Below are positions 1 through 64,000 of a stretch of DNA of 64,000 nt, in pieces (within the stretch, counting starts at the first letter, position 1; each line of letters opens with the position of its first letter). The DNA is from Burkholderia sp. D-99. Its GTDB lineage: Bacteria; Pseudomonadota; Gammaproteobacteria; Burkholderiales; Burkholderiaceae. The position numbers and the translations under genes are program-made. The notes beneath the pieces were generated by a model. That model did not search any database, was not told the DNA's origin, and saw nothing but the letters and a program-made list of their open reading frames with translations. The stretch lies in assembly GCF_011605345.1 (NCBI RefSeq), contig NZ_JAAOXM010000002.1:806001-870000 (forward strand). Direction: 5' to 3'.

Positions 1-183
1 GACGCAGCGGGCTTCGAACCCGAGCAACGCTTGCAGGTCGAGGTGACGCACAAGCGGCTGGTGATCACGCCGATCGAAGACGGGCACTGCGACGATTCCG
101 GAAAGGATGTCGATCGCGCAACAGCGCAGCCGCGGCCGCGGCCGCGGCCGAAGTTTTCGGTGATCACGGGAGACGCGCAATGA
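1..183 (+). CDS. SymE-like type I toxin, C-terminal part (cut by window start)
   Basis: Frame 1 is open from the first base to a TGA at 181-183, giving about 60 residues. The fragment AGFEPEQRLQVEVTHKRLVI matches the end of the SymE toxin fold (AGF, a short beta hairpin, then a GRLVI-like strand). In E. coli, SymE is an AbrB-like-fold protein induced by DNA damage and controlled by an antisense RNA. After the domain comes a low-complexity RPRPRP tail and KFSVITGDAQ. The next gene starts inside this stop codon (ATGA overlap), so the two are translationally coupled. The N-terminus lies upstream of the window. Family call fairly sure; toxicity is inferred from the family. Confidence 0.7.
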   Translation, partial: DAAGFEPEQRLQVEVTHKRLVITPIEDGHCDDSGKDVDRATAQPRPRPRPKFSVITGDAQ

Positions 184-500
184 ATCGCAACGACTCGCGC
201 CAACGTGCCGACACCTCGCCGGCCGACTTCGACCTCGATGACGCGGGAGCGCTGTCGGCCAAGTCCGCGCTCGTACTGAAGGTCAACGCACTGATCGTCT
301 CGCGCGGCCTGAGCGAAGACGAGGCGGCGGCCCTCGCAGAGATGGCCCGGCCGGTCGTCACGCCCGAGCAACGCGAAAGGCTCCGGAACGTTTCGCTGGA
401 ATTGCTGATGCAGACGCTGGCGTCGTTGGGCCAGCATGTGGAAATCGTGGTCCGGCCTGCGGGGCCACCGCATTCGGCAGGCATCGCGGTTTCAGTCTGA
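180..500 (+). CDS. XRE/HigA-like HTH antitoxin-type protein, diverged
   Basis: This 106-residue protein overlaps the SymE-like gene by four bases. Residues about 28-95 follow the layout of small XRE-type regulators found with toxins: KSALVLKVNALI, RGLSEDEAAAL, then LELLMQTLASLGQHVEIVVRP, which carries the family's conserved GQ.VEIVVRP end. The stretch where the recognition helix normally sits (usually an SQP.VS..L-like motif) reads MARPVVTPEQRER, so the DNA-contacting helix has diverged. Position and coupling suggest an antitoxin or autoregulator for the SymE-like protein. It may have lost DNA binding; that is inference. Confidence 0.65.
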   Translation: MNRNDSRQRADTSPADFDLDDAGALSAKSALVLKVNALIVSRGLSEDEAAALAEMARPVVTPEQRERLRNVSLELLMQTLASLGQHVEIVVRPAGPPHSAGIAVSV

Positions 501-533
501 CGGCCGGCGGAATGAACGAAAGGTCGTGTGTGT

Positions 534-553
534 GGCGGCCGGGCCCGGCCGCC
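534..553. terminator. 20-bp perfect palindrome after the toxin-antitoxin pair
   Basis: GGCGGCCGGGCCCGGCCGCC reads the same on both strands and lies 33 bases after the stop of the HTH gene. It could fold into a GC-rich hairpin ending the operon, but there is no T-tract, so termination is a guess. Confidence 0.35.
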
Positions 554-667
554 GCCGGATGCCCGTCACCGGCGAGCGGGAGCGCCGTGCCGGCTCGCAG
601 CAGGCATCCTCGACACACCGGCAACGTACTAAGCGCCCCGGTTTCGACGATGCCCCGGACCTGACGG

Positions 668-1072
668 TCAGGGCCGCGACAACACCATCACACGCCCCGA
701 CACGCGCTGCAGCTTCAGCCACCCCGTATCGGCCGTAAACTGAAGCTGCTGCAACGGAAAGTCGAACTCCGCGCGCTGCGCGGCGCTGATCACCGCATCG
801 GCGATCCAGCGGATCAGCTCCTTGCCTTCGTCGGTCGTCTCGTGGCCGTTCTGGACACCATAGAAATAGCGGTTCCCGGCGTTGACCTCGTTCTGAACCT
901 GCATCCAGTGCCCCGGCAGGCCCCGCTGCGTCCTGAACAGGTCGGCCACCCGCTGCGTCGTCAATCCGCGCGCCCACAATGCGCCGTTCACGGCGGGGCG
1001 CGCCAGGTTGTGGCGGTCGGCTTCCTGGGCCTGCTCCTTGATGTCGCCTTTCAGGGAATCGGGTTTCGTCAT
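668..1072 (-). CDS. Hypothetical protein, 134 aa
   Basis: The ATG at 1072 is preceded by a good ribosome binding site (GAGGAAAG), and codon use is typical of the neighbourhood, so the gene looks real. The product has no signal peptide or membrane segment. It begins with a polar stretch (MTKPDSLKGDIKEQAQEADR), has a central LTTQRVADLFRTQRG segment that could be a helix-turn-helix-like pair, and ends with a basic hydrophobic tail. I do not recognise the family. It stands alone, pointing left toward the toxin-antitoxin pair. Confidence 0.6.
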   Translation of the reverse strand: MTKPDSLKGDIKEQAQEADRHNLARPAVNGALWARGLTTQRVADLFRTQRGLPGHWMQVQNEVNAGNRYFYGVQNGHETTDEGKELIRWIADAVISAAQRAEFDFPLQQLQFTADTGWLKLQRVSGRVMVLSRP

Positions 1073-1230
1073 GACGCTTTCCTCGCGATGGGCCCGTCAA
1101 CGGGCCGGTTGAATGGACAAGGACCACGGAGAGCAGCCGGCATGAAGTGCGGATCTGCGCGACCCCGGCGTCCGTGGCCACCACGAACGACAGGCCGGCG
1201 ACATGCGCCGGCCCGGCTCACGATATCGGC

Positions 1231-1254
1231 CGCAGGCGGGTCGTCCCGCCTGCG
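1231..1254 (-). terminator. Hairpin downstream of the efflux operon
   Basis: CGCAGGCGGG and CCCGCCTGCG pair perfectly over 10 bp around a TCGT loop, about 80 bases past the stop of the EmrB-like gene. No T-tract follows on either strand. It is a plausible stabilising or terminating hairpin. Confidence 0.4.
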
Positions 1255-1333
1255 CCGGGTGAAAGATACGCCCATTGCAGGAATTCTTCGCCTGTCAGGT
1301 ATATCAGGCTTCAATATCGGGCGTCTGTCCCCA

Positions 1334-2926
1334 TCACGCTTTCTTCTTCCCCTTCAGCACGAACGCCGCCGCAGTACATCCCGCCATCGCGACACCCGCG
1401 ATCAGGAACGTATCGCTGTACGCCATCAACAACGCCTCGCGCATCACGCGCTGGTTCACGAGCGCGAGTGCCAGTTCGTGCACGCCACCGGTCGCCGAAC
1501 CCGGCAACGCATCGGCACGCGGTACATGCACGCGCGACAGCAGCCGCACGAGCGTCGCCATGCGCTCCTGGAACGCCTCGGAAAACGGCGAAACGGCCTC
1601 GCCGATCTGCATCGCGTGAAGCTTCTGCCGCTCGACGACGATCTGGCTCGCCACCGCGATGCCGATCGCACCGCCCACGTTGCGCACCATGTTGAACACG
1701 CCGGACGCCGAACCGAGCTGCGCCTTCTCGATCCCGTCGACGGCCATCACCGACAGCGCGATCACGACGAGCGACTGCCCGATCCCGCGCACGACGAGCG
1801 ACGGCACGATCACGTTCGCCGCCGCATCGGCGCTCAGGTGGATGTTCATCAGGCAGCCGGCCGCGACGAGCGCGAAGCCGAGCACGATCGTCGTGCGCGG
1901 GCTCGTGCGGCGCATCAGCGGCGGCGTCAGGAACGACATCACGAACTGCACGAGCCCGTACGGGATCATCGCGAGGCCGATGTCGCGCGCGCTGTAGCCG
2001 TGCAGTTCGGCGAAGTAGTTCGGCACGAGGAACACGACGCCGAACACCACCGCGCCGAACAGGAACTGCATCAGGCTCGCGATCCCGAAGTTGTAGCGGC
2101 CGAGCAGCCGCAGGTTGATGAACGGCTCCTTGCGCCGCAGCTCGATCGCGACGAACGCGACGAGCCCCGCCACCGCGACGATCGACAGCTCGACGATCAG
2201 GCCGGACGCGAACCAGTCCTTGCGCCCGCCCTCCTCCAGCACGATCTGCAGCGCGCTCAAGCCGATCGCCATCGTCGCGATCCCGAACCAGTCGGCCTGG
2301 CGCAGCTTCGACAACTGCACGGGCACCGGGCGGATCGCCCACGCGATCGCGGCGATCAGCGCGATCGCGGGCGGAATCTGCAGATAGAAGATCCAGCGCC
2401 ATGAATACATGTCGGTGAGCCAGCCGCCGAGCGACGGCCCCGCCGCCTGCGCGACGTTGTTCGCGACCGCGAACAGCGCCATGCCGAACGGATGCTTCGA
2501 CGGCGGCAGCTCGGTGACGATCAACTGGAACGACAGTGGAATCAGCACGCCGCCGAACGCGCCCTGCAGCGCGCGCGCGACGATCATCGACGAAATGGTC
2601 GGCGCGACCGAGCACGCGATCGAGAATGCGAGGAAACCGCACGCGCCGACGAGCAGCACGCGGCGCGCGGAGAACACCTGCACGAGCCAGCCGGTGAGCG
2701 GAATCACGACGATCTCTGCCACGAGGTACGCGGTCGAGATCCACGAGCCTTCCTCGAAGCTCGCGCCCAGCGACCCGCGGATGTCGGGCAGCGACGCGTT
2801 CGTCACGTGCACGTTCATCCCCGCCATGAAGCAGCCGAACACGCCGCCGAGCACCGCGACCCACGCGCGCAGCGAGACGGTTTCGTCATGCGCGGCCGGC
2901 GCAGCCGGTGATGCCGCGGCCGTCAC
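1334..2926 (-). CDS. DHA2-family MFS drug:proton antiporter, EmrB type
   Basis: This 530-residue inner-membrane protein has the many hydrophobic segments of the 14-helix DHA2 group. The motif-A-like loop GWLVQVFSARR is at about 79-89, and antiporter motif C (AAGPSLGGWLTD) at 161-172. It is the pump of a tripartite export system: the membrane-fusion and outer-membrane partners are encoded immediately upstream on the same strand. The start is GTG at 2926, overlapping the TGA of the adaptor gene (GTGA), so the two are translationally coupled. Substrates cannot be read from sequence; EmrAB relatives export hydrophobic or weakly acidic compounds. The symbol is withheld because Burkholderia carries many paralogues. 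Confidence 0.9.
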   Translation of the reverse strand: MTAAASPAAPAAHDETVSLRAWVAVLGGVFGCFMAGMNVHVTNASLPDIRGSLGASFEEGSWISTAYLVAEIVVIPLTGWLVQVFSARRVLLVGACGFLAFSIACSVAPTISSMIVARALQGAFGGVLIPLSFQLIVTELPPSKHPFGMALFAVANNVAQAAGPSLGGWLTDMYSWRWIFYLQIPPAIALIAAIAWAIRPVPVQLSKLRQADWFGIATMAIGLSALQIVLEEGGRKDWFASGLIVELSIVAVAGLVAFVAIELRRKEPFINLRLLGRYNFGIASLMQFLFGAVVFGVVFLVPNYFAELHGYSARDIGLAMIPYGLVQFVMSFLTPPLMRRTSPRTTIVLGFALVAAGCLMNIHLSADAAANVIVPSLVVRGIGQSLVVIALSVMAVDGIEKAQLGSASGVFNMVRNVGGAIGIAVASQIVVERQKLHAMQIGEAVSPFSEAFQERMATLVRLLSRVHVPRADALPGSATGGVHELALALVNQRVMREALLMAYSDTFLIAGVAMAGCTAAAFVLKGKKKA

Positions 2927-4041
2927 GATCCGGCTCCCGGTGTGCCGCGCGTATCGACGCGCGCGATCACCGACATGCCGGGCCGCAGCACGAGGCCCGA
3001 CGGCGGCGCATCGAGGCGGATCTTCACGGGCACGCGCTGCACGATCTTCGTGAAGTTGCCGGTCGCGTTGTCAGGCGGCAGCAGCGCGAATTCGGCGCCC
3101 GAGCCCGGGGCGAGCCCGAGCACGCGGCCGTGCAGCGTGCGGCCCGAGTAGGTATCGACGTCGATCTCGACCGGCTGCCCGTCGCGCATCGCGCCGAGCT
3201 GCGTCTCCTTGAAGTTCGCGACGACGTACACGTCGCGCAGCGGCACGACCGCGAGCAACGGCATCCCGACCTCGACGTACTGGCCCGCGCGCACCGCCCG
3301 CTGGCCGATCGTGCCGTCGCGTGTCGCGCGGATCACCGTGTGCTCGAGATCGAGCTGCGCCAGCGCAAGCTTCGCGCGGGATGCCGCGAGCCGCGCACGT
3401 GCCTGCTCGATCGCCGCCGTGCTCTGCGCGCGGCGCCGGCGCAACACCGTCTGCTGGTCGTCCTGCGCATGCACGGCCGCGCCGGCGCGGGCCAGTTCCG
3501 CGCGCGCCTTCAGTGCATCGGCATGCGCCTGTTCCCAGCGCTGCCCGCTGGCGGCCGATTCGGCGAGCAACTGCTTGTAGCGCGCCGCATCCGCGTCGCG
3601 TCGTGTCGCCTCGGCACGCGCGGCGGCCGCATCGGCCTGCGCCTGCTCGATCACGCTGCGTTGCTGGCCGACCTGCGCATCGAGCGTCGCGGCCGCGGCT
3701 TCCTCGGCCTGCAGCGTCGCGTCGGCCGCGGCGACGGCCGCCTGCGCATCGTCGAACTTCGCGCGATAGTCGCGATCGTCGAGCATGACGAGTACGTCGC
3801 CGCGCTTCACCGGCTGGTTGTCGTCGACGGCCACGCTTGCGACATAGCCGGCCACGCGCGGGCTGACGGTCACGATGTCGGCGCGCACGTACGCATCGTC
3901 GGTGTGCTCGATGAAGCGGCCGACCGTCCACCAGCGCCAGCCGAACCCGGCAAGCACGATGACGGTGATGAAGGCGCCGGCGGCGATCCAGTGGCGCCGC
4001 GCGGAACGGGCGGATTTCTCGGGTACGGCTGTGGTGCTCAT
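2923..4041 (-). CDS. EmrA/HlyD-type membrane fusion protein
   Basis: This periplasmic adaptor links the DHA2 pump to the outer-membrane channel. The ATG at 4041 gives 372 residues; an upstream in-frame GTG at 4080 would add 13 and has no better ribosome site. A single N-terminal membrane anchor spans about 17-38 (ending GFGWRWW). HTDDAYVRADIVTVSPRVAG (46-65) begins the lipoyl-like half motif. An alanine-rich coiled coil follows (about 95-215), then the second lipoyl half and a beta-barrel region (TRDGTIGQRAVRAGQYVEVG). It is the middle gene of the operon. The interval to the upstream outer-membrane gene holds a MITE-like sequence that may affect expression. Confidence 0.9.
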   Translation of the reverse strand: MSTTAVPEKSARSARRHWIAAGAFITVIVLAGFGWRWWTVGRFIEHTDDAYVRADIVTVSPRVAGYVASVAVDDNQPVKRGDVLVMLDDRDYRAKFDDAQAAVAAADATLQAEEAAAATLDAQVGQQRSVIEQAQADAAAARAEATRRDADAARYKQLLAESAASGQRWEQAHADALKARAELARAGAAVHAQDDQQTVLRRRRAQSTAAIEQARARLAASRAKLALAQLDLEHTVIRATRDGTIGQRAVRAGQYVEVGMPLLAVVPLRDVYVVANFKETQLGAMRDGQPVEIDVDTYSGRTLHGRVLGLAPGSGAEFALLPPDNATGNFTKIVQRVPVKIRLDAPPSGLVLRPGMSVIARVDTRGTPGAGS

Positions 4042-4091
4042 GATCGGAATCGGAATGGTTGAGAGTGCGTGCGGATTCACGAACGGCTGGT

Positions 4092-4168
4092 TAGGGCCTG
4101 TTCACGCTAATAACGGGCTTGCGCTGGCCCCACGAATGAATTTTTCCAAAACAGGGGAACGTGCCCTA
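4092..4168. mobile_element. MITE-like remnant, 73 bp flanked by TA
   Basis: Between the outer-membrane and adaptor genes, 4094-4166 is bounded by TA on both sides. Its ends are imperfect inverted repeats: GGGCCTGTTCAC on the left and, read from the right, GGGCACGTTCCC (9 of 12 identical). TA duplication and GGGC.. ends resemble the IS427/IS402-type groups of the IS5 family, and the interior is too short for a transposase. The right-hand TA and first G supply the TAG stop of the outer-membrane gene. No second copy was seen in this window. Assignment is inference. Confidence 0.45.
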
Positions 4169-5647
4169 ACGCTGCCAGCCGCCCCCCAGTGCCTTGAAGA
4201 CGGCGACCTGATCGAGCGCGATCTGCTGCGTCGACGCGGCCAGCGCCGCATCCACCGAAACGAGGCTGCGCTGCGCGTCGAGCACGCCGAGAAAATCCAG
4301 CGCGCCCGCGTCGTAGTTCAGTTCGGCGAGCCGGTAAGCGCGGGCGTGCTCGGCGCGCGCGGTTTCGAGCGCGGCCTTGTGGCGCCACTCGGCGCCATAT
4401 CGTGCGAGCGCCTGTTCGGTTTCCTTCAGCGCGCGCAGCACCTGCGCATCGAACGACGCGCGCGCGGCGGCATCGTCCGCGCGTGCCTGTGCGAGCTGCG
4501 CGCGGCTCGCCGCGAGATTCGGAAAGCGCCAGGTAATCAGCGGCCCGACGCCCCACGCAATCGCGTACTTGTCGCCGAGCGACGACGGATCGCCGGTCGT
4601 CGACAGCCAGTTCACCGAGCCGCCGAGCACGATCGACGGATACAGCTCGGCCGTCGCGGCACCGATCCGGGCGTTCGACGCGGCGAGCCGGCGCTCGCTT
4701 TCGCGCAGGTCGGGCCGGCGCCGGAGCAGCGCGGCACCGTCGCCGACCGGAAACGGTCGCGCCAGCGCCGGCGTTGCACGGCAAAGCGCGGCGGCATCGG
4801 GAATCGAGCCGGGTGCGTGTCCGGTCAGCACCGCCAGTTCATACAGCGCGGCGCGGCGCGCACCCGCGAGCACCGGGAGTTCGGCACGCGTATCGTCGGC
4901 GAACGCGCGCGATCGCGCGACTTCCAGGTCGGACACCAATCCGTGCGCGCGCTGCCGCGCGGTCAGCGCGGCGAGGCGGTCGGCAATCGCGACCGAGCGC
5001 TCGGCCACGTCGATCCGCTCACCGTACGCGCACGCCTGCGCATAGGCGGCCGTCGTCTCGGCGGCGACCGCGACGCGCATCGCATCCGACGCAGCCTGCA
5101 CGGCCTCCGAATCGGCACGCGCGGCATCGACGAGATAGCCGACACGCCCCCACAGATCGACTTCCCACGACAGCGCGAACGATGGCGCGAAACCCCAGCG
5201 CGTGCGCGCATCGGTGCCCTTCGCGCTCGCGACGATCTGGTCGGGCGCGTGCTTGCCGTAGTCGACGCCGAAGCCCGCTGTCGTATCGGGCAACCGCGCG
5301 GCGCCCGCTTCTTCGAGCACGGCGCGCGCACGCGCGACGCGCGCCGCGGCCACCGCGAGATCGCGGTTTTGCGCCAGCGCTTCGCGCACGAGGGCGTCCA
5401 GCGCCGGATCGTCGAACAGCTGCCACCAGCGATCGGGCAACGCGCCGCCGGACGCGACGGGTGCATCGGTCGCGGCGTCGAACGGCGCGTGATGTGCCGC
5501 ATCGATCGACGGCGGGCGATATGGCGCGCCGACCGAGCAGGCGGCAAGCGTCGCCGCGCTCAGCAGCGTGGCGGCAATGCGCGGCGCGCAAGACGCGGCG
5601 GCAACGGGTAAATCGAAGGAAAGCGAAGCAAGGAGCGAGGTGCGCAT
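4166..5647 (-). CDS. NodT-family outer-membrane efflux lipoprotein
   Basis: This is the TolC-like channel of the tripartite exporter (OprM/NodT type). The ATG at 5647 gives 493 residues, close to the family norm. The signal peptide ends in lipobox LAAC with the lipidated cysteine at about 37, followed by SVGAPYRPP, a common OprM-type opening (VGP.Y..P). Two internally similar halves rich in coiled-coil helices (for example LDALVREALAQNRDLAVAAA and RRPDLRESERRLAASNARIG) are characteristic. It is the first gene of the minus-strand operon, 32 bases from a divergent AraC regulator. Its stop codon falls at the edge of the MITE-like element, so the C-terminus (GGGWQR) may have been trimmed or re-ended by insertion. 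Confidence 0.9.
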   Translation of the reverse strand: MRTSLLASLSFDLPVAAASCAPRIAATLLSAATLAACSVGAPYRPPSIDAAHHAPFDAATDAPVASGGALPDRWWQLFDDPALDALVREALAQNRDLAVAAARVARARAVLEEAGAARLPDTTAGFGVDYGKHAPDQIVASAKGTDARTRWGFAPSFALSWEVDLWGRVGYLVDAARADSEAVQAASDAMRVAVAAETTAAYAQACAYGERIDVAERSVAIADRLAALTARQRAHGLVSDLEVARSRAFADDTRAELPVLAGARRAALYELAVLTGHAPGSIPDAAALCRATPALARPFPVGDGAALLRRRPDLRESERRLAASNARIGAATAELYPSIVLGGSVNWLSTTGDPSSLGDKYAIAWGVGPLITWRFPNLAASRAQLAQARADDAAARASFDAQVLRALKETEQALARYGAEWRHKAALETARAEHARAYRLAELNYDAGALDFLGVLDAQRSLVSVDAALAASTQQIALDQVAVFKALGGGWQR

Positions 5648-5679
5648 CGTGCAGTGGCAGTCGAACAAACGATGGGCCT

Positions 5680-6519
5680 ATGGTAATTTCGACCCATTCA
5701 GTCGATCTCGCGCGCAAAGCGCATTCGTCGTCGAGAAAAGGACAAGTGGACCCATTTTTCAGTGCGCTCGAGCGCAAGGACAAGCACAAGCAGATCGCGG
5801 TCGTCGCGTCCGACGCGGCGTCCGGCGTCCTGTATCCGCCGCATTCGCACCGGCACGGCCAGCTGATTCACGCGATTTCCGGCGTGATGCTCGTGCATGC
5901 CGATGCCGGCAGCTGGGTCGTGCCGACCGGGCGCGCGGTGTGGGTGCCGGGCGGCACCCAGCACGAGATCCGGATGGCCGGCGACGTGCAGATGCGCTCG
6001 GTGTTCGTCGCGCGCGAAGTGCGGCCGAGCCTGCCGGGCGAGTGCCGCGTGATCGAGGTCGGCACGTTGCTGCGCGAACTGATCGTGACCGCGTGCGAAC
6101 TGCCGGCCGACTACGACCTGTCGCATCGCGCGGGGCGCGTGCTCGCGCTGATCCTCGACGAAATCGAAATCGCACCGCTGCTGTCGCTGCATGTGCCGAT
6201 GCCGCGCCATCCGACACTCGCCGCGCTGTGCACGCAGCTGATCAACGACCCGTCGTCGGCCGTCACGCTGCAGTCGTGGGCGCGCGATGCGCACATGAAC
6301 GAGCGCACGCTCGCACGCACGTTCAAGCGCGAGACGGGCATGACGCACGGCGCGTGGTGCCGCCATGCGCGTCTGCTGCTGAGCCTGCCGCGCCTCGCGG
6401 CCGGCACGCCGATCCTCGAACTCGCGCTCGAACACGGCTACGACAGCCCCAGCGCGTTCGCGGCGATGTTCCGCAAGGCACTCGGCGTGCCGCCCAGCGA
6501 ATACTTCCGGCGGCGCTGA
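5680..6519 (+). CDS. AraC-family regulator, cupin type, of the efflux operon
   Basis: The 279-residue protein has an N-terminal cupin sensor (HSHRHGQLIHAISGVMLVHA, about 54-73, and VWVPGGTQHEI) and a C-terminal AraC double helix-turn-helix (WARDAHMNERTLARTFKRE, then YDSPSAFAAMFRKALGVPPS). This layout resembles NimR-type AraC proteins, which usually sit next to and control drug exporters. The gene is transcribed away from the outer-membrane efflux gene with only 32 bp between start codons, so the promoters must overlap each other or the coding starts. Local control of the exporter is inferred from position. An earlier in-frame opening extends far upstream but lies antisense to the efflux gene. 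Confidence 0.88.
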   Translation: MVISTHSVDLARKAHSSSRKGQVDPFFSALERKDKHKQIAVVASDAASGVLYPPHSHRHGQLIHAISGVMLVHADAGSWVVPTGRAVWVPGGTQHEIRMAGDVQMRSVFVAREVRPSLPGECRVIEVGTLLRELIVTACELPADYDLSHRAGRVLALILDEIEIAPLLSLHVPMPRHPTLAALCTQLINDPSSAVTLQSWARDAHMNERTLARTFKRETGMTHGAWCRHARLLLSLPRLAAGTPILELALEHGYDSPSAFAAMFRKALGVPPSEYFRRR

Positions 6520-6621
6520 ACCGCATTGTCCGTTTCGCGACGATCGATCGCAGACCTGCGCGCGCGGCGCGACGGGCCGCTCGCTACAGTGACGGCATCG
6601 CACGACACTCGCGCCACGCCG

Positions 6622-7677
6622 ATGGATCTGATTCAAAGCATGCACGTTTTCGTCACGCTCGCCGACGCCGGGACCTTCACCGAAACCGGCAAACGGCTCA
6701 ACCTCACCACCGCGCATGTCAGCCGCACGATCGCGTCGCTCGAGACGCATCTCGGCATCCGGCTGCTGAACCGCACCACCCGCTCGATGTGCCTGACCGA
6801 AGCCGGCGAACGCTATCTGGCGCGTGCACGCGACATCACGCTCGCCGTCGACGCGAGCGAACGCGAAGCGCGCGGCGCACGGCTGCATCCGCATGGCCGG
6901 CTGCGCGCGCACTGCAGCGCCAGCATCGCGAACCGTTTCGTGATTCCGCTCGTCGCGCGCTTCCAGGCGCGCTACCCGGACGTCAGCGTCGACCTGACGC
7001 TCGCGCCGCAGGTGCCGGACCTGATCCGCGACAGCTACGACGTCGCCGTGATCGCGATGCCGAGCCTGCCGAGCTCCGATCAGGTCGCGATCGACGTCGG
7101 GCGGATCGGCAGCGTGCTGTGCGCCGCGCCCGCGTATGTCGCGCATCATGGTATGCCGGATACGCCGCGCGCACTCGCTCGGCATCGCTGCCTGCAACTG
7201 GTCGCGCCCGCCTACCCGGCACGCGAATGGACACTGACGCGCGGTGCGGATTCGGAAACGGTCACGTTCGAGCCGACGATGACAGCCGACGTCGCGGCCT
7301 CGCTCGCGATCGCGGTACGGGAAGGGGCGGGAATCGGCCTGCTGCCGGAGTTCGTCGCGGTGGACGAGCTGCGTTCAGGCGCGCTGGTGCGTGTGCTGCC
7401 CGATTACCGGGCGGAGGAAGTGGGTGTGTTTCTGGTGTATCCGTCGCGCCGGCATCTCGACGCGAAGACGCGCGCGTGGGTGGATTTCATGAAGGTGGAG
7501 CTGCGTGCCGCGCTTGCCGGGCCGCGCGGCGGCAACCGCGATGGCGACAACGCGACCGCGCCGGACACCGCCGGCGCGGTCGCCACGACTCCGCTTACGC
7601 GACGGCCCTCACCGCGGGCTGCGCGGCAAAAAACGTCGCCTGCGCCGCTTCGTCCGCGCGTGCATACGCGCGGTTGA
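6622..7677 (+). CDS. LysR-family transcriptional regulator with extended C-terminus
   Basis: The winged HTH is at the N-terminus ([20 protein letters not shown], then [20 protein letters not shown]), followed by a LysR effector-binding domain to about residue 295. The total is 351 residues, some 50 more than usual. The tail ([20 protein letters not shown] onward) is low-complexity and arginine-rich, and its last 27 codons lie antisense over the 3' end of leuA. The tail therefore looks like read-through into a convergent gene after loss of an earlier stop. Its target is unknown. It could act on the neighbouring AraC/efflux block or elsewhere. Confidence 0.85.
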
Positions 7678-9307
7678 CGCCGCTGATCACCGCGCGGATC
7701 GACGCGGTCGTCAGGTTCGCGTCGATGCCCACGCCGAACGCGCTGCCGCGCACGCCCGTGCCGGACAGTTCCGCGATCGCGATCGCCTTCGCATCGGCGC
7801 CCTGCGACAACGCGCGCTCCTCGTAGTGCTGGATGCGCAGCGGCGTGCGCAGCGCGTGCATCAGCGCGTCGAGCGGGCCGTTGCCTTCACCGCGCAGCAC
7901 GCGGCGCTCGCCGTGCACGTCGGCGGTCAGCACGATCGACTCGCGGCCGTCGCGCTCGGTCAGCTCATGGCCGACATAACGCAGCGGCGCATCGCCTTCC
8001 ACGTATTCCTGCTGGAACAGCGACCAGATCTGCGCGCTCGTCACCTCGAGCCCGCTGTCGTCGGTCAGGCGCTGCACGGCCGCGCTGAAGTCGACCTGCA
8101 GGCGGCGCGGCAGCGCGACGCCATAGCTCTGCTCGAGCAGGTACGCGATACCGCCCTTGCCCGACTGGCTGTTCACGCGAATGATCGAGTCGTACGTGCG
8201 GCCGACATCGCTCGGATCGATCGGCAGGTACGGCATTTCCCACACGGCGTCGGGTTTCTGCACCGCGAAGCCTTTCTTGATCGCGTCCTGATGCGAGCCG
8301 GAGAATGCGGTGAACACCAGGTCGCCGACATACGGATGGCGCGGATGGATCGGCAACTGCGTGCATTCCTCGGACGTGCGCGCGACTTCGTTGATCTGCG
8401 AGAAATCGAGGCCCGGATCGACACCCTGCGAGTAGAGGTTCAACGCGAGCGTGACCAGATCGACGTTACCGGTGCGCTCGCCGTTGCCGAACAGGCAGCC
8501 CTCGATCCGGTCCGCGCCGGCCATCACCGCGAGCTCGGCCGCCGCGACCGCGGTGCCGCGGTCGTTGTGCGGATGCACGGACACGATCAGCGCATCGCGA
8601 CGCGCGAGGTTGCGGTGCATCCATTCGATCTGGTCCGCGTAGAAGTTCGGCGTGCCGACTTCGACCGTCGCAGGCAGGTTCACGATCGCCTTGTGCTCCG
8701 GCGTCGGCTGCCAGACGTCGAACACGGCGTCACAGACTTCCTTCGCGAAATCGAGCTCGGTCGCCGTGAAGGTTTCCGGGCTGTATTGCAGCGTGAAATG
8801 CGTGTCGGTCGCGGCGTCGGCGAAACGCTTGATCGTGCGCGCGGCGTTCACCGCCAGCGTCTTCACGCCGTCGCGGTCGAGGCCGAACACGATCTTGCGG
8901 AATTCCGGCGCGGTCGCGTTGTACAGGTGCACGATCGCGCGCTTCGCGCCGCGCAGCGAGTCGAAGGTGCGCTCGATCAGGTCGTCGCGTGCCTGCGTAA
9001 GCACCTCGATCGTCACGTCGTCGGGAATGTGGCCGCCTTCGATCAGCTCGCGCACGAAGTTGAAGTCGGTCTCGGACGCCGACGGGAACGCCACCTCGAT
9101 CTCCTTGAAGCCGATCGCGACCAGCATCTTGAACATCCGCATCTTGCGCGCCGCGTCCATCGGCTCGAACAGCGACTGGTTGCCGTCGCGCAGGTCGGTG
9201 CTCATCCAGATCGGCGCTTGCGTGATCGTGCGCGTCGGCCACATGCGGTTCGGCAGGTTGACGGGCGTGAACGGTCGGTACTTCGTCGCGGGGTTCTTCA
9301 GCATCAT
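7595..9307 (-). CDS. leuA: 2-isopropylmalate synthase, long (yeast-type) form
   Basis: It catalyses the first committed step of leucine synthesis: acetyl-CoA plus 2-oxoisovalerate gives 2-isopropylmalate. At 570 residues it is the longer LeuA class, with N-terminal [20 protein letters not shown] typical of that group. The metal/substrate motif [11 protein letters not shown] is at about 36-46, followed by HPHNDRG and GNGERTGN of the TIM barrel. The C-terminal LeuA regulatory domain ([20 protein letters not shown] region) binds leucine for feedback inhibition in relatives. Tandem ATGs occur at 9307 and 9304, with GAGGA upstream. It stands alone without leuBCD. A leucine-rich leader ORF 240 bases upstream suggests attenuation. 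The 3' end overlaps the convergent LysR gene by 83 bp. Confidence 0.95.
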
Positions 9308-9548
9308 GATGTTCGGTCCTCGGTCGGTATGTCGGGAAACCGCGGCGCGGTGGCCATCCGTCGTGATGGCAGGCTGCGCGCACAGCGGTGAAACGGTAGA
9401 AAACGGCACAACGGCAAAGCGGTACGGCAAACGACAGCCTTGGCGGTTGAGCGACCGGGGACGGAGCGGAACGATTCGGAAGAAAGACGAACTCAGGCGC
9501 CAGTCGACAACCGGGGCCAGGTCGGTGATGCGGGGGAAATCTGGCGCT

Positions 9549-9644
9549 TCAGGAAAGAAGCAGATGGAAAGCGCGCAGCCGCAGACCCAGCCCGGAGAAA
9601 CGGACTAGTAGTCGTAGCGAGAAGAGGGGCTGGGCGGCTTGCAT
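9549..9644 (-). CDS. Leucine-rich leader peptide, candidate leuA attenuator
   Basis: A 31-codon ORF upstream of leuA encodes [16 protein letters not shown] followed by [15 protein letters not shown]. Ten of 31 residues are leucine (codons 7, 10, 12, 13, 19, 21, 23, 28-30). Codons 10, 12 and 13 are the rare CTA, in the run TCG CTA CGA CTA CTA, striking in a genome this GC-rich. Enteric leu leaders likewise stack rare CUA codons to sense leucyl-tRNA. After the stop, GCGCCAG (9541-9547, complement) can pair with CTGGC (9516-9520) or CTGGCGC (9497-9503), which are mutually exclusive. The ATG is only about 7 bases past a good -10, so the message may be leaderless. No clear T-tract terminator was found. 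Confidence 0.6.
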
Positions 9645-9651
9645 GGCCGAA

Positions 9652-9681
9652 ATCAAATCACAGGGTGAGGGGGGCTGTCAA
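9652..9681 (-). promoter_or_regulatory. Sigma-70-type promoter of the leuA leader
   Basis: On the minus strand a perfect TTGACA (9676-9681) is followed after 18 bases by TTTGAT (9652-9657). The predicted start of transcription falls at or a few bases before the leader ATG at 9644. Confidence 0.55.
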
Positions 9682-10259
9682 CGGGCTGAGCGCAAATGGC
9701 GTCGAATTTGATCGTTCAGAATCAGTCCTGTCCGATAGGCGACGCGCAGCCCCGTCGATATGCTTCTTGGGTGCGGCGCCGGTGGAGCCCCTGTTCACGT
9801 TCGGAGTGAGTGGGTCAATGTACTTCGCCGGTTGCCGCACCCCCTTCCTGTTGCGATCGGGTTTCGGCGTGGGCGTTCGGTGGTGGCCGGTGGGCGCGGC
9901 CACACGACAGAGATGCTGATGTTGAAACGACAACGCTGCCATATGCGAGCGTCGAGCGCCTGCCCCGAAACCCCGATTTCCCCGATTTCCCCGCCTTTCC
10001 CGATCCGCCTGCGCGACCGCGCATCGTTCCGAAAAGCGATACACGCGCCAATATCATTTCCCGAATATCCCAAAACACCGTCAATTGAATTCGATTCATT
10101 CAATCAAATCGTATTCACTTTCGATTGACTGAACAATAACCAGCAAACTGCGATTATTTTTTTATTTATTTTTCGACATGCTTTCCAGACCGCGTTTCAA
10201 ACTGCAACCGTTTGCACGACGCGGCGAGACGCCTCACCACTGTTCATCAGGAGGAAAGC
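9682..10259. other. Intergenic region between leuA leader and bclA
   Basis: No convincing gene was found in these 578 bases; the open frames are short and mutually overlapping. Composition shifts from GC-rich (left) to strongly AT-rich (about 10080-10180, including a run of T with few interruptions at 10155-10175). The right half presumably holds the lectin promoter. Confidence 0.6.
10084..10128. promoter_or_regulatory. AT-rich dyads upstream of bclA
   Basis: ATTGAAT (10084-10090) and ATTCAAT (10098-10104) form an inverted repeat around a 7-base centre. TCAATC (10100-10105) and GATTGA (10123-10128) form a second, overlapping one. They lie 130-175 bases before the bclA start and could be operators. 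I could not recognise a cep box. Confidence 0.35.
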
Positions 10260-10649
10260 ATGGCCGATTCTCAAACGTCTTCCAATCGCGCCGGCGAATT
10301 TTCGATTCCGCCGAATACCGATTTCCGTGCGATTTTCTTCGCGAATGCCGCTGAACAACAGCACATCAAGCTTTTCATCGGCGACAGCAAGGAACCCGCC
10401 GCGTATCACAAGCTGACGACGCGCGACGGCACGCGTGAAGCCACGCTGAATTCCGGCAACGGCAAGATCCGCTTCGAGGTGTCGGTGAACGGCAAGCCGT
10501 CGGCTACCGACGCGCGCCTCGCACCGATCAACGGCAAGAAATCGGACGGCTCGCCGTACACGGTCAACTTCGGGATCGTCGTGTCGGAAGACGGCCACGA
10601 CAGCGACTACAACGACGGCATCGTCGTGCTGCAATGGCCGATCGGCTGA
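10260..10649 (+). CDS. bclA: Calcium-dependent mannose-binding lectin BclA (LecB family)
   Basis: It encodes 129 residues, the length of the described cepacia-complex lectin BclA (Bc2L-A), after a strong AGGAGG site. It is a single LecB/PA-IIL domain. The calcium-binding loop EDGHDSDYNDGIV is near the C-terminus, and the terminal glycine (WPIG) is the residue that reaches into the partner's site in the dimer. The sugar-specificity loop region reads FANAAEQQ. There is no classical signal peptide, as in its relatives. In Burkholderia cenocepacia, bclA, bclC and bclB form a quorum-sensing-linked operon; here bclC follows after 118 bases. Confidence 0.93.
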   Translation: MADSQTSSNRAGEFSIPPNTDFRAIFFANAAEQQHIKLFIGDSKEPAAYHKLTTRDGTREATLNSGNGKIRFEVSVNGKPSATDARLAPINGKKSDGSPYTVNFGIVVSEDGHDSDYNDGIVVLQWPIG

Positions 10650-10767
10650 TCGATCGCCCCGCCAATTGACCGACGACCGCCGGGCCGCCTGCAAGGCAGC
10701 CGGGCGGTTGCGTGTCGAACACACGAAGCCAGCCAACCGAAATCCGTTTCGATCTCAGGAGACCGTC

Positions 10768-11604
10768 ATGCCCATCCTTTCGGCATCGATCAACAGCGCG
10801 CCCGTAGTGACATCCGAAGCCTACGTCGACATTCCGGGCCTACATCTCGACCTCGCGAAAGAGAAGATCCGCGACGGCAAGCTGCTCGTCACGCTCAACG
10901 TGCCGACGCCGTATGCCACCGGCGACAACTACCCCGGCGCCTATTTCGCAATTGCGACTGACAAGGGCATCGTCGCGGACGGCTGCTTCACCCACTCGGA
11001 AAAAGCCCCCGCAACCAGCGGACGCTCGCCGTTCACGCTCGTCGTCGCCATCGACGTCGACAGCGGCGTCACGTTCGTGAAAGGCCAGTGGAAAAGCGTG
11101 CGCGGCAGCACGATCCATATCGATTCGTTCGCGAGCCTTTCCGCAATCGGTGAGACGGTCGGGCAATCGTCGTCGCACGGCAGCGGCAATCAGGGGGCCG
11201 AAACCGGCAGCGGCAACACGGGCACCGGGGGCGCCGGCAACATCGGTGGCGGCGGCGAACGCGACGGCACGTTCAATCTCCCGGCCAACATCAAGTTCGG
11301 CGTCACCGCGCTCGCGAATGCGGCGAACGAGCAGACGATCGACATCTACATCGACGACAACCCGAAACCGGCCGCCACGTTCAAGGGCGCCGGCACGCAC
11401 GACGAGAACCTCGGCACCAAGGTGCTCGACTCCGGCAAGGGCCGCGTGCGCGTGATCGTGACGGTGAACGGCAAGCCGTCGCGGCTCGGCTCGCGACAGG
11501 TCGATATCTTCAAGAAGTCGTATTTCGGGATCGTCGGCTCGGAGGACGGCACGGATGACGACTACAACGACGGCATCGTGTTCCTGAACTGGCCGCTGGG
11601 CTAA
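10768..11604 (+). CDS. bclC: Two-domain lectin BclC (TNF-like plus LecB)
   Basis: The ATG at 10768 has AGGAG upstream and gives 278 residues, slightly longer than the 272 I recall for the B. cenocepacia protein. Residues 1 to about 130 (MPILSASINSAPVVTSEAYV onward) match the TNF-like N-terminal domain that binds fucosylated glycans as a trimer. A Gly/Ser/Thr-rich linker follows (about 138-168). The C-terminal LecB domain ends with the calcium loop EDGTDDDYNDGIV and WPLG, mannose-type in relatives. The linker is where the extra residues appear to lie. No bclB follows; a terminator-like hairpin and an AraC-type gene come next. Confidence 0.93.
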   Translation: MPILSASINSAPVVTSEAYVDIPGLHLDLAKEKIRDGKLLVTLNVPTPYATGDNYPGAYFAIATDKGIVADGCFTHSEKAPATSGRSPFTLVVAIDVDSGVTFVKGQWKSVRGSTIHIDSFASLSAIGETVGQSSSHGSGNQGAETGSGNTGTGGAGNIGGGGERDGTFNLPANIKFGVTALANAANEQTIDIYIDDNPKPAATFKGAGTHDENLGTKVLDSGKGRVRVIVTVNGKPSRLGSRQVDIFKKSYFGIVGSEDGTDDDYNDGIVFLNWPLG

Positions 11605-11624
11605 GTAGCGCCATCCTGCCTGCC

Positions 11625-11656
11625 GTCGCCACGCCGCCCGGCGTGGCGACCTGTTT
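11625..11656 (+). terminator. Terminator after bclC
   Basis: GTCGCCACGCC and GGCGTGGCGAC pair over 11 bp with a GCCC loop, followed by CTGTTT, 20 bases past the bclC stop. This closes the lectin operon after two genes. Confidence 0.65.
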
Positions 11657-11756
11657 CAGTGCGCCCGCCGGTCCACTCCCCGCCGCGCCGCAAGAACGAT
11701 CAAATGCCCCCGCCGCCGATACCATATAGTCCGCCCGACACCCTCATTGGCACACC

Positions 11757-12596
11757 ATGAACCCGGTAGGACAAGCACTCTGGTTTATCGAAACCAAACT
11801 GGACAGGGAACTGACGCTCGACAGGATCTCCGCCAATTGCGACATGACGCGCTTCGGCTTCTCGCGCCTGTTCTCGATGAACACCGGCTGGCCGGTGATG
11901 CGCTATGTCCGGTCGAGGCGGCTGACGCGCGCGGCGCACGCGCTGGCGCAAGGCGCGCCGGACATCCTGCACGTGGCGCTCGATGCCGGTTATGGCTCCC
12001 ATGAGGCGTTCACGCGCGCCTTCCGCGATCTCTTCGGCGTCACGCCCGAGGACGTGCGGGCACGGCGCACTCTCGACGGGTTGTCTCTTGTGGAGCCGCT
12101 ACGCATGAAAGAACTGAAACTCATCGCCGTGACGCCGTCACGCTTCGAAGTCGCCGAAAAGCGGCTGATCGCGGGCATGAGCGACCAGTATACGTTCGAA
12201 ACCAACGAAGGGATTCCGGCGCTCTGGCAGGCGTTCATCCCATACATCGGTACCCTTCCCGGCCAGGTCGACGACGTGACGTACGGCGTGTGCTGCAACC
12301 CGGATGCGGACGGCAGCTTCGAGTACATCGCGGGCGTGGAGGTGAAGACTCGCGACCGGTTGCCTGCGCCGTTCCGCTGCGTCGAACTCGAACCGCAACG
12401 TTATGCAGTCTTCGAACACCGCGGGCACATCTCGACGCTTCACCAGACCTTCTACAGCATCTGGAACGGCTGGCTGCCGACGTCGGGGTTCAAGGCGGTG
12501 GACGCGCCCGAGTTCGAACGCTACAGCGACGACTACGATCCGGTTACGGGTGCCGGCGTGCTTGAAATCTGGTTGCCTGTCGAGAAATCCGCGTGA
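11757..12596 (+). CDS. AraC-family regulator with GyrI-like effector domain (Rob-like layout)
   Basis: The HTH domain comes first (FIETKLDRELTLDRISANCD, about 10-29, then LDAGYGSHEAFTRAFRDLFG), followed by a GyrI-like small-molecule-binding domain from about residue 118 (MKELKLIAVTPSRFEVAEKR to the end). E. coli Rob has the same order. The ending GAGVLEIWLPVEKSA is typical of the effector domain. Length is 279. The gene stands alone between the lectin operon and the convergent autotransporter. Targets are unknown; Rob-like proteins often respond to hydrophobic or toxic compounds. Confidence 0.88.
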   Translation: MNPVGQALWFIETKLDRELTLDRISANCDMTRFGFSRLFSMNTGWPVMRYVRSRRLTRAAHALAQGAPDILHVALDAGYGSHEAFTRAFRDLFGVTPEDVRARRTLDGLSLVEPLRMKELKLIAVTPSRFEVAEKRLIAGMSDQYTFETNEGIPALWQAFIPYIGTLPGQVDDVTYGVCCNPDADGSFEYIAGVEVKTRDRLPAPFRCVELEPQRYAVFEHRGHISTLHQTFYSIWNGWLPTSGFKAVDAPEFERYSDDYDPVTGAGVLEIWLPVEKSA

Positions 12597-12678
12597 GCAC
12601 GTGAGTGCATGATCTGCACCGATCGGCCGCGACGTCGCTCGCCACGGCCGATCGATCAACGCATCATCGCCATCGAAA

Positions 12679-15600
12679 TCACCACGCCCAGCGCACGCCC
12701 GCATTTCCGGTAATCGTGCGCTGATGCTCGCCGCCAAGGTTCGTCAGGTAGCTTACCGTCGCATACACGCTGCCGCGCTTCGTCAGCTGCGCAACCAGCC
12801 CCGCGCCGATCTGCCCGGCCGTCTGCCCGACCTGCGTGCCGATCGTCGTCGAACCGCCGAACGTCGTCTTGTCGTCGGTGCCGAACGAGCGCAGCACGTT
12901 CACGCGCAGATACGGCTTCCAGCTCACGCCGTTCGCATCGAACGCATATTGCAGCCGCGCGCCGATCCGGCCGAGGAAGGTATTGCCGTTGTTCCATGCG
13001 ATGCTCGACACGCCGTCGTTGAAACGATCGAGCGACAGCCATTGCCACACGAGCTGCGCCTGCGGTTCGAGCGTCAGCCCGTAGCCGAGCGCGATCGGCA
13101 GCCCTGCCTCGACCGACCCCGTAAACGCGTTGCCGTTCGTCGAGCCGTTCACGTTGTCGTTCGAATGCGTGCGTACGGTCAGCGCGCTGCCCATCAGCAC
13201 GGCGTCCGTGTACCAGCCGCCCGGGCCGATATGCGTCCAGTAGCCGCCGAGGTTGTACGAGTTGATCTGCAGCGAGCCGACGCCCAGGTCAGGCTGGGCC
13301 AGCGCGAAACCGTTCACGTCGCCGACCGCGCGCGAGAAGCCGAGGAAGAAGCCGTAGTGATTGCGATGGCCACTGGCGCCGGTGTCCGCGTACAGATCCT
13401 GGCCGACCTGCATCCCCCACACCGTGCCGTCGAACGACGGCGTCACGTCGCCCTTCTGCATGATGTTGCTGTTGCCGCCCCACACACGCGCCCATGACGC
13501 GGGCATCGGGCCGTTTTCGCTCAGCAGCCCCTGTTCGCCCTGCCGGTCGTGGAACGTGTCGATCTGCAGCAGCCCGAGCTGGCGCGCGACGGCCGGCGCT
13601 TCGGCGTAGAGCGGCACTTCGGGGCGGTAGATCGGCTCCGGATTGCCGCCGGTGCCTGCATCGGTGACGGCTTCGACAATCGATTCGGGCGTGCCTTCGG
13701 CCGGCGTGACCGGCGTCACGGGCGGCGGTGTCGGTTGCCCCGGTTCGACGACCGGCGGCTCCGGCTTCGGCGGCACCGTATTGCGCAGGTACCAGCTATC
13801 GCCGGTGCCGGTCGCCGCACCGCCCTTCGCGAGGAAGTACGAATATGCGCCGGCGCTCACCGTGCCGCCCGACAGCGTGAACGCGCCCGCGCTCGACGTC
13901 GCGCCGTTGGTCGCCTGCACGACCTGGATGCCGTCGCCGGTCGTCTGCGCGCCCGCACCGCCGACGTTCGTCACCTTCAGCGTGCTCGAACCGCTAGCCG
14001 TACCGCCGCTGACGATCAGCTTGTCTGACGGCGCACCATCGCCGGCGAGTGTCGTGTTCAATGCGATCTTCGCGTTCTGGCCGACGTAGTTGCCGGCGAC
14101 CGTCAGTGTGTTGCCCACGCCACTGCCGCCGAGCTGCACGAGCCCCGCGTTCGTCAGGTTGCCGTTGATCTGGAAATTGCCGGTCGCGCCGCTCGCGAGG
14201 CTGGCAAGTGCATTCGCCACCGAGATCGTGCCGTTGTTCGTCACGTTGCCCGTGACGCTGCCGTAGCCGCCGAGCGTCGCGCCCGACGCCACCGTCACCG
14301 GCCCGCCGCCGCCCAGCGCCGCCGACGCGCTCGTGCCGTCGCCGACGATCACGGTGCCCACATTGACGTTCGTACCGCCCGCATAACTGCTCGTTCCGTT
14401 CAACGTCAGCGTGCCGCTGCCGAGCTTCGTCAGCGAACCCGCGCCCGTGATGCCCTGCGTCAACGTCGAGTTGAAGCCCTGCGTATCGATCGTGCCGTTG
14501 TTCGACGTGATCGACACCGCGCGGCCCGACGCGAGATTGAACGCGCTGCCGAGCTGCAGCGTTCCACCGTTGAAGGTCAGGCTTCCTGACGATGCGCCGA
14601 GCGCGTTGTCGGCCGCGACCGACAGCGTTCCCTGCGTGATCGTCGTGCCGCCCGAATACGTGTTGCCGCCGGCGGCAGAAGGCGCGACCGTCAACGTGCC
14701 TGCGCCGGTTTTCTCCACCGCGCCCGCACCGCCGATCGTGCCCGTGTACGTGCCGGCACTGTCCTGCTGGAAGCGCACGAGGCCGTTGTCGGTGACGGAC
14801 AGCGGCAGGTTCGACGCATTCGCCTGCAGCGTCGCGCCCGCGTTGACGGTCGCGACGACGGACGCCGTCGTCGTGCCGAGCGTGCCGGTGAGATTCAACG
14901 TGCCGCTCTGCACGAGCGCGGTCGAGAACGTGCCGGTGCCGGCCCACGTCCAGTTCGTGCCGGCCATCGTCAGGCTCTGGAAGTTCGTGAACGCGTTCGA
15001 CGCGGTGCCCGTGCCCTGCAGCGTCACGGTGTTGGTGCCGCCGCCGCCGTTCGCGGTGCCGACGATCTGCGAGCCCGTCTGCAGGATCAGCGTCACGTTG
15101 CCGTTGCCGCCCTGGATCGCGGTGCCGCCACCGCCCTGGATCAGCCCCGCGTTGGTGATCGTCGTCGCGCCGTTGGTCGAGCGCACGCCGATGCCGTTGT
15201 TGCTGATGATCCTGCCGCCGGCCTGGTTCGTGATCGTCGCGGTAAACGAGCTGCCGAGCGTGTTCGACACGACCGCGTCGACACTGCCGCCGCTCGTCGC
15301 GGTGCCCGTGGTCTGGATCGTGCCGCTGTTGACCAGCGTGTCGTTGTTGCCCTGCATGTAGACGGCCGGCGCATCGCGGCCGTTCGACGTCAGCGTACCG
15401 CTGTTGGTGATCGTGCCGTTGCCGCCGAGCAGCGACGCCGCGCGCGCGTTGTTGCCGGACGTCGTCACGGTGCCGGTATTGACGATCTGGTTGCCCGCCG
15501 CACCGGGATTACTTTGCCCCCACGCGGCCGTCATCCCGTACGAGTTGTTGCCGGTGGTCGTGATCGTGCCGTTGTTGACGAGCGTGTTGTTGTTGCCGTT

Positions 15601-16014
15601 CGCCGCCATCCCGTCGTTGTACTGGCCCGTCGTCGAAATCACGCCGGTTGCGGCATTGGTGAGCGTATTGCCGTTGTTCACGCCGAGCAGCACCGCGCCG
15701 CGGTTCGCGACGCCCGTGCCGTTGCCGGACATCGACAGGTTGCCGTTGTTGGTAATCGCGCTCGACGTGTCGACGGAAAACGGCGTCGGCGTGGACGCCA
15801 GCACATAGCTGCCCGTCACGGTCGAATCGAGGTTGATCGTCACGTTGGTACTGCCGGCCGCGGCCACGACCGACGGCACATTGGCGCCGGAACACGTGAC
15901 CGTCGTGCCGCTGCCCGGCACGGCGGCCGAACATGCCGCATAAGCCCCCACCGGTATCGCACCGGTCAGGATCGCCATCCCACCCAAACCCAGGTTCCGC
16001 GCCTTTCTTTTCAT
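12679..16014 (-). CDS. Autotransporter (type Va) with PATR-repeat passenger
   Basis: This 1111-residue protein has a signal peptide (AILTGAIPVGAYA, cleaved near residue 26). Its long passenger is rich in N, G and T with repeats of the NSGTI.TTG type, expected to form a beta helix. Two autotransporter-associated repeats are visible (GAGTLTVAP with YSGGTTITQGTLSVA, and GSGTLTLNG with YAGGTNVNVGTVIVG). A proline-rich linker (PKPEPPVVEPGQPTPPPVTP) precedes a C-terminal beta-barrel of about 260 residues ending in Trp (GVRWAW), as required for outer-membrane insertion. The start follows AAGGCGAG. Function is probably adhesion or aggregation at the cell surface, but no known adhesin can be named. 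No protease or SGNH motif was seen. Confidence 0.9.
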   Translation of the reverse strand: MKRKARNLGLGGMAILTGAIPVGAYAACSAAVPGSGTTVTCSGANVPSVVAAAGSTNVTINLDSTVTGSYVLASTPTPFSVDTSSAITNNGNLSMSGNGTGVANRGAVLLGVNNGNTLTNAATGVISTTGQYNDGMAANGNNNTLVNNGTITTTGNNSYGMTAAWGQSNPGAAGNQIVNTGTVTTSGNNARAASLLGGNGTITNSGTLTSNGRDAPAVYMQGNNDTLVNSGTIQTTGTATSGGSVDAVVSNTLGSSFTATITNQAGGRIISNNGIGVRSTNGATTITNAGLIQGGGGTAIQGGNGNVTLILQTGSQIVGTANGGGGTNTVTLQGTGTASNAFTNFQSLTMAGTNWTWAGTGTFSTALVQSGTLNLTGTLGTTTASVVATVNAGATLQANASNLPLSVTDNGLVRFQQDSAGTYTGTIGGAGAVEKTGAGTLTVAPSAAGGNTYSGGTTITQGTLSVAADNALGASSGSLTFNGGTLQLGSAFNLASGRAVSITSNNGTIDTQGFNSTLTQGITGAGSLTKLGSGTLTLNGTSSYAGGTNVNVGTVIVGDGTSASAALGGGGPVTVASGATLGGYGSVTGNVTNNGTISVANALASLASGATGNFQINGNLTNAGLVQLGGSGVGNTLTVAGNYVGQNAKIALNTTLAGDGAPSDKLIVSGGTASGSSTLKVTNVGGAGAQTTGDGIQVVQATNGATSSAGAFTLSGGTVSAGAYSYFLAKGGAATGTGDSWYLRNTVPPKPEPPVVEPGQPTPPPVTPVTPAEGTPESIVEAVTDAGTGGNPEPIYRPEVPLYAEAPAVARQLGLLQIDTFHDRQGEQGLLSENGPMPASWARVWGGNSNIMQKGDVTPSFDGTVWGMQVGQDLYADTGASGHRNHYGFFLGFSRAVGDVNGFALAQPDLGVGSLQINSYNLGGYWTHIGPGGWYTDAVLMGSALTVRTHSNDNVNGSTNGNAFTGSVEAGLPIALGYGLTLEPQAQLVWQWLSLDRFNDGVSSIAWNNGNTFLGRIGARLQYAFDANGVSWKPYLRVNVLRSFGTDDKTTFGGSTTIGTQVGQTAGQIGAGLVAQLTKRGSVYATVSYLTNLGGEHQRTITGNAGVRWAW

Positions 16015-16223
16015 TTTTCGGCTCGCCTTTATTGGTGACGTTATTGCTGCAAATCGGTGCGTGAACCGGGTTATATCACCTGCCTTGAAATAATCGCAAG
16101 ATCCGAGCGCGTGATATTGGAAATCAGCGCGGGATTAATTTCGCATTCGGAAATAACGGGAATCGCCGCGCTGTTGCGTCGCGGCAAATCTTGTGTGACA
16201 GGCGTGGCGGGAATGCGGGGCGG

Positions 16224-16248
16224 AAACCGGTTGAATTTGCCGGTTTTT
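16224..16248 (+). terminator. Hairpin with T-run, orientation unclear
   Basis: AAACCGG (16224-16230) and CCGGTTT (16240-16246) pair around a 9-base loop, with TT following on the plus strand. It resembles a small intrinsic terminator, but no plus-strand gene precedes it. On the minus strand it lies upstream of the autotransporter. Confidence 0.3.
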
Positions 16249-16416
16249 ATGAAAGACTCAAAAGCGTTGAAGAATGCGAATCGGGCAAGCCGGAAAATTT
16301 GACGTCATTCGACGATCAATTAATCGTGCGTTGGCTGCCGGTCATTCTGCCATGCTGCTGCGCACGATATCCGGCCACCGAAGCGGCCGGCGGGCGCGTT
16401 GATGCGCGCCTGCAAC

Positions 16417-16441
16417 GATGCCGGCCGCCGTGGCCGGCATC
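16417..16441 (-). terminator. Terminator of the M23 peptidase gene
   Basis: GATGCCGGCC and GGCCGGCATC pair perfectly over 10 bp with a GCCGT loop, 11 bases past the peptidase stop. There is no T-tract. Confidence 0.55.
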
Positions 16442-16451
16442 TGGTCAGCCG

Positions 16452-17825
16452 TCAGCCGGCGGGCGATGCTGCCGGAGCCGACATCGCGACCGGCGTCGAC
16501 CACGCAGCCGACGCCAGGCGCGTGCGCGCGTCGAGGGCCACGCGGTTGAACGCGACCCGCCGTTCGCCCTTCAGCGTCGCCGCTTTGGCGGCCTGCACGA
16601 GTTCGACCGGGTCGACGAGACGGTCATGCCGCCGTACCTCGAAGTGCAGATGCGGCCCCGTGGCCGTGCCCGTGCTGCCAACCGCGCCGACTCGCTGGCC
16701 GCGCGCGACCCGCGTGCCGGTTCGCAGCGTCGGCTCGAATGCCGACAGGTGCGCGTAGTACGACGCATAGCCGCCGTCATGGCGAATCACCACGTACTTC
16801 CCGTAGCCACGCGGCTCGGTGCCGATGAACGTCACGACGCCGCGCTCCGATGCATGAACCGCACGGCCTGCCGGCGCCGCAAGATCGACGCCCGAATGCA
16901 CGTGACGCGCGCCGCTCACCGGATGCACGCGCGTGCCGAACGGCGAGCTGATCCGCTTCGCGGCGACCGGCATCGCAAACCGGGCGCCGGCGAGCGGCAT
17001 GCCGTCGAGGTCGTAGTAAGCGCCCCGCGAGCCCGCTTGCGGCGCAAACCACACGCCCGTCACGTGCTGCCCGCGAAAGCGGATGTCGAGCGCCGTCACG
17101 CGCACGCGGCCTGGCCGCGTCGCGCTGCCGTCCGGTTCAAATGCGACGCGGAAGGTGTCGCCGATCCCGCCGCGCAGCTTCGGATCGATGCGTCCTGCGA
17201 GCATGCGGACGATTTGCGCGGCGACGCCGGCCGGCAGCTCGGCACGTGCCAGCGACGTGTGCAGGCTGCCGGCGATCGTGCCGGCGCGCGTGCCGCGATC
17301 CGGCTCGGCCAGCGTGAACGGTTCGGCCGATGCCAGATCGACTGCGCCCCGTTCGAACGCCGGCTGCGTGACCATCGAGGGCAACGCCGACGCCAGCCCG
17401 TAGTCGAACCGCGACGCGTAGCCGCGTTCGACCGCATCACGCGCCGCATCGCACAGCACGCGGTAGGCAACGCATGCGCCGAAGCGAGCGACCGGATCAT
17501 CGCGACCGGTGCCCGTCGACATGTTCGACGCATGCAATGGATACGCGATATCGAGCGGCGCTGCCGCCGATGCGCGCAAGCCGCCCCACGCCGTCCGCGC
17601 GGAACTGTAAAAGGGCACGTCGACAAGGTCGGTCGTTTCCGCCGTCACCGGCGCGAGGGGCGCGGCGTCGTGAGCGGCCTGCGCGGCCGCACCGTGAACG
17701 CCGGCCGCGCAGGCCGTCGCGATGACGCCGCGCAACAGCACACGACGAATCGGGAAACACGAGGCGCCGCGCCGGGCGGGTTGACCTTGTTCGCGTGCGA
17801 GACGGAAACGCTGGTCGAACCGCAT
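16452..17825 (-). CDS. M23 (LytM-type) peptidoglycan endopeptidase, secreted
   Basis: The ATG at 17825 gives 457 residues; a TTG seven codons earlier is the only longer choice. A basic N-terminus and hydrophobic segment (LLRGVIATACAAGVHGAAAQ, about 31-50) form a signal peptide. The C-terminal M23 domain carries the zinc ligands: HSGVD (about 310-314) and HLHFE (about 392), after SPFGTRVHP. The motifs are intact, so it is likely an active metallo-endopeptidase cutting peptide crosslinks in the wall. The middle region (about 90-290, with DIRFRGQHVTGVWF) resembles the OapA/Csd3-type domains that precede M23 domains. It has its own terminator and no operon partner. Confidence 0.9.
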   Translation of the reverse strand: MRFDQRFRLAREQGQPARRGASCFPIRRVLLRGVIATACAAGVHGAAAQAAHDAAPLAPVTAETTDLVDVPFYSSARTAWGGLRASAAAPLDIAYPLHASNMSTGTGRDDPVARFGACVAYRVLCDAARDAVERGYASRFDYGLASALPSMVTQPAFERGAVDLASAEPFTLAEPDRGTRAGTIAGSLHTSLARAELPAGVAAQIVRMLAGRIDPKLRGGIGDTFRVAFEPDGSATRPGRVRVTALDIRFRGQHVTGVWFAPQAGSRGAYYDLDGMPLAGARFAMPVAAKRISSPFGTRVHPVSGARHVHSGVDLAAPAGRAVHASERGVVTFIGTEPRGYGKYVVIRHDGGYASYYAHLSAFEPTLRTGTRVARGQRVGAVGSTGTATGPHLHFEVRRHDRLVDPVELVQAAKAATLKGERRVAFNRVALDARTRLASAAWSTPVAMSAPAASPAG

Positions 17826-18157
17826 GACGTCGTCACTCGCTATCAATGAAAAATCGGGAAGAAACCGGATATCGCGGAGGAACTGGCATCGCGAACCGGC
17901 AACCTGAAAGCGAGTGTATCGGCGTCCCTGAAACGGCTAAATAGGACAAATCTTATTTTCAGGAACCTTCGCTTAGTACACGAACGAAATCCCGATCGCG
18001 CCGTCCGACAGCATGCCGCTCGGACCCCATGCATGCATTCGCGCGAACCATCGCATGGCGTTTGCAGTCGAAGGCTGCCTGCGCGCGAACCCGTGCCTGC
18101 CCGAACGCGGCGGGACCCTCGCGTATCGCGCAACCTGTCACCCAACCGGAATCCCGC
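17826..18157. other. Divergent promoter region, peptidase versus mscS
   Basis: No gene was accepted. The stretch 17930-17965 is AT-rich and is the likely promoter zone for both divergent genes. The open plus-strand frame from 18029 is an N-terminal over-extension of the channel gene. Confidence 0.5.
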
Positions 18158-19027
18158 ATGTTTCTCGATCAACTTCATCCGGAACGCTGGACGTTCCTGT
18201 GGAACGCGCTGTCCACCCTCTCAATCAAGCTGTGCGCCGGCCTCGCGCTGCTCGTCGCCGGCTGGTGGCTGTCGAAACGCCTCGGCAACTGGCTGAACCG
18301 GCTGCTGGCGAACAAGGAGCGCGTCGACGACACGCTGCGGCCGATCCTCTGCGACGTCGCCGTGTGGGGCATCCGGATCGTCGCGATCGTCGGCGCGCTG
18401 TCGCAGCTCGGCATCGAGACCGCGAGCATCGTCGCGGTGCTGGGCGCGGCCGGCCTCGCGATCGGGCTCGCGCTGCAGGGCACGATGCAGAACATCGCGG
18501 CCGGCATCATGCTCCTGCTGCTGCGGCCGTTCAAGGTCGGCGACTTTATCGACGGCGGCACGGGTGTCGCGGGCACCGTCGACGAAGTCGGGCTCTTCAT
18601 GACGCGGCTGACGAAGCCGGACGGCATCTGCGAATACGTACCGAACAGCGCGCTGTGGGGCAGCTCGATCCGCAACTACACGCGCAATCCGACGCGCCGC
18701 CTCGATCTCGAAGTGGAAGTGTCGGTGCACGACGATATCGATCGCGCGCTCGATGCGCTGCGTGCGTTGGCCATCGCCGATCCCGACGTGCTGCAGGAAC
18801 CGGCGCCGGACGTGATGGTGATGCGCTTCGACGACAGCACGGTGGTGGCGAACATGCGCGTATGGACGCACACCGACACGTTCTGGGCGATGCGCTGGCG
18901 CCTCGCGCGCCAGGTGCGCCAGACCCTCGCCGATGCGAACTGCGCGCTGCCGATCCGCACGCGCGAGCTGCATATCGTGCACGATGCGGAGCGCCGAGCC
19001 GACAGCACGCGAGCACGCGCGCTGTAA
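18158..19027 (+). CDS. mscS: Small-conductance mechanosensitive channel MscS
   Basis: It encodes 289 residues from ATG 18158, matching the 286 of E. coli MscS. Three N-terminal membrane segments are followed by the pore helix TM3 with its glycine/alanine pattern (VLGAAGLAIGLALQGTMQNI). The conserved beta-domain follows (PFKVGDFI and YVPNSALWGSSIRNY), then the alpha/beta vestibule. It opens under membrane tension to release solutes on hypo-osmotic shock. A longer in-frame start at 18029 would add a basic, non-conserved stretch and is rejected. The gene is monocistronic, ending in a very strong hairpin shared with the convergent operon. Confidence 0.93.
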   Translation: MFLDQLHPERWTFLWNALSTLSIKLCAGLALLVAGWWLSKRLGNWLNRLLANKERVDDTLRPILCDVAVWGIRIVAIVGALSQLGIETASIVAVLGAAGLAIGLALQGTMQNIAAGIMLLLLRPFKVGDFIDGGTGVAGTVDEVGLFMTRLTKPDGICEYVPNSALWGSSIRNYTRNPTRRLDLEVEVSVHDDIDRALDALRALAIADPDVLQEPAPDVMVMRFDDSTVVANMRVWTHTDTFWAMRWRLARQVRQTLADANCALPIRTRELHIVHDAERRADSTRARAL

Positions 19028-19030
19028 ACA

Positions 19031-19069
19031 GCGAAGGCCGCGAAGCCTGTTCCGCTTCGCGGCCTTCGC
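19031..19069. terminator. 15-bp perfect-stem bidirectional terminator
   Basis: GCGAAGGCCGCGAAG (19031-19045) pairs perfectly with 19055-19069 around a 9-base loop, lying between the convergent mscS and substrate-binding protein genes. No T-run flanks it. Confidence 0.7.
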
Positions 19070-19107
19070 GACATCAAGCGCGACGTCAACGCAACGCCAC
19101 CGCTGCG

Positions 19108-20241
19108 TCACATCTTGACGATATCCAGCAGCGCCTTCTTCCCGCTCTTGTACGTGAACACCGAGATCGCGCCGTGCTTCAGGTCGCCCTGCGGCGTGAA
19201 GCTCGTTTCGCCGATCACGCCGCGATAGTCGGTGGCCGGCATCGCGGCCAGCACCTTCGCCGGGTCCGTCGAGTTCGCGCGCTTCATCGCGTCGACGATG
19301 ACGTACACCGCGTCGTACGAGAACGGCGCATACACCTGCATCGGCTGGTGGTAACGCGTTTCGTAGCGCTTCGCGAACGCCGCACCACCCGGCATCTTCT
19401 CGAGCGCGATGCCGGCTTCGGAGCACACGACGTTGTCGGACGCCGGGCCCGCGAGCTTCGGCAGGTCGGTCGAGCACACACCGTCGCCGGCGAGGATCTT
19501 CGCGCGCATGCCGAGCTGGCGCGCCTGCTTCGCGAGCGGGCCGCCCGTCGCGTCCATCCCGCCGTACATGATCGCGTCCGGGTTCGCGCCCTTGATCTTC
19601 GTGAGGATCGCGCGGAAGTCGATCGCCTTGTCGTTGGTCGCGTCACGCGACACGACCTTCATGCCGGCTGCCTTCGCGGCCTTCTCGAACTCGGTCGCGA
19701 GGCCCTGCCCGTACGCGGTCGAATCGTCGACCACGGCCACCGTCTTGATGCCCATGTTCTTCGCCGCATACATCGCGAGCGCCGGCCCCTGCTGCGCGTC
19801 GGTCGCGACGACGCGATAGGTCGTCTTGAAGCCCTGCTGCGTGTACGTCGGGTTGGTCGCGGCCTGCGAGATCTGCACGACGCCGCCGTCGCGATACACG
19901 CGCGACGCCGGAATCGACGTGCCCGAGTTGTGATGGCCTACGACACCGACGACCTTGTCGTCGACGAGCCGCTGCGCGACCTGCGTCGCGGTGCGCGGGT
20001 CTCCCGCGTCGTCCTGCGCGTCGAGCTGCAGCGTGACCTTCTTGCCGCCGATCACGAGCCCCTTCGCATTGATTTCCTCGACCGCAAGCCGCGCGCCGTT
20101 CTCGCTGTCCTTGCCGAGATGCGCGATCGCGCCGGTCAGCGGCGCGACGTGGCCGATGCGCACGATCTCGTCCGCGTGCGCGGGCAGCGCGCACGTAAGC
20201 GCCGCCGCCGCGGCGAGTGTCGTCATGGGATGTCGAAGCAT
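19108..20241 (-). CDS. LivJ-type periplasmic substrate-binding protein (branched-chain amino acid ABC family)
   Basis: The ATG at 20241 follows AGGAG; the longer open frame is rejected. It encodes 377 residues with a signal peptide (MLRHPMTTLAAAAALTCALP, cleaved after AHA). The mature protein opens EIVRIGHVAPLTGAIAHLGK, the standard Leu/Ile/Val-binding opening, and keeps the two-lobed layout with VVGHHNSGTSIPA and YGGMDATGGPLAKQ. It is the third gene after an amidohydrolase and ornithine cyclodeaminase. No permease or ATPase genes are nearby, so it must use components encoded elsewhere. Context points to an ornithine-, proline- or polyamine-related ligand rather than leucine; that is inference. 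Confidence 0.9.
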   Translation of the reverse strand: MLRHPMTTLAAAAALTCALPAHADEIVRIGHVAPLTGAIAHLGKDSENGARLAVEEINAKGLVIGGKKVTLQLDAQDDAGDPRTATQVAQRLVDDKVVGVVGHHNSGTSIPASRVYRDGGVVQISQAATNPTYTQQGFKTTYRVVATDAQQGPALAMYAAKNMGIKTVAVVDDSTAYGQGLATEFEKAAKAAGMKVVSRDATNDKAIDFRAILTKIKGANPDAIMYGGMDATGGPLAKQARQLGMRAKILAGDGVCSTDLPKLAGPASDNVVCSEAGIALEKMPGGAAFAKRYETRYHQPMQVYAPFSYDAVYVIVDAMKRANSTDPAKVLAAMPATDYRGVIGETSFTPQGDLKHGAISVFTYKSGKKALLDIVKM

Positions 20242-20317
20242 GTCTGTCTCCTGGTCAGTCTCGTGGGTCCCGTTCAACGCGGGACGTGTTGTGGTTCGGA
20301 TGACGAATCGGTTTCGG

Positions 20318-21394
20318 TCAATGGCGCAGCGCGGCCTGCACCGCATGGCCCGCCGCGGCCGGCACGTTGCCGGTCTCGCCGCGCACGGCGACGCCGTACA
20401 GGTCCTTCGGATCGCGCGGCACGGGAATCAGGTCGAGCTCGATCCCGATGTCGCGCTCGCGCGCCGCCGCGTTCAGGTAGCGCAGCGCCGAGAAATCCTC
20501 GAGCGCGAAGCCGACCGAATCGAACACCGTCACCTGTGCATCCGATTCACGGCCCGGTTCGGCACCCGACACGATCCGCGCGAACTCGATCACCGGAAAA
20601 TCCGCCGGCATCTGCTGGATATCGCCTTCGATGCGCGTCTGCGGCTCGTATTCGACGACGACGCGCGCACGCCGCAGCACGTCCGCATGCAGCTCGGTCT
20701 TGCCCGGGCAATCGCCGCCCACGGCGTTCACGTGCATCCCGTCCTCGATCATGTCCGGCGTCAGGATCGTCGCGTTGGTCTTGTCCGCGGTGACCGTCGT
20801 CACGATGTCCGCGCCGCGCACGGCATCCGCCGCCGATGCGCAGCGGATCACGCGCAGCCCCGCGAACGGCGCGAGGTTGCGGATCAGCTTGTCGGTCGCG
20901 GCCGGATCGATGTCGAACACGCGCAGTTCGTCGATGCCGAGCATCTCGTGGAACGCGATCGCCTGGAATTCGCTCTGCGCGCCGTTGCCGATCAGCGCCA
21001 TCGAACGCGCATCGGCGCGCGCGAGAAAGCGCGCAACCAGCGCGGAGGTCGCGGCCGTGCGGATCGCCGTCGTCAGCGTCATCTCGCTCAACAGCAGCGG
21101 ATAGCCGGTATCGACGTCGGCCAGCACGCCGAACGCCATCACCGTCAGCAGGTCGGCCCGGGTGTTCTTCGGATGGCCGTTCACGTACTTGAACGCGTAC
21201 AGCCGCGCGTCCGAGGTCGGCATCAGTTCGATCACGCCATCGGTCGAATGGCTGGCGAGGCGTGCGGTCTTCTCGAACGTCTCCCAGCGCCGGTAGTCCT
21301 GCTCGATATACGAGGCCATCGTCGTCAGGATCTGCGTCATCCCGACTTCGGCCACGAGCGTCGACACGCTCGTCACATCCAGGTATCGCGTCAT
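20318..21394 (-). CDS. Ornithine cyclodeaminase family protein
   Basis: This 358-residue protein of the ornithine cyclodeaminase/mu-crystallin family should convert L-ornithine to L-proline and ammonia using NAD. The Rossmann region reads SMALIGNGAQSEFQAIAFHE, the family's GNGAQ(S/A) cofactor loop. TDGVIELMPTSDARLYAFKY in the N-terminal half carries the substrate-site region, and NAVGGDCPGKTELH is the conserved catalytic aspartate segment. It lies 60 bases after the amidohydrolase gene and 76 before the binding protein, consistent with one operon. Relatives can act on other amino acids, so the substrate is probable rather than certain. Confidence 0.9.
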   Translation of the reverse strand: MTRYLDVTSVSTLVAEVGMTQILTTMASYIEQDYRRWETFEKTARLASHSTDGVIELMPTSDARLYAFKYVNGHPKNTRADLLTVMAFGVLADVDTGYPLLLSEMTLTTAIRTAATSALVARFLARADARSMALIGNGAQSEFQAIAFHEMLGIDELRVFDIDPAATDKLIRNLAPFAGLRVIRCASAADAVRGADIVTTVTADKTNATILTPDMIEDGMHVNAVGGDCPGKTELHADVLRRARVVVEYEPQTRIEGDIQQMPADFPVIEFARIVSGAEPGRESDAQVTVFDSVGFALEDFSALRYLNAAARERDIGIELDLIPVPRDPKDLYGVAVRGETGNVPAAAGHAVQAALRH

Positions 21395-21454
21395 GCCCTT
21401 GCTCCACGGTTGCGGCGGCCGGTGGGCCGCCGTTTAAACGGTCGGCGCCGCGCG

Positions 21455-22492
21455 TTACGCGCGCCCTTCGAATCCCAGCAGCACGTTGACCGCATTGATG
21501 CCGATCTCGTCGACCATGTAGCCGCCTTCCATCACGAACAGCGTCGGCAGGTTCAGGCGCGCGAGCGCCGCGCCGATGCGCAGGTAGTCGGGCGAGCGCA
21601 GCCGGAAATGGCTGATCGGATCGTGCTCGAAGGTGTCGACGCCGAGCGACACGACGAGCGCGTCGGGCGCATGCGCGGCGATCGCCGCGGCCGCGTGGTC
21701 GAGCGCCGCCGAGTAGGTGTCCCACAGCGTGCCCTTCGGCAGCGGCAGGTTCAGGTTGAACCCTTCGCCCGCGCCGGTGCCGCGCTCTTGCGCATAGCCG
21801 GAGAAGTACGGGTACGACACCGCCGGTTCGCCGTGGATCGACGCGAACAGCACGTCCGCGCGATCGTAGAAGATGTCCTGCGTGCCGTTGCCGTGGTGGA
21901 AATCGACGTCGAGCACCGCGACGCGCGCGGCGCCCTGCGCGATGCAGTGCTGCGCGGCGATCGCCGCGTTGTTCAGGTAGCAATAGCCGCCCATGTACTC
22001 GCGGCCCGCGTGATGGCCGGGCGGGCGGCACAGCGCGAACGCCGCGCGCGCCGCGCCGCTCGACAGCAGGTCGGCGCCGGTGAGCGCCGAGTTCGCACTC
22101 GCGCTCACGGCATCCCACGTGCCCGCGTTGATCGGCGCGCCGGCGTCCATCGCGTAGAAGCCGAGCTTGCCGTCGATGAACGCGGGCGGCGTCGCGGCGG
22201 CCGGCATCGCGCGCACCGGCCACACGAGCGGCAGCGCCTGGCAGGTTCGGCCCGTCGCGGTCCACTCGTCCCACGCGCCGGCGAGGAAATCGACGTAGCG
22301 CGCGCTGTGCGCGGCCGCGTAGTGCGCGCGATCGAACGGTTTCGGCGCGATCACGTCGCCCAGGCCGGCGGCGCGCACCTGCGCGAGCACCGTTTCGGCG
22401 CGAAGGGGGTTTTCGAACGAATCGGTGATCGCGCCGTCTTTCAGTTCGACGCCGCGATGCAATTGGTGATCGCTGCTGTAGACCGTGAGCAT
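21455..22492 (-). CDS. Histone deacetylase-family amidohydrolase (acetylpolyamine amidohydrolase-like)
   Basis: The ATG at 22492 gives 345 residues; the earlier in-frame start runs into the divergent regulator's promoter. The arginase/deacetylase-fold zinc site is complete: CRPPGHHAG (His pair), DVDFHHGNGTQDIFY (Asp and His ligands) and the later EGGYM. Bacterial relatives deacetylate acetylated polyamines or other N-acetyl amines. It heads an operon with ornithine cyclodeaminase and a periplasmic binding protein, opposite an Lrp regulator. That suggests removal of an acyl group from an imported ornithine- or polyamine-like compound before cyclisation. The exact substrate is unproven. Confidence 0.88.
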   Translation of the reverse strand: MLTVYSSDHQLHRGVELKDGAITDSFENPLRAETVLAQVRAAGLGDVIAPKPFDRAHYAAAHSARYVDFLAGAWDEWTATGRTCQALPLVWPVRAMPAAATPPAFIDGKLGFYAMDAGAPINAGTWDAVSASANSALTGADLLSSGAARAAFALCRPPGHHAGREYMGGYCYLNNAAIAAQHCIAQGAARVAVLDVDFHHGNGTQDIFYDRADVLFASIHGEPAVSYPYFSGYAQERGTGAGEGFNLNLPLPKGTLWDTYSAALDHAAAAIAAHAPDALVVSLGVDTFEHDPISHFRLRSPDYLRIGAALARLNLPTLFVMEGGYMVDEIGINAVNVLLGFEGRA

Positions 22493-22607
22493 GGTTATCT
22501 GTTGCGGTGAGGGTGGCAACAGTTTATTGACGGCGACCGGCAATAGCTTTGCTTTTGACGCGCACCTTTCGTACAATTTTGAGAAAACCGCCTACGGAAT
22601 CCCGGAA

Positions 22608-23096
22608 ATGAGCAAAATTCGCGCTTCGGCCGAACTGGATGGCGTCGACCGCGCCATGCTGCGCCTGCTGCAGGACGACGGCGCGCTGTCGAACGCGACG
22701 CTCGGCGAGAAGCTGTCGCTGAGCGTCACGCCCTGCTGGCGCCGCCGCAAGCGGCTCGAGGACGAAGGCGTGATCACCGGCTACCAGGCGAATCTCGACC
22801 GGCGCGCGCTCGGCATGAACGTGTTCGCGTTCGTGCAGGTGACGTTCAACATGCATTCCGACCAGGATTCCGATCACTTCGAGGACGTGATCCGGCAACA
22901 CGACGAGGTGCTGTCGTGCCACAAGATCACCGGCGCGGCCGACTACATCCTGCAGGTCGTCGCGGCCGATCTCGACGCGTATGCCGAATTCGTCGAGCGC
23001 GTGCTGCGCAAGCAGGGCGGGGTTTCGTCGATCCAGTCGAGCCTCGCGTTGCGCGAAGTGAAGTTCTCGTCGCGCGTGCCGGTGCCGGGCGGCTGA
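22608..23096 (+). CDS. Lrp/AsnC-family regulator of the amidohydrolase operon
   Basis: This 162-residue protein has the standard Lrp layout. The N-terminal HTH (LDGVDRAMLRLLQDDGALSN, then LGEKLSLSVTPCWRRRKRLE) is followed by a RAM effector domain (VFAFVQVTFNM.., DYILQVVAADLDAYAEFVER). It is transcribed away from the amidohydrolase gene with 115 bp between starts, the usual place for a local Lrp-type activator that senses an amino acid. A TACAAT hexamer at 22572-22577 is a likely -10 for this gene. The ligand may be ornithine, proline or the imported substrate; this is inference. Confidence 0.9.
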   Translation: MSKIRASAELDGVDRAMLRLLQDDGALSNATLGEKLSLSVTPCWRRRKRLEDEGVITGYQANLDRRALGMNVFAFVQVTFNMHSDQDSDHFEDVIRQHDEVLSCHKITGAADYILQVVAADLDAYAEFVERVLRKQGGVSSIQSSLALREVKFSSRVPVPGG

Positions 23097-23161
23097 ACGA
23101 TGCGGCGAACGCACGGGCCGTCCGCCGATTCTCCGAATACTCATCCCATGGAGCACCACCT

Positions 23162-23449
23162 ATGATGCGCTTCACCCCTTCCCTGTCGCTGGCCGCCACG
23201 CTGGCCTGCGCGTTCGCATTGAGCGCCTGTGCGGCACCATCCGCGCCGCCGGCTCAAGCGTCGGCGCCGCCCGCACCGCCGATGGTCGGCGGCGATCGCG
23301 ACGCGCACGGCTGCATCGGCTCGGCCGGCTATTCGTGGTGCGAAGCAACGCAACAATGCGAGCGCCCGTGGGAACTGGCGAAGCAGAAGGGCTTCGCGAA
23401 TTCGGCGCAAGCGTACGACCAGTTCTGCCGGAACGGTGCCGCGAAGTAA
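23162..23449 (+). CDS. Small cysteine-containing lipoprotein
   Basis: This 95-residue protein begins with a signal peptide ending in lipobox LSAC (cysteine at about 23), followed by a Pro/Ala-rich spacer (APSAPPAQASAPPAPP). The mature domain reads DAHGCIGSAGYSWCEATQQC then ERPWELAKQKGF, with four cysteines likely paired in the periplasm. The GC.GSAGY.WCE...C.RPWEL pattern recurs in small Burkholderia exported proteins as I recall, but I cannot name a function. It is probably anchored in the outer membrane, and is preceded by a GGAG ribosome site. Confidence 0.75.
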   Translation: MMRFTPSLSLAATLACAFALSACAAPSAPPAQASAPPAPPMVGGDRDAHGCIGSAGYSWCEATQQCERPWELAKQKGFANSAQAYDQFCRNGAAK

Positions 23450-23623
23450 AGTGACGTGACGTCACGCGATCGTGTCGCGGCGCGCTGCCGCGACACGACA
23501 CAATATTCCCCGAAAACCCCTCCCGATCCCGCGCAGTTATCCACACGTTTCCCGGTTCCGCCGACCGTCATTCCGGAAACCCGGACACGCAAAAAACCCC
23601 ACGAAAGCAACGGTATTTTTCGT

Positions 23624-23653
23624 TTGTGACACAGCAAACGAGTTCGGTTACAT
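23624..23653 (+). promoter_or_regulatory. Candidate mqo promoter
   Basis: TTGTGA (23624-23629) and TTACAT (23648-23653) are spaced 18 bases apart in an AT-richer patch. The resulting 5' untranslated leader to the mqo start would exceed 300 bases. Confidence 0.4.
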
Positions 23654-23864
23654 TACGCGCCCCTTGCCACCCCGCCCCCGCAAAACGCGTCGCGCGCGGC
23701 CTCTTTCCACGCAGCCTGAAGCGCGTTCCGCGCAGGCTTGCCGCAAGGGCCCGGGCGCGTTGTGCGCCACTGTGACGCAGGCGCTTGCCTGCCCGCAGGA
23801 AGCCGATCCGAAGGTGTCCTTCCCGACGGTTTCGCGTGCGCAAATGCAACGGCGCGCGGCGACG

Positions 23865-23902
23865 ATCCGGAATTCCGGATTCGCGATCCGGATCTCCGGA
23901 TC
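23865..23902. promoter_or_regulatory. Two adjacent palindromes in the mqo leader
   Basis: ATCCGGAATTCCGGAT (23865-23880) is a perfect 16-bp palindrome. GATCCGGA and TCCGGATC (23885-23902) flank a 2-base centre in a second. Both share the ATCCGGA half site. They lie about 75-115 bases before the start codon and could be paired operator sites or RNA hairpins. Confidence 0.45.
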
Positions 23903-23978
23903 CGCGTTTCACCGCGGTCGACACGCGCGCCGGGCGGCTTGGCAAACCGATGCATCCAAGTTGAAAAAGGGATCTGCT

Positions 23979-25622
23979 GTGATCAAAACGTTACGGGTAA
24001 TACTGTCGGCGCTCGCGCTGTGCGTCGCGACATCGTCCGCGCACGCCGCCGATACGAAGAAGGTCGACGTCCTGCTGGTGGGCGGCGGCATCATGAGCTC
24101 GACGCTCGGCGTCTGGCTGCACGAGCTTCAACCTGACTGGTCGATGACGATGGTCGAGCGCCTCGACGGCGTCGCACTGGAAAGCTCGAACGGCTGGAAC
24201 AACGCCGGCACCGGCCACTCGGCCCTCGCCGAACTCAACTACACGCCGGAGAAGGCGGACGGCAAGGTCGACATCTCGAAGGCGATCGAGATCAACGAGT
24301 CGTTCCAGATCTCGCGCCAGTTCTGGGCGTGGCAGGTCAAGCAGGGCGTGCTGAAGAACCCGCGCTCGTTCATCAACTCGACGCCGCACATGAGCTTCGT
24401 GTGGGGTGACGACAATGTCCGCTTCCTGAAGAAGCGCTACGAGGCGCTGCAGGCCAGCCCGCTGTTCCGCGGGATGCAGTATTCGGAAGACTACGACCAG
24501 ATCAAGCAGTGGGTGCCGCTGATGATGGAAGGCCGCGACCGCAACCAGAAGGTCGCGGCAACGTGGACGCCGATCGGCACCGACGTGAACTTCGGCGAAA
24601 TCACGCGCCAGTTCGTCGGCTACCTGAAGACGCAGCCGAACTTCACGCTGTCGCTGTCGAGCGAAGTGCGCGAGATCACGCGCAATGCCGACGGCACGTG
24701 GCACGTGACGTGGGTCAAGCTGCACTCGGATGAACCCGCGCAGTCGGTCGACGCGAAGTTCGTGTTCATCGGCGCGGGCGGCGGTGCGCTGCACCTGCTG
24801 CAGGCATCGGGCATCCCCGAGGCGAAGGACTACGGCGCGTTCCCGGTCGGCGGCTCGTTCCTCGTGACGGAGAACCCCGAGGTCGTGAAGCAGCATCTCG
24901 CGAAGGCGTACGGCAAGGCGTCGGTCGGCTCGCCGCCGATGTCGGTGCCGCACCTCGACACGCGGATCATCGACGGCAAGAAGATCATCCTGTTCGGGCC
25001 GTTCGCGACGTTCTCGACCAAGTTCCTGAAGAACGGTTCGTACTTCGACCTGCTCAAGAGCACCAACACGCATAACGTCGCGCCGATGATGCGTGTGGGC
25101 GTGGACGAATTCCCGCTGGTCCAGTACCTCGCCGGCCAGCTGATGCTGTCCGACGACGACCGCTTCAACGCGTTGAAGGAATACTTCCCGAACGCGAAGA
25201 AGGAAGACTGGCGCCTGTGGCAGGCCGGCCAGCGCGTGCAGATCATCAAGCGCGACCCGGTGAAGGGTGGCGTGCTGAAGCTCGGAACCGAGATCGTCAG
25301 CTCGCAGGACGGCAGCATCGCGGGCCTGCTGGGTGCGTCGCCGGGTGCGTCGACGGCTGCACCGATCATGCTGAACCTGATGAAGAAGGTGTTCAAGGAC
25401 AAGGTCGCGACGCCCGAGTGGCAGCAGAAGATCCATCAGATCGTGCCGAGCTACGGCACGAAGCTGAACGACAGCCCGGCGAAGGTCGTCGAGGAATGGA
25501 CGTACACGAGCGACGTGCTGCAGCTCTCGCCGCCGCCGAAGATCGACATGGCGACGCCGTCGCAGGCGACGGGCACGGCCCCGGCGCGCCCGGCGAAGGC
25601 CGCGGCCGACATGGCGCTGTAA
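23979..25622 (+). CDS. mqo: Malate:quinone oxidoreductase with N-terminal signal-like segment
   Basis: It oxidises malate to oxaloacetate, passing electrons to the quinone pool. The GTG at 23979 follows AAAAAGGG and gives 547 residues. The FAD Rossmann motif [19 protein letters not shown] starts at about 29. [20 protein letters not shown] and [13 protein letters not shown] are strongly conserved in the family. Unusually, the first 24 residues ([20 protein letters not shown], then AHAAD) look like a cleavable Sec signal, whereas MQO is classically a peripheral protein on the cytoplasmic face. The C-terminal tail ([18 protein letters not shown]) is low-complexity. A T-tailed terminator follows. 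Confidence 0.93.
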
Positions 25623-25650
25623 CGCGTCCGGCCCCGATTCGCCGCACCGC

Positions 25651-25677
25651 ACGGCCGCCCTCCGGGGCGGCCGTTTT
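25651..25677 (+). terminator. Terminator of mqo
   Basis: ACGGCCGCCC and GGGCGGCCGT pair over 10 bp with a TCCG loop, ending in TTTTA, 28 bases after the mqo stop. Confidence 0.8.
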
Positions 25678-25758
25678 ACATGGCGGATGGGGATGGAGCG
25701 GCGTGCTTCGTGCTGCGGGGGCTGCGTCGGCTGCTACATTGCACGTCGCAGCGCTGCC

Positions 25759-26220
25759 GGTTGTTCGCTGCGGGTCGTTCGCTGCTGGTCGTTCGCTGCT
25801 GGTCGTTCGCTGCTGGTCGTTCGCTGCTGGTCGTTCGCTGGCGGTCGTTCGCTGGCGGTCGTTCGCTGCCGGTCTTCCGCTGCCGGCCGTCCGCTGCTGG
25901 TCGTCCGCTGCCGGTCATCCGCTGCTGGTCGTTCACTGCTGGTCGTCCGCTACCGGTCGTCCGCTGCCGGTCGTCCGCTGCGGGTCGTCCGCTGCGGGTC
26001 ATCCGCTGCCGGTCGTCCGCTGCTGGTCGTCCGCTGCTGGTCGTCCGCTGCCGGTCGTCCGCTGCCGGTCGTCCGCTGCCGGTCGTCCGCTGCTGGTCGT
26101 TCACTGTCGGTCGTCTGCTACCGGTCATCCGCTGCCGGTCGCTCGCTACCGGTCGCTCGCTACCGGTCGTCTGCTACCGGTCATCCGCTGCCGGTCGTCC
26201 GCAACCGGTCACCCGCAAGG
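25759..26220. repeat. Minisatellite: 33 tandem copies of a 14-bp unit
   Basis: From 25759 the unit GGTCGTCCGCTGCC repeats every 14 bases without a phase slip for 33 units (462 bp). Variants fall at positions 5-8 and 11-14. Copies near the left end are GGTCGTTCGCTGCT, four of them identical and adjacent (25773-25828). The centre favours GGTCGTCCGCTGCC or CT. The right end decays to GGTCGTCTGCTACC and GGTCGTCCGCAACC. Because 14 is not a multiple of 3, the array is open in several frames and creates long spurious ORFs. It lies between the mqo terminator and a zinc-ribbon gene. It is not CRISPR-like: there are no spacers. Confidence 0.95.
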
Positions 26221-26490
26221 TCGCCCACAATGTCGTCCGCTACCAGCCGAACCGCAGCCGATCGCCCCGGCCGCGCGCCCGCTACCGGCCACGCGCGATC
26301 AGTCGTCCCCGGCCGCCCGCATCCGCTAGAATTGCGGGCACGCGCGACGCCGTCGCCACCGATCCACCACCCGCATCGACGCGGTCCACGCGACCGCCGG
26401 TGCGGCCCGCGCCCAAGCTGCGCGAGTGCCGCACCTCGCTGCCGCGCCCGCCGGGCGCGCCATCAACCGAATTCAGCTGGAGAAATAACC

Positions 26491-26688
26491 GTGTTTACTT
26501 GCCGAAACCAGAGCTGCGGCACGCAGTGGGAGCAGTCCGACGTCGTCATCAAGGACGAAGGCCAGGGGCTGCTGTTCCGCTGCCCGCTGTGCGGCGCACG
26601 CAACTACCTCGAGCGCTTCGAGGACGATGAAGGCAACGTCGTCTACGAACAGATGGAAGGCAAGCCTTACCTCGGAGATCTCTCCTGA
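26491..26688 (+). CDS. Small zinc-ribbon protein upstream of dbpA
   Basis: This 65-residue protein starts at GTG 26491 behind TGGAGA. It contains CRNQSC (about 4-9) and CPLC (about 32-35), two cysteine pairs of a zinc ribbon, then an acidic tail (LERFEDDEGNVVYEQMEG). The stop is one base from the ATG of the DEAD-box helicase, so the two are co-translated. Zinc ribbons of this size often bind nucleic acid or a partner enzyme, so a link to the helicase's RNA work is plausible but inferred. A TAGAAT hexamer at 26327-26332 is a possible -10 about 160 bases upstream. Confidence 0.75.
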   Translation: MFTCRNQSCGTQWEQSDVVIKDEGQGLLFRCPLCGARNYLERFEDDEGNVVYEQMEGKPYLGDLS

Positions 26689-26689
26689 C

Positions 26690-28087
26690 ATGACCCAACC
26701 GACCGCCACACCCTTCAGCGCGCTGCCGCTGACGCCCGCCACGCTCGCCAACCTCGCGCAGCTCGGCTATGTCGACATGACGCCGATCCAGGCCGCCAGC
26801 CTGCCGATCGCGCTGGCCGGCCAGGACCTGATCGCCCAGGCGAAGACGGGCAGCGGCAAGACCGCCGCGTTCTCGCTCGCGCTGCTGGCACGCCTCGACG
26901 CGCGCAGCTTCGACGTGCAGGCGATGATCCTGTGCCCGACGCGCGAACTCGCCGACCAGGTCGCGCAGGAAGTGCGCCGCCTCGCGCGCGCCGAGGAGAA
27001 CGTGAAGGTGCTGACGCTCTGCGGCGGCACGCCGATGCGCCCGCAGGCGCAGAGCCTCGAGCACGGCGCGCACATCGTCGTCGGCACGCCGGGCCGCATC
27101 ATGGACCACCTCGATCGCGGCAACCTGAAGCTCGACGCACTGAACACGCTGGTGCTCGACGAAGCCGACCGGATGCTCGACATGGGCTTCTTCGACGACA
27201 TCGCGAAGGTCGCACGCATGTGCCCGACCACGCGCCAGACGCTGCTGTTCTCCGCGACCTATCCGGACGGCATCGTCAAGCTGAGCCAGCAGTTCCTGCG
27301 CAATCCGAAGGAAATCAAGCTCCAGGAGCGCCATGACGACAGCAAGATCCGCCAGCGCTTCTATGAAGTGACGGAGGACGAGCGGCTGCATGCGGTGGGC
27401 CAGTTGCTGAACCATTACCGGCCGGTGAGCACGATCGCGTTCTGCAACACGAAACAGCAGTGCCGCGACCTGCTCGACGTGCTGCACGCGCAAGGCTTCC
27501 ACGCGCTCGCGCTGCACGGCGAGCTCGACCAGCGCGAGCGCGACCAGGTGCTGATCCAGTTCGCGAACCGCAGCTGCTCGGTGCTGGTGGCAACCGACGT
27601 CGCCGCGCGCGGGCTCGACATCGCGCAGCTCGAAGCCGTGATCAACGTCGACGTGACGCCCGATCCCGAAGTGCACGTGCACCGCATCGGCCGAACGGGC
27701 CGCGCGGATCAGGACGGCTGGGCGCTGAGCCTCGCGAGCATGGACGAGATGGGCCGCGTCGGCGGGATCGAACAGGCGCAGAAGCGCGAAGTCGAATGGC
27801 ATCCGCTCGCGGAACTGAAGCCGGCCGACGACGGCGTGCTGACGCCGCCGATGGAAACGCTGCAGATCCTCGGCGGGCGCAAGGACAAGATCCGTCCGGG
27901 CGACGTGCTCGGCGCGCTGACCGGCGACGCCGGGTTCGACGGCAAGCAGATCGGCAAGATCAACGTGACCGAGTTCTCGACCTATGTCGCGCTCGAGCGC
28001 GGCGTCGCGCGCGACGCGCTGCGCAAGCTCAATGCGGGGAAGATCAAGGGCAAGCGGGTCAAGGTCCGCTTGATGGACGAAGAGTAA
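26690..28087 (+). CDS. dbpA: ATP-dependent RNA helicase DbpA
   Basis: A DEAD-box helicase of 465 residues. Visible motifs are the Q motif (TPIQAASLP), Walker A AKTGSGKT at about 49-56, PTRELA, TPGR, DEAD at about 157-160, SAT, then ATDVAARGLD and HRIGRTGR in the second RecA domain. The C-terminal domain (KDKIRPGDVLGALTGDAGFD through VALERGVARDALRKLNAGKI) matches the RNA-binding domain that directs DbpA to 23S rRNA hairpin 92 during large-subunit assembly. It follows the zinc-ribbon gene with one base between. Confidence 0.93.
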   Translation: MTQPTATPFSALPLTPATLANLAQLGYVDMTPIQAASLPIALAGQDLIAQAKTGSGKTAAFSLALLARLDARSFDVQAMILCPTRELADQVAQEVRRLARAEENVKVLTLCGGTPMRPQAQSLEHGAHIVVGTPGRIMDHLDRGNLKLDALNTLVLDEADRMLDMGFFDDIAKVARMCPTTRQTLLFSATYPDGIVKLSQQFLRNPKEIKLQERHDDSKIRQRFYEVTEDERLHAVGQLLNHYRPVSTIAFCNTKQQCRDLLDVLHAQGFHALALHGELDQRERDQVLIQFANRSCSVLVATDVAARGLDIAQLEAVINVDVTPDPEVHVHRIGRTGRADQDGWALSLASMDEMGRVGGIEQAQKREVEWHPLAELKPADDGVLTPPMETLQILGGRKDKIRPGDVLGALTGDAGFDGKQIGKINVTEFSTYVALERGVARDALRKLNAGKIKGKRVKVRLMDEE

Positions 28088-28249
28088 GCGGCATGGCGGG
28101 AGCGGCGCGGCTGGCATGGCTGCGCCGTGGCGCCTTCGCCGAACCTGAACCGGCATCCGGATCTGAATGGCCTCGGGCGACCCACGGTTGTCGCCGCTTC
28201 TATCGGCCATCGGGCGGCGCCCTGTCAGGCCGCGCACCGCTCCCGCGCG

Positions 28250-29074
28250 CTACGCGAGCTCCGGATATCCGTGCGCGGCGGCCTCCCGCGCAAACCGTTC
28301 GATCGCCTCGTAGGCATCGGGCGGCAGCCGTTCGAATCCCTTCAGTCTCAGCACGCGCGCGCGCTCCGCATCGGCGGCGACCGCGCGATCGAGCGCATCC
28401 TGCCATGCGCCGATCAGCGTTTCCGGCAGCCCGCACGATGCGATGAACGGCAATCCCGGCGCGGAGGCCGTCGTACCGATGATCCGGACGTCCTTCAGCA
28501 GATCGGGCAACGCGTCGCCGATATAGGCAAACGTCACGCAGTCGATCGACGCGCAATCGGCTTCGCCCGAAGCCAGCGCACGCAGCACGTTCAGGTGTGA
28601 ACCGAATGGCGTGACCGATCCGAAAAACCGCCCGTCATGTGCATGCGGCGCCACCGCATGCCGGAGCGCGTTCATCCCGCTGTGTGAATCCTCGCCGTTG
28701 AATGCAGCCCGCAGCCCCCGGCAGGCGGCGAGCGTCGTCGCGCCGCCCGCATGGGCGCGCGCCGACACGACCAGCATGCTGCGGTACTGCGCGCCGTCAC
28801 AGCCGTCCGCATCGAAACACGGTGTCGCGATCAATCGCACGTCGTCGCGCAAGCCCAGCATCCGGTACGGGTAGCCGCAGGTCTGCGACAGCAGCAGATC
28901 GCCCCGCCGCCACAGCGCGTGCAGGTCGCCGAACGGTTCGTCAGGCAGCGCGACATCGGCGGGCCCGCCCGCGTTCGCGAACGCGGCGAGCGCGTCGCGC
29001 AGCAGCGCGCGCCACAGCACGGCGTGGCGCGGCGTCACGTTGTACATCGGCAGGGCGGCGATCCATTGGCTCAT
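28250..29074 (-). CDS. PhnD-like substrate-binding protein without signal peptide
   Basis: This 274-residue protein of the PhnD (phosphate/phosphite/phosphonate-type periplasmic binding) family shows GDLLLSQTCGYPYRM, LRAAFNGEDSHSGMNALRHA and DCASIDCVTFAYI, which line the ligand cleft in relatives. It starts MSQWIAALPMYNVTP with no hydrophobic leader, so it appears cytoplasmic or uses a start not seen here. No transporter permease or ATPase genes are near. The ligand is unknown; the family also includes sensor and thiamine-precursor binders. It stands alone, convergent with dbpA. Confidence 0.75.
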   Translation of the reverse strand: MSQWIAALPMYNVTPRHAVLWRALLRDALAAFANAGGPADVALPDEPFGDLHALWRRGDLLLSQTCGYPYRMLGLRDDVRLIATPCFDADGCDGAQYRSMLVVSARAHAGGATTLAACRGLRAAFNGEDSHSGMNALRHAVAPHAHDGRFFGSVTPFGSHLNVLRALASGEADCASIDCVTFAYIGDALPDLLKDVRIIGTTASAPGLPFIASCGLPETLIGAWQDALDRAVAADAERARVLRLKGFERLPPDAYEAIERFAREAAAHGYPELA

Positions 29075-29373
29075 CCGGGCATTCTACGCAGCGACGGCGA
29101 CACAGCGGAACCCGGTTCATCCCGCCGAAAATGGGGCACGACCGTCATGCCGCGCGCCCGAAGCTTATCGGCCGCGCGACGATAAGCAATTGCGAATCGA
29201 TTGGTTGGCCGTGCCGTGCGATCCCGGTACCGTCGTGATGCCTGCCCGAGCATCGCCATCGTCGCGATACCGGACAGGCCGACCGTGATCCGCGAGACAC
29301 CTGCGCACCGGGCCGAGCGCACCGGTTCAACCGCTCGTTCCCCGCACTGCCCGTTCAATCCTGCCTCAACGCC

Positions 29374-30399
29374 ATGGCCGAATACTTCGACGTCGACCAC
29401 GCGCGTGCGATCGCCGCGCTCCACGCCCGCTTCACCGCCCGCACCGAATGGCCGACCTGGCTGCTGGTCGCCGCGATCTACGGCGGCTGGCTCGCCGTGC
29501 TGCTGCTCGTGCGCGAACGGACCCTGTCGCTCGCGGCCGCGACGCCGCCGCTGATCCTGCTCGGCGCATGGCACCTGTCGCTACAGCACGAGCTGCTGCA
29601 CGGCCATCCGACGCGCTCCGCATTCGTGAACAAGCTGCTCGGCTATCCGCCGCTGACGGTCTGGTATCCGTACACGCTGTATCGCGACACGCATCTCGAC
29701 CATCACCGCGACGAAGACCTGACCGTGCCGGGCGTCGATCCCGAAACGAACTACGTGACGCGCGAACGCTGGGCGCGGCTGCCGCGCTGGCGCCGCGCGC
29801 TGACGGTCGCGCGCAAGACCTTCATCGGACGCATCGTCGTCGGGCCGCCGCTGAGCATCGCCGCGACGTTCGCCGATGCGTGCGCCGGGTTCCGGCGCGG
29901 CGACTTCCGCTACCTGCCGATGTGGGCGACGCACGGCGCCTGCGTGGCCGCGCTGCTCGCGTGGCTGCAATGGGCGATCGGCGTGCCGTGGTGGTACTAC
30001 CTGCTGGCCGTCACGTGGCCCGCGCTGTCCCTCGCGATGATCCGCTCGCTGTACGAGCACCGCGCCGCGCGGCATCCGAAGGCACGCATCACGATCAACG
30101 AAGCCGGCTTCGCGATGCGGCTGCTGTACCTGAACAACAACTACCACCTCGTCCATCACGACCTGCCGAAGCTACCGTGGTACGACCTACCGCGCGCGTA
30201 CCGGATGCGACGCGACGCGTATGGCCGGAAATGCGGCGGCTTCGTGATTCGCGGCGGGTATCGCGAATTGCTCGCGCGCCATGCGTGGACACCGACCGAT
30301 ACGCCCGTGCATCCGTTCGACCAGGGCACGGCGTCGCTGTCGACGGGGAGCGGCGTGAAGGTGGCGGTGGTCGACAAGGTGCTGCAGATCAGTACGTGA
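29374..30399 (+). CDS. Membrane fatty-acid desaturase
   Basis: This 341-residue membrane di-iron desaturase has the three histidine boxes HELLHGH (about 71-77), HLDHH (about 107-111) and HLVHHD (about 254-259). Four hydrophobic segments are grouped as usual around the boxes. It should insert a double bond into, or otherwise oxidise, an acyl chain or related lipid using O2. It is transcribed alone, with 299 bases upstream in which I see no gene. The regiospecificity and exact substrate cannot be told from sequence. Confidence 0.88.
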   Translation: MAEYFDVDHARAIAALHARFTARTEWPTWLLVAAIYGGWLAVLLLVRERTLSLAAATPPLILLGAWHLSLQHELLHGHPTRSAFVNKLLGYPPLTVWYPYTLYRDTHLDHHRDEDLTVPGVDPETNYVTRERWARLPRWRRALTVARKTFIGRIVVGPPLSIAATFADACAGFRRGDFRYLPMWATHGACVAALLAWLQWAIGVPWWYYLLAVTWPALSLAMIRSLYEHRAARHPKARITINEAGFAMRLLYLNNNYHLVHHDLPKLPWYDLPRAYRMRRDAYGRKCGGFVIRGGYRELLARHAWTPTDTPVHPFDQGTASLSTGSGVKVAVVDKVLQIST

Positions 30400-30528
30400 C
30401 GGGCGGTCGATTCCCGTCGCGGCTTGCGCGCCACGTCGATCCCACCGCTCCGATACAACATCGACATTGCTTCCGGTAGAGTCCCCCGATGTCACGAACC
30501 ACGGGAATCCGGTAGAGGAGTGTCGATC

Positions 30529-30960
30529 ATGAACACACAGGGCGCGAAATCTCGCGAGCGCATCGGGCTACGGAATGTTCTGGCGGCCATGCTGCTCGCC
30601 CTGCTTCCACTGCCTGGATTTGCGGAAGGCACAGTCGGATTCAACGAAGACATTCTCCCGCTGTTCCGCGACAAGCCGACGTTGGAGCGCTTCGTGCTGG
30701 CGACTTTCGAGATTCGCGGAGCCCCGGTGGGCATTCGCATCGCGGGCGACGCCATCCCCGGCCTGTCGGGAGCACGAGTCGGCCCCTATACGGTGCCCGT
30801 CAACTGGAGCGACCACGGCAGGCCCGTTGCCGCCACGCTGACGATCTACACGACGCAGGTCTTCTACGACAGCCACGGCCGCACGCTCGAAGGCGATCTG
30901 AAAGAAGCGGTCAAGGTGGTGGAGCAAGTCGATTCAATCTCCGTCGATCCTGCTCGCTAG
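30529..30960 (+). CDS. Hypothetical exported protein, 143 aa
   Basis: The ATG at 30529 follows GAGGAG. A signal peptide (NVLAAMLLALLPLPGFA, cleaved near residue 32) precedes a soluble domain with alternating beta-like segments (RFVLATFEIRGAPVGIRIAG, VPVNWSDHGRPVAATLTIYT). There are no cysteines in the mature part. I do not recognise a family. Between the desaturase and the benzoate transporter it seems to be a single gene. Confidence 0.65.
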   Translation: MNTQGAKSRERIGLRNVLAAMLLALLPLPGFAEGTVGFNEDILPLFRDKPTLERFVLATFEIRGAPVGIRIAGDAIPGLSGARVGPYTVPVNWSDHGRPVAATLTIYTTQVFYDSHGRTLEGDLKEAVKVVEQVDSISVDPAR

Positions 30961-31115
30961 CGGCCATAATATTACAAAATGCCGACAGCGCCGATCGTCT
31001 CCCCCGCGCATTGCCAAGTGAGCCGCCAATGCCCAGAATGGCGGCTCGTCCGGGGCTTCCAACAATCATTCGCCCCGGCTCTGTCCCCGGCCACGCGCCG
31101 CATGCCCCCACGACG

Positions 31116-32318
31116 ATGCAACCGAACACCCCGCCCGGCGCAATCCGCGCGATCGGCAACGACTGGTCCGTTTCCGCGATTACCGCCGGCTTTCTCGCGG
31201 TACTGATTTCCTACGCGGGCCCGCTCGCGATCTTCTTCCAGGCGTCGCAGGCCGCGCACGTGTCCGATGAAATGGTGTCGTCGTGGGTCTGGGCGATCTC
31301 CATCGGCGCGGGCGTATCGGGCCTGTTCGCGAGCTGGAAGATGAAGGTGCCGGTCATCACCGCGTGGTCGGCACCCGGCACCGCGCTGCTCGTCGGCCTG
31401 TTTCCGCAACTGACGCTCAACCAGGCCGTCGGCGCCTACATCACGGCCGCGCTGATCATCCTGTTGATCGGCGTCACCGGCTATTTCGACCGGCTCGTGC
31501 GTCACATTCCGCGCGGCATCGCGTGCGGGATGATGGCCGGCATCCTGCTGCCGTTCGGCACGCATGCATTCGCCGCCGCGTCGGAGCAGCCCGCGCTCGC
31601 GTTCGGGATGATCGCGGCCTACGTGATCTTCAGGCGCCTGCTGCCGCGCTACAGCATCGTGCTCGTGCTGCTGACGGGCGCCGCGCTGGCGACGGCGCTC
31701 GGGATGACGCATCTCGGCAACGTGTCGCCGAGCATCGCGCACCCGATCTTCATCGCGCCCGAATGGACACTCGGCACGACGCTCAGCCTCGCGCTGCCGC
31801 TCGTCGTCGTCAGCCTCACCGGCCAGTTCCTGCCGGGCATGACGATCCTGCGCGTGTCCGGCTATCACACACCTGCGCGCCCGATCATCACGGCGACCAG
31901 CGTGATGTCGCTCGTGGTTGCGTGCTTCGGCGGGATCACGATCGTCGTCGCGGCGATCACGGCCGCGCTCTGCACCGGCAAGGACGCGCATGAGGATGCG
32001 GGCCGGCGCTACGTCGCCGGCCTCGCGAACGGTGTGTTCTACCTGGTCGGCGGGCTCTTCGCGGGCACGATCGTCACGGTGTTCTTCGCGCTGCCGAAGG
32101 CGTTCGTCGCGATCCTCGCCGGGCTCGCGCTGATCGGCGCGATCGGCGCGAACGTGCACGGGATCTTCGAGGACGAGAATCACCGCGAGGCGTCGCTGAT
32201 CACGTTCCTCGCAACCGCATCGGGCATGACGTGGCTCGGGCTCGGCTCCGCGTTCTGGGGAATCGTGATCGGGTCGCTTTCGTATGCTGTACTGAACAAG
32301 GTGCGGCGGGCGACGTGA
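31116..32318 (+). CDS. benE: BenE-family benzoate:proton symporter
   Basis: This 400-residue inner-membrane protein with about 12 hydrophobic segments belongs to the BenE family. Recognisable stretches include SYAGPLAIFFQASQAAHVSD near the N-terminus, VITAWSAPGTALL, RHIPRGIACGMMAGILLPFG and GGITIVVAAITAALCTGKDA. Family members import benzoate. No benzoate catabolic genes lie beside it, so it may be an orphan importer of an aromatic acid. An upstream in-frame start at 31011 is rejected as non-conserved. Confidence 0.88.
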   Translation: MQPNTPPGAIRAIGNDWSVSAITAGFLAVLISYAGPLAIFFQASQAAHVSDEMVSSWVWAISIGAGVSGLFASWKMKVPVITAWSAPGTALLVGLFPQLTLNQAVGAYITAALIILLIGVTGYFDRLVRHIPRGIACGMMAGILLPFGTHAFAAASEQPALAFGMIAAYVIFRRLLPRYSIVLVLLTGAALATALGMTHLGNVSPSIAHPIFIAPEWTLGTTLSLALPLVVVSLTGQFLPGMTILRVSGYHTPARPIITATSVMSLVVACFGGITIVVAAITAALCTGKDAHEDAGRRYVAGLANGVFYLVGGLFAGTIVTVFFALPKAFVAILAGLALIGAIGANVHGIFEDENHREASLITFLATASGMTWLGLGSAFWGIVIGSLSYAVLNKVRRAT

Positions 32319-32352
32319 TGCGCCACGCGCGCACCGCTCGCCGCCACGGCGA

Positions 32353-33240
32353 TCAGCGCGCGTGCTGGCGCACCAGTTGCGCGAGCGCATCGGTCAGCGT
32401 CGTCGTCCCGTAAAGCCGCTCCGACACGCCCGCCTCGACGTCGATCTGTCCGGCGTTGTGCACGTCGTAGAGATCGACGATCAGTTGTGCGTGGCCTTCG
32501 CTGAGGCCCGCGCGCAATAGCGTCGCAGTCCACGTGTCGCGTGGCAGCTCATGCGCGACGATCACGCGGCCGGCTGCCGCGCCGAGCGTATCGACGATCG
32601 CGGTCACGCTCACCCGCCTCGGTCCTTCGACGCTGACGATGCGCGGCCCGTTGCCGCCCTCGGGCACGTCGAGCAGCAGCCGGGCCGCGACGACGCCCAC
32701 ATCGGGCGCCCAGACCGTCGGGAACACCTTGCCGACCGGATGGTGGAAGCTAGGCAGCACACCGGTGCCGAGCGCGACCGGCAGGATCCGCGTCCAGTTC
32801 TGCAAATGCTCGGCCGAACGCAGCAAGGTCAGTTGCGTCGGGATCGCCTTCAACCGCTCCTCGAGGTGATGAAACAGACGCGTGATGCCCGTGTTGCCTT
32901 CACGCTCCGCGCCGTAATCCGACAGTGCGAGCAGCACGGGCGGCGGGTTTGCGGCGAGTGCGGCGGTCGCGACGTCGATCGTACGCGTCATCGTCGCCGC
33001 CGGATCGGGGTCGGCGACGGGCACCGGGCACAGTATCTGTACGGCCTGTGCGCCGTCGATTGCAGATGCGACCGCGTTGGCGTCGGTCAGCTCGGCGATC
33101 ACGACGTCGCAGCCGAGCTGCACGAAACGTTCACGATGGCGTGCGTCGCGCAACACCGCGCGCACGGGATGGCCGGCGTTGCGCAAGGCCGTCACGGTCG
33201 ACAGGCCGACATTGCCTGATGCTCCGAATATCACGAACAC
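32353..33240 (-). CDS. NmrA-like NAD(P)-binding reductase/sensor
   Basis: This 295-residue atypical short-chain dehydrogenase has an N-terminal Rossmann motif MFVIFGASGNVGLSTVTALR (1-20) and RAVLRDARHRERF, the NADP-preferring arginine pair found in NmrA/azoreductase-like proteins. There is no clear YxxxK active site, so it may sense redox state or reduce quinones in the manner of QOR2-like relatives. The gene is convergent with benE, and upstream lies a 370-bp gap carrying a long palindrome. Confidence 0.8.
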   Translation of the reverse strand: MFVIFGASGNVGLSTVTALRNAGHPVRAVLRDARHRERFVQLGCDVVIAELTDANAVASAIDGAQAVQILCPVPVADPDPAATMTRTIDVATAALAANPPPVLLALSDYGAEREGNTGITRLFHHLEERLKAIPTQLTLLRSAEHLQNWTRILPVALGTGVLPSFHHPVGKVFPTVWAPDVGVVAARLLLDVPEGGNGPRIVSVEGPRRVSVTAIVDTLGAAAGRVIVAHELPRDTWTATLLRAGLSEGHAQLIVDLYDVHNAGQIDVEAGVSERLYGTTTLTDALAQLVRQHAR

Positions 33241-33610
33241 GATTCGCTCCTGGGGGGATGAAGGTGCGGTGATTGTCAGGTTGCGTGGCCGGAGCGGCGC
33301 GCAGGGAGGGATGAATGGAGCAGGAAAGGATGACGGATTAACTGGCGGCCTTCATCTGCCATGTGCCGTATGCGTTGCGTGCTGCGCCACCGGTCACTTC
33401 GAATCGTACGATCTGCCGACGACGAACAGCTGCACCCATCGATGGTCGAGCCGTCCACCCAGCGCGCTGCGCTTCAGCAGGCCCGTCGAGACGAAAGGCG
33501 ATGAGCTAGCCGCCGGATAAAGGTAAGCGCGACAATCGTCCAACAGCCTGTTGGACGATTGTCCGGAATCGGCCGCGACACCCCACGTCCCGCTCGGCGC
33601 CATCACGCCG
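33241..33610. other. Intergenic region with possible gene remnant
   Basis: No accepted gene lies here. A minus-strand frame spans 33394-33699 and reads LLKRSALGGRLDHRWVQLFV near its end, but it runs antiparallel to no known gene, lacks a start with ribosome site, and overlaps the AraC gene 3' end. The notable feature is the palindrome at 33531. Confidence 0.5.
33531..33563. promoter_or_regulatory. 33-bp near-perfect palindrome
   Basis: GACAATCGTCCAACAG (33531-33546) is followed by one C and then its exact reverse complement (33548-33563). A 16-bp dyad with almost no loop suits a dimeric repressor operator better than a terminator. It sits 48 bases past the stop of the AraC gene, with no T-run. 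Confidence 0.5.
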
Positions 33611-34528
33611 TCATACCGTACTCCCGCTGCCGTCACCGTCATACGCAAGCCGCAAGCCGCAACCCGCCCCTGACCGCGCAATCTCCGTCGGTGTCGCACC
33701 CAGCACGCGATTCATCCAGTTCGCCATGTGGCTCTGGTGCGCAAAACCGGCTTCGAGCGCGATCTGGCTGATGCTGAGCCGGCCTTCGAGCAGCAACGCC
33801 TTCGCCCGCTCGACCCGGCGCCGCACGACGTACTGGTGCACGGGCATCCCGAGCGTTTCGCGGAACAGCACCTTGAAATGCGGCACGCTGATCGACACGA
33901 TCGCCGCGAGTTCGGCAAGCGTCATGCGCCGCTCGAGGTTCGCCTCGACATAGTCGATCACGCGCGCCGCCGCCTTCGGTGCAAGCGTGCGCCGGCGCCC
34001 GCGAAACGCCGGCTGGCCATCGACCAGCCGCGCGACAAGCGCCGTGCACAGGCTTTCCGCATAGAGCGGATCCGACGCATCGTCCGCTTCGAGTTCGGCC
34101 GCCATCGCCCATGCGATGTGCTGCAGGCGAGGATCGCGCACCTGCAGCCTGCGGCGGATCTGCGCCTGCGACGGCTTCAGTTCGAGGTGCTCGAAAGTGC
34201 GCCGCACGAACGTGTCGCTGAGCATGATGTGCAGGATCCGGCAGTCGGCGCTGTCGGTCCACTGGCCGGGCAGGCCGGCCGGAATCACGTCGACGTCGCC
34301 ATGCGCCTGGATGCGCGACACGCGCTCGCCGTCGCACACGCATTCCGCGCGAACGGGCCCGCCGATATGCACACCAATGCGATGATGGTCGGCCGCCGGA
34401 ATCCGGTATGTGCCGGCGCGAATGTCGAGCAGCGCCGCGCCGAAGCCCCGCCAGCCGAGCCCGCGGCTGGAACGCAAGCTGACCGGGACGCCGTTGTCCG
34501 GCGGCGCGGCGAGAATCGGGTCGCTCAT
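33611..34528 (-). CDS. AraC-family regulator
   Basis: This 305-residue protein has an N-terminal cupin-like sensor region (HHRIGVHIGGPVRAE, AHGDVDVIPAGLPGQW) and a C-terminal AraC HTH (RRMTLAELAAIVSISVPHFK, then ISQIALEAGFAHQSHMANWM). The ATG at 34528 is chosen; an in-frame extension 30 codons upstream is arginine-rich and unlikely. It has no obvious adjacent target. The long palindrome beyond its 3' end and the small gene divergent at 34720 are the closest features. Confidence 0.85.
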   Translation of the reverse strand: MSDPILAAPPDNGVPVSLRSSRGLGWRGFGAALLDIRAGTYRIPAADHHRIGVHIGGPVRAECVCDGERVSRIQAHGDVDVIPAGLPGQWTDSADCRILHIMLSDTFVRRTFEHLELKPSQAQIRRRLQVRDPRLQHIAWAMAAELEADDASDPLYAESLCTALVARLVDGQPAFRGRRRTLAPKAAARVIDYVEANLERRMTLAELAAIVSISVPHFKVLFRETLGMPVHQYVVRRRVERAKALLLEGRLSISQIALEAGFAHQSHMANWMNRVLGATPTEIARSGAGCGLRLAYDGDGSGSTV

Positions 34529-34719
34529 GGCTTGGCTCCACCAGATCGTGTGTCGAACGCGCATTGTGACGCGTTTTCGGCCGGCGTGCCTCGCCTGCGG
34601 GGCCGCATCCTGCCGCACAAAAAAAGATCATCCGTTTCTGCTCAGGACGATCCTTGCGTGCGCGCCGGCGAGCGCCACGCCGCTTACGATGGCCCCATCC
34701 GACTCCTACGGAGCCCGTC

Positions 34720-34917
34720 ATGCCCCATTCCCGCCCGCAGTGCGCGGCCTTCGCCGCCGCTTCGCCGTCCGGCGCCGCGCGCCTTCGTTCCAGCGCCGAC
34801 TCCCGCAACGACCGCACCACGCTCGCCGCCTGGTTTCTGCGCATCGTCGGCTGGTACCGGCTCGAACGGCTGCTCGCGTCGATCCCCGACAGCAACGACG
34901 ATTTCGGGCTCGTCTGA
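34720..34917 (+). CDS. Small hypothetical protein, 65 aa
   Basis: The ATG at 34720 follows GGAG. The N-terminal half is polar and low-complexity. The second half, TTLAAWFLRIVGWYRLERLL, is an amphipathic or membrane-interacting helix, followed by an acidic end (ASIPDSNDDFGLV). I do not recognise the family. It ends 30 bases before the convergent LysR stop. The good ribosome site and helix support a real gene. Confidence 0.5.
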   Translation: MPHSRPQCAAFAAASPSGAARLRSSADSRNDRTTLAAWFLRIVGWYRLERLLASIPDSNDDFGLV

Positions 34918-34947
34918 CCGACCGGACGACCGGCCGGCGTCGTCCGC

Positions 34948-35901
34948 TTACTTGCGCCGCCGCTCGTGCGGCGCCACCGTCGCGCCGTCGATCACCGGTG
35001 CGCCCTGCTTGATCAGGAAATCGCGGAACAGCCCCGTGACCTGCGAAATGCGCCGGTCGGCGAGCGTGACCACATACCATTCGCGCTCAATAGGGTTGCC
35101 GGGGAACGGCAGTTGCCCGAGCAGCCCGGTGCGCAGTTCGAGTGCACACGCGTGCAACGACAGGAACGCGATGCCGAGCCCCGCTTCAGCCATCTGCTTG
35201 ATCGCTTCGTTGCTCGACAGTTCGGAGCCCACATGAAAGCGATAGCCCCCCGTCTTGAACAGGTTCTCGACCGTCGAGCGCGTACCCGCGCCGCGTTCGC
35301 GCACGAGCAGGTGCGCGGATTCGAGATCCTTCAGCGAGATGCGCTTGCGCTGCATCAGCGGATGGCCCGGCGCCGCGACGAACACCATCGGATGCTTCGC
35401 GAACTCCACCGCATGCGTACGCAGTTCCTTCGGCGCGCTGCCCATCACCGCGAGATCGATTTCATGCGTCGCGAGCATGCGGATGATGTCGTCACGATTT
35501 CCAACCTTGAAATAGGTCTTCACATGCGGACGCGTCGCGGTGAATTTCACGAGCAGCGGCGGAATCAGGTACTCGGCCGTCGTGATCGCGCCGATCCGCA
35601 GCGTGCCGCCGAGATCGCCCGTCAGCGCGGCCACTTCGTCGCCGGCCTCGCTCCACAGATGCAGGATTTCGCGCGCATAGCGCGACACGATCTCGCCGGC
35701 CGCGGTCAGTTGCACGCCACGCCCCACCCGCTGCAGCAAAGCGGCGCCCACCGCCTCCTCGAGCAGGCGAACCTGCAGCGACACGGCCGGCTGCGTCAGG
35801 TTCAGCTCCTCGGCCGCCCGCGACACGCTGCCGAGCCGCGCAATCATGTCCAGCGCCTTCAACTGCCGGAACGTCGCGGTCTTTCCTATAAGTGAATACA
35901 T
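34948..35901 (-). CDS. LysR-family regulator (CbbR-like), divergent from ndh
   Basis: This 317-residue protein has an N-terminal HTH (TFRQLKALDMIARLGSVSRA, AEELNLTQPAVSLQVRLLEE) and an effector domain opening GGTLRIGAITTAEYLIPPLL. The wording is close to CbbR/CysB-side LysR proteins. It is transcribed away from the type II NADH dehydrogenase with 100 bp between starts, the classic arrangement for local control. That interval is AT-rich and includes TTATAAACATTAA, with possible T-N11-A half sites. No clear ribosome site precedes the ATG, so a leaderless message is possible. Confidence 0.88.
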   Translation of the reverse strand: MYSLIGKTATFRQLKALDMIARLGSVSRAAEELNLTQPAVSLQVRLLEEAVGAALLQRVGRGVQLTAAGEIVSRYAREILHLWSEAGDEVAALTGDLGGTLRIGAITTAEYLIPPLLVKFTATRPHVKTYFKVGNRDDIIRMLATHEIDLAVMGSAPKELRTHAVEFAKHPMVFVAAPGHPLMQRKRISLKDLESAHLLVRERGAGTRSTVENLFKTGGYRFHVGSELSSNEAIKQMAEAGLGIAFLSLHACALELRTGLLGQLPFPGNPIEREWYVVTLADRRISQVTGLFRDFLIKQGAPVIDGATVAPHERRRK

Positions 35902-36001
35902 ATGAGTCGCTTATAAACATTAAATTGTTCGCGTTGGTTCGAAACTATATCGTCGGTTCTTGAGCAATGTCATCCGAATCGTCATTCAGCGGGAGCCCAA
36001 C

Positions 36002-37360
36002 ATGGACAACACCACGCCCAACCTTGCAACGGACCGCGCACCGCGCCTGCCGCGCATCGTAATCGTCGGCGGCGGCGCCGGCGGCCTGCACCTCGCCACG
36101 CGTCTCGGCGATACGGTCGGGCGCCGCGGTCAAGCCGAAGTCGTGCTCGTCGACCGCTACCCGACGCACTTCTGGAAGCCGCTGCTGCACGAAGCCGCAT
36201 CGGGCCATCGCGACCCGGCCTCCCACACGATCGAATACGCGGCGCAAGCGAAGCGCCATGGCTTCCGCTTCGTGCAGGGCGCGCTGCAGCGGGTCGACCG
36301 CGCGGCACGCACGGCGACGATCGAGGCGGTGCATGACGCGGACGGCACGGAGATCCTGCCGCAGCGCGAGCTCGGCTATGACGACCTCGTGCTCGCCGTC
36401 GGCAGCGTGACGAACTTCTTCAACGTACCGGGTGCGGCACGCCATGCGCTGCCGCTCGAGAACCTCGACCAGGCCGAGGATTTCCGCCGGAAGTTCCTCG
36501 CGGCCTGCACGAAGGCGAATCACCTGGCCGAGCAGCAGCCCGCGCGGCGGGCGGCGCCGATCTGCATCAACGTGATCGGTGCGGGCGCGACGGGCGTCGA
36601 GCTGGCAGCGGCATTGCGGCATGCGATCCAGCAACTGACGACGTACCGCTTCAAGGCGCTGGTGTCGGCCCGCGACGTGCACATCCGGCTGATCGAAGGC
36701 GGCCCGCGCATCCTGCCGGCGCTCGACGAGCGGCTGTCCGCGAAGATGCACGCGCAGTTGCGCGCGCTGAACGTCGACGTGCTGACCGATACCCGCGTGG
36801 CGGAAGTCGGCGCGGATGCCGTGACGACCGCGACGGGTGAACGGCTCGCGAGCGACATCACGATCTGGGCGGCCGGCGTGGCAGGGCCCGCGCTTCTGCG
36901 GCAGATCGGCGACATCGCGCTCAACCGGTCGAACCAGGTAATCGTGACCGATACGCTGCAGACGCCGGACGATCCGCACGTGTATGCGTTCGGCGACTGC
37001 GCCGCGTGCCCGACGGCCGGCGCGAGCGGCTTCCTGCCACCGCGCGCGCAGGTCGCGTACCAGCAGGCCGTGTATCTGGTCAACGCGTTCGCGCGCCGTG
37101 TCGCCGGCAAGCCGGTGGCCGGCTTCACGTTCCGCGATGCAGGCACCGTCGTGTCGCTCGGGGATGCGGGCGCCGTGTATCAGGCCGACCTCGGCGTGCG
37201 TTCGCGCTCGCTGATCGTCGACGGGCTCGCCGCGATCGGCCTGTACAAGTTCCTGTATCGCAAGCACCTGTTCAGCGTGGTCGGCGTGAAGCGCGCGCTG
37301 TTCCAGTCGCTGAGCCACTGGCTGCAAAGCCGCAACCAGCCGTCGATCAAGCTGCACTGA
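36002..37360 (+). CDS. ndh: Type II NADH dehydrogenase (NDH-2)
   Basis: This 452-residue flavoprotein moves electrons from NADH to quinone without pumping protons. The FAD motif RIVIVGGGAGGLHLA is at about 18-32, the NAD motif INVIGAGATGVELAAAL at about 194-210, and the late FAD contact VYAFGDCAACP. The quinone-side signature FLPPRAQVAYQQA follows. The C-terminal region (FLYRKHLFSVVGVKRALFQS) is amphipathic for membrane attachment. The ATG at 36002 has GGGAG upstream. A LysR gene diverges from it, and a very strong terminator ends it. Confidence 0.9.
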   Translation: MDNTTPNLATDRAPRLPRIVIVGGGAGGLHLATRLGDTVGRRGQAEVVLVDRYPTHFWKPLLHEAASGHRDPASHTIEYAAQAKRHGFRFVQGALQRVDRAARTATIEAVHDADGTEILPQRELGYDDLVLAVGSVTNFFNVPGAARHALPLENLDQAEDFRRKFLAACTKANHLAEQQPARRAAPICINVIGAGATGVELAAALRHAIQQLTTYRFKALVSARDVHIRLIEGGPRILPALDERLSAKMHAQLRALNVDVLTDTRVAEVGADAVTTATGERLASDITIWAAGVAGPALLRQIGDIALNRSNQVIVTDTLQTPDDPHVYAFGDCAACPTAGASGFLPPRAQVAYQQAVYLVNAFARRVAGKPVAGFTFRDAGTVVSLGDAGAVYQADLGVRSRSLIVDGLAAIGLYKFLYRKHLFSVVGVKRALFQSLSHWLQSRNQPSIKLH

Positions 37361-37388
37361 TCGACGACCGGCACCCGGCGTCACACAA

Positions 37389-37428
37389 CGGCATATCGGG
37401 CGCACATCGCCCGATATGCCGTTTTTTT
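37389..37428 (+). terminator. Strong intrinsic terminator of ndh
   Basis: CGGCATATCGGGCG (37389-37402) and its perfect complement (37408-37421) form a 14-bp stem with a CACAT loop, followed by seven T. It is the clearest Rho-independent terminator in the window. Confidence 0.95.
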
Positions 37429-37684
37429 ATATGCATATAACGGTTGCATCCACAACGTGCTCGAATCTGGTGCATCACATCGAAGGCCGTCGATGCGATG
37501 CATGTCGCACGAGAAATGCCGCGCGACCCGCATCCCGCGCCGGTTCTGGCTCGCCCGCCTACTCATTAGCCAAACAGTATAGGTCGGATAAAAATATTAA
37601 TTGGTCGCGTTTTCCGGATCGACGCTAAGGTGTGTGGCATTCCCGTCGGCGAACGGATCATCACGTCTCTGAAGAGGAATCACC

Positions 37685-38119
37685 GTGGTTATCGAAGCCA
37701 TCGTCACCCGTCTCGACGCTGCATTCGCGCAAATCGAAGCAACACCGGATTCGCACGAATCGCGCCATCAACGCGACGCGATCATCCAGTGGCTCGACCG
37801 GGCATCGGAAGAAGGATATCGACTCGGTCTCGTCACGACGCTGCCGGCCGCACGGCTCAGCGACATGTTCGAAGGCCAGTTCGGCCGCGCGAATCTCGAC
37901 CGCTTCTCGGTCGTCGTCACGGACGCCAATCAGCAGGACTCCCGATCGAACCAGCATCCTTACGACGTCGCGCTGCAGGCACTCGGCGTGCCACCCGAAC
38001 GCGCATTTGCGATCGCGAGCAGCGAACCGGAGCGCCGCGAAGCCGAGCATTTCGGCCTCTCGCGCTGCGTGAACATCACCGACACCGTGCGCTCGATCGC
38101 GTCGGCCGGGCTGCACTGA
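37685..38119 (+). CDS. HAD-like protein lacking catalytic motifs
   Basis: GTG at 37685 follows AAGAGGAA and gives 144 residues. The second half resembles a class IA HAD phosphatase: GYRLGLVTTLPAARLSDMFE is like motif II, and NQHPYDVALQALGVPPERAF is like the K-P-.-P region. The nucleophile motif DxDxT is absent, the motif III lysine is replaced, and the usual VGDS acidic pair reads AIASSEP. The protein is therefore probably not a phosphatase. It may be a binding or structural derivative, or a decaying gene. It sits between the ndh terminator and the phytase-like gene. Confidence 0.6.
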   Translation: MVIEAIVTRLDAAFAQIEATPDSHESRHQRDAIIQWLDRASEEGYRLGLVTTLPAARLSDMFEGQFGRANLDRFSVVVTDANQQDSRSNQHPYDVALQALGVPPERAFAIASSEPERREAEHFGLSRCVNITDTVRSIASAGLH

Positions 38120-38298
38120 ACGCCGGCACACGGGCTGGCGGCAGCCGGCCACCCGCGATCCGGCGGCAATCCGACGATTGCCCGACCGCATCCTGACATT
38201 CTGCTGTCAAAGTCGCTTGCAACACTTCCGGGCTTGACCGATCCCTCCCGGAAACGGGACGACGCGAACCCGCGTCGCCCCGCCCGTTGCACGCCACG

Positions 38299-39930
38299 AT
38301 GACACGCCCGATCCGCACCGCCACCGCCACCGCCCTCGCCGTTGCCTGCCTGCTGCTCGCCGCTTGCGGCGGGGAAGACTCGACACCGCCCGCGGCCTCT
38401 GCCGACAACAGCGGCTCGACGCCCGCACCGCAACCGCAGCCGCAACCCCGGCCCACGCCGGCCCCCGCGACCTATTACCAGACGAAGACGCCCTACCGTC
38501 CGCAGCAGGACGCCGCGACGTACGAAGCGCCGCCCGCCGGCTACGCGCCCGTCTACACCGAACTCGTCGCGCGCCACGGCTCGCGCGGGCTGTCGGGCTT
38601 CAAGTACGACGGCGCGATCTACGCGATGCTGGTCAAGGCCGAGGCCGACGGCGCGCTGACCGCGCTCGGCGCGCAACTCAAGGCCGATACGTACGCGATG
38701 ATGAAGGCCAATGCGCTGCTCGGCTATGGCGTGGCGGGCATCTCGACACCCGGGTACGGCAACCTCACGCAAACCGGCATCCGTGAACACCAGCAACTCG
38801 CCGCGCGCCTCGCGCAGCGGTTGCCTGCGCTGTTCGCGGCCGGCAACCGGCAGATCGTCGTCGTCAACTCGGGCCAGGATCGCGCGGTCGACAGTTCGAC
38901 CTATTTCTCCGCGTCGCTCGTGGCCGCGCAGCCGGCGCTGGCCCCGGCGATCACGCTGCCGGCCGCGCCATCCGGCTATCCCTCGAACGCGCCGGTCGCC
39001 CAGCCGGCCGGCACCAACCGTTTCCTGCTGTATTTCCACTCGCTGAAGCCGGCCACCGACCTCGTGACCGATGCGGGCAATCCGTACTACGCGACCTACC
39101 AGGCGAGCCAGGCTTACCAGGCCTATGCGAACGACGCGACGGTTGCCGCGAAGCTCAAAGCGATCAAGGCCGCGCCGCAGGCGGCCGAGGTCGCGCAAAC
39201 GGTACTCGCCGCGCTCGTGTCGCCGGCCTTCATCGCGAAGCTCGGCACCGATGGCTACACGTTCGCGAACACGGGAACCTATGCGTTCACGTCGGCGGAC
39301 GGCAAGTTCACCAACACGCTGAAGGGCGACGGCAAGACGAAGATCGCGACGGCCGTCGAAGCGGTCAACGTGCTGTACAACCTGCTGCAGGTCGCGCCCG
39401 CGATGACGGCAGAAACCGGCGGTGTCACGATGGAGAAGTACATCGGCGCGGAGCAGGCGCAGTATCTCGCGTATCTGCAGGATGCCGAGGACTACTACCA
39501 GAAGGGGCCCGGCATCCAGGAAGCGAACCCTGTCACGTACCGGATGGCGAAGGTGCTGCAGGACGATTTCTTCGGCGAAGTCGATGCGATCGCGCGCGGC
39601 GACCTGACCCGCGCCGCGAAGCTGCGCTTCACGCATGCGGAGATCGTGATTCCGTTTGCGTCGATCATGAACCTGAAGAACGTGTTCGTGCCGACGCCGC
39701 AAGCGCAGACGTACACGTCCGCGAACAACCCGTGGCGCGGCGACAAGGTATCGCCGATGGCCGCGAACATGCAGTGGGATGTCTATCGCAACGGGTCGCG
39801 GCTCATCGTGAAGATGCTGTACAACGAGCGCGAAACGGATTTCCAGGCTGCGTGCGACGGCGCGAAGATCGCGCCGGGGAGTCACTTCTACGACTACGCG
39901 GGGTTGAAGCAGTGCTACGGGTATCAGTAA
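38299..39930 (+). CDS. MINPP-like histidine phosphatase (phytase) lipoprotein
   Basis: The ATG at 38299 gives 543 residues. The signal peptide ends LLLAAC with the lipid cysteine at about 23, then a Pro/Gln-rich spacer (PAPQPQPQPRPTPAPA). The histidine-phosphatase clan-2 nucleophile motif ARHGSRG is at about 94-100, and the partner motif FTHAEI at about 445, close to the HAET of multiple inositol polyphosphate phosphatases. Both catalytic parts are present. The expected role is releasing phosphate from phytate or other phosphate esters at the cell surface. A TTG four codons earlier is a weaker start. It is monocistronic, with a hairpin after the stop. Confidence 0.82.
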   Translation: MTRPIRTATATALAVACLLLAACGGEDSTPPAASADNSGSTPAPQPQPQPRPTPAPATYYQTKTPYRPQQDAATYEAPPAGYAPVYTELVARHGSRGLSGFKYDGAIYAMLVKAEADGALTALGAQLKADTYAMMKANALLGYGVAGISTPGYGNLTQTGIREHQQLAARLAQRLPALFAAGNRQIVVVNSGQDRAVDSSTYFSASLVAAQPALAPAITLPAAPSGYPSNAPVAQPAGTNRFLLYFHSLKPATDLVTDAGNPYYATYQASQAYQAYANDATVAAKLKAIKAAPQAAEVAQTVLAALVSPAFIAKLGTDGYTFANTGTYAFTSADGKFTNTLKGDGKTKIATAVEAVNVLYNLLQVAPAMTAETGGVTMEKYIGAEQAQYLAYLQDAEDYYQKGPGIQEANPVTYRMAKVLQDDFFGEVDAIARGDLTRAAKLRFTHAEIVIPFASIMNLKNVFVPTPQAQTYTSANNPWRGDKVSPMAANMQWDVYRNGSRLIVKMLYNERETDFQAACDGAKIAPGSHFYDYAGLKQCYGYQ

Positions 39931-39970
39931 CGTGACGCGGGCATCGCATCGTGCGACCAGCCCGTTTCGC

Positions 39971-39997
39971 AACCCGGGCGAAGCACCGCGCCGGGTT
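39971..39997. terminator. Hairpin between convergent genes
   Basis: AACCCGG and CCGGGTT pair, with a partly paired GC-rich loop, 40 bases past the phytase-like stop and 23 before the convergent YcxB-like stop. It could serve both strands. Confidence 0.5.
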
Positions 39998-40019
39998 TCA
40001 GGGTGTGCGCACCGGCCCG

Positions 40020-40550
40020 CTAGATCTTGCGGACGCCGTTCTGTAGCAGCGTCCGTCGCAGGAGGTCCACCTGCGACGCCGCAAGCGCCCGCTTCGGTAT
40101 GAGGCGGAACATCACCGCCGACTGATAAAGCAGGATCACGTAACGATCCTCGCTCCAGTGAACAAGATCCGCAAAGCGAAATTCCTCGTGCGAAGTCGGG
40201 GATTCGACGATGAAGCATTCGCTGCGCCAGATGACCGTGTGCGGCTGATGGAGGGTCTTTTGCTGGCTGTATATCTTGCGAGCGACACGACGCATTACCA
40301 GATGGTAGAGCAGCGGCACACCGATCGTGACCACCGCCGCGATTCCCGCGATCCACCAGATATTGCGCCATTCCGGCAACGCGCCGCTTGCCACCCGGAA
40401 GCCGCCGAACAATAGGACGACGTACACAATCGACATGATCGCGAATGTCCTGAGCAGATTTTTCCAGTTGTATCTGCGCCAGAGATTCAGGCGGTAAGCG
40501 TGGACCAGATCGTCCACGGTCGGTTGAAACACGATATCGGTATCGCTCAT
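40020..40550 (-). CDS. YcxB-like membrane protein
   Basis: The ATG at 40550 gives 176 residues. Two close membrane segments lie at about 35-55 (FAIMSIVYVVLLFGGF) and 66-85 (IWWIAGIAAVVTIGVPLLYH). The cytoplasmic C-terminal domain (SECFIVESPTSHEEFRFADL through YVILLYQSAVMFRLIPKRAL) is the YcxB-type PH-like fold, ending with the usual FxxIPKRAL pattern. Function is unknown in the family. A much longer open frame upstream lacks conserved sequence and is rejected. Confidence 0.75.
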   Translation of the reverse strand: MSDTDIVFQPTVDDLVHAYRLNLWRRYNWKNLLRTFAIMSIVYVVLLFGGFRVASGALPEWRNIWWIAGIAAVVTIGVPLLYHLVMRRVARKIYSQQKTLHQPHTVIWRSECFIVESPTSHEEFRFADLVHWSEDRYVILLYQSAVMFRLIPKRALAASQVDLLRRTLLQNGVRKI

Positions 40551-40779
40551 GCGCGGGCTCGGAATGTTGGCTGTTTTTATGCTGGCGCTGGATCTTTCAC
40601 CGCGCGCGCCACGATCCGGACAGCCGGCGACGCGTGCGCAGGGCGACCTGCAAACGAAGCCACGCGAAATCGCCGGCCAATCGATGCATGGATCGCCAAT
40701 ATACATGCGCGGAACCAGAGCCTTGCCGAATCGCGTATCGGCGACGACATTCAACCTTTCGAACGTGCGCTTCCGACGG

Positions 40780-41460
40780 TCACGCGACCCGCTCGCCCCG
40801 ATGCCCGCCGGCACTCTCCGGCTCGGCCAGCATGACCTCGATCCGCTCCTTGCCCTTCCCGGTATTTCTGCGCTTGAGCGTCAGCGTGCCGATCTCGCCG
40901 GTCGACGCCGGATGCGTGCCGCCGCACGCCATCGTCGCGAAGCCGTCGACCGTCCAGTATCTGCGTTGCGCGTCGACATCGCTGAAGTCGGTCACGATGC
41001 GCAGGTCGCGCATCGACAGATCGGCCGCCGCCGATTCGATCTCGGGAAAGAGCGGTGCCACGCTCGTGTCGCTCGCGAAGTCGATGCGCGCCTTGTCCTG
41101 CCCGATATGCGCGCCGATGCGTTCGATGCCCGGCCTGAGCCGATAGACCAGCTGCAGCACCATTTCAGCCGCGAAGTGCAGACGCATCAGCCGGTATCGC
41201 CGCGCCCAGTCGATGCGCCAGGTCACGCGATCCCCGACGCTCAGCGCATGATCGCGCGGCAGCGTATAGACAATGTCGAGACCCTGCTTGTCGGCCTGGA
41301 TGACCGGATAGCCGCCGAGCGACCCCGCGTCGCTTTCCTGCCCGCCTGAAAACGCAAAGAAGATGGTCGCGTCCACCTGCACGCGATCGCCGTCGACGCG
41401 GCTGACGACCGTATCCAGCGTGGTCCGGTAGGGATCGTCCCAGAATACTTTCTTCGTCAT
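40780..41460 (-). CDS. Alanyl-tRNA editing protein (AlaX-like) with altered zinc site
   Basis: This 226-residue free-standing relative of the AlaRS editing domain would normally hydrolyse Ser-tRNA(Ala) or Gly-tRNA(Ala). The C-terminal metal motif CGGTHPASTGEIG is intact, and TIFFAFSGGQESDAGSLGG matches the N-terminal beta-barrel (usually FYPEGGGQ..D.G). The first metal motif, normally HxxxH, reads HFAAE, so one zinc ligand is replaced by glutamate. Activity may be altered, or Glu may serve as ligand. It is co-directional with the hydroxylase gene 36 bases upstream. Confidence 0.82.
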   Translation of the reverse strand: MTKKVFWDDPYRTTLDTVVSRVDGDRVQVDATIFFAFSGGQESDAGSLGGYPVIQADKQGLDIVYTLPRDHALSVGDRVTWRIDWARRYRLMRLHFAAEMVLQLVYRLRPGIERIGAHIGQDKARIDFASDTSVAPLFPEIESAAADLSMRDLRIVTDFSDVDAQRRYWTVDGFATMACGGTHPASTGEIGTLTLKRRNTGKGKERIEVMLAEPESAGGHRGERVA

Positions 41461-41496
41461 TGCCCGCCGCGCCTTTCGCCGAGGAAAGCACGCAGG

Positions 41497-42516
41497 TTAG
41501 CCGGATCGCGTCCGGGTGGCTTGTACGATCTTGCGCCCGGCTGCGTCGTCGCCAGGCGCAACGTGCGGCGCCGGCGCGGTCGCGGCTCCCGCCTCGTCCT
41601 TGCGCTCGACGCTCCACGTGTGGATCGGCCGATGCCCCGGCCGCTCCCACTCGGGCGGCATCCACAGATGCTTCAGCCGCTGCATGATCGGCCCCGGCGC
41701 GAACACGTCGCGCCACATGTCGACGAATTCGTGCAGGTTCAGCACCAGGAAGTTGTACGAACGAATCTGCTGCGTGATCCCGTAGTCGACCGGCTCCGTT
41801 TCCTCGACATAGGTGCCGAACAGGCGATCGAAGATGATCAGCACGCCACCGTAGTTCCTGTCGATATAGCGCGGGTTGCGGCCGTGATGCGCGCGATGGT
41901 TCGACGGCGTGTCGAACACGTACTCGAACCAGCGCGGCAGCCGCCCGATCGCTTCGGTATGCACGAAGTACTGGTAGGCGAGATCGACCGCAAGCAGGAA
42001 CAGCACGACAGCAGGCGGGATGCCGAACCAGACCGGCGGCAGGTAGAACACGAACACGCCGACGAACGCGTTCAGCAGCGACTGCCGCATCGCCGTCGTG
42101 AAGTTCATCACTTCACCGCTGTGATGCGGCACGTGCGCGGCCCAGAACCAGCGCACGCGGTGCGACGTGCGATGAAACCAGTAGTAGCAGAACTCCACGA
42201 CAACGAAGATCGGCACGATCGTGAAGCCGTTCACCGGCACGTCGAACAGCCGGTGCCGGTAGACCCACGCGAAGATCGCGCCCGTGAACAGGAGCCCCAT
42301 CACGGTCTCGGCCACCTGATAGCCGGCGCCGAGCGACAGGTTCGCAACGATCTCCTTCCAGCGAAACGGGTCACGGCGGCCGCGCCGGGTCATCACCGCG
42401 TATTCGATCGCGAACGCGATCAGGAAGACCGGCGTCATGCCGATCAGCAGCACCTGCTTCCAGTCCACGTCGTTACCCAGGAACGCATGGAGCCACGTCA
42501 TCCACTCGGTCGGCAT
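41497..42516 (-). CDS. Sterol desaturase/fatty-acid hydroxylase family membrane enzyme
   Basis: This 339-residue di-iron membrane oxygenase has the histidine motifs HRTSH (about 115-119), HVPHHSGE (about 128) and NHRAHHGRNPRYIDRNYGG (about 208 on). Several membrane segments surround them. The family hydroxylates or desaturates lipids such as acyl chains or sterol-like molecules. The tail is a Pro/Ala-rich extension (AAGRKIVQATRTRSG). It diverges from an AraC-type regulator with 93 bp between starts, which probably controls it, and it may be co-transcribed with the AlaX gene. Confidence 0.87.
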   Translation of the reverse strand: MPTEWMTWLHAFLGNDVDWKQVLLIGMTPVFLIAFAIEYAVMTRRGRRDPFRWKEIVANLSLGAGYQVAETVMGLLFTGAIFAWVYRHRLFDVPVNGFTIVPIFVVVEFCYYWFHRTSHRVRWFWAAHVPHHSGEVMNFTTAMRQSLLNAFVGVFVFYLPPVWFGIPPAVVLFLLAVDLAYQYFVHTEAIGRLPRWFEYVFDTPSNHRAHHGRNPRYIDRNYGGVLIIFDRLFGTYVEETEPVDYGITQQIRSYNFLVLNLHEFVDMWRDVFAPGPIMQRLKHLWMPPEWERPGHRPIHTWSVERKDEAGAATAPAPHVAPGDDAAGRKIVQATRTRSG

Positions 42517-42609
42517 GTTGCGGCCTCGATCAAGAATTGATCGGCAGTATGGTCGCGCACGGGTCGCCCCGCGTTGACACTTGCCGACGATTACTTGACA
42601 CTTTCCGCC

Positions 42610-43656
42610 ATGCCCGCCGCCTCCCCGCTATCGACGCAGCGCGTCTACTACTCGAGCACCTACGTGCGGCTGCTGTTCGACTATCTGTCCGAGCAGGGCA
42701 GGGACGCCGCGCGCGTGCTCGGCGAGGCGCGGCCTCCCGAGGACGACCGCGGCCTCACGCTGTACGCGAGCGCGCACTGGCGGCGCCTGCTCGAATGCGC
42801 GGTGCGCGCGCTCGACGATCCACTGCTCGGCCTGCACGTCGGCCAGCGGATCACGCCCGCCCACCTCGGTGCGCTCGGCTACGCACTGCATGCGTGCCGC
42901 GATGCCGGCGCCGCGCTCGCGCGCTGGCAGCAATACGAACACCTGATCGCGAACGTCGCACGCATGGAAGTGCGCGTCGAGGTGACATCGGTCGCGATCG
43001 AATGGCACGACGCGCCCGAGCCGCTCGGCCCGCTCGTCGACGAAGTCGCGCTCACGGCCATCGTGCAGTTCGCACGCAATATCACCGGCACGCGTGACGG
43101 GCCCGACGAGGTCTGCTTCATGCATCCGTCGCCCGGCGACGAACGGCCGTACGTCGATTATTTCGGCTGCCCGGTGCGGTTCGGCCAGCCGGTGAACCGC
43201 CTCGCGTTCCCGCTGCACCTGCTCACGCAGCCGCTGCGCCAACCGGATGACGCGCTGCTGCAGATGATGGAACGCCAGGCGAGCACGCTGCTTGCCGAAC
43301 TGCGGCAGACGGACGATCTCGAACAGTCGGTGCGCGAAGCCGTCGCACGCCTGCTGACGCAAGGCGAAGCGAGCATCGAACAGATCGCGTCGGACCTGCA
43401 TGTGTCGTCGCGCACGCTCCATCGGCGGCTTGCCGAACTCGGGCTCAACTTCCGGATACTGCACGAGGACACGCGGCGGCGGCTCGCGATCGACCACCTG
43501 AACGATCCGCGGCTGACCCTCGCAGAAGTCGCATGGCTGCTCGGCTATTCGGAGCACAGCGCATTCACGCGCGCCTTTCGGCGCTGGACCGGCGAATCGC
43601 CGCAACAGTGGCGTAGCCGGCAACCTGCGCGCGCAGCGAACGTCGCACGCGGCTGA
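42610..43656 (+). CDS. AraC-family regulator with arabinose-binding-like N-domain (OruR/ArgR-type group)
   Basis: This 348-residue protein has the N-terminal domain of the AraC 'arabinose-binding' group (YVRLLFDYLSEQGRDAARVL, LLGLHVGQRITPAHLGALGY) and a C-terminal HTH (ASIEQIASDLHVSSRTLHRR, LAEVAWLLGYSEHSAFTRAF, then RRWTGESPQQWR). Such proteins often sense amino acids, choline derivatives or fatty-acid-related ligands. The gene is divergent from the hydroxylase gene and probably regulates it. The ATG at 42610 is preferred over an upstream TTG. Confidence 0.87.
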   Translation: MPAASPLSTQRVYYSSTYVRLLFDYLSEQGRDAARVLGEARPPEDDRGLTLYASAHWRRLLECAVRALDDPLLGLHVGQRITPAHLGALGYALHACRDAGAALARWQQYEHLIANVARMEVRVEVTSVAIEWHDAPEPLGPLVDEVALTAIVQFARNITGTRDGPDEVCFMHPSPGDERPYVDYFGCPVRFGQPVNRLAFPLHLLTQPLRQPDDALLQMMERQASTLLAELRQTDDLEQSVREAVARLLTQGEASIEQIASDLHVSSRTLHRRLAELGLNFRILHEDTRRRLAIDHLNDPRLTLAEVAWLLGYSEHSAFTRAFRRWTGESPQQWRSRQPARAANVARG

Positions 43657-43730
43657 GCGCGGCTCGCAACCGTGCCGCCGACGAACTCGCGTCCGCCCGC
43701 GCGGTCGAACGAGCATCGCCGGAGAATCCC

Positions 43731-44036
43731 ATGAAACGCGTTGCCCCTGTCGTTGTCCTGACCCTGCTTGCCGCCGTCAGCTTGCCGGCAGCCGCCGGCG
43801 CAACATCCGGCAGCGCCGAGCCGGTTCCCGTTCAAGCGCACGCGAACAACTGCGTGCCGTCCCGCAACGCCACGACCGACACCCGCTCGCCGTCGAAGGC
43901 GCCGCCGATCCGCGTATGCGTCAGCGATTCCAATACGCAACTGAACCTGCCGTGGTTCCTGACCGACGTCCTCACCGCGGTGGATACCCACCAGTCGGCT
44001 GGCGACCTGCTACGAAAGATGCGCAACGATTTCTGA
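43731..44036 (+). CDS. Hypothetical exported protein, 101 aa
   Basis: The ATG at 43731 follows GGAGA. A clear signal peptide (MKRVAPVVVLTLLAAVSLPA, cleaved near AGA) precedes a small polar domain with two cysteines (NNCVPSRN and RVCVSDSN) that may form a disulfide. The protein ends DLLRKMRNDF. I do not recognise a family. It lies 74 bases after the AraC gene in the same direction. Confidence 0.65.
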   Translation: MKRVAPVVVLTLLAAVSLPAAAGATSGSAEPVPVQAHANNCVPSRNATTDTRSPSKAPPIRVCVSDSNTQLNLPWFLTDVLTAVDTHQSAGDLLRKMRNDF

Positions 44037-44540
44037 ATCGCGGCCGGCGAGACGCACCGGCGCAGCATCGCTCATTCACCACCGGATTCCTGCAGCACCT
44101 GCATGAACGCGCTGGCGGCGCCGGCTCGCATCGCGGGGGCGGCAATGCTGAGCGGTAGCGTCAGCAAATTCTTTCGTTCACCTTTCAAAAGCAGCCCATG
44201 CTCGCCACTGATGGTGTCGTAGCACGGCGTACCGCGTGACGTGAGCGCGCGATCGAGCAGGCAATGGCGGGCTTGCCCGTTCACGGCCATCCGGATCCAC
44301 GCGAGCCTCCGTCGGTTGCGCTGCACCATCGGTCGCGATGACCGAAGCCACGGTATTTTTTTCATCCGGACGCTAAGGCGAGACGCGCGACCGTATCGCG
44401 TGGCGACCGATTGCAGGCCGCCGGCAGGCCGGCGAAGACAGCATCTCGAAAGAATGTTTCTCGTCGAGACACAATGACAAAACTACACCAATTGTTGAAT
44501 AACAATATTTCGTAATCTCTCATCACATCTTATACTTGCC
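44037..44540. other. Intergenic region upstream of the candidate sRNA
   Basis: No gene is accepted. A 97-codon minus-strand frame (44072-44365) and a 78-codon plus frame (44241-44477) exist, but neither has a ribosome site or recognisable sequence. The stretch 44470-44540 is AT-rich and includes the small dyad TTGTT-GAAT-AACAA (44492-44505). Confidence 0.5.
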
Positions 44541-44611
44541 GCGCACCATCCTCGTGCCAAGAGACGGTGTTTTTCGTCCCGGCCGCAAGACCATGCGGCC
44601 GGGGGTTTTTT
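44531..44611 (+). ncRNA. Candidate small RNA with own -10 and terminator
   Basis: A good -10 hexamer TATACT (44531-44536) lies in an AT-rich stretch. A transcript starting near 44545 would be about 67 nt. It could form a first hairpin from CACCATC (44544-44550) and GACGGTG (44563-44569), with one mismatch, then a single-stranded TTTTTCGT, then the strong terminator at 44578-44611. There is no ORF of note. This two-hairpin, U-tailed layout fits a bacterial trans-acting sRNA. The -35 is weak, and no family was recognised. Confidence 0.4.
44578..44611 (+). terminator. Intrinsic terminator with six T
   Basis: CCCGGCCGCA (44578-44587) and TGCGGCCGGG (44594-44603) form a perfect 10-bp stem with an AGACCA loop, followed by GG and six T. 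No protein gene ends within 500 bases upstream on this strand. Confidence 0.85.
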
Positions 44612-44852
44612 CGGTGCGCGACGCCAATATATATGCACTGCATACGCATGTTCATAGAGGCAAGCCTCGGAATGAACGGCCGATTGCGACGGGGTTGCCG
44701 CAGAGGCCCGTTGCGACCGTAGAATCGATCGCATCGCGACACCGGCGCGCACAGCGCATTGCCCGAACGGGGCATGATGCATGCGCGCCGCTGGTGTATC
44801 GACCGGTTCGACTTGCCTCTCCCAACACACAACACCCAAGGCGACCGCGGGA

Positions 44853-46427
44853 ATGTCGGCGTTCACGCCAGGCTCGAAGCCAGTTTTCCAGCGCAGCGGC
44901 GCGTGGCCGCGGGTTGTCTTTTTCGTCGCCGTAATCGTTTGCGTGCTCGTGCCGGCATTCGCGATCGCGCTGGCCGACCGATACGCGCGCGATACCGTCA
45001 CCGAGCATGAACGCGTGGTGGCAAACGACATCGTGGCATCGGTGGACCGCATCCTGGACGGTGCGCGCCTGCGACATGTGGACGAACTGACCGCGCTCGT
45101 CGGGCGGCCGTGCGCGACGGTATTCCGGACGCTCGCCGAAATCGGCACGCGCCTGCGCTACCTGCGCGCCGTTGCGCTGGTGAACGACGGCCGCGTCATG
45201 TGCTCGTCGGCGCTGGGGGCGATCGACTTGCCGCTCGGCGCATACACACACGAGCCGGAGCCGGGAACGACGCTCGTCACGCTGCTGCGCCAGACGCCGT
45301 TCCAGCAGGGCATTCCGGTGCTGCCCGTGTTCTACGCCACCGCGCCCGGCGCGGGCGTGCTCTACCTGATCGAAGGTGACTACGTGGCCGACGCGCTCGC
45401 GCACGGCGCCCGCTACGGGACGGAAACCGCGACACTGTCGATCGCGGGTTCAGGCCATCTCGATCAGCACGGAAAATTCACGCCGGAATCGGCCGCGGAA
45501 CCCGCCGGCGGAAGCACGATCGCGTCGCCCCGCTGGCCGTTCACGGTGTCTGTTGCCGCATCCGCGCACTATGCGTCGCAGGTCCGGCAACACTATCGGC
45601 TGATCGGCATCACGATCGTGCTGCTGGCGGACGGCCTCGTGATGGCGGCCTACCTGCTGGCCATGGCACCGCGTCGGCTGTTGCTGAAGGCCGTCCGCAA
45701 CGCGCTCAGGCGCGACGAGCTCCATGTCGTGTACCAGCCGATCGTCGAGGTTGGAACGCGCAGGACCGTCGGCGTCGAAGCGCTGCTGCGCTGGGAGCAT
45801 CCCAAGTGGGGGGCCATCAGCCCGGCCGTGTTCATCCCGCAGGTCGAATCGAGCGCGGTGCTGCCGAAAGTGACCGAATTCGTGCTGCGGACAGCCGTGT
45901 CGGAACTGTCCGCGCTGACGCCGTCGATGCCGCTGCGCATCGCCGTCAACATCGCGCCGAAGGATCTCGAGCGCACGCGGTTCGTGTCCGTCGTCGAGGA
46001 TGCGATCCGCGCGCTGCCGCCCGGCTTTACGCTGGTGCTCGAAGTCACCGAGCGCATCCTGCTCGAGAAGAATGCGCGAACCACCGCGATCTTCCATGCG
46101 TTGAGAGCAAAAGGCGCGAAGTTCGCGATCGACGATTTCGGCACGCATCACAGCAATCTCGACATGCTGTCGCGCTTTCCGTTCGACTACGTGAAGATCG
46201 ACCGGCAGTTCGTCTCGCAACTGAACGGCGGCAGCGCGGGGTTGATCGAGGGCATCGCGTCCGTCGCGCATCACTACGACCTGAAGATCATCGCGGAGGG
46301 CGTGGAAACGGAAGCGCAGCATCGTGCGCTGCATACGGTCGGGATTCAGTACGCGCAGGGGTATCTGTATCAGCGGCCGCAGCGGGTGGAGAATCTGAAG
46401 CGCGATGTCGGGTGGGTGTCGGTGTAA
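44853..46427 (+). CDS. CSS-motif EAL-domain c-di-GMP phosphodiesterase
   Basis: The ATG at 44853 gives 524 residues; a start at 44781 would add 24 with no ribosome site. A membrane segment (about 20-42) is followed by a periplasmic CSS domain (MCSSA, Cys at about 117), a second membrane segment (about 247-268) and a cytoplasmic EAL domain. Catalytic parts are present: EALLRW, NIAPKDLE, EVTERIL, IDDFG, VKIDRQFV, AEGVETEAQ and YAQGYLYQRP. The loop after DDFG reads THHSN rather than T.YSS. It should hydrolyse c-di-GMP, with activity in relatives governed by periplasmic disulfide state. No GGDEF domain is present. Confidence 0.9.
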   Translation: MSAFTPGSKPVFQRSGAWPRVVFFVAVIVCVLVPAFAIALADRYARDTVTEHERVVANDIVASVDRILDGARLRHVDELTALVGRPCATVFRTLAEIGTRLRYLRAVALVNDGRVMCSSALGAIDLPLGAYTHEPEPGTTLVTLLRQTPFQQGIPVLPVFYATAPGAGVLYLIEGDYVADALAHGARYGTETATLSIAGSGHLDQHGKFTPESAAEPAGGSTIASPRWPFTVSVAASAHYASQVRQHYRLIGITIVLLADGLVMAAYLLAMAPRRLLLKAVRNALRRDELHVVYQPIVEVGTRRTVGVEALLRWEHPKWGAISPAVFIPQVESSAVLPKVTEFVLRTAVSELSALTPSMPLRIAVNIAPKDLERTRFVSVVEDAIRALPPGFTLVLEVTERILLEKNARTTAIFHALRAKGAKFAIDDFGTHHSNLDMLSRFPFDYVKIDRQFVSQLNGGSAGLIEGIASVAHHYDLKIIAEGVETEAQHRALHTVGIQYAQGYLYQRPQRVENLKRDVGWVSV

Positions 46428-46524
46428 GGTCCTGCGTCGGTGCGTGCGACCGACGCGCACGCTACCGAATCACCGTGGGTCGTCTTGTCGAGCAAGCGGA
46501 TCACGCCGTATCCGCTTGCGGCTT

Positions 46525-47445
46525 TCATGACGACGGCATGCCTTGCGACGGTTCAGCAGTCTCGCGACGCGCAGCGGCATAGAACACGCGGAACCACACC
46601 CAGTAGGCCACGCCGGTTACGGCGAGAACGACGATCGGCATCATTCCGGACATCAAACTGACGATCCCGAGCACGTCGCCCAGCACGCGCAGCACCGCAT
46701 AAGCCAGCAGCAAGACCGATACCATCGACGCAAGCGACGCCCCCAGCAGACGCCAGACGTGCAGTCGGCCGAGATCGCGAGGCAGGCCGAACATCGCGCC
46801 TGCGAAGACGATCGCGGCGGGAACAACCATGCCCCCGACGTAGTTCAGCATCACGAGCTTGAGATCATCGTCAAAATGATCGAGCAGCATCAGCACTGCC
46901 TGCGGCATGAAGACCAGCAATACGCTGGCAAACAACCAGGCCGCGAGACCCGCAATGCGCCGCCGGGCATGACCGCGCGGCGCCCCGGGCAACACTTCGT
47001 TGCGGAACAGGTGGGTGACGAACCACCACGCCAGCCAGGCCACGAGCGCATAAAGGGCGGCATTCAGCGGGGCCATGATCGTCACGATTTGCGTCAGGCT
47101 GAGGACACCGCCGCTCAATATTTTCACCTGCGCCTGGAATACCAGTATCTGCGCGGCCTGCCAGACCAGCAGGCACAACGCAAAGGCCGTCAGCGGCAAC
47201 GCGGGGCGACGGAATGCGAGCTGATCCCGAGACTCTCCATGCCATCGGACAATCAGGAAAACCAGGCCGCTTCGAAACACCAGGCTCCCGATGAAACTGG
47301 ACAGTTGCACAGCCAGCACACTCACGGGCAGCGAAGACTTCGTCGACCACACGTAGAGGCCGATCAGAAACTGCGCCGCGGTAATGACCGCCGCGATGAG
47401 CGCGGCGGCACCGGGTAACGAGATTTGCCGGGAGGGTGAGTTCAT
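46525..47445 (-). CDS. Hypothetical multi-pass membrane protein
   Basis: This 306-residue protein has about eight hydrophobic segments (for example AAALIAAVITAAQFLIGLYV, AWLFASVLLVFMPQAVLMLL, IVVLAVTGVAYWVWFRVFYA) and short basic loops. No EExxR (CPBP) motif or transporter signature was seen. I do not recognise the family. It is convergent with the phosphodiesterase gene and has no operon partner. Confidence 0.7.
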   Translation of the reverse strand: MNSPSRQISLPGAAALIAAVITAAQFLIGLYVWSTKSSLPVSVLAVQLSSFIGSLVFRSGLVFLIVRWHGESRDQLAFRRPALPLTAFALCLLVWQAAQILVFQAQVKILSGGVLSLTQIVTIMAPLNAALYALVAWLAWWFVTHLFRNEVLPGAPRGHARRRIAGLAAWLFASVLLVFMPQAVLMLLDHFDDDLKLVMLNYVGGMVVPAAIVFAGAMFGLPRDLGRLHVWRLLGASLASMVSVLLLAYAVLRVLGDVLGIVSLMSGMMPIVVLAVTGVAYWVWFRVFYAAARRETAEPSQGMPSS

Positions 47446-47523
47446 GGGGAGTCCGGGGTGAATGAGTTCGTCGGCAATGCGTGCGGCGGCAAACTTCCAG
47501 GCAAACTGGACGGCCAGCCGGAT

Positions 47524-47847
47524 TCAATCGGGATCAGTGGATGCGTGTAGTGTTGCGGCCGATTGCCTTCGCTCATGTCGAGCGATAGGCGTGTCGACTA
47601 CAGAATGGGGGCGTTGATCCGCGGCGATCGGAAACGAGGCCGACCAATTCAGGTCGAGATACGCGATGCGCTCCCATGCAGCTTGCTCGATGTATCGGCA
47701 CATCGCCGCGACCGATGCGATGCGAGGCGGCCCGGCGCTCCGGCGGAGTATTGGAGCATGACTGCCAGGCCGGGTATTGAACGCGAGAAGCGGCTCCTGC
47801 CGAGCCGGCCCTTCCGCAATTGCTTCGACCGCGCGGTGCGCATTCAT
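47524..47847 (-). CDS. Possible small hypothetical gene or remnant, 107 aa
   Basis: The only support is a purine-rich site (GAGAGAGG) five bases before the ATG at 47847. The product is polar with no signal, membrane segment or recognisable motif (MCRYIEQAAWERIAYLDLNW is the most protein-like stretch). A plus-strand frame overlaps most of it. It could be a decayed gene. Low confidence. Confidence 0.3.
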   Translation of the reverse strand: MNAHRAVEAIAEGPARQEPLLAFNTRPGSHAPILRRSAGPPRIASVAAMCRYIEQAAWERIAYLDLNWSASFPIAADQRPHSVVDTPIARHERRQSAATLHASTDPD

Positions 47848-48135
47848 GGCGCCTCTCTCAGAATGATGTTGTTCTTGACCGGCGATTCTACGAACGATGA
47901 TTCTGCGACGTCAATCAGGCGGGATTCAAATAATTGAAAACCTGAATCTGCCGCTCATGCTCATGATTGCCGTCAGCCATCACGCGCCAGTGCTGGACTA
48001 CGACGTCCGGAGCGCCTTCCGCCCGTGCTCCAATGCCGCTGCAGCGTGCTCGTCTGGGCCTACGGGCATCACGCGGTCATCAGGCGACATCGAATATCCG
48101 CATCGACGAACGCATCGCCCGGCGCGCGCGGCGCG
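47848..48135. other. Non-coding region, lower GC
   Basis: About 290 bases before the NTF2-like gene's 3' end contain no credible gene. Composition is more AT-rich and less codon-like than the surroundings, in keeping with decayed sequence. Confidence 0.4.
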
Positions 48136-48510
48136 TCAGTCAAACGTACACACCACGGCAGACGCCTTGGTTGCGATCAACCAGTTGCCATCCACCTTAT
48201 GCATGACGAAGTGATCGTTGAACAGCCGGCTTCCGATCCGCACCCGCACCGTCGCCGTTGAAAGGCCATCCGAGACATGCTCCATCGAGAGAATCGCCTC
48301 GTCCCTGGGCGCGCCGGTCGATCGCGGACTCGGCCTACCGTCGATGAGCGCCGCATACTCCTGCGACGACAGGGTGCGCAACCGCCCTTCATCCAGCCAC
48401 TGAATCATGCAGCTTGGGTGAAAGACTTTGTTGAAGTCACGGCTCTTCGGCTCATAGGCCAAATTGAAGTAGTCGTCGATCAACGCGACTACGGCTTGGG
48501 TCTGGGTCAT
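48136..48510 (-). CDS. NTF2-like (lumazine-binding/SnoaL-type) protein
   Basis: This 124-residue single-domain protein, led by AGGAAAG, starts TQAVVALIDDYFNLAYEPKS and continues FNKVFHPSCMIQWLDEG, the usual helix and first strand of the NTF2-like cone. RVRIGSRLFNDHFVMHKVDG then NWLIATKASAV closes the sheet. Members bind or convert small molecules. Active residues are not diagnosable here. It diverges from a LysR gene 103 bp away, so it is probably that regulator's target. Confidence 0.8.
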   Translation of the reverse strand: MTQTQAVVALIDDYFNLAYEPKSRDFNKVFHPSCMIQWLDEGRLRTLSSQEYAALIDGRPSPRSTGAPRDEAILSMEHVSDGLSTATVRVRIGSRLFNDHFVMHKVDGNWLIATKASAVVCTFD

Positions 48511-48613
48511 GGCTGGCTTTCCTCGATAGTGAACCGCTCGTATAGTGAGCGCTCCTCCCCGCCCTCGGCTACGGCGACCCGGTTATCGCTGCCATTACAG
48601 GAAAACATGGATC

Positions 48614-49594
48614 ATGGAAGACCTCGATGGAGGACTGGTAAGCGGCTTGCTCGTCCTTGCAGCCCTGGCCGAATCGGGGAGCTTCGGTCGTGCCGCCTCC
48701 CGTCTGGGCAAGACCCAGCCTGCGGTCAGTCGCGCGATCCAGCGACTGGAGGATCGCCTGCGCGCGAAGCTCGTGCATCGCACCAGCCGCCACGTCGAAG
48801 TGACGGACGCAGGCCATGCGCTGTTGTCGAAGGTGCTGCCGTTGCTCCAGGGGATCGAAGAGGCGACCGTCGGCGCTTCCAACCAGACCTCGGTCGTCAA
48901 CGGCACGCTCCGTGTGGCGTGCGATGCCGTATTCGCCCGCCTCGTGCTGGCGCCGGAGCTGGCCCAGTTCATGAAGGATCACCCCGCGCTTCACCTGAAG
49001 CTGGAGACCAGGAACGATCTCTCGGACCTGGTCAGCGACGGCTTCGATCTCGCCATCCGGTTTGGCCCCCCATCCGTTTCAACCTTGGTCTGTCGAAGGC
49101 TATACAGCCCGCGGGTGCTGACTGTCGCCGCGCCGTCCTACCTGGAGCAACGCGGTCGGCCGAGGTCGCCGCAGGATCTGGTCGACGATGGCCATGAATG
49201 CATCCTGGCCATCGACCCGGCTACCGGCAGACCCTTCGACTGGGAGTTCTGGCGTGACGGCGAAAAACTGAAAGTGGCCGCGAGCGGGAACCTGACCGTC
49301 ACGGATGCGGGCACCAAGATCGGCGCCTGCGTTGCAGGCTTCGGGATCGCTCAGGTGATCGACCTCGGAATCGACACGCACCTGCGTGCGGGCACACTGG
49401 AGCCGGTTCTGACGGACTGGTGCGACGAGACGTTCCCGCTTTACGTCTACTACCCCAGTCGGAACCACGTTCCGGCCAAGGTAAGGGCGTTCATCGACTT
49501 CGTCGTCGGGATGATGCCCAGGCTACGGTCGAATGGCCATGTCGCCTGCCAGCAGCAGCCGTCAGCCGTGCTCGAAACGCTGCGTCGCGAGTAG
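48614..49594 (+). CDS. LysR-family regulator of the NTF2-like gene
   Basis: This 326-residue protein has an N-terminal HTH (LVLAALAESGSFGRAASRLG, KTQPAVSRAIQRLEDRLRAK) and a LysR substrate domain (NGTLRVACDAVFARLVLAPE through VPAKVRAFIDFVVGMMPRL) of the common group that includes many orphan LysR proteins. The chosen start MEDLDGG is at 48614; the frame is open further upstream without conserved sequence. It is transcribed divergently from the NTF2-like gene, the standard LysR arrangement. Confidence 0.88.
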   Translation: MEDLDGGLVSGLLVLAALAESGSFGRAASRLGKTQPAVSRAIQRLEDRLRAKLVHRTSRHVEVTDAGHALLSKVLPLLQGIEEATVGASNQTSVVNGTLRVACDAVFARLVLAPELAQFMKDHPALHLKLETRNDLSDLVSDGFDLAIRFGPPSVSTLVCRRLYSPRVLTVAAPSYLEQRGRPRSPQDLVDDGHECILAIDPATGRPFDWEFWRDGEKLKVAASGNLTVTDAGTKIGACVAGFGIAQVIDLGIDTHLRAGTLEPVLTDWCDETFPLYVYYPSRNHVPAKVRAFIDFVVGMMPRLRSNGHVACQQQPSAVLETLRRE

Positions 49595-49929
49595 TCTCCT
49601 TCTTTCCGTCGCGCGCCTGATCTACCGACTTGACCGTCATCGCCATGTCCTCGCTTCCATTGCGTTGCGCGGCCAACATACGACGGTCGCTTCATCTTCT
49701 CATCGACACGTCCCCGGTCGGAACCGAAACGGCGCCCTCCTTCGCCTGCCCCCGGAGCTGGCGCACCTGCCGTCGACAGCCTCGAGAAACCGGGACGCCA
49801 GCCGGCACGCGGAAGATCGCGCATCGCCCGATGGCTTCCTGCCACCTGTTGCCACGCGCTCCCCCATCGGCACGGCCTCCATTCAAGCGCTAAAATCCGC
49901 GGCCTGGGCATTCACGACGAGCAAGCGTT
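49595..49929. other. Intergenic region before polB
   Basis: 335 bases without an accepted gene. A -10-like TAAAAT lies at about 49891-49896, some 35 bases before the polB start, and is the likely promoter. I see no strong -35. Confidence 0.45.
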
Positions 49930-52314
49930 TTGACGGCGTTCGAGCAGGGTTTCATCCTCACCCGCCACTGGCGGGACACCGCATCCGGCATCGAGATCGA
50001 GTTCTGGCTGGCAACCGAACACGGTCCGCGCCGCGTACGGTTGCGCCCGCAGGAAGCCGTCGCGTTCCTCCCGGCCGAACAGCAGGCGCTCGCCGAACGC
50101 ACGCTGGCCGGCGAGCACGATGCCGAGTTGCGCCCGCTCGCGCTACGCGACTTCCGGCAGCGCCCCGTCGTCGGCCTCTATTGCAAGCGCTACCGCCACC
50201 TGTCCGGGCTGCAGAAGCGCCTCGCCGCGGCCGGCGTCGACGTCTACGAAGCCGACGTGCAGCCGCCCGATCGCTACGCGATGGAGCGCTTCATCACCGC
50301 GTGCGTGCAGTTTCGCGGCCAGCCCGGCCGCGACGGCACGCTCACCGGCGCCGAGCTGAAAACCGCAGACGGCTATCGCCCGGCGCTGCGCTGCGTGTCG
50401 CTCGACATCGAAACCAGCGTTCACGGCGAGCTGTATTCGATCGCGCTCGAAGGCTGCGGGCAGCGGCAGGTCTACATGCTCGGCCCGCCGAACGGGGCAG
50501 ACAGCGATGAAGCGGGCGCCGCCGACTTCCGCCTCGACTACTGCGACAGCCGGCCCGCGATGCTCGCGCGGCTCAACGAATGGTTCGACGAACACGACCC
50601 CGACGCCGTGATCGGCTGGAATCTCGTGCAGTTCGACCTGCGCATCCTGCATGCGCATTCGGAGCAATACGGCATCCCGCTGAAGCTCGGGCGCGGCGGC
50701 AGCGTGCTCGACTGGCGCGCGCACGGCCAGCAGCCCGATCACTTCTTTGCTGGCGCGGCCGGCCGGCTGATCCTCGACGGCATCGACATGCTGAAATCCG
50801 CGACGTGGACGTTCCCGTCGTTCAGCCTCGAATACGTGTCGCAGGCGCTGCTTGGCGAAGGCAAGTCGATCGACAATCCGTATCAGCGGATGGACGAGAT
50901 CCAGCGCCGCTTCGATCACGACAAGCCGGCGCTCGCGCGTTACAACCTGAAGGACTGCGAGCTCGTCACGCGCATCTTCGACAAGGCGGACCTGCTGTCC
51001 TTCGCGCTCGAACGCGCGAGCGTGACGGGCCTCGCGGCCGATCGCACCGGCGGGTCGGTCGCGGCCTTCACGCACCTGTACCTGCCCCGCATGCATCGGC
51101 TCGGCTATGTCGCGCCGAACCTCGGCGACGTGACGGGGCAAAACAGCCCCGGCGGCTTCGTGATGGATTCGCGCCCCGGGCTGTACGACTCGGTGCTCGT
51201 GTTCGACTACAAGAGCCTCTATCCGTCGATCATCCGCACGTTCCTGATCGATCCGGTCGGGCTGATCGAAGGGCTCGCGAATCCCGGCGACGACGCATCG
51301 GTGCCCGGCTTTCTCGGCGCGCGCTTCTCGCGTACCGCGCACTGCCTGCCCGATATCGTGCGCCGCGTATCGGAAGGCCGCGACGACGCGAAACGGCAGC
51401 GCAACGCGCCGCTGTCGCAGGCGCTGAAGATCATCATGAATTCGTTCTACGGCGTGCTCGGCTCGACGGGCTGCCGCTTCTTCGACCCGCGCCTCGCGTC
51501 GTCGATCACGATGCGCGGGCACGAGATCATGCACCGCACACGCGAGCTGATCGAAGCGCAGGGCTACGAAGTGATCTATGGCGATACCGATTCGACCTTC
51601 GTGTGGCTCGGCCGCGCGCACGACGACGACGCAGCCGGCGCCAAGGGCCGCGCGCTCGTCGAGCACGTGAACCGCTGGTGGCACGCGCACCTGCGCGACC
51701 ACTTCGGGCTCGAGAGCGCGCTGGAGCTGCAGTACGAGCGGCACTACCGCCGCTTCCTGATGCCGACCGTGCGCGGCGCGGAAGAAGGCAGCAAGAAGCG
51801 TTACGCAGGCCTCGCGGCAGCGGCAGACGGCGGCGAGGATCTCGTGTTCAAGGGGCTCGAAACGGTGCGCACCGACTGGACGCCGCTCGCGCAGCGGTTC
51901 CAGCGCGAGCTGTATCGGCGCGTGTTCAACCGCGAGCCGTACCAGGATTTCATACGCGACACCGTGCGGCGCACGCTGGCCGGCGAATTCGACGACCAGC
52001 TCGTCTACCGCAAGCGCGTGCGCCGGCCGCTGCGCGAATACGAGCGCAACGTGCCGCCGCACGTGCGCGCGGCCCGGATCGCCGACGAATTCAACCACGC
52101 GCAGGGCCGGCCGCTGCAGTATCAGCGCGGCGGCTGGATCAGCTACGTGATGACGACGGCCGGCCCCGAGCCGCTCGAAACGATGCGCTCGCCGATCGAC
52201 TACGCGTTCTACCTGAGCCGCCAGTTGCAGCCCGTGGCCGACGCGATCCTGCCGTTCCTGCGCGACGATTTCGAACGCGTGATCTCCGGGCAGGGGCAGT
52301 TGTTTCAGGAATAG
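49930..52314 (+). CDS. polB: DNA polymerase II (family B)
   Basis: It encodes 794 residues from a TTG start, close to the 783 of E. coli Pol II; no in-frame ATG precedes it. The 3'-5' exonuclease motif SLDIETS (DIE at about 159-161) is intact. Polymerase motif A DYKSLYPSIIR is at about 424, motif B KIIMNSFYGVLG at about 498, and motif C YGDTDSTF at about 549. All catalytic acidic residues are present. Pol II acts in replication restart and translesion repair and is part of the SOS response in E. coli. I see no clear LexA box in the short upstream stretch. Confidence 0.95.
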   Translation: MTAFEQGFILTRHWRDTASGIEIEFWLATEHGPRRVRLRPQEAVAFLPAEQQALAERTLAGEHDAELRPLALRDFRQRPVVGLYCKRYRHLSGLQKRLAAAGVDVYEADVQPPDRYAMERFITACVQFRGQPGRDGTLTGAELKTADGYRPALRCVSLDIETSVHGELYSIALEGCGQRQVYMLGPPNGADSDEAGAADFRLDYCDSRPAMLARLNEWFDEHDPDAVIGWNLVQFDLRILHAHSEQYGIPLKLGRGGSVLDWRAHGQQPDHFFAGAAGRLILDGIDMLKSATWTFPSFSLEYVSQALLGEGKSIDNPYQRMDEIQRRFDHDKPALARYNLKDCELVTRIFDKADLLSFALERASVTGLAADRTGGSVAAFTHLYLPRMHRLGYVAPNLGDVTGQNSPGGFVMDSRPGLYDSVLVFDYKSLYPSIIRTFLIDPVGLIEGLANPGDDASVPGFLGARFSRTAHCLPDIVRRVSEGRDDAKRQRNAPLSQALKIIMNSFYGVLGSTGCRFFDPRLASSITMRGHEIMHRTRELIEAQGYEVIYGDTDSTFVWLGRAHDDDAAGAKGRALVEHVNRWWHAHLRDHFGLESALELQYERHYRRFLMPTVRGAEEGSKKRYAGLAAAADGGEDLVFKGLETVRTDWTPLAQRFQRELYRRVFNREPYQDFIRDTVRRTLAGEFDDQLVYRKRVRRPLREYERNVPPHVRAARIADEFNHAQGRPLQYQRGGWISYVMTTAGPEPLETMRSPIDYAFYLSRQLQPVADAILPFLRDDFERVISGQGQLFQE

Positions 52315-52401
52315 CGGTGCCATGTCGGGCCTGGCAGACGCGCCGGGCCGGTTAAAATACCGCGCTGCTGCGCGTCCTGCCGCAGCCGAAGGAGATTCAT
52401 C

Positions 52402-53505
52402 ATGACCGCACGTCGCGGAACAGCGGTCGCCATCGCGCCCGGCCACGAGACAGCCAGCCTGTCGAACGCCCAGAAAGCATTCAATACGCTCGTCCAGCAG
52501 ATCGAGAAACGGCGCGAGCGTCTCGGCGCGTGGGAAGCCGTGATGCCGGTCTTCCAGAAGAAATTCGTCGACGAGCTGTTGCCGCTCGAACAGACGTCGA
52601 CCGCGTTGCGGATCCGGTTGCTCAATCAGCTCGACGACGCGTATCTGCAAAAAGGATTGAGCAAGGCCGAGCAGCGCACCCTTTCCGGGATGATCGCCAA
52701 CATGGCGCGCGACTTGCTCGACTTCAGCGACGATGCGCAATTGAAAGCCATCCACGACCGGCACAGCGCGGCCGATCACGGCAGCAACGCGGCAGCCGAG
52801 CCGGAACCGGAATCGACGCCCGGCGTGACAGCGGCGGACGATCTCGACGCGCTATCGCCCGAAGAACTCATGGCGCGCATGCAGGCCGAACTGGACGAGC
52901 AGTTCGAGCGGGACATGGCCGAGCACGCGGCCCGCGAGGCACAGCGCGCCAAGCGCAAGAAAACGCCCCGGCAATCGGCCGCGCTGGCGAAACGCGAAGC
53001 CGAGCAGGCCGAAGCGAGCCGGTCGATCCGCGAGGTCTATCGCAAGCTGGCGAGCGCGCTGCACCCCGATCGCGAAACCGATCCCCTGGAACAGGAACGC
53101 AAGACCGTGCTGATGCAGCGGGTCAACCACGCTTATGCGAACGGCAAGCTCCTGCAACTGCTGGAGCTGCAACTGGAGATCGAGCAGATCGACCGGCACG
53201 CGATCAACGGCCTCGGCGAAGATCGGCTCGCGCGCTACAACGGCATCCTGGAAGATCAGCTTCGCGAGCTGGATCAGGAGATTCAGGACGTCGAGACCGG
53301 ATTCCGGCGGACTTACGGAATTGCGCCGTCGGTCAAGGTCGCGCCCGATACCGTCGTCCGCATGCTCACGCGCGACATCGCGGGCACTCAGCGCAGCATC
53401 CACGATCTGAACCTGACGCTGCGCGAGTTCGACGATCCAGCGAACGTCAAGGAATGGCTGAAGGACATGAAGCGCCAGCGGGCATTCCCGCGCTTCGACG
53501 ACTAG
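52402..53505 (+). CDS. J-domain-containing protein
   Basis: This 367-residue protein sits 87 bases downstream of polB, with an AAGGAG site. A J-domain core lies at about 212-260: IREVYRKLASALHPDRETDP contains the HPD tripeptide, followed by KTVLMQRVNHAYANGKLLQL. Charged and coiled-coil helices surround it (DEQFERDMAEHAAREAQRAK). There is no glycine-rich or zinc region as in DnaJ, so it is a class III co-chaperone that would stimulate an Hsp70. The partner and client are unknown. TTAAAATACC at 52352-52361 may be its own -10 region. Confidence 0.8.
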   Translation: MTARRGTAVAIAPGHETASLSNAQKAFNTLVQQIEKRRERLGAWEAVMPVFQKKFVDELLPLEQTSTALRIRLLNQLDDAYLQKGLSKAEQRTLSGMIANMARDLLDFSDDAQLKAIHDRHSAADHGSNAAAEPEPESTPGVTAADDLDALSPEELMARMQAELDEQFERDMAEHAAREAQRAKRKKTPRQSAALAKREAEQAEASRSIREVYRKLASALHPDRETDPLEQERKTVLMQRVNHAYANGKLLQLLELQLEIEQIDRHAINGLGEDRLARYNGILEDQLRELDQEIQDVETGFRRTYGIAPSVKVAPDTVVRMLTRDIAGTQRSIHDLNLTLREFDDPANVKEWLKDMKRQRAFPRFDD

Positions 53506-53780
53506 CCGTGCCGGGCGGGCCTGCATCTACCCGCCGAGCATCGAATGCGTGGCCGGTCTGACGGAACGGCTGCGCACCCCGCATCGATCGGCATTCCGCA
53601 CGCCCCATACAAGTCAAAACCGGCCATCCCGGACGCCGCACGTCACCCACTGTCACGGATTCAGGAACACAGCTGGCCAGGATTCGGCATTTATCCGGCC
53701 GATCCGGGTTCCTAAACTTGTCTCGTCGGTTCAGCCAGCCGCAATCGCGCCGAACCGCAACGAAACCGTCTGAGGAAACC

Positions 53781-54104
53781 GTGAAATCCATCATCGTCAC
53801 CATCGCCACCGTCGCCGCTACCGCCACCGCTCTCCTCGCCGCACCGGCCGCGTCGTACGCGCAGTCGTCGCACTCGACGCTCACACGTGCGCAGGTGCGC
53901 CAGGAGCTGCTCGACCTCGAGTCGGTCGGTTACGAGCCGGTCGCCGGCGACGGCGACAACTACCCGGGCGACATCGTCGCCGCGCAGGAACGCCTGGCCG
54001 CCAAGCGCCTCGCCGAACGCAAGAGCGCCGAAGCGGCCTACGGCCCGGCCGGTGCGCCCGGCACGGATTCAGGTGCGCCGGCGGTTGCGGTGGTGAAGCC
54101 GTAA
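53781..54104 (+). CDS. DUF4148 exported protein
   Basis: GTG at 53781 follows TGAGGAAA and gives 107 residues. The signal peptide ends AASYAQS (cleavage near 27). The mature part has LTRAQVRQELLDLESVGYEP, then the NYPGDIVAAQERL pattern, which is the DUF4148 signature common in Burkholderia exported proteins, and a low-complexity Ala/Gly/Pro tail. Function is unknown. It is monocistronic. Confidence 0.85.
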   Translation: MKSIIVTIATVAATATALLAAPAASYAQSSHSTLTRAQVRQELLDLESVGYEPVAGDGDNYPGDIVAAQERLAAKRLAERKSAEAAYGPAGAPGTDSGAPAVAVVKP

Positions 54105-54212
54105 CGCCGGACGCAGTCACGCGACGGACGGCCACGCATCGATGCAGGCAGGCGGCCACGACACCCGGCCGCCGCACCGCGCCGCCGTCACCCGTTCACG
54201 CCGGCCACCACT

Positions 54213-55589
54213 TCACGCCCGGTGCCCCGAGATCGGCCCCGCTTCGCCGGTCAGGTTGAACACGCTGTCGATCCACGCGAGAAACGTCGAGAACGTGAAA
54301 TCCGACCACTGCTGCGTGCGGAACGCCTTCATCACCGGCGTATCGGCCGGGTCCTGCTGGTTCAGCAGGTTGTCGACGAACGTGCCGATATCCGCGTCGA
54401 TGCCGTTCTCGTGGATCCCCGACCCGGTGAAACTGACCGCCGTCACCTGGTGGTTGTCGATGAAGTCGTTGCGTGCCCACGGCATGAAATAGCCGAAGTT
54501 CGGCAGCGGGTTCAGCGTCTGCTTCAGCCCGTCCAGCTCCTGGTCGAACATCGTGAGCGACAGCGCATCCTTCGTCGCGTCGTCGGGCGCCGCGATCACG
54601 GCCGGCACGAACGCGCGATAGTGATACGCGGCGATGATCTTGTCGCGCTGGTAGCTCGAGAAGCCGAAGCGGTCGTGCGGATACGTCGCCGACAGCGCGG
54701 CGTACGCGCTCCCCATGTTGCCCGGATCGAAATGACTGGTCAGCCTGCTGTTCACGGTGATCATCCCGTCGGGGCCCGTCATCCCCCATTCGGTGCGCAC
54801 CCGGTCGTACAGGCCGACCGACGGATGCGTGGCCGCGTCCGCATCGAACGGCGTGTTGAACACCGTGCCGGCGTCGTCGAGCAGCGAACTATGCGCCTGC
54901 GGCTGCAGCGTGTTGCGCAGCGTCGCATAGTTCGCGAGCGTGCCGTAGCCGCCCGCGCTCATCCCGTACACGAGCAGCCGGTTCGGCTTGCCGAAGCCGT
55001 GCGACGTCAGCCACTGCGCGACGGCCTGGATGTTCTTCAGCCCGCTGTAGTGCTGCAGGCGCCAGTCGCCGGACGGCGACGTGTAGTTGCGCACCGCGCT
55101 GCCCATGTGGATATCTCCGGTGCAATAGGGCACGAAAACCTGTGTCCATTGCTGCGTCTCGACCTTCGGTTCGCCGACGAGAATGTGCGCGAGATCCATC
55201 CGCGTCAGCAGCGGCGACAGGAACGACGACAGCAGGCTCTCGTTCGCGGTGCCGTTCATGTAGTTGTGCGGGATGCCGTCCGGGTTGAAGCCGCCGAGGC
55301 CGGCCTCGGCGCCGGTCGACGTCTGCGTGCAGGTGCCGTAGTCCCAGCACGCGCCGCCCGGCTCCATCATGTACAGCAGGTTGTCCGACTGCGCGCGATT
55401 GATGTAGAAGCGCATCGGCGTGCCGTTGCCGCACGATGCACCCGTGCTCTCCGGCAACGTCACTTCGTACCACGAATAATATGGAATCGACGGATCCGGC
55501 ATCGTCGTATCGGCCGCGTGGCCGTTCAGTGCCGCGCAACCGAGCAGCGTGGCAACGGCCGCGCGCAGCAGGCATCGTGCTGTGGACAT
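54213..55589 (-). CDS. Secreted pectinacetylesterase-family serine esterase
   Basis: It encodes 458 residues with a strong AAGGAGGGG site and a signal peptide ending NGHAA (cleavage near 25). The nucleophile elbow GMSAGGYGT is at about 210. CWDYGTC with preceding MMEPGGA matches the oxyanion/disulfide region of the pectinacetylesterase (CE13/Notum-like) family, and AVSFTGSGIHE holds the likely catalytic histidine. It should hydrolyse an ester of a polymer or lipid outside the cell. Its operon partner is a periplasmic helper-like protein, which suggests assisted secretion. The true substrate is unknown. Confidence 0.75.
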   Translation of the reverse strand: MSTARCLLRAAVATLLGCAALNGHAADTTMPDPSIPYYSWYEVTLPESTGASCGNGTPMRFYINRAQSDNLLYMMEPGGACWDYGTCTQTSTGAEAGLGGFNPDGIPHNYMNGTANESLLSSFLSPLLTRMDLAHILVGEPKVETQQWTQVFVPYCTGDIHMGSAVRNYTSPSGDWRLQHYSGLKNIQAVAQWLTSHGFGKPNRLLVYGMSAGGYGTLANYATLRNTLQPQAHSSLLDDAGTVFNTPFDADAATHPSVGLYDRVRTEWGMTGPDGMITVNSRLTSHFDPGNMGSAYAALSATYPHDRFGFSSYQRDKIIAAYHYRAFVPAVIAAPDDATKDALSLTMFDQELDGLKQTLNPLPNFGYFMPWARNDFIDNHQVTAVSFTGSGIHENGIDADIGTFVDNLLNQQDPADTPVMKAFRTQQWSDFTFSTFLAWIDSVFNLTGEAGPISGHRA

Positions 55590-55655
55590 CTCCCCTCCTT
55601 GTCGATGGACATGACGCGGCCGCCGGGCTCCGCTCCGGCGGCGCGGATTCGGCGC

Positions 55656-56369
55656 TCAGTGCACGCCGGACGGTGAAGCGCCGTCGAACAGCTGAACGCG
55701 CAGCGCCTGCAGGCGCTGCGCGATGACGGCTTGTTGCTGGTCGGGATCGGGAACGCTCGCCTGAACCTGCCGGACGACGTCGCGGCTCTGCTGTTCGTAC
55801 GAGAGGTAGCGCGGGTCCTGCGCCGGCGACGGGCCGACCGTCTGCTGCGCATAGGTGTCCCATTGCGCGCGCATCGACCGGATCGCCGCGCTGCGCGTCG
55901 CAGGGTCGGCTTCGGTATCGGTCAGCAGCGCCGCGCTCAGCGCTTCGGCCTGCACGGGCACGATCTCGTTGCGCGCGACATGGTCGGGGAGTTCGTCGAG
56001 AATCCGGCGCGCGAGCGCGGCGCGCTCGGCTTGCGGCAGGCTGTTGCGGCGATCGCCGTACGCGGCGACCTCGTCGCGAAAGCGCGCGAACGCGACGATG
56101 CGCTGCACTTCCGCTTCCGCGTCGGGGCGCCCCGCAAGACTGCGGCGCAGCGCGTCGACGTCGAGCCGCCGCTCCTCGGGGCCGGGTGTCGCGGCGCCGC
56201 TGCCGAACGCATCGGCTGTACCCGGCTGCGCGCTCGCCGTCACAGCCGGTGTGCCGGACGACGCGGCTTGCGCCGGTGTCGCCGCTTCATATCGCCAGAT
56301 CGCAACGACGGCCACGCCGATCGCCGCGATCGCGCCCGTGCGCCGCCAGAGTGCCCTGTTCTTCTTCAC
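55656..56369 (-). CDS. Membrane-anchored periplasmic accessory protein (PlcR/lipase-chaperone-like)
   Basis: GTG at 56369 follows AGGAGG and gives 237 residues. A single N-terminal anchor (GAIAAIGVAVVAIWRYEA) is followed by an Ala/Gly/Pro-rich spacer and a helical domain full of Arg, Asp and Gln (VQRIVAFARFRDEVAAYGDR). This layout, and its place directly before a secreted esterase, recall accessory proteins of secreted phospholipases and lipases (PlcR, LifO-type). The match is to overall design; I cannot confirm the family. It is the first gene of a two-gene operon. Confidence 0.55.
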   Translation of the reverse strand: MKKNRALWRRTGAIAAIGVAVVAIWRYEAATPAQAASSGTPAVTASAQPGTADAFGSGAATPGPEERRLDVDALRRSLAGRPDAEAEVQRIVAFARFRDEVAAYGDRRNSLPQAERAALARRILDELPDHVARNEIVPVQAEALSAALLTDTEADPATRSAAIRSMRAQWDTYAQQTVGPSPAQDPRYLSYEQQSRDVVRQVQASVPDPDQQQAVIAQRLQALRVQLFDGASPSGVH

Positions 56370-56420
56370 GTCGCCTCCTCGTCACGTCATGCCGTTCTTC
56401 GCCGGTGCATCCGCGAGTAG

Positions 56421-56449
56421 GTTCTAGGTCGAATCCGGCATGCAGTCAA
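56421..56449 (-). promoter_or_regulatory. Promoter of the esterase operon
   Basis: On the minus strand TTGACT (56444-56449) and TAGAAC (56421-56426) are exactly 17 bases apart, about 52 bases upstream of the accessory gene's GTG. Confidence 0.5.
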
Positions 56450-56799
56450 AAGCGGCACTAGAACGCAGGCACTAAACCTGCGCACACCGACGATGTCCGG
56501 CAAAACGTTTGAAACGCATTTCGTCGCCGCTTCGGCAAGCGTGTGATGTCGAGCCGCGCGCCCGTCCGGCGGCGGTTCGGGCCGACGCGCGCCATGTGCG
56601 CCGCGACACCAAGCAAGCAGCGATCCAGCCACGCGGCGCACGACGTTCGCGCATCCGCATGGCCGATACGGATGGCCGAATAAGACCCATCGAACGACCC
56701 GCTGAGCGCTTGGTCGTCATTTTGGCCAGCCCTATGCTGGTTTCCGACACGCGCCGAACGATCGGCGCGGCACACACCCCAACCAGCCGAGCCCGTTCC

Positions 56800-58026
56800 A
56801 TGAGCCGTGCAGACCTTCCGCATCGCGCACCCGCCGCCGTCCACGACTACCCGACCTATCGCGACGCACTCGCGGGCCGCCGCCTTCCCGCCGCATTCGT
56901 CGATCTCGACTGCCTCGACGCGAACCTCGCCGACCTGAAGCGCCGCGCACGCGGCCTGCCGATCCGGCTCGCGACGAAATCGGTGCGCGCGCGCGACCTG
57001 ATCGGCGCGGTGCTCGCCGCCGGCCCGTTCATGCAGGGGCTGCTGTGCTATTCGGCCGCGGAAGCCGCGTGGCTTGCGGACGGCGGCTTCGACGACATCG
57101 TCGTCGCGTATCCGACCGTCGAGCCCGACGACCTTCGCGCGGTGGCCGCGCAGCTCCGGCTGGGCCGCTCGATCACGCTGATGGTCGACGACGCCGCCCA
57201 GGTCGACGCGATCGACCGCCTCGCAGCCGCGGAACGCGTGACGATCCCGCTCGCGATCGATCTCGACATGTCGTCCGCGTATCCGGGCCTGTATTTCGGC
57301 ATGTACCGCTCGCCGGTGCGCGACGTGGCCGGCGTACTCGCGCTCGCACACCGCATCGGCGAGCGGCAGCAAGTGCGGCTCGACGGGCTGATGGGCTACG
57401 AAGGGCAGATCGCCGGCGTGGCCGACACCGAGCCGGGCAACGGCGCGCGCAACGCGCTGGTGCGCCACCTGAAGCGCCGCTCGGCGCGTGAGATCAACGC
57501 GCGCCGCCAGGCGGCCGTGCAGGCGCTCGCGGCGGCGGGCCACCCATTGCGCTTCGTGAACGGCGGCGGCACCGGCAGCTTCGAAAGCACGCTCGGCGAT
57601 GCGTCGGTCACCGAGCTCGCCGCCGGCTCCGGCCTCTACGCGCCGGCGCTGTTCGATCACTACGCGGCGTTTCACGCCCAACCGGCCGCCGGCTTCGCGT
57701 TGCCGGTCGTGCGGATTCCGCAGCCGGGCATCGTGACCTGCTCGGGCGGCGGCTATATCGCGTCGGGCCCGGCCGGCAAGAGCCGCCTGCCCCGCCCGTG
57801 GCTGCCGGCCGGCTGCACGCTGATCGACAACGAAGGCGCGGGCGAGGTGCAGACGCCCGTGCGCGTGCCGCACGGCGTCGCACCGGCGATCGGCGATCCG
57901 ATTCTGTTCCGCCACGCGAAGGCCGGCGAACTGTGCGAACGCTTCAACACGCTGCTGCTGATCCGCGGCGGCCGCGTGGTCGGCGAGGCGCCCACCTATC
58001 GCGGCGAAGGCAAGAGCTTTTTCTAG
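56800..58026 (+). CDS. PLP-dependent amino acid deaminase/aldolase (alanine racemase N-domain)
   Basis: This 408-residue fold-type III PLP enzyme has AAFVDLDCLDANLADLKRRA, then RLATKSVRARDLIG with the PLP lysine (in ATKS), and FVNGGGTGSFES of the phosphate-binding region. The C-terminal part (DNEGAGEVQTPVRV, FRHAKAGELCERFNTLLLIR) has the His/Cys pair (HAKAGELC) used for metal binding in D-threonine aldolase and D-serine dehydratase relatives. It probably cleaves or deaminates a beta-hydroxy D-amino acid. It is the first gene of a block with an FAD oxidase, MFS carrier and porin. The ATG at 56800 is preferred over the longer arginine-rich extension. Confidence 0.85.
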   Translation: MSRADLPHRAPAAVHDYPTYRDALAGRRLPAAFVDLDCLDANLADLKRRARGLPIRLATKSVRARDLIGAVLAAGPFMQGLLCYSAAEAAWLADGGFDDIVVAYPTVEPDDLRAVAAQLRLGRSITLMVDDAAQVDAIDRLAAAERVTIPLAIDLDMSSAYPGLYFGMYRSPVRDVAGVLALAHRIGERQQVRLDGLMGYEGQIAGVADTEPGNGARNALVRHLKRRSAREINARRQAAVQALAAAGHPLRFVNGGGTGSFESTLGDASVTELAAGSGLYAPALFDHYAAFHAQPAAGFALPVVRIPQPGIVTCSGGGYIASGPAGKSRLPRPWLPAGCTLIDNEGAGEVQTPVRVPHGVAPAIGDPILFRHAKAGELCERFNTLLLIRGGRVVGEAPTYRGEGKSFF

Positions 58027-58090
58027 CGGGCCGCGCGCCCGTCGTCCAGGCCATTCAACTCGTTCAAACGACAATCACGGAGACAATGCC

Positions 58091-59497
58091 ATGTGGCGTA
58101 ACTGGTCGGGATATGTCTGCAGTCCTGATGCAACCGTATCGACGCCTGCGTCGCACGCCGGGCTCGCGGCGGTGCTGCGCGACGCGGCGGCGGCCGGCGC
58201 CACCGTGCGCGCGGCCGGCGCCGGTCATTCGTTCTCGCCGCTCGTGCAGACCGACGACGTGATCCTGTCGCTCGACGCGATGCAGGGCGTGATCGACGTC
58301 GACCGCGACCGGCGCGTCGCCCGCGTGCATGCCGGCACGCGGCTGTGGGCGCTGGGCCCGGCGCTCGCCGCGCACGGCCTCGCGATGGAGAACCTCGGCG
58401 ACATCAACGTGCAGTCGATCGCCGGCGCGACCAGCACCGGCACGCACGGCACCGGCATCACGCTCGGCAACCTGGCGACGCAGATCGACAGCCTGACCTT
58501 CATGTGCGCGGACGGCAGCGAGATCCGCGCGAGCGCCGACACGCATCCCGACCTGTTCGCCGGGGGCCGGATCGGGCTCGGCGCGCTCGGCGTGCTGACC
58601 GAGATCGACCTGCGCCTCGTGCCCGCGTTCAAGCTGCGCCTCGAGCGCGGCGGCATGCAGCTCGACGACTGCCTCGCGCAGGCGGACGCGCTGATCGCGA
58701 AGCATCGCTCGTTCGAGTTCTACTGGTTCCCGCATACGGACACCGTGCTGACCAAGGCGTGGGACATGACCGACGAACCGGCCGACGCGGTGCACTGGGC
58801 GAGCCGCGCGTCCGAGTCGTTCCTCGAGAACACGGTGTTCGGCGCGCTGTGCGGGCTCGGCCGGCGCATGCCGTCGCTGTGCCCGGCGCTGAGCCGGCTG
58901 TGCGCATCGACCGTGTCGGCCGGCCGGCACGTGGATGCGAGCTACGCGATGCTGTCGACGGTGCGCCGCGTGCGCTTCAACGAAATGGAATGGTCGGTGC
59001 CGGCCGAGCGCGGCGCCGACGCGCTGCGCGAAATCCGCGCGTTCATCGCGCGCCGCAGCTTCCCGCTGATGTTCCCGCTCGAATACCGCTGGGTGCGCGG
59101 CGATGACATCTGGCTGAGCCCCGACTACGGGCGCGACAGCGTGCGCATCTCGGCGCACCAGTATCGCGGGATGCCGTTCGACGCGTACTTCTCGGGCGTG
59201 CAGGCCATCTGCCGCAATCACGGCGGGCGGCCGCACTGGGGCAAGGTGCATGCGATGAAGGCCGCCGAGCTGGCCGCGTGCTACCCGCACTGGGACGATT
59301 TCCTCGCGCTGCGCGAACGGATGGACCCGCACGGCCGCTTCCTGACGCCGTACCTGCGCACGCTGTTCGGCCTGCCGCAACACGCGGGCGCAAGCGCCAC
59401 CGCTCGCGCCACGCCGGCCCGCCGAGGGACACACCCGATGCACGAAACGGCCGACGTCGCGCAAGATCGGCCGCGATCCAACCAGGAGGCCTCATGA
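58091..59497 (+). CDS. VAO-family FAD oxidase, aldonolactone oxidase-like
   Basis: This 468-residue flavoprotein of the vanillyl-alcohol-oxidase fold has the AGAGHSFSPLVQTDD motif (about 42-56), whose histidine carries covalent FAD in many relatives. SIAGATSTGTHGTG binds FAD, and HWGKVHAM lies near the C-terminus, as in D-arabinono-1,4-lactone and L-gulonolactone oxidases. It probably oxidises a sugar lactone or a related polyol. The MFS gene starts inside its stop codon (ATGA), so these two are translationally coupled. The tail after about residue 430 is disordered. Confidence 0.87.
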   Translation: MWRNWSGYVCSPDATVSTPASHAGLAAVLRDAAAAGATVRAAGAGHSFSPLVQTDDVILSLDAMQGVIDVDRDRRVARVHAGTRLWALGPALAAHGLAMENLGDINVQSIAGATSTGTHGTGITLGNLATQIDSLTFMCADGSEIRASADTHPDLFAGGRIGLGALGVLTEIDLRLVPAFKLRLERGGMQLDDCLAQADALIAKHRSFEFYWFPHTDTVLTKAWDMTDEPADAVHWASRASESFLENTVFGALCGLGRRMPSLCPALSRLCASTVSAGRHVDASYAMLSTVRRVRFNEMEWSVPAERGADALREIRAFIARRSFPLMFPLEYRWVRGDDIWLSPDYGRDSVRISAHQYRGMPFDAYFSGVQAICRNHGGRPHWGKVHAMKAAELAACYPHWDDFLALRERMDPHGRFLTPYLRTLFGLPQHAGASATARATPARRGTHPMHETADVAQDRPRSNQEAS

Positions 59498-60678
59498 GCA
59501 CTGCCACCCTGCACGCGGCGGCGCAGTCGCGTCCCGACCCGTCGACCGGCGCCGTCGTCCGCCTTGCGCTCGCGTTCGCGGCGGCCACCAACGGCCTGAT
59601 CCTGTCGCCGTTCCTCGTCGCGGCGGTGATGACGCGCTTCCGGCTCGACGAAGGCACCGCGACCGCGCTCGTCAGCGCCGAGATCCTCGGCATCGCGATC
59701 AGTTGCGCGCTGCTGTCGCACCGGATCGCGCGCGCCGCGCGGCCGTTCACGCTGGCCGGCCTGGCCGGCACGATCGCCGGCCAGGCACTCGGCGCGGTCG
59801 CGCCCGGCATCGTGTCCGCAGCGCTCGCGCGCGGGATGACGGGGCTGTTCGAAGGGATGCTGTTCGTCGTCGTCGCGTCCGGTGTGTCGCAGCGCGCGTC
59901 GACCGACCGCCTGTGGGGGCAAATCAACCTCCTCGCGGGGGGCATCAACGGCGGCATCCTCGTACTGATCTCCGCGTTGCCGGCCGCCTGGCTCGGGCGC
60001 TGGGTGTTCGCGCTGCTGGCCGCCGTCGTCGCCGTGCTGGCGCCCGCGATCCGCGGCATCGACGCGTTCGCGAGCGCCCCCGCGCAGGCCCGCGTGCGCG
60101 CCGGCACGCTGCCGTGGCGGCCGGTCGTCGCGATCTGGGTCGTGACCGCGCTCGTCTACGGCGTGCAGGCGTCGCAGTGGGCAATCGCCGGCTTCGTCGG
60201 CGAGCGCGCCGGGCTGTCGCCGACGACGATCGGCGTGCTGCTGTCGGTGTCGTCGCTGCTCGGCTTCGTCGGTGCGGCGATTCCGTCACATCCGGCCAGC
60301 CACAAGCACCGCCTCGTGCTGATCTGGGCCGCGCAGCTCGCGATGATCGGGTCGATCGAGTGGTTCTTCAGCGCGCGCAGCGGCGCCGCGTACTTCCTGA
60401 GCCAGTTCGTGCTGAACAGTGCGTTCTTCGTGATCGTGCCGTTCCTCACCGGCATGCTGTCCGACGTCGACCCGGACGGCTCGCTCGTCGCGCGCACGCT
60501 CGTCGTCACGTTCTTCGCGGCCGGCATCGGCACCGCGCTGTCCGGCGCGCTGCTCGGCCGCTTCGGCGGCACGCACGTCGCGCACGTGCTGTGCGTGGCC
60601 GTGCTGGCCGCCGCGCCGTTCGTGCGGCTCGCGCTGCGCCGCGCCGAACCCGCCGCCGTGGCGCGCGCGTCGCCCTGA
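59494..60678 (+). CDS. MFS transporter
   Basis: This 394-residue inner-membrane carrier has about 12 hydrophobic segments. It starts at ATG 59494, overlapping the oxidase stop by four bases. Recognisable stretches are ALVSAEILGIAISCALLSHR and VARTLVVTFFAAGIGTALSG; strict MFS motif A is weak. In context it imports the substrate of the neighbouring oxidase and PLP enzyme, or exports a product. The ligand is not predictable. Confidence 0.85.
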   Translation: MSTATLHAAAQSRPDPSTGAVVRLALAFAAATNGLILSPFLVAAVMTRFRLDEGTATALVSAEILGIAISCALLSHRIARAARPFTLAGLAGTIAGQALGAVAPGIVSAALARGMTGLFEGMLFVVVASGVSQRASTDRLWGQINLLAGGINGGILVLISALPAAWLGRWVFALLAAVVAVLAPAIRGIDAFASAPAQARVRAGTLPWRPVVAIWVVTALVYGVQASQWAIAGFVGERAGLSPTTIGVLLSVSSLLGFVGAAIPSHPASHKHRLVLIWAAQLAMIGSIEWFFSARSGAAYFLSQFVLNSAFFVIVPFLTGMLSDVDPDGSLVARTLVVTFFAAGIGTALSGALLGRFGGTHVAHVLCVAVLAAAPFVRLALRRAEPAAVARASP

Positions 60679-60822
60679 CCGCACTGCGCCATCGCGTGGC
60701 CGCGACGCACCACGAGATTGGCCGCCGCAGCCTTGGCCCGTGCAAATTTGGCTTTCTACATTCGTTTCCGGCGGTGCGATGCCGCCTGTCCCCCTGTTCC
60801 ATGCAGAGATGCGGAGTCCCGA

Positions 60823-62019
60823 ATGAATCGTCCCGATAGCATTCGCGCGGCGTGCTGCGCGATGATGGTCCTGGCCTGTACCGGCGCATACGCGCAAAGC
60901 AACGTGACGCTGTACGGCGTGATCGATGCGGGCATCCGCTACGAAACGCACGGCGTGTCCTACGGCGCCGACGGCACGCCGGTGTCGACCGGCCGCAAGA
61001 TCTCGATGGCCGACGGCGGCGGCCTCACCGAAAGCTACTGGGGCCTCAAGGGCAATGAGGACCTGGGCGGCGGGCTGTCCGCGCAGTTCAACGTGGAAAG
61101 CCACTTCGGCCCGAACAGCGGCGCCATCGTGCCGGCCGGCTCGCCGAATTTCTTCCAGGTCGCGTACGTGGGGCTCACGTCGACGTCGCTCGGCCAGCTC
61201 TCGCTCGGGCGCCAGTACAACGTGCCGTTCGAGATGGTGTCGCTGACCTTCGGCTCGAACCTGTGGGCCGGCCCGCAGGACCCGTACTTCAACCTGTTCA
61301 AGCCGGAGCAGACGATGCTCGCGGGCGCGCGCACCAGCAACATGATCCAGTACGGCGCGCAGCTCGGCAGCTTCTACCTGCTCGCGCAATACGCGCCGGG
61401 CGGCCACGCGGGCAGTGGCGTGCGCGGCGGCCAGCTCGGCGCGGCCGCCGCTTATGCACCGGACAAGGGGCCGTTCACGGTCGGCGCATCGTTCATGCGC
61501 AGCTGGGACGACGTCACGCACGGGAAATTCGATATCTACACGGGCGGCGGCTCGGTGACGATCGGCGACGCGACCGTCAACGCCGGCTATATCGAGAACG
61601 CGCGCGACAACGACTTCACGTCGTTCGAGAACGGCCCGTTCAGCCCGACCGACCTGGCGGGGCTCGGCATCATCTCGCCCGCGCAGGTGGTCGACCCGAC
61701 GGTGCCCGGCGGGTTCCGCCGCCGCAAGATGGCGCTCGCGGGGCTGACCTACCGCTTCACGTCGGCGTTCACGGCGGCCGTCAACGCGTGGTGGACCCAG
61801 CAGTCCGGCTACACGGCGGATTTCGACGGCCGCGCGCGCCAGTTCCAGGTGATCGCCGGCTACAGCCTGTCGAAGCGCAGCATGCTCTATGCGGAAGTCG
61901 ACTACGCGATCTACCGCGGCGGGCTGGTCGGCGCGCAGCTGGTCGGCGTGAACGGGCAGGCGCCGAGCACCAGCACCACCCAGCTCGGCGCGACGGTCGG
62001 CCTGCGTCACTACTTCTGA
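60823..62019 (+). CDS. Gram-negative porin (OmpC-like, Burkholderia type)
   Basis: This 398-residue outer-membrane protein has a signal peptide (IRAACCAMMVLACTGAYA, cleaved before QSNVTLYG). QSNVTLYGVIDAGIRYE is the typical first strand of Burkholderia trimeric porins. ESYWGLKGNEDLGGGLSAQF and GQLSLGRQYN are family hallmarks, and the C-terminal strand ends HYF, with the terminal Phe needed for assembly. A GGAG site precedes it. Placed after the MFS gene, it probably gives outer-membrane entry to the same substrate. It is 144 bases downstream and may have its own promoter. Confidence 0.93.
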   Translation: MNRPDSIRAACCAMMVLACTGAYAQSNVTLYGVIDAGIRYETHGVSYGADGTPVSTGRKISMADGGGLTESYWGLKGNEDLGGGLSAQFNVESHFGPNSGAIVPAGSPNFFQVAYVGLTSTSLGQLSLGRQYNVPFEMVSLTFGSNLWAGPQDPYFNLFKPEQTMLAGARTSNMIQYGAQLGSFYLLAQYAPGGHAGSGVRGGQLGAAAAYAPDKGPFTVGASFMRSWDDVTHGKFDIYTGGGSVTIGDATVNAGYIENARDNDFTSFENGPFSPTDLAGLGIISPAQVVDPTVPGGFRRRKMALAGLTYRFTSAFTAAVNAWWTQQSGYTADFDGRARQFQVIAGYSLSKRSMLYAEVDYAIYRGGLVGAQLVGVNGQAPSTSTTQLGATVGLRHYF

Positions 62020-62119
62020 AGCGGGACCGCGCGGGATGTGGGCGATCGTGGCCGGGGAGGCACCGGGTCTCCGGCCGGGCGGGACGAGTACAATCCATGG
62101 AAAAAAATACGGAGCATCC

Positions 62120-63142
62120 ATGGACGATACCGACCGTTATACGACGGCGAATCTGCCGGTCCATCTGTTGCGGTGCCTCGCGGAGACAAGCAAGGAGCTG
62201 GGCATCGACCCCACGCGGCTGTGCCTCGGGCTCGGCTTCGACGTCGCGGACCTGTCGAATCCGTCGTGCCGGATTTCATTGCGCCAGGCGAGCACGATGA
62301 TCCGCCGCGCGCTAGAAATGGCGCCGGGGCGGGCGCTCGGCCTCGAACTCGGCACGAGCGAGACGATCGCGTCGATCGGGCTGGTCGGCTATGCGATGCT
62401 GACGAGCCCCACGCTGAAGGACGCGATCACGGTCGGCCTCGAGTTGCAGCGCCACACGGGGCCGCTGATGCGCTTCGACCTCGTATCGGACACGCGCACG
62501 CTGTCGATCCGCGCGACCAACGTCTTTCTCGAACCGGATATCGAGGCGTTCCTCGTCGAGGAAGCGTTCGGCAGCTTCATGAAAGTCGGGCGCTCGCTCG
62601 TCGGCCCGGCGTTCCAGCCGAAGGGCATCGACCTCAGCTACCCGCCGCCACCCTACGCAGAGCAGTACGCGCGCGTGTTCTCGTGCCCGGTGCGCTTCGA
62701 GCAGGAGCAGAACCTGCTGTCATGCGACGCCGCGCTCGGCAACCGCCCGATCGCGACCCACGATCCGCTCGCGCATCGCCAGGTGCTCGAATTCCTGCAG
62801 GACGCGCTGCCGCCCGAACCCGAAGGCACCGAATTTCTCGAATCGATCGAACGGATCATGCGGCGCGACCTGCGGCATACGCCATCGCTCGCCGAGATCG
62901 CCGCGCAGTTGTGCATGAGCGAGCGCACGCTGCGGCGGCGGCTCGCCGACCAGGGCGTGTCGTACCAGACGGTGATCGACACGATCCGCCGCAAGCGTGC
63001 ATTCACGCTGCTGAGCAATCCGAGGCTGTCGATTGAGGATGTTGCGCACGAAGTCGGGTTCAGCGACGCGCACAACTTCCGCCGCGCGTTCAAGCGGTGG
63101 ACCGGGCACGGGCCGAGAGAGGGGCAGCGGGCGGCGTTGTAA
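62120..63142 (+). CDS. AraC-family regulator of the oxidase/porin cluster
   Basis: This 340-residue protein of the AraC group has an arabinose-binding-like N-domain (LPVHLLRCLAETSKELGIDP, ALGLELGTSETIASIGLVGY) and a C-terminal HTH (PSLAEIAAQLCMSERTLRRR, SIEDVAHEVGFSDAHNFRRA, FKRWTGHGP). A GGAG site precedes ATG 62120. It lies at the end of the co-directional block, 100 bases after the porin gene, and probably senses the imported compound. Related regulators (OruR, ArgR, CdhR types) respond to amino acids or quaternary amines. Confidence 0.86.
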   Translation: MDDTDRYTTANLPVHLLRCLAETSKELGIDPTRLCLGLGFDVADLSNPSCRISLRQASTMIRRALEMAPGRALGLELGTSETIASIGLVGYAMLTSPTLKDAITVGLELQRHTGPLMRFDLVSDTRTLSIRATNVFLEPDIEAFLVEEAFGSFMKVGRSLVGPAFQPKGIDLSYPPPPYAEQYARVFSCPVRFEQEQNLLSCDAALGNRPIATHDPLAHRQVLEFLQDALPPEPEGTEFLESIERIMRRDLRHTPSLAEIAAQLCMSERTLRRRLADQGVSYQTVIDTIRRKRAFTLLSNPRLSIEDVAHEVGFSDAHNFRRAFKRWTGHGPREGQRAAL

Positions 63143-63174
63143 CGGCACCGCCCGCCGTCGCGCCAACGTCGCGC

Positions 63175-64000
63175 TTACGCCTCGCCGGCCAGTGAACGAT
63201 CGAGCGCGACGAGCGTTTGATACAGCACGCGCGTGCCGTCGAGCAGCTGCTGCGGCTCGATCCATTCTTCCGGGCAATGGCTGCGGCCGCCCAGGCACGG
63301 AATGAAGATCATCCCGATCGGCCCGGTCGGCGCCACGTACACGGCGTCGTGCCCCGCGCCGCTCGGCAGCCGCATGCTCGGATAGCCGAGCTGCGTGGCC
63401 GCCTGTTCGACCGCATCCATCACGAGCGGCTGGCAATCGGTCGGCCGTGCACGGCTCACGTGCTCCGCGCGCGCACTCAACCGCAACGTGTCGAGCCGCG
63501 TGGCCGCACCGGCCAGCAGCGCCTCGGGGAAAGCGTCGAGCACCGCGTCGCTGTCGCTGCGCACTTCCAGCATCAGCTCGACCTGCCCCGGCACCGCGTT
63601 CGGCACGTTCGGCGTCATCGCGATCCGCCCGATCGTCGCCACCACGTAATGCGGATTGCCCGACAGCGCCGACGCGCGCGCATGCGCGGCCTCGATCAGG
63701 TGCGCCGCGCCGACGAGCGCGTCGCGACGGATGTCCATCGGCGTCGTGCCCGCATGGTCGGGCTGCCCGGTCACGGTGATCAGCACGCGCCGGATGCCGA
63801 CGATGTTGGTCACGACGCCGATCGGCAAGCCGCGCGTCTCGAGTACCGGGCCTTGTTCGATATGCAGCTCGACGAACGCGGCCGTGCTGCCCGGTGCGCG
63901 CAGCGGTTCGCGCAGTGCGTCCGGATTGCCGCCGATGCGGCGCAGCGCTTCGGCGAGCGTTTCGCCTTCGGCATTCGTCGCGCGCAGCATGCCCGCGTCG
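63175..64000 (-). CDS. M20-family carbamoylase/hydantoinase-type hydrolase, C-terminal part (cut by window end)
   Basis: The frame is open to the last base; about 275 C-terminal residues of an expected 410 or so are present. ELHIEQGPVLE supplies a catalytic/metal glutamate and histidine, PDHAGTTPMDIRRDAL is the signature of the N-carbamoyl-amino-acid hydrolase/allantoate amidohydrolase group, and LPSGAGHDAVYVAP holds the later substrate site. Such zinc or manganese enzymes hydrolyse N-carbamoyl amino acids, ureido acids or allantoate. It is convergent with the AraC gene. The specific substrate cannot be set from this part. Confidence 0.88.
   Translation of the reverse strand, partial: DAGMLRATNAEGETLAEALRRIGGNPDALREPLRAPGSTAAFVELHIEQGPVLETRGLPIGVVTNIVGIRRVLITVTGQPDHAGTTPMDIRRDALVGAAHLIEAAHARASALSGNPHYVVATIGRIAMTPNVPNAVPGQVELMLEVRSDSDAVLDAFPEALLAGAATRLDTLRLSARAEHVSRARPTDCQPLVMDAVEQAATQLGYPSMRLPSGAGHDAVYVAPTGPIGMIFIPCLGGRSHCPEEWIEPQQLLDGTRVLYQTLVALDRSLAGEA

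Follow-up and report, generated by a model that had tools for sequence, protein, structure and literature searches.

A probable leucine-sensing attenuator with a likely leaderless leader peptide upstream of a yeast-type leuA gene in Burkholderia

The DNA analysed here, which we call the window, is a stretch of 64,000 nucleotides from Burkholderia sp. D-99 (contig NZ_JAAOXM010000002.1, positions 806,001 to 870,000). The gene of interest is a leuA of the yeast type (Table 1), whose product is matched by the profile TIGR00970 (leuA_yeast) with 769.6 bits, above the curated cut-off of 697.4. It is a single gene that lies outside any operon, with a LysR-type gene convergent to it and lectin genes divergent from it, and the initial annotation of a stand-alone, yeast-type leuA is borne out on both counts. 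The divergent genes (10257-11601, plus strand) are two fucose-binding lectin genes of the PA-IIL type, the second of which carries a Bc2l-C N-terminal domain, and farther on, at 12679-16014 of the minus strand, there is a large autotransporter with an autochaperone domain and passenger repeats. Upstream of leuA, and separated from its start by 241 nt, ends a short leader ORF. The spacer between the two is untranslated and C-rich (C 93, G 61, T 55, A 32).

Table 1. Features of the leuA leader region, in window coordinates
Feature	Position	Strand	Description	Basis
Promoter	9652..9681	minus	sigma-70 type; TTGACA (9681-9676), 18 nt, TTTGAT (9657-9652), with TGn extension (9660-9658)	sequence
Leader ORF	9549..9644	minus	31 codons, ten Leu; ATG 9644, stop ending 9549; presumed leaderless start at the ATG	
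Control codons	9606..9617	minus	CTA CGA CTA CTA, codons 9-12 (ATG = 0); CTA invariant in 21/21 genus sequences counted	
Segment R1	9601..9607	minus	TAGTCCG; shares bases with the last CTA; forms a local hairpin with R2	alignment/folding
Segment R2	9584..9595	minus	CCGGGCTGGGTC; inside the leader ORF, beside the CTA cluster	alignment/folding
Segment R3	9511..9523	minus	GACCTGGCCCCGG; partner is R2 or R4	alignment/folding
Segment R4	9496..9505	minus	GACTGGCGCC; forms the R3:R4 hairpin	alignment/folding
Shine-Dalgarno-like GAGGA of leuA	9317..9321	minus	within the conserved block GACCGAGGACCG	sequence
leuA	7595..9307	minus	yeast-type 2-isopropylmalate synthase, 570 aa; ATG 9307	profile match TIGR00970

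The leader ORF is present in the sequence just as it had been described, with ten leucines and three CTA codons within four positions, behind TTGACA-18-TTTGAT. The CTA triplets are codons 9, 11 and 12 (9617-9615, 9611-9609 and 9608-9606). How unusual is such a run? CTA makes up 11 of the 1497 leucine codons in 39 selected ORFs of the window, a reference set chosen by length and by high third-position GC, which is a criterion that itself disfavours CTA; at the rate of this set, the binomial probability of at least three CTA among ten leucine codons is 4.6e-5. Among the 552 short ATG ORFs (12-60 codons) of the window, the leader alone has three CTA in four codons. The 12-mer TCGCTACGACTA has exactly two copies in the 8.7-Mb genome, one in each of the leaders that precede its two yeast-type leuA genes. 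The leader peptide has no match in Pfam.

Our search of the genus covered 61 genomes, of which 28 have the window-type leuA and 61 a paralogue that is about 60% identical (two of these as partial matches). The leader is intact in 27 of the 28 window-type loci. The exception, L087, is at a contig end, near which the 5' half of the leader has been replaced, perhaps through an insertion or an assembly break. In B. seminalis (L005), which stands outside the 21 sequences counted for Table 1, codon 12 is CTC and codon 20 is CTA instead. All 11 of the best-matching named loci (L005-L015, from Burkholderia, Paraburkholderia and Pandoraea) have a short ORF in which CTA occurs three times or more. So do all 60 of the upstream regions selected from the family and from the paralogue: 50 were chosen by hand from the family matches (299 genomes searched, 117 with a match at E <= 1e-230) and 10 belong to the paralogue, part of the set sharing contigs with the named loci (L130 equals L009, and L142 equals L010, in the leader region). 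The same test is passed by 6 of 422 control segments of the window, two of which hold the leuA leader itself, and by 0 of 152 segments inside leuA. The remaining control segments that pass trace to two GTG-started frames (39774-39935 and 42268-42113) that overlap larger ORFs, and we take these as chance. An alignment across related genera had been proposed as the check on conservation, and the leader ORF and its rare CTA codons pass it, being kept over Burkholderia, Paraburkholderia, Pandoraea and several further genera. Judged from these comparisons, the leader is conserved and is more than a chance ORF.

The leader peptides themselves vary by clade (MYRAQTTLSLLLARSTGLGLLLRAS, MITAQFSLSLRLLARSTGLGPLLRACIV, and MRSFPNTLRITSGRLARPLSLRLA before the paralogue, among others), and the CTA codons recur. 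In 10 of the 10 regions fetched, the paralogous leuA is preceded by a CTA leader of its own. The second yeast-type leuA, represented by L002 (on contig C8 of the same genome), L113 and L114, is about 60% identical to that of the window; its leader has four CTA codons and a near-perfect inverted repeat (CGCTACGAC ... GTCGTAGCG) around the last CTA codons and the stop. In a further type, L167-L176, which consists of seven loci of the genus labelled g3 and three of g11 (G106, G128, G268), the peptides of the CTA leaders have (P/L)IGCRA at their C-terminus and the stop sits in an inverted repeat of the type GG(T/C)TGCCGGGCCTAG..GTGGCAG, a layout unlike that of the window type. Similar inverted repeats are seen in loci of Herbaspirillum, Herminiimonas and Massilia (L072-L074 and L082). 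Among more distant loci, 4 of 69 pass the test of at least three CTA codons (two from Herbaspirillum, one each from Herminiimonas and Massilia), some of the upstream sequences being short, and several others have leucine-rich, leader-like ORFs that use mostly CTG. Leader-like ORFs with a C-terminal motif of the GLLLR or GLLLLR type, mostly with CTG and not CTA, occur in L016, L018, L022, L023, L037, L045, L057 and L059; Methylobacillus, Cognatazoarcus, Methyloversatilis, Alkanindiges and Denitromonas are represented among these, and some have a second hairpin region after the ORF.

Where would transcription of the leader begin? The ATG comes only 7 nt after the TTTGAT of the promoter, a promoter that a strict scan does not list because TTTGAT is without A at position 2. 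All 55 window-type leaders tested (53 of them distinct) have 36-37 nt from TTGAC to ATG and a TG at -16/-17. More broadly, across four leader types the distance from TTGAC to the ATG is 35-37 nt in every one of 87 leaders, and GGAG, AGGA or GAGG is found within 20 nt before the ATG in none of the 87. The first 78 leaders located were 55 of the window type, 10 of the paralogue, 4 from genus g15 and 9 of 10 from g24; to these were then added 9 of 10 loci that had been omitted at first, some of which lie on contigs that were in the count before; in L087 the search pattern picks out no leader. From this spacing we infer that transcription starts at the ATG or within a base or two of it. A leaderless start of the leuA leader is likely because the promoter-to-ATG spacing is fixed and there is no Shine-Dalgarno motif, and the earlier suggestion of leaderless translation gains support from these same two features. 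In the fifth leader type (L167-L176), the sole TTGAC within 700 nt upstream is not at the leaderless spacing in 10 of 10 regions, and it lies at least 66 nt upstream of the ATG start where an ATG start is listed. Leaderless starts are documented in the genus, as 72 genes of B. cenocepacia are reported to have a start site exactly at the start codon (PMC4603805); the main text of that report makes no mention of 'leuA'.

When 31 of the 53 distinct leaders are aligned, a conserved block is seen that spans the leader ORF to R4, and within it the conserved, mutually exclusive pairs are R2:R3 and R3:R4. Paired cells amount to 93.2% for R2:R3 and 97.2% for R3:R4, as against 12-61% when the segments are slid by 1-3 columns. 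The R3:R4 hairpin has an average of about -12.5 kcal/mol in the genus group, and the T fraction over the next 20 nt is 0.45. These pairs are not the ones first proposed. The initial annotation had given GCGCCAG (9547-9541) two alternative partners, and in the window that segment can indeed pair with CTGGC (9520-9516) or with CTGGCGC (9503-9497), but the pairs are not conserved: the T required for the GCGCCAG:CTGGCGC stem is unique to the window sequence among the 31 aligned, and GCGCCAG is missing outside the Burkholderia group of that alignment and also from one member inside it. Compensatory changes, for which the annotation had hoped, are absent from the R2:R3 and R3:R4 stems, with 0 pairs changed on both sides in the 31-leader alignment and the same outcome from RNAalifold. 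Neither stem exceeds its own shuffles on any measure, and R2:R3 falls under nearly all of its shuffles. The two stems are compatible with the data, without proof by covariation, because the leader sequence is too conserved for covariation to appear.

To model a stalled ribosome, we masked the stretch that a ribosome would cover at chosen codons and folded the nascent leader as far as a point shortly beyond R4. The set comprised 52 of the 53 distinct leaders, L138 being dropped because its R3 does not match the search pattern; the genus part consisted of 21 of the 28 genus loci together with L005. Without a mask, the mean probabilities of R3:R4 and R2:R3 were 0.81 and 0.03 (n=52). They were 0.76 and 0.14 for a ribosome placed on the first CTA, 0.39 and 0.51 on the last CTA ahead of R2, and 0.88 and 0.00 on the stop codon. 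With the ribosome at the stop, R3:R4 exceeded 0.5 in 52 of 52 leaders. The shift is partial: a ribosome on the last CTA brought R2:R3 above 0.5 in 26 of 52 leaders, and one on the first CTA did so in 6 of 52. When the mask was slid along the leader, the mean R3:R4 probability fell below one half solely within codons 9-13, around the CTA cluster. That drop is clear in the genus group, g20, g11 and g8, marginal in L008 (0.46-0.50) and almost nil in L127; these six groups contain related sequences and are not independent tests. The shift holds for ribosome masks reaching +9 to +15 nt and is lost at the last CTA with +17. In a generic stall scan, with at most four sequences per leader type, the downstream change peaked at the CTA cluster in L085, L096 and L010; window-type L012 was flat up to the CTA cluster, its CTA codons not being singled out, and the other leader types were mixed. 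According to folding, then, a ribosome standing on the CTA cluster would move the balance from R3:R4 towards R2:R3, and four of the six groups show this clearly.

What regulatory scheme might these features serve? We consider it highly probable that leuA is preceded by a ribosome-mediated attenuator whose signal is the charged leucyl-tRNA that reads CUA codons; this estimate covers the leucine sensor, and the alternatives for the output step overlap with it. Transcription would start at or beside the leader ATG, and the leader would be translated as a leaderless message. When leucine is ample, the ribosome would pass the CTA cluster and R2, leaving R3 free of R2, so that R3:R4 could form and leuA expression would be lowered. 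When leucine is short, the ribosome would presumably stall on the CTA cluster and cover R1, leaving R2 free; R2 would then pair with R3, R3:R4 would be weakened, and leuA would be expressed. The R3:R4 hairpin would probably act by stopping transcription, as a U-poor intrinsic terminator or with the help of Rho, and not by hiding the leuA ribosome site. The attenuation by leucyl-tRNA that was initially likened to that of enteric leu operons thus stands as regards the sensor, with its conserved CTA leader and predicted shift, and is unproven as regards the output, where the scan gave no canonical U-tract terminator.

The output step deserves separate attention. The terminator scan gave no terminator-like site in the window region, nor in L113, L012 or L010, and in none of these four did the sequence before leuA qualify as an intrinsic terminator with a U-tract. 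For L009 and L012, the leuA start region is predicted to pair in a long helix with U-rich sequence lying downstream of R4. Because access to the leuA ribosome site is predicted to change hardly at all with the switch (stalled minus finished, -0.01 to 0.05 as group means, and about the same unmasked), we would favour transcription attenuation, through a terminator that is weak or is assisted by Rho. A special case of this explanation keeps the same sensor and places Rho-dependent termination in the 241-nt spacer. The composition of the spacer, with its excess of C and T on the transcribed strand, would suit Rho, as would the lack of a U-tract terminator in the window scan. In a GC-rich genome, however, a C-rich spacer counts for little, and Rho alone would have no need of the conserved R3:R4 hairpin; we regard termination of this sort as possible, if somewhat unlikely. 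It is also conceivable that the same leucine sensor has a translational output, freeing or hiding the leuA ribosome-binding site. The missing canonical terminator would be explained, R4 could pair with a segment further downstream once R2 occupies R3, and the long helix of L009 and L012 also speaks for such an output. The nearly equal predicted access to the ribosome site in the stalled and finished states speaks against a translational switch, equilibrium folding of long leaders being a rough guide, and we think such an output distinctly unlikely.

Two other proposals would do away with the sensor itself. One might think that the ORF encodes a small protein on a leaderless mRNA, a peptide acting in trans as reported for peTrpL of S. 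meliloti, with its leucine codons incidental. The leaderless short ORF, with a conserved LARxSGLG-like stretch in several genera, speaks for such a peptide. Several observations are difficult to reconcile with it, however. Third positions are constrained, their divergence averaging 0.064 in the leader as against 0.151 in leuA (21 of the 28 genus sequences); CTA is retained although CTG is far commoner; and other leuA clades have dissimilar peptides that have leucine and CTA codons in common. A peptide acting in trans therefore seems very improbable to us. That the ORF arose by chance in a conserved promoter region, for which the lack of a Pfam match might be cited, is hardly credible given that its frame and CTA codons are kept over several genera and given the rarity of such ORFs in the control segments.

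Returning to the leucine-sensing attenuator, we may ask how far it extends beyond the window-type locus. A wider reading is that the Burkholderia family has a class of leaderless leucine attenuators, with at least four dissimilar leaders on two paralogous yeast-type leuA genes in several genera, each having its ATG fused to the promoter, a CTA cluster and an adjacent switch that turns leuA off without a canonical terminator. This reading is made less probable by the fifth leader type, which is without the leaderless spacing, and we offer it tentatively, as falling somewhat short of an even chance. If true, it would mean that leaderless initiation is part of the design, placing a ribosome on each nascent transcript before the switch is decided.

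How does this leader compare with known systems? The enteric leu attenuator precedes the leuABCD operon and controls the first committed step of leucine synthesis. Like that attenuator (leuL; Leu_leader in Rfam), the Burkholderia region has competing hairpins and encodes a leucine leader peptide whose control codons are rare CUA triplets; unlike it, the Burkholderia region has a yeast-type, single-gene leuA, a probable leaderless start and no canonical U-tract terminator that we could find. In the S. typhimurium leu attenuator there are three CUA control codons, and their replacement by CUG is reported to make it less sensitive (PMC1183508). Rfam, Leu_leader included, gave no match up to E = 5 in window positions 8000-12500, and on 13 related loci it gave one weak Thr_leader match (L016, 27.3 bits, gathering score 55), which lies outside the leader. 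According to a survey based on Rfam models, amino-acid attenuators likely originated in gammaproteobacteria (PMC3766115). Our findings suggest that the Burkholderia family has leucine attenuators of its own that the Rfam models miss.

The Actinobacterial LEU element is also a leucine leader before leuA, in which other attenuator elements are missing; its run of leucine codons has been suggested to base-pair with the Shine-Dalgarno box of leuA, as a pseudoknot or an alternative hairpin (PMC1262725). Here, in contrast, masking the CTA run leaves predicted Shine-Dalgarno access unchanged (-0.01 to 0.05, in folding without pseudoknots). Mutations in the S. coelicolor leuA leader are reported in the same paper to be inconsistent with classical attenuation, which counts against an attenuator reading. 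As for the start of translation, the leader peptide of S. meliloti trpL is read from a transcript that begins with its ATG (PMC7298713), and C. glutamicum ilvBNC has a leader peptide without a ribosome-binding site, according to the title of Morbach et al. 2000 (reference list of PMC4046766). Both resemble the leuA leader in having an ATG at the transcript start or no ribosome-binding site, together with amino-acid attenuation, and differ from it in amino acid, genes and bacterial group. In B. cenocepacia, processing or attenuation is reported to yield short transcripts from 82 5' regions (PMC5688073), and the leuA studied here may be among them. For Burkholderia and other betaproteobacteria, we found no description of a leuA preceded by a leucine leader in the open-licence literature that we searched, which is a limited basis. 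We would class the system as ribosome-mediated leucine attenuation in a leaderless, betaproteobacterial variant, known in kind and, as a combination, not found in the literature searched. It would give a natural setting where attenuation has to be coupled to leaderless initiation, and the dissimilar leaders on its paralogous leuA genes offer a place where the repeated origin of attenuators could be tested.
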